Below, piece by piece: positions 1 to 38,193 of a DNA stretch of 38,193 nucleotides; the first letter of the stretch is position 1; each line of letters opens with the position of its first letter. The stretch spans positions 1-38,193 of the forward strand of contig JASMHZ010000011.1 in assembly GCA_030750465.1 (NCBI GenBank). Reading direction: 5' to 3'. Position numbers and translations under genes: made by a program. Below the pieces are notes generated by a model. That model had not been told where the DNA came from. It made no database searches and saw only the letters and a program-made list of their open reading frames with translations. Source of the stretch: Candidatus Peribacteraceae bacterium (GTDB lineage: Bacteria > Patescibacteriota > Gracilibacteria > Peribacterales > Peribacteraceae).

Positions 1-410
1 AAAATTGCTCCACCGGAAACAAAAGTAAGAAGTGTGGATAGGATCAGCCCTGCAGTAGCAAAGCCAAACATGGCGGTAATTATTGTGCTTAAGGCTGTTC
101 CAGGTTCTTTCCCGTACTCAATGTTAATTCCGCTTCTGATCATGATAAAGATCACTACTGCGCCGAAAAATACCAGCTTGGTAGTTGCAAGTATTGTTGA
201 ATCTACCGATAGGCCAAGCATAGAGAGCATTGCGTGGGATTCTCCCGTAAGTCTTTCAAAGATATTGCCCAAGCCCTGTACTGCAACCGTAGCTATATAG
301 GTTGCTATTACTAGTTTCACCGAATCGTGTTTTCCGATAATAAACGCATACGCAATCACCATCGCGAAGAACACAATGATGAAGAGATCCCAGCTGAGCG
401 TCAAATCCAT
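1..410 (-). CDS. Membrane protein of unknown function, 3' part outside window
   Basis: An open frame runs from ATG at 410 to the left window edge without a stop, giving 136 codons. The product begins MDLTLSWDLFIIVFFAMV and is mostly hydrophobic, with likely membrane segments near residues 8-26, 34-48, 74-92 and 107-130 and short polar loops (for example KHDSVK and RSGINIEYGKE). I do not recognise a named family; polytopic proteins of this look are frequent in candidate-phyla genomes. A TAGAAT -10-like box lies about 35 nt upstream on the minus strand. The gene is divergent from truB. The C-terminus is unknown, so no function is proposed. Confidence 0.6.
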   Translation of the reverse strand, partial: MDLTLSWDLFIIVFFAMVIAYAFIIGKHDSVKLVIATYIATVAVQGLGNIFERLTGESHAMLSMLGLSVDSTILATTKLVFFGAVVIFIMIRSGINIEYGKEPGTALSTIITAMFGFATAGLILSTLLTFVSGGAI

Positions 411-516
411 GGGGCATATATTACATTAGACTTAGGTTGTTATTCTAGTGAAAGTTTACTGGTTTCTGGTTTTTAGTTTTTTGTTATCTGAGGCAGTTAA
501 GTCTCCAATAACGAGG

Positions 517-544
517 AACTAGTAACTAGAAACTAGTAACTAGT
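517..544. repeat. Period-7 tandem repeat between divergent genes
   Basis: Four 7-bp units (AACTAGT, AACTAGA, AACTAGT, AACTAGT) follow each other exactly. This is the first of several degenerate period-7 arrays in the window's intergenic DNA. Since AACTAGTT is self-complementary, the array can fold on itself. The rest of the 411-604 gap holds only a TAGAAT box (569-574) about 30 nt before truB. Confidence 0.7.
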
Positions 545-604
545 TAACTGATAATCTCTAGCATTTACTAGAATCAAGCTCATTTTCTCTTTAATCTTGC
601 ACCC

Positions 605-1456
605 ATGCGACACGGATTCCTTCTGATAAATAAGCCCGTCGGCCCTTCTAGCCATGATTGTGTTTACAAAGCACGAAGGCTTCTGCATGAAAAGAAGATA
701 GGCCACTTGGGAACACTAGATCCTGCGGCAGAAGGATTGATGGTTATGGCAGTTGGAGCAAAGGCTCTTAAAGTTGTGGAGCTCTTTAATAAGCTTCCAA
801 AAGAATATGAGGCAACTATCAGACTGGGAGAGATCAGTTCAACTTATGATAGAGAAGGAGTAATAGAAGAGTTCGAAATAAAACCTGGAGTAAGCCTGCC
901 GACTATGATTGATATTCAAAATGTAATCTCGGATAGAATTATCGGGAAGATCGATCAAGTTCCTCCAGCTCACTCAGCAATAAAAATAGGAGGGGAACGT
1001 GCTTACAGAAAAATGAGGCAGGGAAGGGGAGTGAATATCCCTCCAAGAGAAGTTGAGATTAAAAAGTGCGAAATTCTGGATTTTAACTATCCGATCTTGA
1101 AACTTAGGATCGGGTGCTCAAGCGGAACATATATCAGATCAATTGCTAATGACTTGGGTGTACTTCTGCGATGTGGTGGATACTTGCAAGAGCTCAGGCG
1201 CACCAAAGTAGGGGATTGGTCGATCGATAACTCAACGGAACTCGAAGATCTTGCATGGTCAGACATAACTCCATTAAAGGATGTATTGGGAGTTCGATTC
1301 AGAATTGACCTGACCTCAGATCAGGCAGAAGACGTCAGGCATGGAAGGGACATTGATATTAAGGTCGAGCAGGACGCAATCGGTTGGTCAGAAGGATTTC
1401 CAATAGCTGTACTTGCTCCGGCTGGAGGCAAAGCGCATGCGAGGAAGGTTTTATAA
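605..1456 (+). CDS. truB: tRNA pseudouridine-55 synthase TruB
   Basis: Converts U55 of the tRNA T-loop to pseudouridine in the cytoplasm. The 283-residue product has the family landmarks in order: INKPVGPSS (8-16), the catalytic block GHLGTLDPAAEG with the nucleophilic Asp at 39, PPAHSAIKIGGERAY, and GTYIRSIANDLG. A short PUA-like tail (about residues 245-283) ends the protein. It is a little shorter than the E. coli enzyme (314 residues). The ATG at 605 begins the conserved N-terminus directly (MRHGFLLINKP). No Shine-Dalgarno is visible; the leader is pyrimidine-rich and a TAGAAT box sits at 569-574. It is followed by a structured intergenic region. Confidence 0.96.
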   Translation: MRHGFLLINKPVGPSSHDCVYKARRLLHEKKIGHLGTLDPAAEGLMVMAVGAKALKVVELFNKLPKEYEATIRLGEISSTYDREGVIEEFEIKPGVSLPTMIDIQNVISDRIIGKIDQVPPAHSAIKIGGERAYRKMRQGRGVNIPPREVEIKKCEILDFNYPILKLRIGCSSGTYIRSIANDLGVLLRCGGYLQELRRTKVGDWSIDNSTELEDLAWSDITPLKDVLGVRFRIDLTSDQAEDVRHGRDIDIKVEQDAIGWSEGFPIAVLAPAGGKAHARKVL

Positions 1457-1491
1457 GAATTGATAATTTAGAATTGAGAATGGATAATTGA
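1457..1491. repeat. Period-7 tandem repeat after truB
   Basis: Five 7-bp units starting at the base after the truB stop: GAATTGA, TAATTTA, GAATTGA, GAATGGA, TAATTGA. It is the same repeat class as at 517-544 and 7577-7638, with a different core. Confidence 0.65.
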
Positions 1492-1495
1492 ATAG

Positions 1496-1680
1496 ATCGC
1501 AAGTTTGTTTTGCGATTGGGGAGGATGCGAAGACTCTTTTACAAAGGAGAGGCCAACCAAAGCACAGCAAAAATTTGGAAACCGCCGAAGACAACGACGA
1601 GGTGGTGCCCCAAGATTGCGTGTGGCCAAGAAGAAAGCTGCAGTTGGGAATGAAAAGAAGAGATAGTCGCATCCTTCCCC
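1496..1680 (+). ncRNA. Candidate structured RNA, rod-shaped (6S-like outline)
   Basis: A leading hairpin (ATCGCAA 1496-1502 with TTGCGAT 1510-1516) is followed by a long-range stem closing about 160 nt: GGGGAGGATGCGA (1518-1530) pairs with TCGCATCCTTCCCC (1667-1680), with one bulge. Inside it are GGCCA (1551-1555) with TGGCC (1623-1627), TTGG (1575-1578) with CCAA (1610-1613), and ACCGCC (1581-1586) with GGTGGT (1601-1606). The result is one interrupted rod, the outline of 6S RNA. I see no signature of RNase P RNA, tmRNA or SRP RNA. Overlapping open frames on both strands (71 and 73 codons) encode nothing recognisable. The strand is assumed from truB; a rod folds similarly on either strand. 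Family assignment is inference. Confidence 0.45.
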
Positions 1681-1738
1681 CCGCTAATAATCGACAATTT
1701 TAGGTCTGATATCAGGTCATTAATTGTATTTTGTAACT

Positions 1739-1768
1739 ATATCAACTATTTAGTTAAATAGTTGATAT
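1739..1768. terminator. AT-rich inverted repeat, possible bidirectional terminator
   Basis: ATATCAACTATTT (1739-1751) is followed after a few bases by its reverse complement AAATAGTTGATAT, a 13-bp stem. It lies between the truB/RNA region and the convergent hydrolase gene, the usual place for a shared terminator. There is no clear T-run. Confidence 0.5.
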
Positions 1769-1791
1769 AAATGAATTGCATATCCGAAAGC

Positions 1792-2346
1792 TCAACAATA
1801 TTGTTGTAAGGAGTTCAATAACTCCGGAAATTCTTTATATCCGGCCGTCTCATTAAAGTGCCCTGCATTTGGAACGAATGAAAGCTCGACTCCAAGTTCG
1901 CTTGCTGCTTTCTGACCATTCTCGATACATACAAAAGGGTCATTGTCGGAATGGAATACAACGAAGTGTTTTGAATTGCTTCGAATGGTGTCCCAATCAA
2001 ATCCGCCTTCTAAAAATGGTGAGTCTCCTTCGATATATTTTATCGGAGGAATACCAAGAGCCGCGCTGATGATTGCGGTGACGTTAACAGCAGTCTTAAT
2101 TCTCTCTAAAAATCGAAGAGCCATTGCGCCCCCAAGGCTGTGGCCGATTACAATCGAGTCAGAATCTACTTCTTCAACCAGATTATCTATTACCGGGTAC
2201 CACTTATCAGGGGTCGGAGTATTTGCATCAGGAAAATCAGGAATAATTACCTCGTATCCTTTGCTTTCAAGCTCTGTCTTAATCCATGGGAACCAGTTCT
2301 CTTTACTATGGCCGCCTGTACCATGGAAGAGGAATGCTTTTGGCAT
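1792..2346 (-). CDS. Serine alpha/beta hydrolase (RBBP9/YdeN-like)
   Basis: A small 184-residue single-domain alpha/beta hydrolase, probably cytoplasmic. The N-terminus MPKAFLFHGTGGHSKENWFPW matches the first strand and oxyanion region of the RBBP9/YdeN-type family. The nucleophile elbow is GHSLGG with Ser70, the acid is probably Asp136 in HSDNDPFV, and the base is His163 in NAGHFNETAGY. Length agrees with this family. The substrate cannot be predicted. The start lies 2 nt after the stop of the upstream (minus-strand) membrane-protein frame, so the two form an operon. Confidence 0.88.
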   Translation of the reverse strand: MPKAFLFHGTGGHSKENWFPWIKTELESKGYEVIIPDFPDANTPTPDKWYPVIDNLVEEVDSDSIVIGHSLGGAMALRFLERIKTAVNVTAIISAALGIPPIKYIEGDSPFLEGGFDWDTIRSNSKHFVVFHSDNDPFVCIENGQKAASELGVELSFVPNAGHFNETAGYKEFPELLNSLQQYC

Positions 2347-2348
2347 AG

Positions 2349-2690
2349 CTAGGTCTTACTGTAAATCTGTGCGGCTATTAATGCAAGGAAGAAACATAGC
2401 GCATATGCAAAAACAAAATTTAACCAATAGTGATTCAATATCTTTGTGTTTAAAAATATAAGAACAAGACAAAATATTATTGCAGCTGCAGCACCAATTA
2501 CTCCTCCAAATAGAAATTAATTCATTTGAGTTAATTCTTTAAGTTGATAAGTGACAAGAATATATGAGATTGCAAATACAATTGGGATTCCTCCTATCGC
2601 ACCGGCTACTCTGGGGCCGGCGTATTTTTCAATAATTAGAATTAGAGCAGTTACTACAGCGGCCAGTAGACTTTTAAATAGAATATCCAT
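2349..2690 (-). pseudogene. Small membrane protein (DUF3147-like) interrupted by in-frame TAA
   Basis: From ATG at 2690 the frame encodes a hydrophobic 57-residue segment ending LKELTQMN, then TAA at 2519-2517, then continues in the same frame for 55 more hydrophobic codons (FLFGGVIGAAAAIIF onward) to TAG at 2351-2349. Read through, it is a 113-residue protein with about four membrane helices and the GGIPIVFAISYIL pattern of small DUF3147-like membrane proteins. The stop lies where a single CAA-to-TAA change would create it. No ATG restarts the second half. It could be a recent pseudogene, a strain variant or a sequence error. The family assignment is tentative. Confidence 0.6.
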
Positions 2691-2706
2691 GTTCAAGTAA
2701 AATTAT

Positions 2707-2792
2707 TGGTGGGTCAGGCGGGGCCGGCTACGTCTGCGACTATGCCGAGCCCTGGGTATAACCATCGCGGCGTAGCTGTAAGCGAAGACGGA
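2707..2792. repeat. tRNA-Lys 3' fragment fused to GC-rich palindromic element
   Basis: Positions 2707-2723 are an exact 17-nt copy of the 3' end of the tRNA-Lys gene (2793-2809, including encoded CCA). The intervening 2724-2792 is a GC-rich segment with partly self-complementary pieces (for example CGTCTGCGACTATGCCG and GCGGCGTAGC). The fragment carries no other tRNA parts. Confidence 0.65.
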
Positions 2793-2868
2793 TGGTGGGT
2801 CAGGCGGGGATCGAACCCGCGGCCAATTGGTTAAGAGCCAACTGCTCTACCACTGAGCTACTGACCCA
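2793..2868 (-). tRNA. tRNA-Lys (CUU anticodon)
   Basis: Minus-strand cloverleaf of 76 nt with encoded CCA. The acceptor is TGGGTCA/TGACCCA, the anticodon stem GTTGG/CCAAT closes the loop CTCTTAA (anticodon CTT, reading AAG), and the T-arm GCGGG-TTCGATC-CCCGC is intact. Truncated copies of its two ends lie on either side (2707-2723 and 2946-2963). Confidence 0.95.
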
Positions 2869-2925
2869 GGCACTCACGTTTAGTAAAGATCAATTTTGAG
2901 GACCGAGCAACATTCTTTATCACGC

Positions 2926-2963
2926 CGCAGCAGGCTGCGGCTAGGCACTGAGCTACTGACCCA
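2926..2963. repeat. tRNA-Lys 5' fragment next to GC-rich hairpin
   Basis: Positions 2946-2963 repeat the first 18 nt of tRNA-Lys (compare 2851-2868). The copy is cut in the D-arm and abuts a short hairpin, CCGCAG-CAGG-CTGCGG, at about 2926-2941. The remainder of 2869-3013 holds no other recognisable feature. Confidence 0.6.
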
Positions 2964-3013
2964 CAAACACGTTACCAACTTATTGGCTCGCGGTAAAGAA
3001 ATCAGACAGTAAG

Positions 3014-3622
3014 TTATTTCACTGACTCCATGCAGTATCGTTGTACCGTACGCCAGTCGAACGGGAACCTGTGTGTTTCCAATGCTCTTACAATTGCTGC
3101 GAAGACTGACCAGGCATCCAAATTTTCGTAAGTAAACGCAACTCCGTTTTCTTGTATAGGATCATAAGTTTCTAGACTTTCACATTCGGGTGCAATTGGA
3201 ACTGATCCATATTCAAGTGAGCATTTAAGCTCAGAAAGCCCGGAAGGGTCAGACAAAAATAGCGATGCATCGGCTGCGGCGAACATTGCGTTAACTGCAT
3301 CCTCCTGATCAGGGACGATTGCGAAGCGGTGGTTTTTGTCTTGAGCAAGTTTTGTAAAAAGTTCTCCATACTCCTTGGTTCCTTTTCCTCTAATAAGTAA
3401 CTCGATGGGTAAAGTCATTAGACCTGGAATGAGTTCTTCCAACAGTTCACCTCCAAGAGCCTTGGTCATTCCGACAGGAAGGCATAACATCATTCTCTTG
3501 GATTCGGCAGGCCAACCAAGTTCTTTCTGAAGAGCTGTCTTGTTTTTAATCTTCTTTTCCAAAGTATCTGCAGAGTATCTCTGGGCGATTGACTGGTCTG
3601 TGGAAGGGCTTATATTGGACAT
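3014..3622 (-). CDS. Stand-alone C-terminal GT-B domain, glycogen/starch-synthase-like
   Basis: The 202-residue product aligns by eye with the C-terminal nucleotide-sugar-binding half of GlgA-type glycosyltransferases: NKTALQKELGW (27-37), GMTKALGGELLEELIPGL (51-68), the strand IELLIRGKG (73-81), then AAADASLFLSDPSGLSELKCSLEYGSVPIAP (115-145). That last block corresponds to the family stretch D-x-F/L-x-x-PS-x-x-EPCGL-x-Q-L-x-A-x-x-YG-x-x-P. The Glu of the EPCGL motif is replaced by Asp-Pro-Ser. The N-terminal acceptor domain is absent and no second gene for it is adjacent. It may be a regulatory or binding domain or a decayed enzyme; catalysis alone is unlikely. Confidence 0.75.
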   Translation of the reverse strand: MSNISPSTDQSIAQRYSADTLEKKIKNKTALQKELGWPAESKRMMLCLPVGMTKALGGELLEELIPGLMTLPIELLIRGKGTKEYGELFTKLAQDKNHRFAIVPDQEDAVNAMFAAADASLFLSDPSGLSELKCSLEYGSVPIAPECESLETYDPIQENGVAFTYENLDAWSVFAAIVRALETHRFPFDWRTVQRYCMESVK

Positions 3623-3645
3623 ATTTAATGTTTATTTATCCTCTT

Positions 3646-3651
3646 ATTATA
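3646..3651 (-). promoter_or_regulatory. -10 box of the GT-B-domain gene
   Basis: Reading the minus strand, CCGCTATAATAAGAGG contains a perfect TATAAT (3651-3646), 23 nt before the ATG at 3622. No convincing -35 box is visible. Confidence 0.5.
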
Positions 3652-3700
3652 GCGGAAAAGTGGGTTTTGAGGTAGATGTGAGGAGTTGACTTAGTTCAAA

Positions 3701-3806
3701 ATTGTTAAATTGCTCACAGAGTGAACATCATAGCTGGATACCATTAATAACCTCATCAAGCCTGCGTAACGCTCTGCCGAACAATTTAGCAATTTAGCAA
3801 TTTAAC
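3701..3806. repeat. Inverted and period-8 repeats before the exonuclease gene
   Basis: AATTGTTAAATTGC near 3700 is matched in reverse complement by a tandem run of GCAATTTA units (period 8) at about 3783-3806. A second short pair, GATACCAT (about 3738) and ATGGTATC (3807-3814), overlaps the exonuclease promoter. The region lies between divergent genes. Confidence 0.5.
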
Positions 3807-3810
3807 ATGG

Positions 3811-3816
3811 TATCAT
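3811..3816 (+). promoter_or_regulatory. Extended -10, leaderless-type, for exonuclease
   Basis: TGG-TATCAT with the hexamer 6 nt upstream of the ATG at 3823. A transcript starting 6-7 nt after the box would begin at the start codon. Confidence 0.5.
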
Positions 3817-3822
3817 CAGCAT

Positions 3823-4776
3823 ATGAACCACCTGGTCATCATCGACGGCCACCATCTAATGTACCGCGCATATTGGGCAATCCCCAGAACTCTTAAAACC
3901 AGCTCAGGTGAACAGGTTAATACGGTGTTTGGGGTAGCTTCGATGCTTATTGCTATGCTTTCCAAGGAAGAACCTGACGGGTTATTGGTTTGTTTTGATG
4001 AAGGTGAGGAGACTTTCCGTCATGAGGCAGCGGAAGACTATAAGGAGGGGAGAGCAGAGACTCCTGATGATTTTTATGATCAGATTCCTAGGGTTTTAGA
4101 GCTGGTTGATGCCTTTGGATTCCATCATGTGTCTGATCCGAAGTTCGAAGCAGACGATTTGATATGTGCGTATGCCAAGTTGGCCGAAAAGCAGGGGACA
4201 AAAGTTACTATAGTCAGTGGGGATAGGGATTTGTTTCAGCTTGCATCGGACAAAGTGACAATTGTTGTGCCTCACAAAGGGTATCAGCAGGCTGAGTACT
4301 TAAACCCCGATGGTGTGATGGAAAAACTGGGAGTCAGACCGGATCAGGTGGCATCCTATAAAGGACTTTGTGGAGATTCGTCGGATAACTTGCCGGGTGT
4401 AAATGGAATAGGACCAAAGGGTGCGTCCGAACTTCTGGGAAAGTACGAAACACTGGAAGGTATTTACAAAAATCTGGATGACATACGTCCAAAGGTGAGG
4501 GAAAAGTTGGAAAGAGATAAGGAGCAGGCTTTTTTCTGTGAAAAAATGGCAACACTTATCAGTGACATGCCTTTACCTGTCCCTCTAAAGGAACTTGATG
4601 TCACAAAATTGCCAACCGAGAGCATTGTTAGTTTCTTGAAAGAAATGGAATTCACATTGCTTCTAAAAAGACTTCAACAACAGCTTCTTACAGATTTTGG
4701 GAGTGAACATTTTGAAGAGATTGAAACCGGAAGTGGAGATGTAAAGACCAAAAAAGAGCAGTTAACATTGTTTTGA
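3823..4776 (+). CDS. Stand-alone 5'-3' exonuclease (PolA N-terminal/FEN type)
   Basis: A 317-residue flap-type nuclease equivalent to the N-terminal domain of DNA polymerase I, used for primer removal and repair. Metal-binding acidic residues are in place: Asp8 (LVIIDGHH), Asp59 (CFDEGEETFRHE), Glu109-Asp111-Asp112 (FEADDL), Asp134 and Asp136 (SGDRDLFQL), Asp185 and Asp188 (GDSSDNLPG). They are followed by the helix-hairpin-helix GVNGIGPKGA (192-201). No polymerase or 3'-5' exonuclease domain is attached; the protein ends with a short charged tail. The RNA is probably leaderless (box at 3811-3816). It is followed by ftsA after a 246-nt gap containing an AT-rich inverted repeat (CTAATAT...ATATTAG, about 4804-4832). 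Confidence 0.93.
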   Translation: MNHLVIIDGHHLMYRAYWAIPRTLKTSSGEQVNTVFGVASMLIAMLSKEEPDGLLVCFDEGEETFRHEAAEDYKEGRAETPDDFYDQIPRVLELVDAFGFHHVSDPKFEADDLICAYAKLAEKQGTKVTIVSGDRDLFQLASDKVTIVVPHKGYQQAEYLNPDGVMEKLGVRPDQVASYKGLCGDSSDNLPGVNGIGPKGASELLGKYETLEGIYKNLDDIRPKVREKLERDKEQAFFCEKMATLISDMPLPVPLKELDVTKLPTESIVSFLKEMEFTLLLKRLQQQLLTDFGSEHFEEIETGSGDVKTKKEQLTLF

Positions 4777-4981
4777 TCATATAAAGTATTCACCCTCTTT
4801 TTGCTAATATTTAAGCATACTAAACATATTAGTTTATGGCTTGTTGTTAACGAAAAGTTCGAACAACTAACTAGTATCAAAAAAGTGTCATTGAATACCT
4901 TTGGTATACACAATGTTCTTGCACAGAGTTTTTCCCTAGCCTTAGACTTCTTCTCGATTTCTTTACTGTTACTTTTGCAGT

Positions 4982-4994
4982 GGAGTTTAACTCC
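4982..4994. promoter_or_regulatory. Perfect 13-bp palindrome upstream of ftsA
   Basis: GGAGTT-T-AACTCC is a perfect palindrome 28 nt before the ftsA ATG. It could be an operator or part of the mRNA leader. The leader that follows is C/T-rich and has no Shine-Dalgarno. Confidence 0.35.
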
Positions 4995-5022
4995 TTAAAC
5001 ACCCGCTAACCCTTCAACTACT

Positions 5023-6255
5023 ATGCCAAAAGAACGAGTGCTCGCGAGCCTGGATATCGGAAGCTCAAAAATTAGAACAATTGTTGCCGTAGTCGACGGC
5101 ACACAGGAACAGGAAGTTCCAAACGTTATAGGCGTGGGCCTTTCTCCTTCCCTTGGAATGCGCAAAGGTCATGTGATAGATGTGGAGGAGCTTATCCATA
5201 ATATAATTGCATCGCTCGAAGATGCGGAGAGAATGGCCGGTGTTCCAATCAATCATGTTTATGTTGGAATGAGTGGTTCGCACATAGAGGCGTTCGATAG
5301 CAGAGGCGTAATTGCAATCTCCGGATCCGAAATAACTATGGAGGACGTCGGGCGAGTACTTGATGCGGCGCAAGCAGTGAGCATTCCTGCAAATCGACGC
5401 ATACTTCACATAGAACCAAAGACATATTCGGTGGACGAGCAAAAAGGAATCAAGAATCCTGTTGGAATGACAGGAATCAGATTGGAGGTAGAAGCACATA
5501 TAATCACGGGTCACGTTCAGCATGTAAAAAATATAGAGAAGTGCGTAGATCAGGCAGGTGTGGACACTGATGATTTGATTCCTTCGACGATTGCAGTATC
5601 CGAAGCTGTTGTTACAAAGAGACAGAAGGAATTGGGAGTTGCTGTCATAGATGTTGGAGCTGGTTCCACTAGTCTGGCGGTTTTCGAAGAGGGTACTATC
5701 TTGCATTCAGTCTCCATCCCGGTTGGAGGAGAAAGCGTAACGAACGATATAGCAATCGGACTGAGGACTTCTATCGATACTGCGGAAAGAATCAAGATTG
5801 AATTCGGTTCGGTTTTACCGGAAGAGATCGCAGAGCGTGAGATGATAGATCTGTCATCGGTCAGCAAGGTTGATTCCCAAACAGTCAGCAAGCGTTACAT
5901 GGCAGAGATAATGCAAGCCAGATATTACGAGATCTTCACCTTGGTAAAAGAAGAACTGGAGAGAATTGGCAGGAGCGGAATGCTTCCGGCCGGCGCTTTG
6001 CTTACCGGAGCTGCTGTAAAAGCTCCCGGTGTATTGGATCTTGCTCGTGACGTTCTTGGTTTGCCGGTTCAAATGGGATTCCCAACGGATATCGGTGGAG
6101 TTATAGAAAAGGTAGATGATCCTGCGTATGCAACCGCACTCGGTGCTTTGGTATGGGGAATGAGAGAAGGTGAAGGCGGACCGCGTGTAGGTTCAGTTCA
6201 ATTCAAACGTGCTGCAACTCAAGTTGGCTCTTGGTTCAAAAGTTTACTTCCTTAA
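5023..6255 (+). CDS. ftsA: Cell division protein FtsA
   Basis: Actin-like ATPase that tethers FtsZ filaments to the membrane at the division site. The 410-residue protein starts with the phosphate-1 loop LASLDIGSSKIRTIVAVV (about 7-24), has the SHS2-type insertion domain after it (GHVIDVEELIHNI...), the phosphate-2 loop AVIDVGAGSTSLAVF (207-221) and the adenosine motif LLTGAAVKAPG (about 325-336). The C-terminus VGSWFKSLLP, after a linker, is the expected amphipathic membrane-targeting helix. Length is normal. It lies 32 nt upstream of ftsZ, the classical pair, but the rest of a dcw cluster is not in the window. Confidence 0.96.
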   Translation: MPKERVLASLDIGSSKIRTIVAVVDGTQEQEVPNVIGVGLSPSLGMRKGHVIDVEELIHNIIASLEDAERMAGVPINHVYVGMSGSHIEAFDSRGVIAISGSEITMEDVGRVLDAAQAVSIPANRRILHIEPKTYSVDEQKGIKNPVGMTGIRLEVEAHIITGHVQHVKNIEKCVDQAGVDTDDLIPSTIAVSEAVVTKRQKELGVAVIDVGAGSTSLAVFEEGTILHSVSIPVGGESVTNDIAIGLRTSIDTAERIKIEFGSVLPEEIAEREMIDLSSVSKVDSQTVSKRYMAEIMQARYYEIFTLVKEELERIGRSGMLPAGALLTGAAVKAPGVLDLARDVLGLPVQMGFPTDIGGVIEKVDDPAYATALGALVWGMREGEGGPRVGSVQFKRAATQVGSWFKSLLP

Positions 6256-6287
6256 TTTAAAATCTTACCCCACTACCCCTCAGTATC

Positions 6288-7541
6288 ATGTCCGACACAC
6301 TCAGATCACTGTTCTCTGCATCCAAGACCTCATCAGCCGGTTCTACCTCAAGCGGCGATGATGACGATGTAACTACAACCGCTACTTCCTCCAGAGAAGT
6401 ACGCCCCGATATGGCTCCAGGCGCAACAATATGCGTACTTGGTGCCGGAGGAGGCGGATCAAATGCGGTTTCTCGCATGGTTGACTCCAAACTGCATGGA
6501 GTTGAATTTATTGCTGTGAATACCGATGTGCAGGCTTTGTATCACAATCCATCACCAAAAAAAGTAACGATTGGAAGGGGTATTACCAGGGGCCTGGGTG
6601 CCGGTTCAAATCCAGACATTGGAAAAAAGGCGGCCGAAGAAAGCAGTGAAGAATTAAAATCAAATCTGGAAGGGATTGATATGCTTTTCGTGACAGCAGG
6701 ACTGGGAGGTGGTACAGGAAGTGGAGGAGTGCCGGTGATTGCGGAGCTCGCAAGGAGCATGGGGATCCTTACCGTTGGTGTAGTTACAAAACCATTTAGT
6801 TTTGAAGGACTTAAACGCAAGAAGCAGGCAGAGGAAGCCCTTGAAAACTTGCAGGGAAAAGTGGATACACTTATTACTATTCCAAACGACAAAATTCTTT
6901 CCCTTATAGACAAGACCACTCCTCTTACAGAAGCGTTTGAGGTAGTAGATGAAGTTCTTAAGCACGCAATAGAAGGAATTTCTTCTCTTATCACAATACA
7001 TGGACTTGTTAACGTCGACTTTGCTGACGTGAAGGCAATAATGTCAGACGCAGGAACGGCATTGATGGGAATCGGATACGGAACAGGTGACAGCAGGGCA
7101 GCGGAAGCCGCGAGAGCAGCAGTTGATAGTCCTCTCCTAGAGATGAAGATAGATGGAGCCAAGGGAGTTCTGTTCAATGTTACAGGTGGAACTGATCTTT
7201 CTATGTTCGAAGTAGATGAAGCAGCACGCATAATCACAGAAGCCGCTGATCCGGAAGCTAATGTAATATTTGGTGCAGTCATCGATGATAATTACACAGG
7301 GCAGGTTAAATGCACTGTTGTTGCTACAGGATTCGAGATGGCTCCCGACATATCCGAGGCTGCAAGGTCTATACCATCGCTTCGCAACTTAGGAATGCCG
7401 AATCAAGAGAACACATCTGACTCATTGCAGAAAGAAGAAGAGCCCAGGTCTCAATCTTTCGAAGCCAGATCAACAGCTGTGGATCTAAATGAGGAGGAGT
7501 TGGAGGTACCTGCGTTTATGCGCAAAACTGTAAGTAAGTAA
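6288..7541 (+). CDS. ftsZ: Cell division GTPase FtsZ
   Basis: Tubulin-like GTPase that forms the cytokinetic ring. In the 417-residue protein a Ser/Asp/Thr-rich N-terminal extension of about 45 residues precedes the GTPase core: GAGGGGSNAV (52-61), NTDVQAL (78-84), the tubulin signature GGGTGSGG (140-147) and the T7 loop NVDFADV (241-247). The C-terminal linker is acidic and the conserved terminal peptide reads LEVPAFMRKTVSK, matching the family D-x-P-A-F-x-R-K consensus that binds FtsA. The leader is C/T-rich with no Shine-Dalgarno and is probably served by the ftsA transcript. Confidence 0.98.
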   Translation: MSDTLRSLFSASKTSSAGSTSSGDDDDVTTTATSSREVRPDMAPGATICVLGAGGGGSNAVSRMVDSKLHGVEFIAVNTDVQALYHNPSPKKVTIGRGITRGLGAGSNPDIGKKAAEESSEELKSNLEGIDMLFVTAGLGGGTGSGGVPVIAELARSMGILTVGVVTKPFSFEGLKRKKQAEEALENLQGKVDTLITIPNDKILSLIDKTTPLTEAFEVVDEVLKHAIEGISSLITIHGLVNVDFADVKAIMSDAGTALMGIGYGTGDSRAAEAARAAVDSPLLEMKIDGAKGVLFNVTGGTDLSMFEVDEAARIITEAADPEANVIFGAVIDDNYTGQVKCTVVATGFEMAPDISEAARSIPSLRNLGMPNQENTSDSLQKEEEPRSQSFEARSTAVDLNEEELEVPAFMRKTVSK

Positions 7542-7576
7542 TTGTGCTTGGCTTCAGCTGATGGTTCTCCAAAGAA

Positions 7577-7638
7577 ATTGACAATTGACAATTGAGAATT
7601 GACAATTAATTGTCAATTGTTCATTGTTCATTGTCAAT
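7577..7638. repeat. Period-7 inverted repeat between convergent ftsZ and dut
   Basis: Four units ATTGACA/ATTGACA/ATTGAGA/ATTGACA (7577-7604) are followed after 6 nt by TGTCAAT/TGTTCAT/TGTTCAT/TGTCAAT (7611-7638). The arms can form a hairpin of about 28 bp that ends at the dut stop codon. Its place between convergent genes suggests a bidirectional terminator. Confidence 0.75.
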
Positions 7639-8066
7639 TATCCTGTTGATCCAAACCCTCCACGCGTTTTGGCTTCGTGACTGACGACCTCTGCCCACTG
7701 AGCTTTCTCGACTTTTACAATTAAACCTTGCGCTATTCGTTCGCCTCGTTTGATGACTACTGGATCTGAAGTAATGTTTTGAACCTGCACAAATATCTCA
7801 TCTTCCGGACCGTGATAATCTTCATCAATAACTCCAAGTGAGTGTGGGCATACAAGACCTTTTTTTCTGGGGAGTGAAGACCGAGGGAGTATAAGAAGCG
7901 CATGGCCCTTGGGTACTTGTACAATAACGTTAGAAGGTACAAGTCCGATCTGACCCGGTTCAATTAGAGTATCAATACGTGTTATCAGATCAAAACCAAC
8001 CGAACCGCCGGTTTCATGGCGGGGGAGCGGAAGAGATGGGTCTATTCTTTTAACAGATACTTGCAT
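7638..8066 (-). CDS. dut: dUTP diphosphatase (trimeric dUTPase)
   Basis: Hydrolyses dUTP to dUMP and pyrophosphate, keeping uracil out of DNA. All five motifs of the trimeric family are present in 142 residues: GSVGFDL (21-27), LPRSSLPRK (60-68), GVIDEDYHG (78-86), RGERIAQG (107-114) and RGGFGSTG (135-142). The first motif has Phe where many have Tyr or Ala-x-Gly variants; the catalytic Asp of motif 3 is kept. The related bifunctional dCTP deaminase family is less likely at this length. It is transcribed towards ftsZ and lies 59 nt upstream of nothing on its own strand except the end of the giant gene behind it. Confidence 0.93.
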   Translation of the reverse strand: MQVSVKRIDPSLPLPRHETGGSVGFDLITRIDTLIEPGQIGLVPSNVIVQVPKGHALLILPRSSLPRKKGLVCPHSLGVIDEDYHGPEDEIFVQVQNITSDPVVIKRGERIAQGLIVKVEKAQWAEVVSHEAKTRGGFGSTG

Positions 8067-8125
8067 GCTCCAATAATCAACGATGAATCGTACTAAATCA
8101 ATCTAATATTCAATTATTCTAATAC

Positions 8126-11100
8126 TTAATTAGATGCAGCCGGAGCAAGCGATTCCTGGTATGCCTTTTGCATATCTGCAACAGAGGTATCATCTCCTGT
8201 AACATCGTCTGATACGAACCGGTCACCTTTTCCGTACTTGCTAAGTATTTGTATAAGGACTTCGGGATTTTGATGCGCTACTCTGCGCAGATCTTCCAAA
8301 AATGGTGAAATAGCTGTGTGGATATTGTCGGCAAGCTTATCATTATTCACATTTTTCAGATAACTATCCGGTCCTACGCCTGCTGTGAAATTATCGGCAG
8401 TTACTTGCTCACTGGCTCCCGTGTTCTTGTTGCCTCTGTTAATTCTTTCCCAGTCTAATCCATCGATATGAGCAACTTCCGAAGTAAATTCATTAAGTGC
8501 GTTTCTATATTCGGATACGCGATGTGTTTTACCATAAACGGGACATGTTTGTTCGATTTCGGACTGGCTGAGCTTTGCCCTCGCTTCTTTGTCGAAACCA
8601 TTGCTAGTTAAAATGTTATCAGAAATAATACAACCGCCGATTGTGGTTATAAGATCATCAATGTCTGCATCAGAGAATCTATTGCCATTATTCATTTCAG
8701 CTAAAGCCGACATTGACTTAAACTTCATAGAATATCCTACATAACTGTTTTTAACGGCCTCGAAAGATAGCTTAAGCCTGCGTCCTCCGGCCATTGTGTA
8801 CCAGTCAGCTACTTGTGTGTGATCAAGCTCCGGCATGAAGTACGGGATATCATCGTGGTCAATTTTATCTCCATTTTTACTTTGTGCTTTCCTAAGACGT
8901 TCTTTTACGGCTCCCTCACGTGCGATTTCCAGACGTACGAACATAGTTGTTTTTAGTCCCGGTGAATATGTATCTTGTCCATTCTTTGTTTCAATAAGTC
9001 GTGTTGCAAGCGCTTTCATGTATGCCGGATCATTATTCTTCTGATAGAAGTAGTCGATGAACGGGAAAAGCATCAGTACGCCTCCTCCGTCACCGGCAAG
9101 TACACGAAGACGGTCGATTGAAAGCAGGCCTTCGGCAACCCCACGAATCAAGTAATAGAATTTAGCTTCCATGGACATTTTCCCCATTCTTATCGCATAA
9201 TGGACAACCTCTTCGTACAAATGAGGATTAACTCGCTCCTTTCCGGGGCGGCCTTCTACCCAGTCTTGCAGCATAGTCTGTAGCTTGTCGTCCATTGAGT
9301 CCAGGTTTGCGAGCTGGTCTACTTTTGGAGTGAATTTATCTTTTTCACTTTTAATGCCTGAATCATTTGCTCGTTTCCAGTTATTAAAGAGGTCATTGTC
9401 ATTCCAGATATCACAGATCAAACGTTCCAGCCAGTCGTCTCTGAGCAAATCGTCATTCATACATGGTTCAATTGGCATCCTGAAATGGGAAAGCATATTC
9501 AATTTTTTCCATATTGTTTCATCATTCCAGTCGAGCCTCCCTCTTTCGGTCAGTTCCTCGAAAAGCGCTTTGATTTCATCCTTGTTCCTAACGCTTGGTT
9601 TAGCAAGGCGTGCCAATAGTTTATAGCTATCAACGTTTTTAAACGCATCACGCCATTGTCGTACTTCTTCCAACTCAGCATTTTGATCTCGGCGATTAAA
9701 TTCATGCTTAAGACGTCCTACCATTGGGATTCCATCGGGAATCCAACCTGTTAAGCCCGATCCCATTCTTGCCCGCACAAGTTCTCCGCGCCTGTTCCAA
9801 AGCCTCATCCAGTCTTCTCCAATGTTATTTCCCATCACCCAAATATCCATTATTGAAGCGAATTGTATGTCTCCTGTTCTCCACATCGTTAACAAGTCTT
9901 TCTTTTCTGCTTTGGCAGAGTTTACCGCTTCCATTTCCTGCTTCTTCATTTCGGTTAAGAATCCATTCCACTGTTCCCATCGTTCATTAAAGTGCTTCAG
10001 GTTTTCTTCAATTCTGGATCTGTTTGTCGCATCTCTGAACCCGCCTTCCGCAAGAGGTTTATCAATCTCTTCCTCAAAGAACTTTTTCATATCCTCGTAG
10101 TCCTGTTGAGTGGAGACCATTTCTTCTCCTCCTCTGTATGAAATTATTGGATGTGCTTTGATTGGCATATCCCCGAATCCGGGATGCTTGTCTATGTATT
10201 CATGAATTGTGTGAAGATGAGATTTCCCCTCTCTGATCTCTTGGTTGATGTCGACTGCTCTCTCCGGAGCGGTAGGTTGGGCGTTGTTCGCGTTGTTCGC
10301 AAACATGGATGTTGCCTTAAGGGCTCTTGTTCCTGATTGCACTTCATCAGATGATTGCAAAGATTCAGATGGTGCAAATACAGAATCCATTGCTTCGAAC
10401 AAAGCACGGTCTTCTTCGAATTGCAGATCAGCGCGTCCGGCCGCAACCCAGGACGAGTATTTGCACAAAAGTTCATCAGTAAGATACTCGCGAAATCTTG
10501 GATCACTTGAACTGGCTGGTATTTGCCATCTTTCTGCTTGCGCCTCCAACAGTTCGGTAAACTTCTGAGGGCCTGCACTTGTTGTTATATTTTCATCGGA
10601 AAAGAGAGTATATGTTTGTGTAAGAAGACCGGCCAATATACCTGGGCGTCTAGTAAGAATGTCCATTAATGCGTGTCCCTTTTCGTGAGCAAGTGTAGAT
10701 GCCTCAATGGCTGAGTGGGACGTTGCATCTCCATGAATACTGTCGATTGCTTCCTGATTTATATATATGACTCCTTCGTCCAACTGATAACAACCGTAAA
10801 CATCATCACCTTCGGCATCCGATTTGGATCTGAAAGTGGCATTGTCCACTTTGCGCACGTCAAGTGACGTGACTAATTTGTGACATTCTTCAAGAGTCTC
10901 AACAATCCACTGAGCAACAGCAATACTTTCTTTGTCTGATCTCATAAGCAGCCCCTCAGCTTTATCGATTTGCTCAGTGAGTCCTCTGCCAACCTGAAGT
11001 GTTTGCGTTATTGTGTGTTCCAATTCAGGGCAAAGCCTTCCACCAGGTAACAACTTCTCTGAAATTGCGTTTAATTTCTGGTTCAAAACATCATTGCCCT

Positions 11101-12844
11101 CAAGATCAGCTTCCATTGCTTGCTCAAATTGCTCACGACCTTTTATTATTTGAGAAACAGCTGCAGGCTCTGCAAGCATTCTTAGCACCTGATCGATTTT
11201 CGGAAGGTTGGAAGTCATCATGTAAATTGTTGAGTGATCTTCTCCGGTTGTTTCACCGTCTCTTACTCTTTTTGCAGTAGCCAACACTTCATCAACTTTT
11301 CCCTCAGGCATTATCGTAGTAAGAACTGCTAATGCATCGTCATCACTTACGGCAGTCGCTTGTTCCCATTTCTCCAATAGTTGCGGCAGGAGAAGCATTG
11401 CCTGTGCGTGATCTTCACGCTCAGATTCCAGTTCAAGAAATAGCCAACCTTCGGGAGTAACCTCCATTCCTTGCGGGTAAGGCATAAACCTCTCATATTC
11501 GCCTTCTGTAATACGGCCGTCTTCAAGTGCAATATCGAATCTTGCTTTTACGTTTTCCTGATTAAGTCTTCTATGAATTTGTCTGATTCGATCATTGTTA
11601 GTCTTCGCTTCCTGAAGATATCCATCAACAGGTTTTCCATCTGAATCTACGGGCTCAAGAGCATTTCTAACTCCTATAGTTGGGTCTTCATCGAGTCGCC
11701 TTAGAACCGTTCCAAGTTGACCTTCCAAATTTGCCTTAAGATGCAATGCGGCTTCTGGGCTCACGCCCATTTGCGTGAAGAATGATTCTGGATGATCGAG
11801 ATCCAGGTTCTCCATCGCTGCATTTCCTGCTTGCTGGAGTTTTTGCAATGCAAACCCAGAGTCATTTTGCTGAAGAGCATCAAGAAGCTTTCTTAGTTCT
11901 GCACTTTCCTGTTCAAGTTTACTTAACGTAACTTCCGAACTTTCTTTTTCTTTCGCCTTTGTCCATGGCATATGATTCATCGCAACCTTCCATGCACGCG
12001 TTGCCTTGTCCCATCTGTTTTGTATGCGTTTGATTATGCTTTTGTTGCTTTCTCCTAAGTGTTCATTTAAATCAATGTAATTATCTACTTCCGTGATGTC
12101 CATTCCGAAGAAGTTGCACACTTCATCGAAGTTGCTCGGATTGTTCATCCATTTACCAAAGCTTGATCCGTCATTTTCAAGCTGAGCTTTCTTTGCCTGG
12201 ATTTGTTCAAAATCAATAATTGGATCAGGTCCAAGAATATCTTTAACATTCTTCATATCCTCTTTGATCGTTTGCATTGAGGCTTCGTAATCGTGGCAGA
12301 GTTTCCATGTGGAATAAGGGTCTCGCAGTACGTCATGAATTAGTGGTCTAAGCTCATCAATGATTTGTTTGCGCTCAGGTTCATCGCATTCGTGCAAATA
12401 ATTTTTTAGATCAAGTACAGTCGCGCCCGGCTCTAGCCATCGATCCATTTGATCCTTTAACCAGTTCTCCTGATCAAATGATAAGTAGTCAGCAGAAAGC
12501 AATGTGTCTGTTACGACAGGGGATTCAAGAATCCGATCCGGTGCTTGCGATACCAGCTCCGGGGCTTCTCCCATAATCTCCGATCTTGTGCCTGCAATGA
12601 TGTTTAGAGGATGTGCGTTGGGTGTAGGTTCTGCTGCCTCTCCGGCTTCTAGTTCTTCTGGTTGTTCTCTTGTTTCTGAATCGGGATCTGGCTGCTGATC
12701 ATCATCATTTTTTGCATTGTCACCATCTTCCGCTGCAAAGAAACAAAGACGCTTTTCTTTGATGGGATTTAAATACCACGAATCTGCTCCGCCGACGTAA
12801 TCGGGGGAGTTTGCTGCAAAGCGCCCAACGCGCAAACTGCGCAT
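8126..12844 (-). CDS. Very large protein with HEKGH zinc-metalloprotease motif, unknown family
   Basis: An uninterrupted frame of about 1,572 residues (1,588 if the ATG at 12892 is used; 12844 is preferred because it follows the upstream stop by 4 nt, while 12892 would overlap that gene by 44 nt). Residue numbers below use the longer form. An Asp/Glu/Pro-rich low-complexity stretch (about 55-95) is followed by long, mostly helical, charged sequence. At 736-740 HEKGH sits in STLAHEKGHALMD, preceded by a strand GVIYINQEAI, as in zincin peptidases; Asp806 and Glu807 (YLTDELLCKY) are possible third ligands. No signal peptide or membrane helix is obvious. The C-terminal 600 residues contain no motif I recognise. 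The size and singular architecture suggest a lineage-specific protein; proteolysis is inferred only from the motif. Confidence 0.75.
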   Translation of the reverse strand: MRSLRVGRFAANSPDYVGGADSWYLNPIKEKRLCFFAAEDGDNAKNDDDQQPDPDSETREQPEELEAGEAAEPTPNAHPLNIIAGTRSEIMGEAPELVSQAPDRILESPVVTDTLLSADYLSFDQENWLKDQMDRWLEPGATVLDLKNYLHECDEPERKQIIDELRPLIHDVLRDPYSTWKLCHDYEASMQTIKEDMKNVKDILGPDPIIDFEQIQAKKAQLENDGSSFGKWMNNPSNFDEVCNFFGMDITEVDNYIDLNEHLGESNKSIIKRIQNRWDKATRAWKVAMNHMPWTKAKEKESSEVTLSKLEQESAELRKLLDALQQNDSGFALQKLQQAGNAAMENLDLDHPESFFTQMGVSPEAALHLKANLEGQLGTVLRRLDEDPTIGVRNALEPVDSDGKPVDGYLQEAKTNNDRIRQIHRRLNQENVKARFDIALEDGRITEGEYERFMPYPQGMEVTPEGWLFLELESEREDHAQAMLLLPQLLEKWEQATAVSDDDALAVLTTIMPEGKVDEVLATAKRVRDGETTGEDHSTIYMMTSNLPKIDQVLRMLAEPAAVSQIIKGREQFEQAMEADLEGNDVLNQKLNAISEKLLPGGRLCPELEHTITQTLQVGRGLTEQIDKAEGLLMRSDKESIAVAQWIVETLEECHKLVTSLDVRKVDNATFRSKSDAEGDDVYGCYQLDEGVIYINQEAIDSIHGDATSHSAIEASTLAHEKGHALMDILTRRPGILAGLLTQTYTLFSDENITTSAGPQKFTELLEAQAERWQIPASSSDPRFREYLTDELLCKYSSWVAAGRADLQFEEDRALFEAMDSVFAPSESLQSSDEVQSGTRALKATSMFANNANNAQPTAPERAVDINQEIREGKSHLHTIHEYIDKHPGFGDMPIKAHPIISYRGGEEMVSTQQDYEDMKKFFEEEIDKPLAEGGFRDATNRSRIEENLKHFNERWEQWNGFLTEMKKQEMEAVNSAKAEKKDLLTMWRTGDIQFASIMDIWVMGNNIGEDWMRLWNRRGELVRARMGSGLTGWIPDGIPMVGRLKHEFNRRDQNAELEEVRQWRDAFKNVDSYKLLARLAKPSVRNKDEIKALFEELTERGRLDWNDETIWKKLNMLSHFRMPIEPCMNDDLLRDDWLERLICDIWNDNDLFNNWKRANDSGIKSEKDKFTPKVDQLANLDSMDDKLQTMLQDWVEGRPGKERVNPHLYEEVVHYAIRMGKMSMEAKFYYLIRGVAEGLLSIDRLRVLAGDGGGVLMLFPFIDYFYQKNNDPAYMKALATRLIETKNGQDTYSPGLKTTMFVRLEIAREGAVKERLRKAQSKNGDKIDHDDIPYFMPELDHTQVADWYTMAGGRRLKLSFEAVKNSYVGYSMKFKSMSALAEMNNGNRFSDADIDDLITTIGGCIISDNILTSNGFDKEARAKLSQSEIEQTCPVYGKTHRVSEYRNALNEFTSEVAHIDGLDWERINRGNKNTGASEQVTADNFTAGVGPDSYLKNVNNDKLADNIHTAISPFLEDLRRVAHQNPEVLIQILSKYGKGDRFVSDDVTGDDTSVADMQKAYQESLAPAASN

Positions 12845-12848
12845 TGGG

Positions 12849-13370
12849 TTACAGTTTACTAATTCGAATAATCTTGTCAAATAGTTTTTCATGTTTGTCT
12901 GTAAGTTCAGGGGTGAACTGCGCGAGCAGTCCTCTAATATTCTCTGAATCCATATTTTGTATAGAGACAGAGATTTCGATTCCTAATTTGGCATTTCTTT
13001 CTATATGCAACTCTTCAAAATTCTTGTGTTTAAGAACCCAAAATCCCTTAATCGATGACCATGGAATAAATTCCTCTCCAAACTGGAACCCAAGCTGTTT
13101 TATGCTCATTGCAATTTGTTTAGGCTTTTTTCTATGAAGTGCTACGTATAATCCTCCAGAAACAACGAGTAGAAACGTAAAACTCCACGATTTGGTTATA
13201 ACGCTATATACAATTAGCAGAAATGCTACTATTGCCGCGAGTATGTACCAGAGCAAGGTTCTCTGATGTTCCTGTCGATTAGAAGATGCCCAGGAGAGAA
13301 GTACTTTATCCTCAATGGGAGGTACGTTTTGCGGGTTTTCCTGAGGTTCTTTTGATGGAGGTGTTTCCAT
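12849..13370 (-). CDS. Membrane protein with two TM helices and a PH-like C-terminal domain
   Basis: 173 residues: a Pro/Glu-rich hydrophilic N-terminus (METPPSKEPQENPQ), two adjacent membrane helices (about 40-58 and 64-81), then a soluble domain of about 90 residues. That domain has alternating strands and a final helix (GFQFGEEFIPWSSIKGFWVLKH...) resembling bacterial PH-like domains such as those in YdbT/PrgI-type small membrane proteins of candidate phyla. This assignment rests on pattern only. A TATAAT box (minus strand, in GGCTATAATATAAGG) lies about 25 nt upstream. It is probably co-transcribed with the giant protease-like gene 4 nt downstream. Confidence 0.75.
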   Translation of the reverse strand: METPPSKEPQENPQNVPPIEDKVLLSWASSNRQEHQRTLLWYILAAIVAFLLIVYSVITKSWSFTFLLVVSGGLYVALHRKKPKQIAMSIKQLGFQFGEEFIPWSSIKGFWVLKHKNFEELHIERNAKLGIEISVSIQNMDSENIRGLLAQFTPELTDKHEKLFDKIIRISKL

Positions 13371-13684
13371 GATTTTGGGGTGTAATAAATCCTTATATTA
13401 TAGCCTAAAAAGCGACTTTTATCCGCTCTGAGGGGTTGTGATATATCGATACTATTGCCTGATAGAAAATGCCTGATAATAGGCACTGTTCCGCTTGGGA
13501 GCGGAACGTCTTGCGGGGCTTACTGATGCGGAAAAGTAGAATTCAAGAAAAGATAATTTTTTAGAAGTATTGACACGAAAAATTTCGAGATCAGTATACA
13601 TATAACTACCGCCCTGCCACCCTGAAGCTTAACCCACCCCTGGGGGGCGGGTGTATCAGTATGTGGCAATATTGCTGAATTTAA
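13371..13684. other. Structured intergenic region
   Basis: No coding frame is credible here. It holds a perfect hairpin GTTCCGCT-TGGG-AGCGGAAC (about 13488-13507), a smaller one TGCCT...AGGCA before it, and a plus-strand TTGACA (13571-13576). A stable hairpin ACCCACCCC/GGGGCGGGT lies near 13632-13653, nested inside TGCCAC/GTGGCA. The last group could be a short RNA driven from the TTGACA, but no clear -10 or T-run supports this. Confidence 0.4.
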
Positions 13685-14314
13685 CTATCCATGCGCAATA
13701 ACCCACCCCTCAACTCTTTCAACACCAGCATCCTTCAGAGCCTTCGCACATTCGTCAAGAGTTGCTCCTGTAGTCGATAAGTCGTCAATTAAAATCACAT
13801 GCGAATGGAGCAATTTAGAGTTGACTCTGAAAGCACCTTTTAGAGCAGTCAGACGTTCGGATTTTTTTCTCTTCATCTGATGTCCAGTTGGTCTAGTTCT
13901 TTTGAGCAGATTCATAGAGTGGATTCTGCATTTTTGGGCTAAGAGTTCGGACAAAAGTTTTGATTGATTAAAACCACGAGAAAAAAGTCTGCTCCAATGA
14001 AGCGGGACAGGACAAAGAACTGTGTGCCCAAGGTTGGGACTATTTTTAAGCATTATTTCTGTCATATCTTTTGCAAGTATTCTGATTCTTTTGTATTTGA
14101 ACGTGTGAATTGCTTTGTGGAGTAGGGGACTTCTTTCATAAGAGCTTCCGGCATAAATTGCATCGATGAAATCAAGACCTCTTTCTCTAAGTCTATCCTC
14201 TGCCTCGGTAACGGGTTTAAACATCAGCCTTTTTTTCTCATGTTCTGTGATCCACTTGCCGGTTTTTCCGGAAAGAGATTTGCGGGGGAAGAAGAGGTCT
14301 AAAGCTTCTGGCAT
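13685..14314 (-). CDS. comF: ComF-family phosphoribosyltransferase-like protein
   Basis: ComF proteins act in the cytoplasm in uptake of single-stranded DNA during natural transformation. The 209-residue protein has the family blocks CPVPLHWSRLFSRGFNQSKLL (101-121), RTRPTGHQMKRKKSER (139-154) and the PRPP-binding loop VILIDDLSTTGAT (173-185). The N-terminus begins DLFFPRKSLSG where most relatives carry a CxxC zinc knuckle; the cysteines are missing here. The gene starts 8 nt after a TATACT box, so its mRNA is probably leaderless. No other competence gene is adjacent. Confidence 0.9.
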   Translation of the reverse strand: MPEALDLFFPRKSLSGKTGKWITEHEKKRLMFKPVTEAEDRLRERGLDFIDAIYAGSSYERSPLLHKAIHTFKYKRIRILAKDMTEIMLKNSPNLGHTVLCPVPLHWSRLFSRGFNQSKLLSELLAQKCRIHSMNLLKRTRPTGHQMKRKKSERLTALKGAFRVNSKLLHSHVILIDDLSTTGATLDECAKALKDAGVERVEGWVIAHG

Positions 14315-14322
14315 GGTGGTGG

Positions 14323-14328
14323 AGTATA
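14323..14328 (-). promoter_or_regulatory. -10 box, leaderless-type, for comF
   Basis: Minus-strand TATACT ends 8 nt before the ATG at 14314. Confidence 0.5.
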
Positions 14329-14400
14329 CCTAAAAGAGGAAACAGCACCATATCCCTTGTTGAGTATTCTCAGAATTGCTAATCTTTGTGAGTTCTATAA

Positions 14401-14442
14401 GGGCAGTTAGCTTCCTCCTTCGCCCTTCGGGCTACGGAGGAC
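14401..14442. repeat. tRNA-Val 5' fragment abutting a GC-rich palindrome
   Basis: Positions 14401-14412 repeat the first 12 nt of the tRNA-Val gene found 106 nt further on (14507). The copy is followed directly by an imperfect hairpin of the form TCCTCC-TTCGCCC-TTCG-GGCTACGGAGGA, an element type common in candidate-phyla genomes. Confidence 0.6.
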
Positions 14443-14506
14443 AAGCAGTTTCCAACTTCGCTTTGTAAATAATTGGTGACTGTAACACTCCTTCATTCAA
14501 ATCCTC

Positions 14507-14583
14507 GGGCAGTTAGCTCAGTTGGTTAGAGCGTCGCGTTGACATCGCGGAGGTCACTGGTTCGATTCCAGTACTGCCCACCA
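14507..14583 (+). tRNA. tRNA-Val (GAC anticodon)
   Basis: 77 nt with encoded CCA. Acceptor GGGCAGT/ACTGCCC, D-arm with GTTGG, anticodon stem TCGCG/CGCGG with loop TTGACAT (anticodon GAC), T-arm CTGG-TTCGATT-CCAG. Confidence 0.96.
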
Positions 14584-14609
14584 GTAAATTATCAACATAA
14601 CATAATTGA

Positions 14610-15185
14610 ATGATTGGTGCACTCATGCCTATACACACCCCCTCAAGCAAAGGCGAGCTGAGACAGAGCAAAATAAGCAAGAAAGAATTTTCCAATCTTA
14701 CGCGATCTCCTATTTACATAGTATTAGATGATCTGAAATCAGCGTACAATGTTGGTTCGATCTTCCGTCTTGCGGATGCCTTGCTTGTTTCCAAGCTGTT
14801 TCTTTGTGGTCGTACTCTTTCGCCACCGAACTTTAAGATAAAGACGACATCTCGGGGAACTGAACGATGGGTACCGTGGGAACATCGAACATCCACTATC
14901 GAGACGGTCCAAGAACTAAAAGAATCCGGAGTGTATATTCTCTGTGCTGAGCTATGTGCAGATAGCATTGATTATAAGGAAATCAAACCTTCATTTCCCG
15001 CATGTATCATTCTTGGACGGGAATACGATGGTATTTCACCGGAAGTATTGAATTTGGCTGATTGTATTGTATCTTTGCCAATTATAGGTATGACCAACTC
15101 ATTAAATGTAGCTACAACTGCAAGTGTTTTGCTCTATGAGCTTCATCAAATGGTCAGTCAGAATTCTGAACTAATTCCATCTTGA
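14610..15185 (+). CDS. SpoU-family (TrmH-like) tRNA/rRNA 2'-O-methyltransferase
   Basis: SPOUT methyltransferase of the TrmH branch, using S-adenosylmethionine to methylate a ribose 2'-OH of tRNA or rRNA. Motif 1 is NVGSIFRLADA (47-57), motif 2 ACIILGREYDGIS (131-143) and motif 3 IVSLPIIGMTNSLNVATTASVLLYEL (in 153-178), the deep-knot cofactor site. Length 191 suits the short TrmH/TrmL-like enzymes without an N-terminal RNA-binding domain. The target nucleotide cannot be told from sequence. The first ATG is taken; an in-frame ATG at 14625 is possible. It lies just after tRNA-Val. Confidence 0.9.
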   Translation: MIGALMPIHTPSSKGELRQSKISKKEFSNLTRSPIYIVLDDLKSAYNVGSIFRLADALLVSKLFLCGRTLSPPNFKIKTTSRGTERWVPWEHRTSTIETVQELKESGVYILCAELCADSIDYKEIKPSFPACIILGREYDGISPEVLNLADCIVSLPIIGMTNSLNVATTASVLLYELHQMVSQNSELIPS

Positions 15186-15306
15186 CTATGACGAGCTAAT
15201 GAAAGTTTGATGTGATTCAAATCTAGTTCTAACTTCCTCTAATGCTCACTTTCATAAACCTTTTTGTATTGCAAAAGGCTTTTTTGGCTTTGCAACAAGA
15301 AGTGGG

Positions 15307-15332
15307 TGTGGATATCTTTTAAGTTTTCCACA
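15307..15332. promoter_or_regulatory. Pair of opposed DnaA-box-like sites before rseP-dnaA
   Basis: TTTTCCACA (15324-15332) fits the TTWTNCACA consensus. TGTGGATAT (15307-15315) is the reverse complement of ATATCCACA, one mismatch away. They face each other 8 nt apart, 45 nt before the preferred rseP start, and may allow DnaA to regulate the operon that contains its own gene. Confidence 0.45.
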
Positions 15333-15376
15333 TTAGGTCTAACATGTGCGAACTAGCTCTATACCTGCCATTTTTC

Positions 15377-16501
15377 ATGACAGTCTTACTATCTGTAGTC
15401 GCATTTTTACTTCTCCTCACAGTTCTAATTCTGATCCACGAGTGGGGCCACTTTACTGCCGCCAGGCTTAGCGGAGTTACTGTGGAGGAGTTTGGTCTTG
15501 GGCTTCCGCCCAGAGCCAGAAAGCTTTGGAAGAGCAAGGGGACGGTATTTTCTCTTAACTGGATTCCATTCGGAGGCTTTGTACGATTAAAGGGTGAGAA
15601 TGCTATAACAAATAAAGAAAGAACATCCAAAGGAAGTTTCGGATCAGTCGCAATCTGGAAACGAGTTGTGATTCTTTCTGCAGGAGTTTTTATGAATCTT
15701 CTTTTAGCTATAGTAATCCTCACGATTGGATTTTCTGTTGGAAAGTGGATTCCTACTTATACAACTCTCGAAGCAATGGAACTTTCTGCCCAGAAGGGGA
15801 TTATTGATTTGGAACTTGGTGTATTTGTTTCGGATGTAATAAGTGGAGATAGTGCGGCTAAAGTTGGCGTACCGAAGGAGAGTATTTTGTCTGCAGTTGA
15901 TGGAGTTCCTGTTACAGTTCCTAATGATGTTGTTTCTGCGCAGGAAGGAAAGAGAGTTGTAACTTATACAATTAAGTCCGGAGAAGGTTTCGAGACAGAG
16001 AAGGATTTCACAATCAGGCTTAAAGACGGCAAAGCGGGAATTGTACTTACTCCATTTCCAATAAAACTAGATGCACCGAAGCATGATATTTTTATGGCAC
16101 TTGGGCTCGCATTCAGAGAGACGTGGGTAGTAAGCATTCTGACAGTAAAAGGAATTGGAACTTTAATGAAGTCGCTTGTGCAATCCGGAAAAGTTCCGGA
16201 GGGGATTGCAGGTATTGTTGGTATAGCTCAACTAACTCATGCATCAGTTCAGGAAGGATTCATGATGTATTTGCGCCTGGTTGCACTTCTTAGCTTGAGT
16301 CTTGCCGTACTTAATATTCTTCCTTTTCCGGCGCTTGATGGCGGAAGATTGGTATTTGTAATCGCCGAATTGATTGGCAGAAAACCAGTTAATAGAAAGT
16401 TTGAGCTTGCCACCAACACAGTGGGATTCCTATTCCTCATATTCTTACTTTTATTTATTACTTACTATGACGTCGTCCGTCTCTTTACCGGCGAAAGCTG
16501 A
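15377..16501 (+). CDS. rseP: RseP-type intramembrane site-2 zinc metalloprotease
   Basis: Polytopic protease that cuts substrates within the membrane (anti-sigma factors or signal-peptide remnants in relatives). From the preferred ATG at 15377 the zinc motif HEWGH is at 21-25, as in the family; an upstream ATG at 15344 would add 11 residues. Next come VEEFGLGLPPRARK, WIPFGGFVRLKGE, a PDZ-like domain (about 110-215), and the second active-site segment NILPFPALDGGRLVF with Asp321. Four membrane segments are expected. Length 374 is close to bacterial S2P enzymes with one PDZ domain. Its 3' end overlaps the dnaA start by 35 nt, so the two are probably co-transcribed. Confidence 0.94.
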   Translation: MTVLLSVVAFLLLLTVLILIHEWGHFTAARLSGVTVEEFGLGLPPRARKLWKSKGTVFSLNWIPFGGFVRLKGENAITNKERTSKGSFGSVAIWKRVVILSAGVFMNLLLAIVILTIGFSVGKWIPTYTTLEAMELSAQKGIIDLELGVFVSDVISGDSAAKVGVPKESILSAVDGVPVTVPNDVVSAQEGKRVVTYTIKSGEGFETEKDFTIRLKDGKAGIVLTPFPIKLDAPKHDIFMALGLAFRETWVVSILTVKGIGTLMKSLVQSGKVPEGIAGIVGIAQLTHASVQEGFMMYLRLVALLSLSLAVLNILPFPALDGGRLVFVIAELIGRKPVNRKFELATNTVGFLFLIFLLLFITYYDVVRLFTGES

Positions 16502-17930
16502 AACAAGTGTTTTAACTGGCTCGAATAAAGATCTTTGGTTGGAAATCCTAAAGAAAATACAACCACAGGTACAGCGGGGTCAGTTTGTAACTTGGTTCAG
16601 AGATACGACTGTTTTGGGAAGAGATGGAGGAAAATTGATTGTTGGCTTGCCGATTCCAATGGGGCTGAATTGGCATATCGAGCATTACAAAGGGAAAACT
16701 TTGGTTGCTGCACAGGAGTGCGATTCTACAATCGAGCAGATCGTTTACAGAGTAGATGTAGGGCTAAAAGACAATCCAGAAAGGTCGATTGATTTACTTA
16801 TTCAATTTCCGGAAGATAAAAAGAGGAAGCTTCCCGGCAAACAGGAAGTAAAAATGGCAGAAGGGATTATAAGCAAGATACTCAGCCCTCGTTATACGAT
16901 AGATAACTTTATAGTAGGAGAGTCGAATCGTCTTGCACACGCAGCATGTCAGGCGGTATCCAATCAACCTGGTGGTAAATACAATCCGTTATTCTTGTAC
17001 GGGGGAGTGGGACTTGGAAAGACTCATTTGCTTCAGGCGACGGGGAATTCAATCTTGAAGCATATGCCAAAGGCTACTGTTGTTTATACAACTAGCGAAG
17101 ATTTCACGAATGAAGTAGTGGAAGCCATACGAATGCAAAAGATGGAAAAAGTTCGTGGCCGTTACCGCAAAGTTGATGTTCTGATAATTGATGATGTTCA
17201 ATTTCTTGCAAACAAAGAGCGAACTCAGGAGGAATTTTTCCACACATTCAATACTCTTTACGAGGAGCACAAACAGATAATTATTTCGGCTGACCGCCCT
17301 CCGCAAGAACTTGATCTGGAAGATAGATTAGTTTCCAGATTCGAGAGGGGAATGATAGCGGACGTAAGCAAACCGGATTACGAGACGCGCCTTGCAATCT
17401 TGGTCGAGAAAGCCAAGGAGTATGAGTTGTTTATTGAAATGAATGTTCTCCAATTTATCGCGGAACATACGACCAATAGTGTCAGAGAACTTGAAGGAAT
17501 ACTAATGCAGGCAGTTGCACTTTATGAGCTTGAACAGCGCATGCCTACCATTCAATCAATAGCTCAAATAATGAAGAAGCTTAATAAAGATCCACATTTG
17601 GAAGAGCAAGACACTGGGTTCGAAAAGAAGGAGAAAAGGCGTCCTACTTTCCAGGAAGTAATCGAAGCTGTCAGTCGTTACTATTCAGTATCAGTTCAGG
17701 ACATGATCGGACCGAAGAGAAATCGCGACATACTTTTGCCCCGCCAGATTGCAATGTTGCTTGGAAAGAAGTATTTGAATATGAGCTATGTTGGAATCGG
17801 AGAAGTCTTCTCTAGCCGAGATCACACTACGGTAATGAATGCAGTATCCAAGATCGAAAAGAAGCTCCTAAACGATGCTCAACTCCTCAGAGAAGTCAGA
17901 GCTATTGAGGAGGAGGTGGGAGTTGTTTGA
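16467..17930 (+). CDS. dnaA: Chromosomal replication initiator DnaA
   Basis: AAA+ ATPase that opens the replication origin. The start chosen is ATG 16467 (487 residues, MTSSVSLPAKAETSVL); longer frames run into rseP. Domain I is LWLEILKKIQPQVQRGQFVTWF, domain II is short, domain III has the Walker A GGVGLGKT (179-186), Walker B IIDD (240-243) and the sensor/box VII region SRFERGMIADV. Domain IV contains the DnaA signature SSRDHTTVMNAVSKI (449-463) that reads DnaA boxes. It is unusual in lying after rseP rather than next to dnaN. The gene ends in TGA, confirming that TGA is a stop here. Confidence 0.97.
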   Translation: MTSSVSLPAKAETSVLTGSNKDLWLEILKKIQPQVQRGQFVTWFRDTTVLGRDGGKLIVGLPIPMGLNWHIEHYKGKTLVAAQECDSTIEQIVYRVDVGLKDNPERSIDLLIQFPEDKKRKLPGKQEVKMAEGIISKILSPRYTIDNFIVGESNRLAHAACQAVSNQPGGKYNPLFLYGGVGLGKTHLLQATGNSILKHMPKATVVYTTSEDFTNEVVEAIRMQKMEKVRGRYRKVDVLIIDDVQFLANKERTQEEFFHTFNTLYEEHKQIIISADRPPQELDLEDRLVSRFERGMIADVSKPDYETRLAILVEKAKEYELFIEMNVLQFIAEHTTNSVRELEGILMQAVALYELEQRMPTIQSIAQIMKKLNKDPHLEEQDTGFEKKEKRRPTFQEVIEAVSRYYSVSVQDMIGPKRNRDILLPRQIAMLLGKKYLNMSYVGIGEVFSSRDHTTVMNAVSKIEKKLLNDAQLLREVRAIEEEVGVV

Positions 17931-17934
17931 TGAG

Positions 17935-18048
17935 GAAGCAGAAGAAACAAAGGAAACAGAGGAACCAGAGGATTTGTTGTCAAAAGATTCAGGAAGCGGA
18001 GATATTGTAGCCCTCTGTTTCTTCTGATTCTTCTGTTTCCTCTGTTTC
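17935..18048. repeat. Inverted arrays of a GAAACAGAG 9-mer after dnaA
   Basis: Four 9-bp units (GAAGCAGAA, GAAACAAAG, GAAACAGAG, GAACCAGAG; 17935-17970) are mirrored by four in reverse complement (18013-18048). The arms match at 29 of 36 positions and would form a long imperfect hairpin with a 42-nt loop. It starts 4 nt after the dnaA stop and ends 8 nt before the leader-peptide promoter, so it may terminate dnaA transcripts. The same 9-mer is tandemly repeated inside infB (27820-27864). Confidence 0.7.
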
Positions 18049-18056
18049 TTTCATGA

Positions 18057-18062
18057 TATGAT
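18057..18062 (+). promoter_or_regulatory. Extended -10 of the thr leader transcript
   Basis: TGA-TATGAT, with the hexamer 7 nt before the ATG at 18070. This is the same geometry as at seven other genes in the window, and it would start the transcript at or beside the leader-peptide start codon. Confidence 0.55.
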
Positions 18063-18069
18063 GGGCCTG

Positions 18070-18117
18070 ATGCAAAAGTCCGTTACAGCAACAACTACCA
18101 CTACAACAACCTTCTAG
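18070..18117 (+). CDS. Threonine-rich leader peptide of the thrS attenuator
   Basis: A 15-codon frame, MQKSVTATTTTTTTF then TAG, with eight Thr codons, seven of them consecutive (18091-18111, mixing ACA, ACT and ACC). In-frame ATGs at 18058 and 18061 could extend it, but the -10 box at 18057-18062 would make 18070 the first base. Its stop codon touches the antiterminator segment, and threonyl-tRNA synthetase follows. By analogy with enterobacterial leader peptides such as ThrL, ribosome stalling at Thr codons when charged tRNA-Thr is scarce would choose the RNA fold. The peptide itself needs no function. Confidence 0.8.
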   Translation: MQKSVTATTTTTTTF

Positions 18118-18152
18118 GAAGGGGACTCCTGCATACTTAAATACTCTTATAT

Positions 18153-18187
18153 CGCCCCTTCCAATAGCGAAGGGCGTTTATTCTATT
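18153..18187 (+). terminator. Intrinsic terminator of the thr attenuator
   Basis: The stem CGCCC(C)TTC / GAAGGGCG (8 bp, one bulged C, 7-nt loop) is followed by the U-rich tract TTTATTCTATT. Confidence 0.75.
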
Positions 18188-18217
18188 ACCATGAGACTAT
18201 TAGCGTTTCACTTAAGG

Positions 18218-18318
18218 CCCCTCACCCAACCCCTGCCTGTCCGGCAGGCAGGCTCTCCCCCTTCTCCCTCCTTCGCTCCTTCGAAGCTTCGGAAGGGCAG
18301 GAAGGAGGAGAGGGGAAT
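18218..18318. repeat. GC-rich palindromic element between attenuator and thrS
   Basis: About 100 nt with CCTGCCTG-TCCGG-CAGGCAGG (8-bp arms) and a second, larger imperfect hairpin CTCCTTCG...CGGAAGG...AAGGAG. The edges (CCCCTCACCC... and ...GAGAGGGGAA) are also complementary. It looks like a small non-coding repeat inserted in the thrS leader; similar sequences are common in candidate-phyla genomes. Confidence 0.6.
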
Positions 18319-18332
18319 ATGGTCATCTTCTT

Positions 18333-18338
18333 TATAAT
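18333..18338 (+). promoter_or_regulatory. Possible second thrS promoter (-10)
   Basis: A perfect TATAAT lies 18 nt before the thrS ATG, after the palindromic element. It has no good -35. If active it would bypass the attenuator. Confidence 0.4.
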
Positions 18339-18356
18339 TTGGTACTCTTCTCTCAT

Positions 18357-20150
18357 ATGGCAAAGGAAATGGATCCAGATCTCTACAATCTCCGCCACTC
18401 CTGCTCGCATGTTCTTGCGCAGGCTGTTATGAATCTATGGCCGGATACAAAGATTTCCATTGGTCCTCCAATAGATTACGGGTGTTATTACGACTTTCAG
18501 TTCAAGGAGCCGATTACAGATGAGGATTTTAAGAAAATTGAGAAGGAAATGCGGTCGATAATCAACAAAGGACAGAAGTTCGAGGAAGAGAAGATGTCTT
18601 CTGACGATTCGATTAAGTTTTGGAAGAAGATGAAGCAGCCATTTAAGGTTGAGCTGGTTGAAGACCTCAAAAAGGATGGAGAGATGCAAGTTACTCACTA
18701 CAAAAATGTTGATGCAAAGGGTGCGGAGACTTTCGTGGACCTTTGCGCGGGCGGACACAAGGAAGATGCATCGGAAATTCCTGCTGACGGATTCAAAATC
18801 ATGTCTCTTGCAGGAGCTTATTGGCGGGGGGATGAAAAAAATCAGCAATTAACTCGTATTTATGTAGCTGTATATCCTTCAAAAGATGAATTGCAAGCTT
18901 ACATAACTATGATGGAAGAAGCTAAGAAGAGAGATCATAGAAAACTAGGAAAAGAATTGGATTTATTTACTTTTAGCGACATGGTTGGGCCGGGCTTACC
19001 TCTTTGGACCCCGAAAGGAACTGTAATTTGTGATGAGCTGGAGAAACTTGCCAAGGAAATGGAGGATAATGATGATTATGTACGCGTCAGAACCCCTCAT
19101 ATTGCCAAAGGCAAACTTTATGAACAAACAGGACACCTCGCGCATTACAAAGAGGCAATGTTTCCTCCAATGGAAATTGATGGTGAGGAAACTTATTACT
19201 TAAAACCGATGAATTGTCCGCATCATCATGAGATTTTTGCTTCACAACCAAGAAGTTACAGAGATCTTCCTATTCGAATGGCTGAATATGGACATTGTTA
19301 CAGGTACGAAGACTCAGGAGCATTGTTTGGTTTGATGAGAGTCAGATCACTTTCAATGAATGATGCACATATGTACTGCACAGAGGAGCAATTTGAGGAT
19401 GAGTTTATGGCGGTTACAAAAATGTACCTTAAATATTTCGAAATATTCGGAATTGATAAGTATAAAATGAGATTTTCACTGCACGGCAAAGATGGATTGG
19501 GTGAAAAGTATGTTAATGAGCCGGAACTTTGGATAAAGACCGAAGAAATGGTCAGAAATGTTATGAAAAAGTCAGGTTGTGAGTTTGAAGAAGTACCTGA
19601 TGAAGCAGCTTTTTATGGTCCGAAGATAGATATAGAAGTTTGGAGTGCGATAGGAAGAGAATTTTCTATTGCGACGAACCAAATTGACTTCGATGTTCCG
19701 GGAAAGATGGGACTTAAGTACATAGATAAGGATGGATCGGAAAAAACTCCTTTATGCATACACCGCGCACCGCTTGGAACGCACGAACGAACTATAGGAT
19801 TTCTGATAGAGCACTTCGCAGGTCTTTTCCCGTTATGGCTTGCGCCGGTTCAGATGGGAGTTTTGCCTGTTGCAGAACCTCACATCAAATATGCTCAGGA
19901 AGTCATTCAAAAACTTAAAAAGCAGGGACTTCGTCCGCAATACATGGACCCTGCTGATTCGTTGGGCAAGAGAATTAGAGAAGGTGAGAAGCAAAAGTAT
20001 CCTTATCTCTTGGTTTTGGGGGAGAAAGAAGTCTCGGGCAACTCAGTTGCCTTAAGGAATGTAAAGACGAAGGAGCAGGTAGAGGTTCCGTTAGACGAGT
20101 TTATAAAGAGGGCAGTTGAAGATGTGAAAGAAAGAAGACTCTATACTTAA
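18357..20150 (+). CDS. thrS: Threonyl-tRNA synthetase lacking the TGS domain
   Basis: Class II synthetase charging tRNA-Thr. Start 18357 (MAKEMDPDLYNLRHSCSH, 597 residues) is preferred to the TTG at 18339. The protein begins directly with the editing domain (HSCSH 14-18; CAGGH 130-134), so the N-terminal TGS domain of about 60 residues found in E. coli ThrRS is absent. The catalytic core has MNCPHH (zinc ligand Cys287), motif 2 RYEDSGALFGLMRVRSLSMNDAH (zinc ligand His338) and motif 3 with CIHRAPLGTHERTIGFLIEH, followed by the anticodon-binding domain (VLPVAEPHIKYAQEV...). Expression is probably set by the attenuator upstream. It lies 8 nt before the lgt-like gene. Confidence 0.96.
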   Translation: MAKEMDPDLYNLRHSCSHVLAQAVMNLWPDTKISIGPPIDYGCYYDFQFKEPITDEDFKKIEKEMRSIINKGQKFEEEKMSSDDSIKFWKKMKQPFKVELVEDLKKDGEMQVTHYKNVDAKGAETFVDLCAGGHKEDASEIPADGFKIMSLAGAYWRGDEKNQQLTRIYVAVYPSKDELQAYITMMEEAKKRDHRKLGKELDLFTFSDMVGPGLPLWTPKGTVICDELEKLAKEMEDNDDYVRVRTPHIAKGKLYEQTGHLAHYKEAMFPPMEIDGEETYYLKPMNCPHHHEIFASQPRSYRDLPIRMAEYGHCYRYEDSGALFGLMRVRSLSMNDAHMYCTEEQFEDEFMAVTKMYLKYFEIFGIDKYKMRFSLHGKDGLGEKYVNEPELWIKTEEMVRNVMKKSGCEFEEVPDEAAFYGPKIDIEVWSAIGREFSIATNQIDFDVPGKMGLKYIDKDGSEKTPLCIHRAPLGTHERTIGFLIEHFAGLFPLWLAPVQMGVLPVAEPHIKYAQEVIQKLKKQGLRPQYMDPADSLGKRIREGEKQKYPYLLVLGEKEVSGNSVALRNVKTKEQVEVPLDEFIKRAVEDVKERRLYT

Positions 20151-20158
20151 ATAATCTT

Positions 20159-21082
20159 ATGTTTGAAGCTTTCATGATCGGTCCCTTCATGATCTGGATG
20201 AGAGTAGTATTCCTGCTTCTGGGAGTATGGCTGGGTACTGAATTTTTTCTGCGTCTGACTGCCAGTGCAAATCTTTCTATTCAAAACTTCAAGGATAATT
20301 CACTCAGATACCTAATTGCGTTTATAGTTGGAGCCAGACTCATTGCAATTGTCTCTGAATATCGTATTTATTTAAGAGATCCTCTAAGGATTTTTATATT
20401 TTGGGATGGGGGATTTAGTTTTTTGGGTGGAGCTATGGGCATTGCTGTGGTTCTATACATTGCAACCAGGACTCAGAGAGCTACGTTTCTTCAGTGGCTG
20501 GACGTGTTGCTTCCGGCTACAACTTTTGGATTGGTATTCGATTGGATTGGAAAATATTTATCCGGACATTCGTATGGAAAACCAACGGATCTTATTTGGG
20601 GAGTTTCTTACGATACAATCGGAGTAAGATATACAGTTCCAATTCATCCGGTTCAGATCTATTACGCTCTCTTCTTTCTTATACTGACGTTTTTTCTTCT
20701 GATTGTGCGCAAGTATCACAAGCGAGCGGGATCAGAAACTCTGGCAGGCATTCTGGTTGCCAGTGGATTCACTTTTATATTCGAATACTTCAGGGGGGAT
20801 TTTTCTATCCCAGTGTTCGCAACGCAGCTAGATTTTGTCGTTTTGATTGCCTTGTTTATAAGTCTTGGAATTTTTGCCGCAGTCGAGCTTAAGCTTTCCA
20901 GAATTGGATTAATTTCATACGAGATTTGCCTTTTAGCGATCTTCGGTGGATATCTGATACTCAGGTCTGTAGTCACTTTGCCTACATTTGAGCTTAGATT
21001 CAGCCAATTCCTGGCAATACTGGCAGTGCTTGCAACGGTAGTGTATGTGTTGGTTCATAGGAGGAAGTATCCGCACTTATAA
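20159..21082 (+). CDS. lgt: Lgt-family membrane protein with altered active-site residues
   Basis: Resembles prolipoprotein diacylglyceryl transferase, the membrane enzyme that moves diacylglycerol from phosphatidylglycerol to lipoprotein cysteines. About seven membrane helices in 307 residues, with family blocks WDGGFSFLGGAMG (82-94), FDWIGKYLSGHSYGKPTDLIWGV (127-149), HPVQIYYA (163-170) and FIFEYFRGD (207-214). Set against E. coli numbering, His103 corresponds to Leu89, Arg143 to Trp129, Asn146 to Lys132 and Glu151 to His137, whereas Arg239 is kept as Arg212. So the fold is recognisable but several residues considered important are lost. Activity may be changed or absent. Co-transcription with thrS is likely from the 8-nt gap. 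Confidence 0.8.
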   Translation: MFEAFMIGPFMIWMRVVFLLLGVWLGTEFFLRLTASANLSIQNFKDNSLRYLIAFIVGARLIAIVSEYRIYLRDPLRIFIFWDGGFSFLGGAMGIAVVLYIATRTQRATFLQWLDVLLPATTFGLVFDWIGKYLSGHSYGKPTDLIWGVSYDTIGVRYTVPIHPVQIYYALFFLILTFFLLIVRKYHKRAGSETLAGILVASGFTFIFEYFRGDFSIPVFATQLDFVVLIALFISLGIFAAVELKLSRIGLISYEICLLAIFGGYLILRSVVTLPTFELRFSQFLAILAVLATVVYVLVHRRKYPHL

Positions 21083-21084
21083 CA

Positions 21085-21195
21085 ATCAACACGTCCACCT
21101 GCGGTGGACTATCAACCATCAACACGCTTCGCTTTCAACAATTCATTGTTGAAAGGGCACGAAGTGTCCGTGTCGATTGTCGATTGTTGATTGTT
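21085..21195. repeat. Period-7 repeat arms enclosing a GC palindrome
   Basis: Units of the type ATCAACA/ATCAACC on the left are mirrored by TGTCGAT, TGTCGAT, TGTTGAT on the right (from 21171). Inside are GTCCACC-TGC-GGTGGAC (21093-21109) and a second hairpin CTTTCAACAA...TTGTTGAAAG. The 20-mer at 21171-21190 recurs exactly at 32740-32759. Confidence 0.7.
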
Positions 21196-21228
21196 ATTTT
21201 GGTGGTTGTATTAGCGATCCTCAAATAC

Positions 21229-21234
21229 TATACT
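21229..21234 (+). promoter_or_regulatory. -10 box, leaderless-type, for the small membrane operon
   Basis: TATACT ends 6 nt before the ATG at 21241. Confidence 0.5.
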
Positions 21235-21240
21235 TTTTAC

Positions 21241-21618
21241 ATGCAAAATCTACTCGCCTCCATAATGCCGGTTCTTCAGCCCTGGCTAATTTTATTCGCA
21301 GATAATCCCATGCTTCGAATCGGACAAGTTGTTCTGATAGTTGTGGGGCTACTTCTGATATTTATCGTTTTTTATACGACAAGAGATATCATTCTACGAA
21401 CCCACTCATTTATTTATATGCTTTTATGCATTTTGCTTGTGGCAATTTTCCCGTTAGTAGGGTTCTTGCTTTATATCCTAATTCGTCCTGCAAGAACTGT
21501 TAAACAAAGGGATCTGGATAAGATGATGCAGACGATTTTGGAAGGGGTAGCCGAGAAGCAAGTCCAGAAAAAAGCACCAAAGAAGAAAATAGTAAAAGTA
21601 AAGAATCAGCAAGCATGA
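21241..21618 (+). CDS. Small membrane protein with basic tail, unknown
   Basis: 125 residues from the ATG at 21241, chosen because a TATACT box lies 6 nt upstream (a longer frame from 21184 runs through the repeat). Two to three membrane helices (about 2-20, 28-47 and 56-81) are followed by a cytoplasmic, Lys-rich tail ending KKKIVKVKNQQA. No family recognised. The stop overlaps the next gene's start by 4 nt (ATGA), so the pair is translated as an operon. Confidence 0.75.
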   Translation: MQNLLASIMPVLQPWLILFADNPMLRIGQVVLIVVGLLLIFIVFYTTRDIILRTHSFIYMLLCILLVAIFPLVGFLLYILIRPARTVKQRDLDKMMQTILEGVAEKQVQKKAPKKKIVKVKNQQA

Positions 21619-22022
21619 AACAATTAGTTACCTACCTCCTTTGGCCTAACAATCCAGTCATTCCATATGGAAGCCCTAAACTGACTATGTTTTTGCTTTT
21701 GGCATTCGGATTAATTGTAGTTTCGTTTACGCTTCGAATGTGGAGGAAAAAACTCGATAATCAAGTCACAAAAAAACTTAGTAGGTCATGGCCGGGAGCT
21801 TGCCTTTGGTTTGGAATAGCGGCTCTAGTTTTGACTGTAGCGAGAGCGGAACAGATCAGTTATGTTTCTATGCGACTATGGTGGGTGGTGTGGTTGATTG
21901 GATGGGTTGTTTATGTATTTTTTCAAATAAAGATGTTCAAGTTGAAGTACTACAAGAAATTGCCTTCGGAAACAGTTAATGATCCAAGAAAAAAGTATTT
22001 GCCTAGGCGAAAGAAAAGATAA
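21615..22022 (+). CDS. Small membrane protein, unknown
   Basis: 135 residues with three likely membrane helices (about 23-41, 62-80, 87-105) and a strongly basic C-terminus (NDPRKKYLPRRKKR). It begins MKQLVTYLLWPNNPVIPYGSPKLT. The 4-nt overlap with the gene before it and the shared topology suggest the two products act together, but no function can be named. Confidence 0.75.
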   Translation: MKQLVTYLLWPNNPVIPYGSPKLTMFLLLAFGLIVVSFTLRMWRKKLDNQVTKKLSRSWPGACLWFGIAALVLTVARAEQISYVSMRLWWVVWLIGWVVYVFFQIKMFKLKYYKKLPSETVNDPRKKYLPRRKKR

Positions 22023-22083
22023 AACACTTGATCCAAAACAAAAATAGAAGTTTAATAGGGCGAACAACGTACCCCTCGCCATC

Positions 22084-22995
22084 ATGCGCAGTCTAACGTA
22101 CAAAGGCATCACATGGTTGGATGATCCGAATCCACAGGAGAAGGATCTTCTAGAGTTGCAAAAAAAATTCGATTTTCATGAATTGGATATTGAGGATTGT
22201 TTAAGTGAGCACGAAAGACCGAAAGTTGAGGAGTATGACGAATATCTCTTTTTGGTTTTTCATATTCCTTATCTAAACAAGCGAACAGGACGCATGGTTA
22301 AGGAGGAAGTGAATATATTCTTGGGTCAAGATTTCTTCGTAACTCTGCATCGGGGCAAAATTGCAGTTTTGGATACGCTATGGAGGGAACTTAAAGAATC
22401 CGAAGACAAAAGATCTGAATACATGGAGCATGGAACAGGGTTCTTTTTGTATGAGTTAATGAATCATTTCTTCGAAGGCATTTTTCCTATGGTTGATACG
22501 ATAACCAAAGAGATTAGAAGGATGGAAGAAGAATTATTTGAGCAGGAAGAGCAGGTGGACATACTCAGAGACATTATGACTCTTAAAAGGAACATAATTA
22601 CCATGCGCTCTATCCTGTTGCCGCAAAGAACTTTGATAGGTGCATTGGAGCACAAAAATCGAAAGTTTGTTTCAAAGGAACTATCCCTCTATTTTGATGA
22701 CATACTTGATGCAATTGAAAGGCAATGGTCGCTTTTGGATACAGCCAAAGAAATGGTCGATTCTCTTCAGGATACTCATGAATCATGGTTGACTCATAAG
22801 ACGAATGCTATTGTAAGAATACTAACCGTATTTTCCGTAACGATGCTGCCGCTAACGTTTTTGACGGGATTATTTGGAATGAATGTGCTTTTGCCTTATC
22901 AACAGCATCCTCTGGCGTTTACAGGTTTGATTGTTGGCATGATTCTAATCCTTTCTGGTTTGTTGGGGTATTTCGCGAAGAAAGGGTGGTTATAG
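22084..22995 (+). CDS. corA: CorA-type magnesium transporter
   Basis: Pentameric inner-membrane channel for Mg2+ (also Co2+/Ni2+ in relatives). The 303-residue protein has the large N-terminal cytoplasmic domain (SLTYKGITWLDDPNPQEKDLLELQKKF, DIEDCLSEHERPKVEEYDEYLFLVFHIP), the long stalk helix, and two C-terminal membrane helices. The signature GMN is at 265-267 in LTGLFGMNV. It ends in a basic cytoplasmic tail (KKGWL). Length is typical. The leader is C/T-rich without a Shine-Dalgarno. No M-box riboswitch was seen in the 61-nt gap before it. Confidence 0.95.
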   Translation: MRSLTYKGITWLDDPNPQEKDLLELQKKFDFHELDIEDCLSEHERPKVEEYDEYLFLVFHIPYLNKRTGRMVKEEVNIFLGQDFFVTLHRGKIAVLDTLWRELKESEDKRSEYMEHGTGFFLYELMNHFFEGIFPMVDTITKEIRRMEEELFEQEEQVDILRDIMTLKRNIITMRSILLPQRTLIGALEHKNRKFVSKELSLYFDDILDAIERQWSLLDTAKEMVDSLQDTHESWLTHKTNAIVRILTVFSVTMLPLTFLTGLFGMNVLLPYQQHPLAFTGLIVGMILILSGLLGYFAKKGWL

Positions 22996-23080
22996 CTCAT
23001 AGCTTTTAGCTTGGTTAGCTTCTATTGGTGCTACTTATAGTTTATAGATGACGAAAGCTAATGAAGCTATAAGCTAATAA
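22993..23080. repeat. Period-7 inverted repeat after corA
   Basis: TAGCTCA, TAGCTTT, TAGCTTG, GTTAGCT begin at the corA stop codon (22993). A mirrored set AAGCTAA, TGAAGCT, ATAAGCT, AATAATT follows at about 23055-23082. Probably a terminator-like hairpin. Confidence 0.65.
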
Positions 23081-23115
23081 TTAGTGCGTGTATCCAATAT
23101 GTGCGCAAGACAATC

Positions 23116-23144
23116 TTGACACTAACTTCTGAAGCGAGGACAAT
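23116..23144 (+). promoter_or_regulatory. Promoter of the LPSSG membrane protein
   Basis: TTGACA (23116-23121), a 17-nt spacer and GACAAT (23139-23144), 9 nt before the ATG. This is the clearest complete -35/-10 pair in the window. Confidence 0.6.
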
Positions 23145-23153
23145 CCCCCTCCT

Positions 23154-24032
23154 ATGCCCCTAAAGCACGCCACAGAAACGGTTTTAGTATTTGTTTTAGG
23201 GCTTGTTATAGCTATTTTTGGAGTGTTGGCTGCTACATTGCCTCCGCTTCCTCAGGGGGGTTTGCCTTGGGTTGTTCTACTTGCAATTGCGGTTTTATAT
23301 CCACTAAGTCTTACACATTTATTCAAGAAAAACCGCGCAGATTACGCCTTTAGGTGGCTTCACTGGTTTCCCGTCTTGATTTTGCTCTTATGGCTGATAA
23401 TTGAAATAGTAGCCAAGGTTTACGAGCCTGCAAGATCCGTACAGGCCTATTACCAATGGGGATGGTCATTTGGACTGGTTGCAATTGGAATATTAGGAAT
23501 TATGATATTTTGCCTAAGAGTAATTCGCAGAAGATTGCCGCGTACACTCCTACTATTGGCAGTTTTCGTTCCATTTGCAGTTCTTGCGTTTGCAGGTGAG
23601 GGCCAGAGGAATTGGAATGGAGTGCTTGCAAGTGCCCTTTGGGATGCAAGCCTTTGGAATGATATTCAGCAGGGGATAAGTGGAACGGGTTCTGTCGAAG
23701 TTGCATTCGATGATAAAGAGGCAAAGAATTTATCAACATCAGAAAATCCTGCTGAGGAAGCATGGCGAGAAAGACTCAGAGAATTCGAGCGTCGAAGGCA
23801 AGAGATTGCCCAGCAAGCTAATGAAGAAAAGCCTGCAGAGCCTGTGCCCGCACCCGAACCCGCACCCGAACCCGAGCCTGCCACCAAAACAGGAACCGGT
23901 ACTGAATATAGGGAAGCAAAGACAGAGCCTGTAGCTCTGCCTTCATCCGGAGCTGGTGTCGGACTAATTGCAATGACTATGATTTCTGGATATTGTGGAC
24001 TGGTTCATAGAAGGGCAAAGAGGAGAGTTTAA
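23154..24032 (+). CDS. Polytopic membrane protein with Pro-rich linker and LPSSG-TM-basic C-terminus
   Basis: 292 residues. Four to five membrane helices fill residues 8-150. A charged, probably coiled region (AEEAWRERLREFERRRQEIAQQ) follows, then a Pro/Glu repeat (VPAPEPAPEPEP), and finally LPSSG (262-266), a hydrophobic stretch and the basic end HRRAKRRV. The last three elements are arranged like an LPxTG-type sortase sorting signal, with Ser in place of Thr. A multi-helix N-terminal part is unusual for a sortase substrate, and no sortase gene is in the window. A plain sixth membrane helix is the alternative. Family unknown. Confidence 0.75.
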   Translation: MPLKHATETVLVFVLGLVIAIFGVLAATLPPLPQGGLPWVVLLAIAVLYPLSLTHLFKKNRADYAFRWLHWFPVLILLLWLIIEIVAKVYEPARSVQAYYQWGWSFGLVAIGILGIMIFCLRVIRRRLPRTLLLLAVFVPFAVLAFAGEGQRNWNGVLASALWDASLWNDIQQGISGTGSVEVAFDDKEAKNLSTSENPAEEAWRERLREFERRRQEIAQQANEEKPAEPVPAPEPAPEPEPATKTGTGTEYREAKTEPVALPSSGAGVGLIAMTMISGYCGLVHRRAKRRV

Positions 24033-24082
24033 AAAAAGTAATTGATAAGATAGAATAAAGCTAATCCTTCCTATCTTTAACT

Positions 24083-25345
24083 ATGCCTAAGATCAAATCC
24101 CTCAAAGCCCGTCAGATCCTCGACTCGCGCGGTAACCCAACCGTTGAAGTTGATTGCGAATTGGATGATGGAAATTTTGGACGTGCTGCTGTGCCATCCG
24201 GAGCTTCAACCGGCACTCACGAAGCACTTGAACTGCGAGATGGAGATAAGAAAATGTACGGTGGAAAGTCGGTCCGGAAAGCTGTCGGAAACGTCAGTGA
24301 GATTGCAAAAGAGCTCACGGGTCAGGAAGTGTCTGACCATCGTGCTCTGGATCAAAAAATGCTCGACATGGATGGAACACCCAATAAATCAAAGCTTGGA
24401 GCAAATGCTATCTTAGGGGTTTCTATGGCTGTATGCAGGGCAAGAGCGGGGAGTGAGGGAAAGCCATTATGTGAGTCTTTGGCAGGTCAGTTTGGAGTTG
24501 ATAATCCGAATCTGTTACCCGTACCAATGATGAATGTTATGAATGGAGGAACGCACGCGGACTCAGGCTTAGCTATTCAAGAATGCATGATTGTTCCAAC
24601 GGGATTTAATTCATTTACCGATGCACTGCGAGCTGGGGCGGAAACATTCCACGCGCTTAAAAAATTACTTAAAGATGCCGGCCATGTAACTGCGGTAGGG
24701 GATGAAGGTGGATTCGCTCCACGTGTTAAGGATACGGATGAAGCATTCGGCTTCATCATGGATGCAATTAAGAAAGCAGGATATGACGGAAAGATCCAAT
24801 TGGCCATTGATGCTGCAGCTTCTGAGTTTTATGAGGGTGGTTCTTATGCTGTTGACGGTAAGCAGCTAAGTTCGGAGGAGCTAACTGCTTTTTATATAGA
24901 CTTAACTGAACGTTATCCAATGGTTTCTATCGAAGACAGCCACAGCGAAGACGATTGGGATGGATTCACAGCTCTAACATCAGCGCTCGGAGACAAAATG
25001 CAGTTTGTTGGCGATGATTTATTGGTTACTAATGTTGATAGGATCAAAGAAGCAATAGAAAAGAAGGCGGTAAACTCAGTTCTAATTAAATTGAATCAAA
25101 TAGGCAGCGTCAGCGAGACTGTTGATGCGATTAATCTGACGCATGAGCAAGGATGGACCTCAGTCGTCAGTCACAGATCAGGTGAGACTGAAGATACTTT
25201 CATTGCACACTTAGCAGTCGGACTTAGAACAGGGCAGATCAAAACAGGATCACTAAGTCGTACTGATCGTGTTTGTAAATACAATCAACTGCTCAGAATC
25301 GAAGAACATCTTGGATCTAAGGCTGAGTATAAGTCACCTTTTTAG
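24083..25345 (+). CDS. eno: Enolase
   Basis: Glycolytic enzyme converting 2-phosphoglycerate to phosphoenolpyruvate with Mg2+. The 420-residue product begins with the standard [22 protein letters not shown] and has [29 protein letters not shown], the catalytic DEGGFAP, metal-ligand segment [10 protein letters not shown], Lys336 in [14 protein letters not shown], and the family signature region [28 protein letters not shown]. Length is normal. A TAGAAT box (24051-24056) and a C/T-rich leader precede it; there is no Shine-Dalgarno. Its 3' end overlaps the convergent small gene by 12 nt. Confidence 0.97.
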
Positions 25346-25582
25346 CCACCACTTCTTAAGCGGTGGCAAAGATAGCGTTGAAAGTATATAAGCTCCAGTA
25401 GGAATCAGTGCTTGTAGTTCGGAGGAGGGGAGGTCGTTAAATCTCATAAATAGGTATGCGGCTACATAAGTTACCAGAGCAATGAATCCTCTTCTGACGA
25501 AACTCCTTTCCCATGCCTTATCTGCTTCGACGCGCTTATTGCGGTCTAGGATTGAATCGATTTTCTTATCAAGATCAGTCAT
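25334..25582 (-). CDS. Small two-helix membrane protein of candidate-phyla type
   Basis: 82 residues from ATG 25582 ([15 protein letters not shown]). A longer frame to 25639 runs into tRNA-Pro and is rejected. The sequence [20 protein letters not shown] starts the first helix, and [22 protein letters not shown] forms the second. Proteins with this KAWE-S-x-x-R and LSTL-x-LP-x-x-K-x-W pattern are common in candidate-phyla genomes, function unknown. It converges on enolase. Confidence 0.75.
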
Positions 25583-25603
25583 AAGTACAAAATGAGAAGA
25601 AAT

Positions 25604-25679
25604 TGGTCGGGGCGACTGGACTCGAACCAGCGACCACACGGCCCCCAGCCGCGCATTCTACCAACTGAACTACGCCCCG
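25604..25679 (-). tRNA. tRNA-Pro (GGG anticodon)
   Basis: Minus-strand cloverleaf, 76 nt with encoded CCA. Acceptor CGGGGCG/CGCCCCG, anticodon stem CGCGG/CCGTG closing the loop CTGGGGG (anticodon GGG), T-arm CTGG-TTCGAGT-CCAG. Unlike the other two tRNAs, no truncated copies were seen nearby. Confidence 0.94.
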
Positions 25680-25731
25680 AAGCCTTCTTATGTTAGATGA
25701 AATAATGGTGTGAGCAAGTAATCCAACATTT

Positions 25732-25756
25732 ACTGTATGTACAATGTACATACAGT
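25732..25756. terminator. Perfect 12-bp palindrome, probable terminator
   Basis: ACTGTATGTACA-A-TGTACATACAGT. An outer pair GCAAGT/ACTTGC extends it. It lies 10 nt past the stop of the minus-strand repeat-protein gene and before tRNA-Pro. No long T-run; an operator role is the alternative. Confidence 0.5.
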
Positions 25757-25766
25757 GAACTTGCCT

Positions 25767-26065
25767 TCAATATCTCGGCACTCTGCCAAACATACCACTA
25801 GACCTCCTCCCAATCCTCCAGTCATTCAAATCAACATCATCATCTCGGTCCCAGATAATGTCAGGGACTTTTCCAAATACTCCTTTGAAACCGAAATCAG
25901 GCACATTGCCAAAACCATCGGAATTAAAGATTTCCGGCGCATCACCAAAGCCATCATCATTGAATATGTCAGGAACGTCTCCAAAGAGGCTTGCATGGGC
26001 GATTACGGGAACAAAGGAAATTGTAAGTGTTACTACTTGCGCATGAAGGTATATTTTGATTTCAT
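25767..26065 (-). pseudogene. Small secreted FGxVP-repeat protein, frameshifted in the signal peptide
   Basis: ATG 26065 starts MKSKYTFMRK and then meets TAG TAA. If one base is restored near 26036 the frame continues VVTLTISFVPVIAHA, completing a signal peptide (basic start, hydrophobic core, AHA cleavage), and runs to TGA at 25767. The region is 299 nt, one short of a 99-residue gene. The mature part has five FGxxP motifs: FGDVPDIFN, FGDAPEIFN, FGNVPDFG, FGKVPDII, FGRVPRY. It also carries an Asp-rich segment WDRDDDVDLNDW like a calcium-binding loop. The promoter (TGC-TAAATA, 7 nt from the ATG) supports this start. Family not recognised. A sequencing error or programmed frameshift is possible. 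Confidence 0.6.
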
Positions 26066-26067
26066 GT

Positions 26068-26121
26068 CCTCTTATTTAGCATTAAGAGGGGATTGTCAAT
26101 CATTACTAAATATGTTATAAT
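26068..26121. promoter_or_regulatory. Divergent promoters with an inverted repeat
   Basis: On the minus strand TTGACA, then TGC-TAAATA (hexamer 26078-26073) ends 7 nt before ATG 26065. That -10 box overlaps the inverted repeat CCTCTTA (26068-26074)/TAAGAGG (26083-26089). On the plus strand TGT-TATAAT (hexamer 26116-26121) serves the DHH gene 13 nt further on. A 16-mer around it (26107-26122) is identical to 34350-34365. Confidence 0.55.
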
Positions 26122-26134
26122 ACTAAGTTAACAA

Positions 26135-27493
26135 ATGAGTCTATCCCAACAAGAATTCCTGTCGGCCACCCAGGCAATAGAGCGCGCCCAGCGCATCCTG
26201 ATTGTTCCGCATGCGAATATAGATCCAGATGGACTCAGTTCAGCTCTGGCTTGCTACACTTTTCTCAAATCTCTTGGAAAGGAAGCTACGGTAATCGTAC
26301 CGGAGACTCCTCCGGAATCGTTGTCATTTCTTCCAGGGTTTGATGTTGTTAAGGAAGATGTTTCGGAAACTCAGCAGTTTATAATGACAGTAAGTCTGGA
26401 GGAGGGGATGGAAGTAGATAAGCTTCGATACACTGTTGAAGATAACAAAGTAAATATAATAGTCAGCCCAAAAAACGGTCGTATCAGATCCCAGCAAGTT
26501 ACTCTAAGTGAAGGAGAGCCTGCTTATGATCTGATAATTGTGGTGGATAGTGCTGATTTGAATTTACTAGGTTCAGTATATACGGACCATATGGATTTGT
26601 TTTCGAAGGTTCCTATAATCAATATCGATCATCACATTAGTAATACCGGATACGGTCATATCAAATTGATTGATCCAACTGCAGCCAGCGCTACAGAGGT
26701 TTTGTACCATTGGTTCACATCTCGTCATGATTTAAGAGACAAGATTACAAGAGATATTTCTACCTTGCTTTTGACAGGACTTATTACAGATACCAGAAGT
26801 TTCCAGAATCCAAACACAACTCCCAGATCTTTGGATATCGCGGCAGAGCTTTTGGAGATGGGAGCAAGACAGCAGGAGATAATTCAAAACGTGTACAAAA
26901 CTAAGCCATTATCCACTTTGAAGATATGGGGAAGAGCCTTGAATCAAATTCAGATAGATAAGAATGCAAGGATTGTATGGTCGGCAATTAGCAGAGAAGA
27001 CCTGGCGGAGATGGAGGCAGACAGCAAAGAGACTAGCGGAATATTAGATGACCTTATTTCAACAGTTCCCGATGCGGATGTTTATGTAATGTTTACGGAG
27101 CTGGAAGAAGGAGGGCTAAAGGCAAGTATGAGGTCTAGCCCAGCAATTGATGTAAGCGCTCTATCTGCTCAAATATTTGGAGGAGGTGGGCATCCACGTG
27201 CGGCTGGGTTTCGCGTTACAGAATTTGATAATTTTCAACTGACGGTTTTGGAATGTGTTCAAAAACTTAAAGAAGGAATGGTTGCTCAACAAAGCAGCTC
27301 TCAAAACCCTCCTCCTGAACCGGTTCAAAAATCAATTCCAATGGTCAAGCCAGCCATCGGCCCTGAACGGGAGGCTCCCAAAAAGGAAGAGATTCAGGAA
27401 CCTAAACCCAAGCCGATTGAAATTCCGAAGGCAGAAGAGAGTGGAAAAGTGATCGATGTTGTGGAGGAGTTGAAGAGGGATGATGTTTCTTAA
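26135..27493 (+). CDS. DHH/DHHA1 phosphoesterase (NrnA-like)
   Basis: Family members degrade short oligoribonucleotides, cyclic-dinucleotide products or pAp with Mn2+. The metal motifs are HANIDPDG (26-33), VVDSAD (around 133-138), NIDHHIS (163-169) and the DHHA1 substrate-binding GGGGHPRAAGF (349-359). An insertion at about 85-125 is unlike short NrnA proteins. After residue 385 comes a Pro/Lys/Glu-rich tail of about 65 residues ending VIDVVEELKRDD, probably disordered. The substrate cannot be chosen from sequence. It is upstream of infB, separated by 83 nt holding a short hairpin (AAAGGA/TCCTTT). Confidence 0.88.
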   Translation: MSLSQQEFLSATQAIERAQRILIVPHANIDPDGLSSALACYTFLKSLGKEATVIVPETPPESLSFLPGFDVVKEDVSETQQFIMTVSLEEGMEVDKLRYTVEDNKVNIIVSPKNGRIRSQQVTLSEGEPAYDLIIVVDSADLNLLGSVYTDHMDLFSKVPIINIDHHISNTGYGHIKLIDPTAASATEVLYHWFTSRHDLRDKITRDISTLLLTGLITDTRSFQNPNTTPRSLDIAAELLEMGARQQEIIQNVYKTKPLSTLKIWGRALNQIQIDKNARIVWSAISREDLAEMEADSKETSGILDDLISTVPDADVYVMFTELEEGGLKASMRSSPAIDVSALSAQIFGGGGHPRAAGFRVTEFDNFQLTVLECVQKLKEGMVAQQSSSQNPPPEPVQKSIPMVKPAIGPEREAPKKEEIQEPKPKPIEIPKAEESGKVIDVVEELKRDDVS

Positions 27494-27576
27494 AAGACTA
27501 AAAGGAGGCAATATCCTTTCCTTTATAAATACAATTCCCTACAATCAGGGCGTATTTGGCTCTTTCTTGAGTTTCT

Positions 27577-29832
27577 ATGCGCCTTGTAAAGGTAGCAAAA
27601 GCATTGGGTATGACCGGACAACAGCTCCGCCACGAGTTGGAGCAGGTTAATTTTGGTGTTAAGCCTACAGATCGAGAAGTCCCTGATAATCTAGCTCAGG
27701 GTGTTTTAAGGTTTTTATCTTCCAAGCATGGGATAGATGTGGATATGGAGGCTTTGGGGTTTGCTGCGGAAGACGGTGTTACCAAAATAGAAGAGGAAGC
27801 TGATTCAAGGTCCGAAAAAGAAACAGAGGAAACAGAGGAAACAGAGGAAACAGAAGAAACAGAGGATGGAGAAAAGAGTCCGCTCCATGTTCTTCGTAAA
27901 CTTACATTAGAGGGTGTATCAAAAAAGGCTATTGAGGAACAAGAAAGCATCAATCCTTCTCTAAAGAAAAAAGGAAAAGATGATCAGGCGATTGCTGATA
28001 ATGCGAAAGCGACTCCCAAAATAAAGGCTGAGGATTCTTTGCAGGAACAGATAAAGAAAAAGGAAGGAGTAGTAATGCTGCCTGCAGAAGTTTCTGTTAA
28101 AGAGTTTGCAGAAAAGACCGGAGTTCAAGTACCAAAGATTATCGGCATATTAATGAAGAACGGCATCATGGCAACAATCAATCAAACCATAGATTACGAC
28201 ACTGCAGCCATTGTAGCTTCCGAGATGGGTGTGGATGTGCAAAAACAACAAGAGGTCGCATCTGCGGAAGATCTATTAAGCCGTAATTTGGAGGAACTCC
28301 TTAGGGATGAGCCAGAGAACATGGAGAAGAGACCTCCGGTTGTGGTTATCATGGGACATGTCGACCATGGAAAAACATCCATATTGGATGTCATAAGAAA
28401 GACAGAGGTTGTTGCGGGAGAGGCTGGTGGAATAACCCAGCATATTGGAGCATATCAAATAGTTCACACGCCGAAGGGGTCGAAAGAATCTCATGCAATA
28501 ACTTTTCTGGATACTCCTGGACACGAGGCATTTACTGCGATGAGGGCTAGGGGTGCGCAAGTCACAGATGTTGCAGTAATAGTCGTTGCTGCGGACGAAG
28601 GAGTGAAGCCGACTACCGTAGAAGCAATAAATCATGCAAAGGATGCGGATGTGCCTATACTAGTCGCCATAAACAAGATGGATCGCGAGGGTGCAGATCC
28701 TGATCGTGTAAAAGGAGAATTGGCTCAGCATGAATTACAGCCAGAAGACTGGGGAGGCAAGGTTCCTGTTGTACAATGTAGTGCAAAAAATAATCAGGGA
28801 ATCTCTGATTTGTTGGATTCGATAGTGCTTGTTGCTGAAATGAACGAGTTTAAAGCAAATCCGAACAGATCAGCAGTAGCCACTGTAATAGAAAGTCATT
28901 TGGATCCTTCACTTGGGCCTCTGGCAACTGTGATAATAAATGCAGGGACTTTGCACAAGGGTGATTCATTCGTTTGCGGAAGGAAAGTTGGGAAAGTTCG
29001 CACGATGATGGATGCCCATGACAAAGCCCAAGAGGACGTAAAACCTTCCGGCGCAGTTCAAGTATCAGGATTTGCCAGAGTGCCTGAAGTGGGAGATATA
29101 ATGCAGGTGGTTGCATCTGAACAGGAAGCAAAGATACTTGTTCAGGAGGTCAAGGAACAGCATGCGCGCAAAAAGAAGGGGAGTTTTGTGGACTTGGTAA
29201 GCAGACTTTCCGAAGGAAAACTCACTCAGCTTAAGGTTGTGCTCAAAGCTGATACGCAGGGTTCACTCGAAGCCCTTCAGGACGCATTGGCCAAACAAGT
29301 CGCTGGAGATGTCTCTGTAAAAGTAATTCACGCTGCTGTTGGAGCTGTTAGTGAATCTGATGTAATGATGGCTTCGGCTACCGAAGGAGGAGTAGTTATT
29401 GCATTTACGGTTACGGTGCCTTCCTCGGTAAGAAAGACTGCCGAACGAGAAGGTGTAGAGATAAGAGAATATGATGTTGTTTACAAGCTTTTGGATGATG
29501 TAGAGGCTTTAATACAAGGCTTAATTGAGCCGGAGGAAGAGGAGCAAGTAATGGGTCATATAGAAATTAAAGCAATATTTATGACCAAGAAGAACGAACA
29601 GATAATAGGAGGAAAAGTGACCGATGGACTAGTAAAGAGATTCCAATTCAGGCTAATGCGGGACGATAAAGAAGAAGGAACAGGCCGAATTACATTCCTA
29701 AAGCACGGGGACAAGGATATCAAGGAAGCCAAAGGAGGTACCGAATGCGGTATGAAAGTAGAAACCACTACTACCATAGAAGAAGGGGATATTATGGAAG
29801 TATATGTGAGGGAATTGAAGAGGAAGGCTTAG
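27577..29832 (+). CDS. infB: Translation initiation factor IF-2
   Basis: GTPase that brings initiator tRNA to the 30S subunit and promotes subunit joining. The 751-residue protein has an N-terminal IF2N-like segment ([21 protein letters not shown]), an acidic linker with the ETE repeat, a second IF2N-like part ([25 protein letters not shown]), then the G domain: GHVDHGKT (260-267), DTPGH (312-316), NKMD (366-369) and CSAK. Domains II-IV follow, ending [13 protein letters not shown]. The mRNA leader has TACAAT (about 27540) and is U/C-rich. It converges on the VirB6-like gene, with only 2 nt between stops. Confidence 0.97.
27820..27864 (+). repeat. Five tandem 9-bp repeats in infB
   Basis: GAAACAGAG three times, GAAACAGAA, then GAAACAGAG, in frame, encoding five Glu-Thr-Glu units (residues 82-96). 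Copy number could vary without frameshift. The same 9-mer forms the inverted arrays after dnaA. Confidence 0.85.
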
Positions 29833-29834
29833 GT

Positions 29835-31685
29835 TTAGCCGTGCTTATCGATCCATTCTTCGACAAGAGTTTCCATATCACTGCCAATATTTGTTCCGGC
29901 CTCGCTTGCGGCAGCCTGGAGTTTATCGAAAGTAAGATTACCGCCTCCGTTAGATTTAATTGTTACTTTCAGTGCATTCATATCTGTATCAAATTTTTGG
30001 AATTCAGCAGTTCCTGCTGCAGTTCCTGCATTGATCTTACTCGCCAGATCATTAATTTTAGTTGTGTTGTTTAGATTTGAATTAATACTTGTAACTTTAT
30101 TAGAAATCTCTTGTTTAAGAACATTATTTTGTTGAATATTTTGTTTAAGTGTTTGAGTCTGTGCAGCATTGTTGCCGCCCCCACCTCCGCCGCCAAAGTA
30201 TTTAACCATTCCCTGAGAAAATGGTTTGCCTTCAGAAACGTTCTGGCCTCCATGCTCAATCATGCCGGGAAGTCCGGCGATTGCAGAGAGAGGCGCTGCT
30301 TTGCCTCCTGGAATTGGCAAGAATGGCATCCTAAGAGGTAGTTTTGCAACCCCCTTACCAACACCCGCGCCCCATTGTCTGATTGGTTCGGAAACTTTCG
30401 AATAAACGTCGTCGATTTTGAATGCAGTAAATGTTCCGACCCAGAAAACCATAAAAGTCATAATTAACCACAAGAGATCCAAGAAAGTAGCTACTCCTCT
30501 GATCGGCATATTCTGCATATATTGATGCGCAGGGAATTTGGTTGAGTTTTCGGCTATATAAGCGGCGGCATTAAGCAATATGAAGCCGGCTGAAAGAGGT
30601 ATGGCAAGTGCGAATGGAAGAAAAGCGGAAGCAACAAACTTCTTAAAAATCGCCATGCTGTTTAAGTCTGCATTTCCTATTTTCATTTTGTCTCCCATTA
30701 CAAATCCCAAAAACATAAATGGCATGAATGCTATTGTTATCCATAGCATTGGTATTCGTATGGTAAACGCAATTACCATAGCAAGTAGCGGAAGGAAAAG
30801 CGCCATCATTAAGATGAACGCAAATGCCGTATTAAACAGTATAATGAATAGTTTTTGTGTCTGATTAGAATTTGCGCCACTACCACCACTGGGCGGAGAG
30901 TTGTTATTGGGATTTCGCACTTTGGTTAACTCCATTATTCGTCCATGATTAAAGACTAGCCCCAAAAGTATTGCCTGTGGAGTATTTGCGGAAGAAGCAA
31001 GTGGTACTTCTTTGTAGCAAACGGGACTGGAACCCATGTTTGCACATTTATAACCATTGGCTTTGAACTGCGGTATCTTTGCCGGATCTACTCCAAATTC
31101 AACTTTGCTCCAGATTGTGCAGGCTTCCATGGCATTTGTATCAGGATTTCTTCTCTTACATGTCATTGTTGGAGAGTTGTTGTTTATGTAGGCAGGAATC
31201 GTATATACGGATGCTGTAAGAACGTGCGATATATCCAGGATAACCCTTGGGAAGAACCAAGAAAAATTAACCAATATCATTGCCATAATGAATTTTGGCA
31301 AAAGACCCATTACTACATCTGTTTTGGCCATTATGATTGTATAGACTGCTCCTCCAATAAGCATTACAGCCAAAACTATATTTACTATGTCTCTAGACAA
31401 CCTCCAAATCATATGTAGAGCGTCGTTGAAATATGCAATTTGTAGGAATGTATTAGGATCAAGTAGAAATTCAAGAATATGCACGACATACATCGTTAAC
31501 GTGAAGAATATCGAGGATACTAAACTTAGTAACAAAAAAGCATCATTAGCTTGTTGATTTGGATTTGTTGCGTTTTGTGCAAGAGCTTTAGAGATTATTA
31601 GATCTCGAGTTGATGAATTACACACAAATATGCCGCAAACAATTGCAACGGCAATAGCAGAGAGGATTTTTTTGTGTTTAAACAT
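29835..31685 (-). CDS. VirB6/TrbL-like polytopic membrane protein with signal peptide
   Basis: 616 residues. A signal peptide (basic start, hydrophobic core, SKALA-Q at about 36/37) precedes two groups of helices (about 50-155 and 290-450). Between them is an extracytoplasmic loop with four Cys (CKRRN, EACTIW, YKCANM, PVCYKE), likely two disulphides. The second group (IPMLWITIAFMPFMFLGFVMGDKMKIG) has the look of VirB6/TrbL inner-membrane components of type IV secretion systems; the match is by pattern only. The tail has seven glycines (498-504) and a Gln/Asn-rich coiled section. No other secretion gene is adjacent. An extended -10 lies 7 nt before the ATG. Confidence 0.75.
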   Translation of the reverse strand: MFKHKKILSAIAVAIVCGIFVCNSSTRDLIISKALAQNATNPNQQANDAFLLLSLVSSIFFTLTMYVVHILEFLLDPNTFLQIAYFNDALHMIWRLSRDIVNIVLAVMLIGGAVYTIIMAKTDVVMGLLPKFIMAMILVNFSWFFPRVILDISHVLTASVYTIPAYINNNSPTMTCKRRNPDTNAMEACTIWSKVEFGVDPAKIPQFKANGYKCANMGSSPVCYKEVPLASSANTPQAILLGLVFNHGRIMELTKVRNPNNNSPPSGGSGANSNQTQKLFIILFNTAFAFILMMALFLPLLAMVIAFTIRIPMLWITIAFMPFMFLGFVMGDKMKIGNADLNSMAIFKKFVASAFLPFALAIPLSAGFILLNAAAYIAENSTKFPAHQYMQNMPIRGVATFLDLLWLIMTFMVFWVGTFTAFKIDDVYSKVSEPIRQWGAGVGKGVAKLPLRMPFLPIPGGKAAPLSAIAGLPGMIEHGGQNVSEGKPFSQGMVKYFGGGGGGGNNAAQTQTLKQNIQQNNVLKQEISNKVTSINSNLNNTTKINDLASKINAGTAAGTAEFQKFDTDMNALKVTIKSNGGGNLTFDKLQAAASEAGTNIGSDMETLVEEWIDKHG

Positions 31686-31692
31686 TCTTATT

Positions 31693-31698
31693 ATTCTA
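31693..31698 (-). promoter_or_regulatory. Extended -10, leaderless-type, for the VirB6-like gene
   Basis: Minus-strand TGC-TAGAAT, hexamer ending 7 nt before the ATG at 31685. Confidence 0.55.
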
Positions 31699-31989
31699 GC
31701 AGAAATAGGGGTTTAGAGCAATTTAGATAGCATCTCTGGTAACGTCAGCCCCTGTGTAATGGATAAGGCAAACAATGTCTATGTAAATTAACTATAACAA
31801 GAACATAAAAGGGTTAATTAGTTGAGTAGAAATTGTGAACAATAAGGGGTCAATAGTAGACATATAATAGCGAGTTTTGCTTTTAAACTAGCTAAAAAGA
31901 CTGAGCTAATAACCTAATCACGGGGTTGATCACTTTTCTTGCACTAAGGGTATGTTCTTGAGTACGATTTGTGAACGATCTAATCACTC
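31699..31989. other. AT-rich intergenic region between divergent genes
   Basis: No coding frame or clear hairpin was found. A TCTAAT box 8 nt or so before the ATG at 31990 may be the promoter of the winged-helix gene. I see nothing else I can support here. Confidence 0.4.
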
Positions 31990-32577
31990 ATGTCTTCAAC
32001 CATTTTAAAAGCATTGTTCAGCTCCCAGACTAGAGTAAAGCTACTCTCGACATTTCTATTGCATCCGGAAGAGGAGTACTACATTCGTGAACTCACCAGA
32101 CTTCTGCATGAGCAAATAAACTCTATAAGGAGGGAGCTTGAAAATTTAAGGAGGATTGGATTGGTGCGTGCAAGGCACAGAAATAGAAAGAAGTACTACA
32201 GAGTTGACCCTGAATTTTCACTGTACCCAGAACTTAGAAATATATTTTCCAAAGAGATTCAAGCCGAGAGCCCCGTTGTTTCCAGCCTGAAGAAATTGCA
32301 AGATACTGAATTGATAGTACTTGCAGGCAATTTTGTAGGTACGGAAAGCAAGGTAGATTTGCTGATAGTAGGAGAAGTAAAGAAGGAGATGCTAGAGGCA
32401 CTTCTTTTGCAGGATCCGAGCCTGAAAAACATTAAGTATTCGATATTCTCTCAGGGTGATTTCCTTTATAGATTAAGCCTTAGAGACCGCTTTATTACCA
32501 CGATTATTAATGATCCAAGGCACCTGATTGTTCATAATTTAATTCAGAAACAAATCGAGGAAGCCCAAAAAAAATAG
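31990..32577 (+). CDS. Winged-helix DNA-binding protein with C-terminal domain, probable regulator
   Basis: 195 residues. The N-terminal 70 residues form an ArsR-like winged helix: SQTRVKLLSTFLLHPEEEYYIRELTRLL, then NSIRRELENLRRIGLVRARHRNRKKYYRVD with the wing. Proteins of this type are common in candidate phyla and often carry a nucleotidyltransferase-like C-terminal domain; here TELIVLAGNFVGTESKVDLLIVGEV fits its core strands but lacks a clear catalytic GSxxxxxxxxxSDxD motif. It is therefore probably a transcription regulator with a sensing domain. Targets unknown. An intrinsic terminator follows. Confidence 0.8.
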   Translation: MSSTILKALFSSQTRVKLLSTFLLHPEEEYYIRELTRLLHEQINSIRRELENLRRIGLVRARHRNRKKYYRVDPEFSLYPELRNIFSKEIQAESPVVSSLKKLQDTELIVLAGNFVGTESKVDLLIVGEVKKEMLEALLLQDPSLKNIKYSIFSQGDFLYRLSLRDRFITTIINDPRHLIVHNLIQKQIEEAQKK

Positions 32578-32607
32578 GTAGTAATCCCGTTAGATCGGGA
32601 CGAAAAA

Positions 32608-32666
32608 GCTTCACCAGCTTCTTAGGACCACACTCTCTCAGCCTACAAGAAGCAATGAAGTTTTTT
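32608..32666 (+). terminator. Intrinsic terminator before rplS
   Basis: GCTTC (32608-32612) and GCTTCTT-AGG (32617-32626) pair with CCT-AAGAAGC (32642-32653, 2-nt bulge) and GAAG (32657-32660), then six T (32661-32666). A smaller hairpin, TCCCG-TTAGA-TCGGGA, precedes it. It may simply end the winged-helix transcript or act as an attenuator for rplS. Confidence 0.7.
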
Positions 32667-32682
32667 CATATTCGACACGCCC

Positions 32683-32776
32683 CGCTATTGCGGGGCTCTC
32701 AACAATCAACTATCAACAATCGACCCTTCATAGTGAATATGTCGATTGTCGATTGTTGACAGGCGCCGCAGGCGCC
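32683..32776. repeat. Period-7 inverted repeat with GC palindromes before rplS
   Basis: A hairpin CCCCGC/GCGGGG (about 32689-32695 centre) is followed by TCAACAA, TCAACTA, TCAACAA, TCGACCC (32699-32726), then the mirrored TGTCGAT, TGTCGAT, TGTTGAC (32740-32760) and the palindrome GGCGCC-GCA-GGCGCC (32762-32776). Shares a 20-mer with 21171-21190. Confidence 0.7.
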
Positions 32777-32849
32777 GTGTTGATTGTCCGTGAAAACTCA
32801 TATTTATGCTTTACAGCCCAATGCTCCATCAGTAACCTACGTCAGAACT

Positions 32850-33392
32850 ATGACCTCTCAGACCATAAGAGAACAGTCGGCCTCCCAAACAAAGCCCCGC
32901 CCAGATCTAAGGCCGGGTTACACTGTACGTGTGCATGAGAAAATCAGAGAAGGAGAAAAAGAAAGAATCCAGATTTTTGAGGGATTAATCATCTCTATGC
33001 ATAAAGGCAAAGTTCCGACAGACACTACATTCACGGTCAGGAGAATAGTTTCTGGGGTAGGTGTTGAGCGCGTATTTCCACTGCATTCAGCTCAGATTGT
33101 TAAAATCGAGGTTAAAAAGGTAGCAAAGGTTAGGAGGGCCAAGCTTTTCTTCTTGCGCGGAAGACATGGAAAGGCAGCTAGATTATCAGAAAGATTCACG
33201 ACAGCTGAAGAGTTCTCTATCGCGGCAGCTCAGAATGATGATAAGAAAGAAGAAGAGGAAACAGAAGTAGTCGAAGAATCAAATGACGAGGCTACTGAAC
33301 CCGTCGAAGATGCCCCACAGGGTAAGTCAGAAGCAGAGGCCAAGCCCGAACCCGAATCCGAATCAGAGCCCAAAAAAGAGGAATCTGAGTAG
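32850..33392 (+). CDS. rplS: Ribosomal protein bL19 with acidic C-terminal extension
   Basis: Large-subunit protein at the interface with the small subunit. Start 32850 ([12 protein letters not shown], 180 residues) is chosen because bL19 usually has about 20 residues before [12 protein letters not shown]; a frame from TTG 32784 would run 22 residues further into the repeat region. The core spans 17-114: [57 protein letters not shown]. From about 129 there is an extra 50-residue tail rich in Glu, Asp, Pro and Ser, not part of ordinary bL19. The usual partner genes (rpsP, rimM, trmD) are not adjacent. Confidence 0.93.
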
Positions 33393-33401
33393 CATTCAGG
33401 G

Positions 33402-33407
33402 TATCAT
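33402..33407 (+). promoter_or_regulatory. -10 box, leaderless-type, for the pyruvyl-transferase gene
   Basis: TATCAT ends 6 nt before the ATG at 33414. Confidence 0.45.
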
Positions 33408-33413
33408 CGCCCC

Positions 33414-34343
33414 ATGAGCTATTTGCTAGTAGGTAATTACGGCGTGGGGAATCTTGGTGATGAGGCTCTAAAGGAATACTTCCTTAAGAGATTTCCGGAT
33501 GTTGATTGGAGGGTAGTATCTGCTAATCCAAAGAAAGGTGAACTGGCTCGATTCCCATTGGGGCTAAGGTCACTGTTCAAGCCATGGTGGAAAACTCTGG
33601 TGGAACTCAAAAAATCAAAAGGAATTGTGTTTGGTGGAGGATCATTATTCACGGATATAGAGTCTCGTAAGGCGTGCATACTTTGGTGGTGGCATGCTTT
33701 CATTGCTTGGATTTTTCGAAAGCCTGTTTATCTCGCATTTCAAGGTATTGGTCCGTTTAGAACTTGCATGGGAGATAAGCTAAGCAGATGGGTCATCGAC
33801 AAAGCGGATTACATTTCAGTGAGAGATGAAAAATCAGCAGTACGAATTGGGCACTGGTTTAAGCATACAAATATTATTCAAACTTTTGATCCGGTTATTT
33901 TGCTTATTGAAGCCGAAAAGTATGATAATAGATCACATAATGTACTCACTATTGTTCCAAGGAAAAACTCAGATAAATCATTCTTAGTAAAAGCTAAGGA
34001 GATGTCTCAATTTTGCAAATGGGAATTCGTATCTATTCTGTCGTTAGATCCGGGTAATCCGGATGAAAAAAGAATATGTAAAGAGATAAGAACTCTATGT
34101 GGAGGAGAGATCAAAACTGTCAGATCACTTGATGAACTTTGTAATGAAATAAGTAAAAGTTGCTGCGTAATGAGCCAAAGATATCATGGAGGAATAGTGG
34201 CTATAGCACTTGGCAAAAAACTTGAATCCATGAAGCAAGTGGGAGGAGACAAGCTTGATACTCTGAGCGGCAGTCAATCAGTTGATGAACTAAAAAAATT
34301 GGCTTTAACTGGCGAGAAATCCTTAATGGAAAAACTTTATTAA
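33414..34343 (+). CDS. CsaB-like polysaccharide pyruvyl transferase
   Basis: Enzymes of this family add a ketal pyruvate to cell-wall polysaccharide, often the anchor for S-layer (SLH) proteins. The 309-residue protein has GNYGVGNLGDEAL (7-19), FGGGSLF (73-79), QGIGPF (110-115), SVRDEKS (135-141), FDPVILL and the C-terminal SQRYHGGIVAIALGK, with conserved Arg-x-His. These match the CsaB/WcaK superfamily and the length is close to CsaB. There is no signal peptide; the enzyme would act in the cytoplasm on a lipid-linked precursor. Whether this cell has an S-layer cannot be told here. It starts 21 nt after rplS. Confidence 0.88.
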   Translation: MSYLLVGNYGVGNLGDEALKEYFLKRFPDVDWRVVSANPKKGELARFPLGLRSLFKPWWKTLVELKKSKGIVFGGGSLFTDIESRKACILWWWHAFIAWIFRKPVYLAFQGIGPFRTCMGDKLSRWVIDKADYISVRDEKSAVRIGHWFKHTNIIQTFDPVILLIEAEKYDNRSHNVLTIVPRKNSDKSFLVKAKEMSQFCKWEFVSILSLDPGNPDEKRICKEIRTLCGGEIKTVRSLDELCNEISKSCCVMSQRYHGGIVAIALGKKLESMKQVGGDKLDTLSGSQSVDELKKLALTGEKSLMEKLY

Positions 34344-34349
34344 TCTTTA

Positions 34350-34365
34350 TAAATATGTTATAATA
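34350..34365 (+). promoter_or_regulatory. Extended -10, leaderless-type, of the three-gene cassette
   Basis: TAAATATGTTATAATA contains TGT-TATAAT (hexamer 34359-34364), 8 nt before the ATG at 34373. The same 16-mer occurs at 26107-26122. Confidence 0.6.
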
Positions 34366-34372
34366 AATCTAT

Positions 34373-34807
34373 ATGTTTACCACAATATTTCTAACAGCAG
34401 AGGAAAAAGAGCTCTTCAATCCGCTCTCTGATGAGTTGAAAGGGGATTGGGAGGTTCAGGATGAGGTTATTAATTACGAGGAAAGCGCAGAAAAGCAGAG
34501 AATGAGGTGCAAGCTGATGAAATTGTCTGATCCTGCGCTTCAAAAGGCGTTTGATGAAGTACAGTCAGTTGAAGCCGATTCGCAGGAAGCTTTTGCAGCA
34601 TGGGTTGATTCTCTAAAGCTTGCTGAGCTTAATGATGAGGATATTAACGAAATCTTCTACGCTTTGGGCCCAGTATCAATCTCAAAGATGCTTGTTCAAA
34701 TGATTGCGCAGGCAAAGAATAATGAGGACATTGAATTTGTTGCTGCAATAGCAGCTATACGCCATGTAATGTTTACCCCCAAACAAGATGCCTCAAGCAC
34801 CAGCTGA
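34373..34807 (+). CDS. Small acidic soluble protein, unknown
   Basis: 144 residues, strongly acidic, predicted largely helical, no signal peptide or membrane helix (MFTTIFLTAEEKELFNPLSDELKGDWEVQDE...). It ends with a Ser/Thr tail. No family recognised. It is the first gene of a cassette with its own promoter; its end overlaps the next gene by 20 nt, so the products are probably made together. Confidence 0.8.
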   Translation: MFTTIFLTAEEKELFNPLSDELKGDWEVQDEVINYEESAEKQRMRCKLMKLSDPALQKAFDEVQSVEADSQEAFAAWVDSLKLAELNDEDINEIFYALGPVSISKMLVQMIAQAKNNEDIEFVAAIAAIRHVMFTPKQDASSTS

Positions 34808-35723
34808 AGTCGGACCAGATACAGATTTTCAAACCAGCGATCCGCAATCGCAGGCAAGCCCCATTCCCGAACAGTTCACAGGAACTTTCGATCAAATTGC
34901 TCAGTTACTGGGAGATCAGTATCAAAATGAAGGAGAAAGAGCCAGACTTGCGCTTACTCTTACCAATAAGGACAAACGAAGGGCGCTTGCTGAAACTGTT
35001 GCGGAGAGACTGGTTGATTTGAGAGACGAGCTGTCAGTTAGGGAGGGATATAGCACATTTTACGAAGTAGAGGATGAAGATCAGCTTCTAAGCCACATTA
35101 GGGATGAAGTTCACAGCCGTATAACTGCTCAGATTACAAGCGATGATGGAAGATCGGAATTTGCTCAGTCTCTTGCAGAATCAATTGCTAATGATGATGA
35201 AGCTGTATCGCATATTCAACAGCAGTATCCGGATCTAAAGTGGGATCCAAAGGATCCGGAATCACTACAACGAGCTTTGCATGAAAAAATGCTGGAAGAT
35301 TTCAAACAGCAAGCGAGAGAGTTGCAGGAAGATTTAGATTTGGAAGCACAAGTTCTAAGGGAAAAGGGTGAAGTAATGGAAAGGGCTAAGGAAGGAGGTA
35401 GTATGTTTTCCTGGGCTAAGGAAAGAGTGAAGAAATTATGGGCAAAAAGGTCAGTCAGGATTGCGACCTATGTTGTTGCAGGAGTTGCCGTCACATTGCT
35501 TCTCGGAGCAGCTGCGTATTATCTTTTAGATGCGCTTCAGGGTCTTCATGGAGCCGCGCTTGAATCAACCGCTGAATCTATCGGAGGTGTCATGGAAGGA
35601 GGAGGCGGTGCATTGAACCCAACACCAGGGTTAGAAGGAGTCGGAGGCTCAATTCCCAGCGGACCGGGGGGACCTCCTATCATAGATCCGATACATGTGC
35701 CCGGAGGGGGAGAAATCCTTTAA
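34788..35723 (+). CDS. Single-pass membrane protein with Gly/Pro-rich tail, unknown
   Basis: 311 residues. A Gln/Pro-rich start, then an acidic helical domain (about 35-200, for example LADTVAERLVDL-like helices and a coiled section DFKQQARELQEDLDLEAQVLREK in two parts), a basic patch (KERVKKLWAKRSVR, 211-224), one membrane helix (224-250) and a Gly/Pro-rich tail (265-311). With Lys/Arg before the helix, the N-terminal domain should face the cytoplasm and the tail the outside. No family recognised. It overlaps the gene before it by 20 nt and precedes the giant gene by 32 nt. Confidence 0.8.
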   Translation: MPQAPAEVGPDTDFQTSDPQSQASPIPEQFTGTFDQIAQLLGDQYQNEGERARLALTLTNKDKRRALAETVAERLVDLRDELSVREGYSTFYEVEDEDQLLSHIRDEVHSRITAQITSDDGRSEFAQSLAESIANDDEAVSHIQQQYPDLKWDPKDPESLQRALHEKMLEDFKQQARELQEDLDLEAQVLREKGEVMERAKEGGSMFSWAKERVKKLWAKRSVRIATYVVAGVAVTLLLGAAAYYLLDALQGLHGAALESTAESIGGVMEGGGGALNPTPGLEGVGGSIPSGPGGPPIIDPIHVPGGGEIL

Positions 35724-35755
35724 ATATAATTTCCTAAACATACAAAAATAACGGT

Positions 35756-38193
35756 ATGTCAGACGAAAACCTTGATGACGGGAATAAAGAACACCTGCAA
35801 CAAGGTGAGGTTCAGGCGCAACCGGAACCAAAGGAAGGAACTCCTGAATGGGAAGCGTTAAAAAGAGTTCAGGAATCAAGGCAAAAGTTTTTCGCAGGTC
35901 CGGATAGAAAAACATTATTACAAGAGATGGCTAGGGATGAATCGGGGAAAAAAAGATCTGATCTGGAGAGGCAAATGCCGGGGCCAAGGCTAGGTTCATA
36001 TAAGGATGGAGAAACTCAGAATTATTTGCCTTCACAACAGAGTATTTTGGATGTTCATGCCGATCTAGTTGAAAGAGCTAAAAACATGAAAGAAGATTTC
36101 ATATATCCGCACAGCATTTTTATAATGGCAACTGAGCAAAATAGGGCGGATAGAATGCGAATATACGGCGAGGTTGCAGATCCGAAGATAAGTGCCAATG
36201 AAAGGGAAAGAAAGATGGCCAAACTTTTGCCATTGGCTGTGGAATCCGATCTGCGGGCAAAAGTTATAGTATATGAAGAGGCACTCATCGAAGATTTCTG
36301 GAAAACTGAGGAGGAGTATGCGCGCTACATGGCGAGGTATCCTGACTTAAGAGAGCGTATAAAAGATAAGTTTCCCGAAAGGTTGAAAAAGATGGAAGAG
36401 CGAGAGAAAAGGGTGAAAGAAATCCATGAAAACATAGATAAGATCTTAGAAAAGAGCACGGCTGTAGCTCAGATTTGGCACTATGAGAATATGCTCTTGC
36501 ACGATAAGATTGCGAGCTTGCTTGCGGAGCCTGGGTGTGAAGATTCTGCTGAATTGAAAGAATTATTACCTGAAGAACTGCGGGATGTTCCCCTTGATGA
36601 ACTTGCCCCTTGTTTCAGAAGCCTGGAAGATCAGGCCGAGAAACAGTTCGGTCCTATTAAGCGTGAAGATCTGGAAGCATACGTTAAGTTGCTAAGAGGT
36701 ATTGCGGTCAAACGAGGATACTTGGAGGAGGATCAGAAGGACGCTGATATAGATGGGCTGGAAGATATTGCAGAGCAGTTCACTGGCGAGATGAGAGAGC
36801 AGCTAAGCGTAGGAGAATCATGGCATATGCTTTCGGGAGAAGAGGGTAAACAGGAAATCAAAGTTGCAAATGCGATGTATGTTGACGCGTGCAGAGCCCA
36901 CACAGACGTTGTTGTTAAAGAAGTGCTTGAACTTGGAAGACATGTAGAAATTGGAGAGATTATTGAGGCTCACAACAGCAGCATCGATGCATGGATAAAA
37001 GCAAACTCGGAAGATCTTCATTTTGCGGGGAATTTAATGGAATATCTTATGAAGGGAGAACATATCGGGCCCGGTTCTAGGCCGGGAGGACCAATCGAAA
37101 GGAAGCTTGATATTCGCGAAAAGATTGAACATAGGGCAAAAACATTGCCGGAGCCTTTACGTAGCCAGATTTTAAGTGAACATGAACGCTATGGAATTGG
37201 TTTCGAGCAATACGTGGAAGCAATCGGACAAGTTTCGGAAAAAGAAAACGCAGTATTAAAGAGATTTGGTGAAAGTTTGCTAAAGATGATTGATGACATG
37301 ATCGAGAAGCTTGAAGAAATGATAAAGAAAGCAGAGCACTGGTCCTGGTGGTTGCCCAAACACACCGGAATCGGAAAAGTTAACGTTGGTACAGGTGTTT
37401 TGGCAGTTGCAAAAAGGATGGGTTGCGAATGGGCGAATCTAGATCCCGATGAATTAAGGCGGATAAAAGAAGAAGTCGCAAAACAAAAGCAGGATATGCA
37501 GAAAGAAGTTCAAAATTTAAGGAAGAAAAAGACGGTAATAAAATCAATTCTGGAAAAAGCAGGACTTTATAACGAGATGCTTGATACAGATCATGAAGGA
37601 TCGTTGATTGAGGAGAGCGTAGATATGCTGAGGGATCTTCATGACATCGGAACGGAGAAAGAGAAGGAAAGGGTAGAAGCAGCCAGGGGGGCTCTTGATA
37701 AGGCACTTGATGGAGATAACGAAGAGGCAATTAAAAATGCTTCTGATGAGTATAGAGAGGCGCAAATTGCAATGGGGGCGTCGCCCGAGGGCTTGGCACT
37801 CGTTTATACGGTGAAAGATGCCAGACTAGAGGATTTTGTTGGTATGAGGGCAGCAATACATGAAGCGGAGGCCGAAGGCCACCAGCCGACAGTAGAACAT
37901 TTAAAGAAGCAGTGCGAGGAAATGGTAAAGTTTTGGGGAGTTCCCGAAGATCAGATACAAAGTTACATAGAAAAGTACAACACTTTGAGCGACGGGGTTA
38001 TTTCGGCCAGAAAAAATCTCGAAGAATCGGTAAAAACAAAGAAAGGAGAAAAAGAAGCTAAGGAAAAATACAAAGAAGTGCGGGCTGCAATGGGAATGAG
38101 TCCTATAGCTCCGGAGTTTGATCCTTTTGTTTCTGTAATGCCGACAAAAAAGGGTGTTTCTAAGCTCAAGCAGAGGTATGTAAAAGCAAAAGA
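35756..38193 (+). CDS. Very long acidic coiled-coil protein, 3' end outside window
   Basis: An open frame from ATG 35756 (MSDENLDDGNKEHLQQ) to the right edge, 812 codons with no stop. The product is hydrophilic, rich in Glu, Lys and Ala, with long helical and coiled-coil stretches (for example KERLKKMEEREKRVKEIHENI-like and KQKQDMQKEVQNLRKKK). There is no signal peptide or membrane helix so far. I recognise no domain. A TATAAT (about 35725-35730) precedes it, but it probably also belongs to the cassette starting at 34373. In size and composition it recalls the giant protein at 8126-12844; whether it also carries a zinc motif further on cannot be seen. Confidence 0.85.
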   Translation, partial: MSDENLDDGNKEHLQQGEVQAQPEPKEGTPEWEALKRVQESRQKFFAGPDRKTLLQEMARDESGKKRSDLERQMPGPRLGSYKDGETQNYLPSQQSILDVHADLVERAKNMKEDFIYPHSIFIMATEQNRADRMRIYGEVADPKISANERERKMAKLLPLAVESDLRAKVIVYEEALIEDFWKTEEEYARYMARYPDLRERIKDKFPERLKKMEEREKRVKEIHENIDKILEKSTAVAQIWHYENMLLHDKIASLLAEPGCEDSAELKELLPEELRDVPLDELAPCFRSLEDQAEKQFGPIKREDLEAYVKLLRGIAVKRGYLEEDQKDADIDGLEDIAEQFTGEMREQLSVGESWHMLSGEEGKQEIKVANAMYVDACRAHTDVVVKEVLELGRHVEIGEIIEAHNSSIDAWIKANSEDLHFAGNLMEYLMKGEHIGPGSRPGGPIERKLDIREKIEHRAKTLPEPLRSQILSEHERYGIGFEQYVEAIGQVSEKENAVLKRFGESLLKMIDDMIEKLEEMIKKAEHWSWWLPKHTGIGKVNVGTGVLAVAKRMGCEWANLDPDELRRIKEEVAKQKQDMQKEVQNLRKKKTVIKSILEKAGLYNEMLDTDHEGSLIEESVDMLRDLHDIGTEKEKERVEAARGALDKALDGDNEEAIKNASDEYREAQIAMGASPEGLALVYTVKDARLEDFVGMRAAIHEAEAEGHQPTVEHLKKQCEEMVKFWGVPEDQIQSYIEKYNTLSDGVISARKNLEESVKTKKGEKEAKEKYKEVRAAMGMSPIAPEFDPFVSVMPTKKGVSKLKQRYVKAK

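Follow-up and report, generated by a model that had tools for sequence, protein, structure and literature searches.

Background

The gene of threonyl-tRNA synthetase, thrS, is controlled by a T-box in B. subtilis and by an mRNA operator that ThrRS itself binds in E. coli. A different principle operates at the enterobacterial thrABC operon, where the thrL leader (Rfam RF00506) combines a Thr-rich leader peptide with the stems 1:2, 2:3 and 3:4 and an intrinsic terminator; in E. coli, thrL contains Ile codons besides those for Thr.

Leader peptides are also known or proposed at synthetase genes, including pheST, and attenuators have been described for trpS and leuS in Streptomyces (PMC1262725). 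For thrS, a leader peptide has been proposed in Streptomyces lividans (thrL-thrS), one of several leader peptides of this species for which leaderless transcripts are reported; its thrL, MKRVRPFLETTPGFVPAR, has 2 Thr and no clear terminator (PMC8079986). At hisS/hisZ of bacilli, a leader peptide is found in some lineages or paralogues and a T-box in others (PMC2965389).

Here, we analysed a 38,193 nt stretch of DNA (the window) from a Candidatus Peribacteraceae bacterium, in which a Thr-rich leader precedes thrS. The genome is Candidatus Peribacter-like, with an assembly of 1.0 Mb in 64 contigs, and the closest named record is UBA2144, whose ThrRS is 94% identical to that of the window. The complete RF00506 model can be aligned to positions 18066-18183, with a score (17.5 bits, E 0.67) far below the gathering score of 55. 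Unlike thrL, which controls a biosynthesis operon, the window leader stands before a ligase gene, and in contrast to E. coli thrL it has no Ile codons. In gamma-proteobacterial pheST and Streptomyces trpS and leuS a synthetase is likewise attenuated via its own amino acid, but the amino acids and phyla are other ones. The thrL-thrS arrangement of S. lividans shares with our locus the leader peptide before thrS and, apparently, the leaderless leader transcript, whereas the leaders described here have a Thr run of mostly 5-9 codons, a U-tailed terminator and co-varying arms. The first-pass annotation of this DNA knew of no leader-peptide attenuation at thrS, which the S. lividans proposal (PMC8079986) corrects; its second statement, that none was known from candidate-phyla bacteria, agrees with our search of open-paper full texts, incomplete in coverage, which returned no earlier thrS attenuator for Patescibacteria. 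The type of control is thus already known, and we found no earlier report of it in this phylum.

Architecture of the thrS leader and proposed mode of action

The leader region follows dnaA, its immediate upstream neighbour on the same strand, which ends at 17930. Direct reading of the sequence bears out what had been annotated: a 15-codon frame in which seven Thr codons follow one another without a break, three competing pairings with exactly the bases given, a TAG stop touching the antiterminator arm (18117 is the first base of arm 2), a U-rich tail after the 3:4 hairpin and threonyl-tRNA synthetase as the next gene (Table 1). One further Thr codon lies at 18085-18087. The 3:4 hairpin together with its tail was picked up by a terminator scan, and this terminator is stable alone.

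Table 1. Features of the thrS leader region, in window coordinates.
Feature	Position	Strand	Sequence and remarks
-10-like box TATGAT of the putative leader promoter P1	18057-18062	+	13 nt 5' of the leader ATG
Leader peptide frame	18070-18117	+	15 codons, MQKSVTATTTTTTTF; ATG at 18070, stop TAG at 18115-18117; read directly, kept in relatives
Seven consecutive Thr codons (putative regulatory codons)	18091-18111	+	Read directly; sole such frame in the relative G032
Arm 1	18070-18081	+	ATGCAAAAGTCC; forms protector stem 1:2 with 18123-18134
3' partner of arm 1	18123-18134	+	GGACTCCTGCAT; overlaps the end of arm 2; 10 of 12 paired
Arm 2, 5' side of the antiterminator	18117-18124	+	GGAAGGGG; pairs with 18155-18162 (CCCCTTCC), 8 of 8
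Arm 3	18153-18162	+	Used twice: 18155-18162 in the antiterminator, 18153-18161 in the terminator
Arm 4, 3' side of the terminator	18169-18176	+	GAAGGGCG; pairs with 18153-18161 (CGCCCCTTC), one bulge
U-rich terminator tail	18177-18187	+	TTTATTCTATT; read directly; terminator scan
Inserted repeat with strong hairpin, ~157 nt	18182-18338		Between attenuator and thrS
-10-like box TACTCT of the probable thrS promoter P2	18343-18348	+	14 nt 5' of the thrS ATG, after the terminator
thrS, threonine--tRNA ligase	18357-20150	+	TIGR00418, 620 bits; Pfam tRNA-synt_2b, HGTP_anticodon, tRNA_SAD

Taken together, the frame, the arms, their co-variation, the phylogenetic spread and the modelled fold switching suggest that the element very probably controls thrS by classic ribosome-mediated (leader-peptide) transcription attenuation. 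Transcription would begin at the leader AUG or a few bases off, yielding a leaderless leader mRNA. With ample charged tRNA-Thr, the ribosome would clear the Thr codons and halt at the UAG that touches arm 2, masking this arm, so that arms 3 and 4 would form the terminator and the polymerase would stop near 18187. Under a shortage of charged tRNA-Thr, the ribosome would stall within the Thr run, leaving arm 2 free to pair with arm 3, and RNA polymerase would read through into thrS. If no ribosome were present, stem 1:2 would occupy arm 2 and the terminator would form, while a second, probably leaderless promoter beside thrS would likely provide basal expression. Promoter use, termination and the response to threonine are what we infer.

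The Thr-run frame is not a chance occurrence

We scanned 1.2 of the 1.248 Mb of G032, a relative with the same element, for short frames in which Thr makes up 6 or more of 9 residues near the frame end, irrespective of position. Only one of 18,696 short frames was of this kind, and it is located directly 5' of thrS, whose own frame in G032 stays open further upstream of the predicted start. Furthermore, the first set of genomes contained 21 Thr-run frames 5' of thrS, compared with at most one such frame for each of the other amino acids on that strand. With the co-variation of the arms described below, these results show that the Thr-run frame at thrS is not due to chance. The folds of the single sequence are less telling. 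The free window RNA folds into the protector stem 1:2 plus the terminator and, without its 5' part (arm 1), into the antiterminator; the z-scores are modest (-1.1 and -1.6), so the structure alone is not beyond chance and the case rests on comparison.

Distribution and conservation of the leader

Counting runs in which 5 or more of 9 codons are Thr, we found the Thr run at 19 of the 67 thrS loci of the family, and a weaker one in G006 brings this to about 20 of 67. In the class outside this family, about 18 of 64 thrS loci show the leader layout. Some of these come from TGA-recoded genomes, whose leaders end in TAA or TAG; a leader is present in G249 (family f16). Elsewhere in the phylum, none of the 63 sampled loci was convincing. 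The difference in spread is significant (Fisher P 1.4e-5) with two distant runs counted in, those of G133 and G169, which are located ~500 nt or more upstream, lack the layout of an attenuator and were put down to chance. One Paceibacterota (L057) has the element in full: MLHEISRTTTTTTIPVGE, CCTCCCCACAGGGAGG and a U tail. Within the genus, two of the four genomes having thrS possess the leader, suggesting that it is easily lost or gained, and since about 70% of relatives, the other two of these genus-mates among them, are without the element, it must be dispensable.

In one of the 18 class-level cases (G244), the leader precedes another gene upstream of thrS: the Thr-rich leader lies ~920 nt 5' of thrS, and the open frame between them looks like an NYN-type protein. 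In G073 and G075, thrS encodes an in-frame fusion of ThrRS with an aminoacyl-tRNA editing domain at the N terminus (PF04073 match, tested on G075), and the Thr leader precedes the fused gene.

An alignment of the thrS upstream regions had been proposed as a check; the Thr-run frame is kept in relatives while its codons change, as in G003 (ACA ACG ACT ACT ACT ACC ATG ACC). This bears on two other readings of the locus. The hairpin might be the terminator of dnaA, with the Thr frame a low-complexity by-product; a terminator is indeed expected behind dnaA, and the hairpin needs no other arm for its stability. But no DnaA motif turned up within 800 nt upstream of 5 of the 18 tested leader loci, which argues that the element goes with thrS, and 31 of the 49 family loci lacking the leader still have dnaA upstream. 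The Thr codons, moreover, stay in frame as their third bases change, and arm 2 co-varies with arm 3, which a plain terminator would not need. These comparative data largely refute the dnaA reading, which we consider very improbable. Equally small is the probability of a functional gene for a small Thr-rich peptide that has its own terminator and does not regulate thrS. A short frame, a promoter-like box and a terminator would suit such a gene, which in the window is moreover separated from thrS by the repeat, but the peptide sequences diverge outside the Thr run, the position at thrS is kept over several families and the antiterminator would serve no purpose.

Co-variation of the arms and modelled switching

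In folds computed genome by genome, terminator and antiterminator both use arm 3. We compared the pairing of cognate arms with that of arms swapped between genomes in a permutation test. In the family, cognate arms paired better for 2:3 (P <=5e-5) and 3:4 (P 5e-5 to 9e-4) and, more weakly, for 1:2 (P 0.009-0.034); the control pairings 1:3 and 1:4 were not significant, and removing close relatives did not alter the outcome. Six genomes outside the family gave P 0.002 each for 2:3 and 3:4 and no signal for 1:2. Of the three stems that the first-pass annotation expected to co-vary, antiterminator and terminator thus do so in both sets, and the protector stem does so less clearly in the family and not in the six outside genomes.

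We further modelled the folding with a ribosome either stalled at the second Thr codon or positioned at the stop codon. The mean number of terminator pairs was 1.6 in the stalled case and 7.8 when the stop codon was occupied, and the direction was the same in all 25 modelled genomes, so that the competing folds behave as had been anticipated, the stalled ribosome removing the terminator and the ribosome at the stop restoring it. When the segment containing arm 2 was shuffled, the value of the stalled model rose to 7.0 (Wilcoxon P 1.6e-5). In a further 10 genomes with automatic arm detection the effect was weaker (3.8 versus 7.7 shuffled, P 0.04), and four of them showed no switching. Switching in the model was poor or absent in G005, G006, G085, G040, G218, G225, G250 and G252; G085 is without a U tail, and nearly all members have a U-tailed terminator. 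With the frame kept, the arms co-varying and the element following thrS where the DnaA motif is missing, the proposal of a threonine leader-peptide attenuator controlling thrS is supported.

Apparent leaderless transcription and a probable second promoter

Of the 20 leaders in the family, 19 have a TANNNT box that starts 12-15 nt 5' of the start codon, and none of the 20 has a Shine-Dalgarno sequence before that codon. The gene starts of G032 have a peak of TANNNT hits at the same position (25, 22, 20 and 16 per position versus a background of 3.9), and Shine-Dalgarno sequences are not enriched there genome-wide. At the G032 gene starts (L171-L230), TANNNT boxes stand 12-16 nt 5' of the start codons. 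From the box spacing and the lack of Shine-Dalgarno sequences, at leaders and G032 genes alike, the leader mRNA of the thrS attenuator is apparently leaderless, and leaderless mRNAs seem common in the family.

The thrS gene itself has no Shine-Dalgarno sequence at its start, and P2 is probably its own leaderless promoter. A -10-like box is located 13-16 nt 5' of the thrS ATG in most relatives, whether the attenuator is present or absent, which fits a further reading, that P2 is the real source of thrS mRNA and transcription from P1 affects this downstream promoter. We consider this unlikely, as the U-tailed terminator in nearly all members favours control by read-through. With a leaderless promoter of thrS apparently located behind the terminator, the attenuator probably governs only part of thrS expression, with P1 adding to a basal contribution from P2.

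The repeat inserted between attenuator and thrS in the window is missing in the nearest relative (L002) when the loci are compared, has partial copies at 7 other sites in the window's genome and folds with a z-score of -3.1. The inserted hairpin and the probable own promoter of thrS may limit the effect of the attenuator in the window.

T-box-like leaders in other Patescibacteria

A T-box signature, GGGTGGNACCG, was found 5' of thrS in 13 other Patescibacteria (L019, L155, L236, L240, L251, L258, L259, L271, L282, L284, L297, L300 and L302), five of which belong to family f9, within the same class; reversed controls for the motif gave 0 hits. None of the 60 loci searched matched the Rfam T-box at the gathering score, and at L019, which scored 20.3 bits and thus fell below the cut-off, the T-box call comes from the motif. 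A Thr leader is absent from all 13 loci, which suggests an exchange of thrS sensors within the phylum.

That a T-box or a ThrRS-binding operator also controls thrS in the window might be supposed from the known thrS controls of B. subtilis and E. coli and from these 13 motifs. We regard this as extremely unlikely: the window has no match to the Rfam T-box (RF00230), the GGGTGGNACCG motif occurs at 0 of 67 family loci and a Pfam search of the window's ThrRS did not match the N-terminal TGS domain.

Implications

The leader-peptide attenuator proposed for thrS resembles hisS/hisZ of bacilli in the alternation of leader peptide and T-box, but amino acid and phylum differ. A wider scenario, which we put forward tentatively and hold to be somewhat doubtful, is that a class-wide ancestral leaderless attenuator and the T-box replaced each other on thrS within Patescibacteria, the attenuator being the sole amino-acid leader-peptide switch left in these reduced genomes, atop a constitutive leaderless promoter. 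If thrS is attenuated as proposed, very small genomes would retain a sensor of one amino acid that is coupled to translation, and transcription and translation would have to couple closely enough for attenuation in these bacteria. The locus also provides a comparative case for the exchange of RNA sensors on one gene, which may have a Thr leader, a T-box-like leader or, in many genomes, neither. Furthermore, in a group whose members are difficult to grow in culture, the attenuator may allow leaderless translation to be probed at the level of codons.
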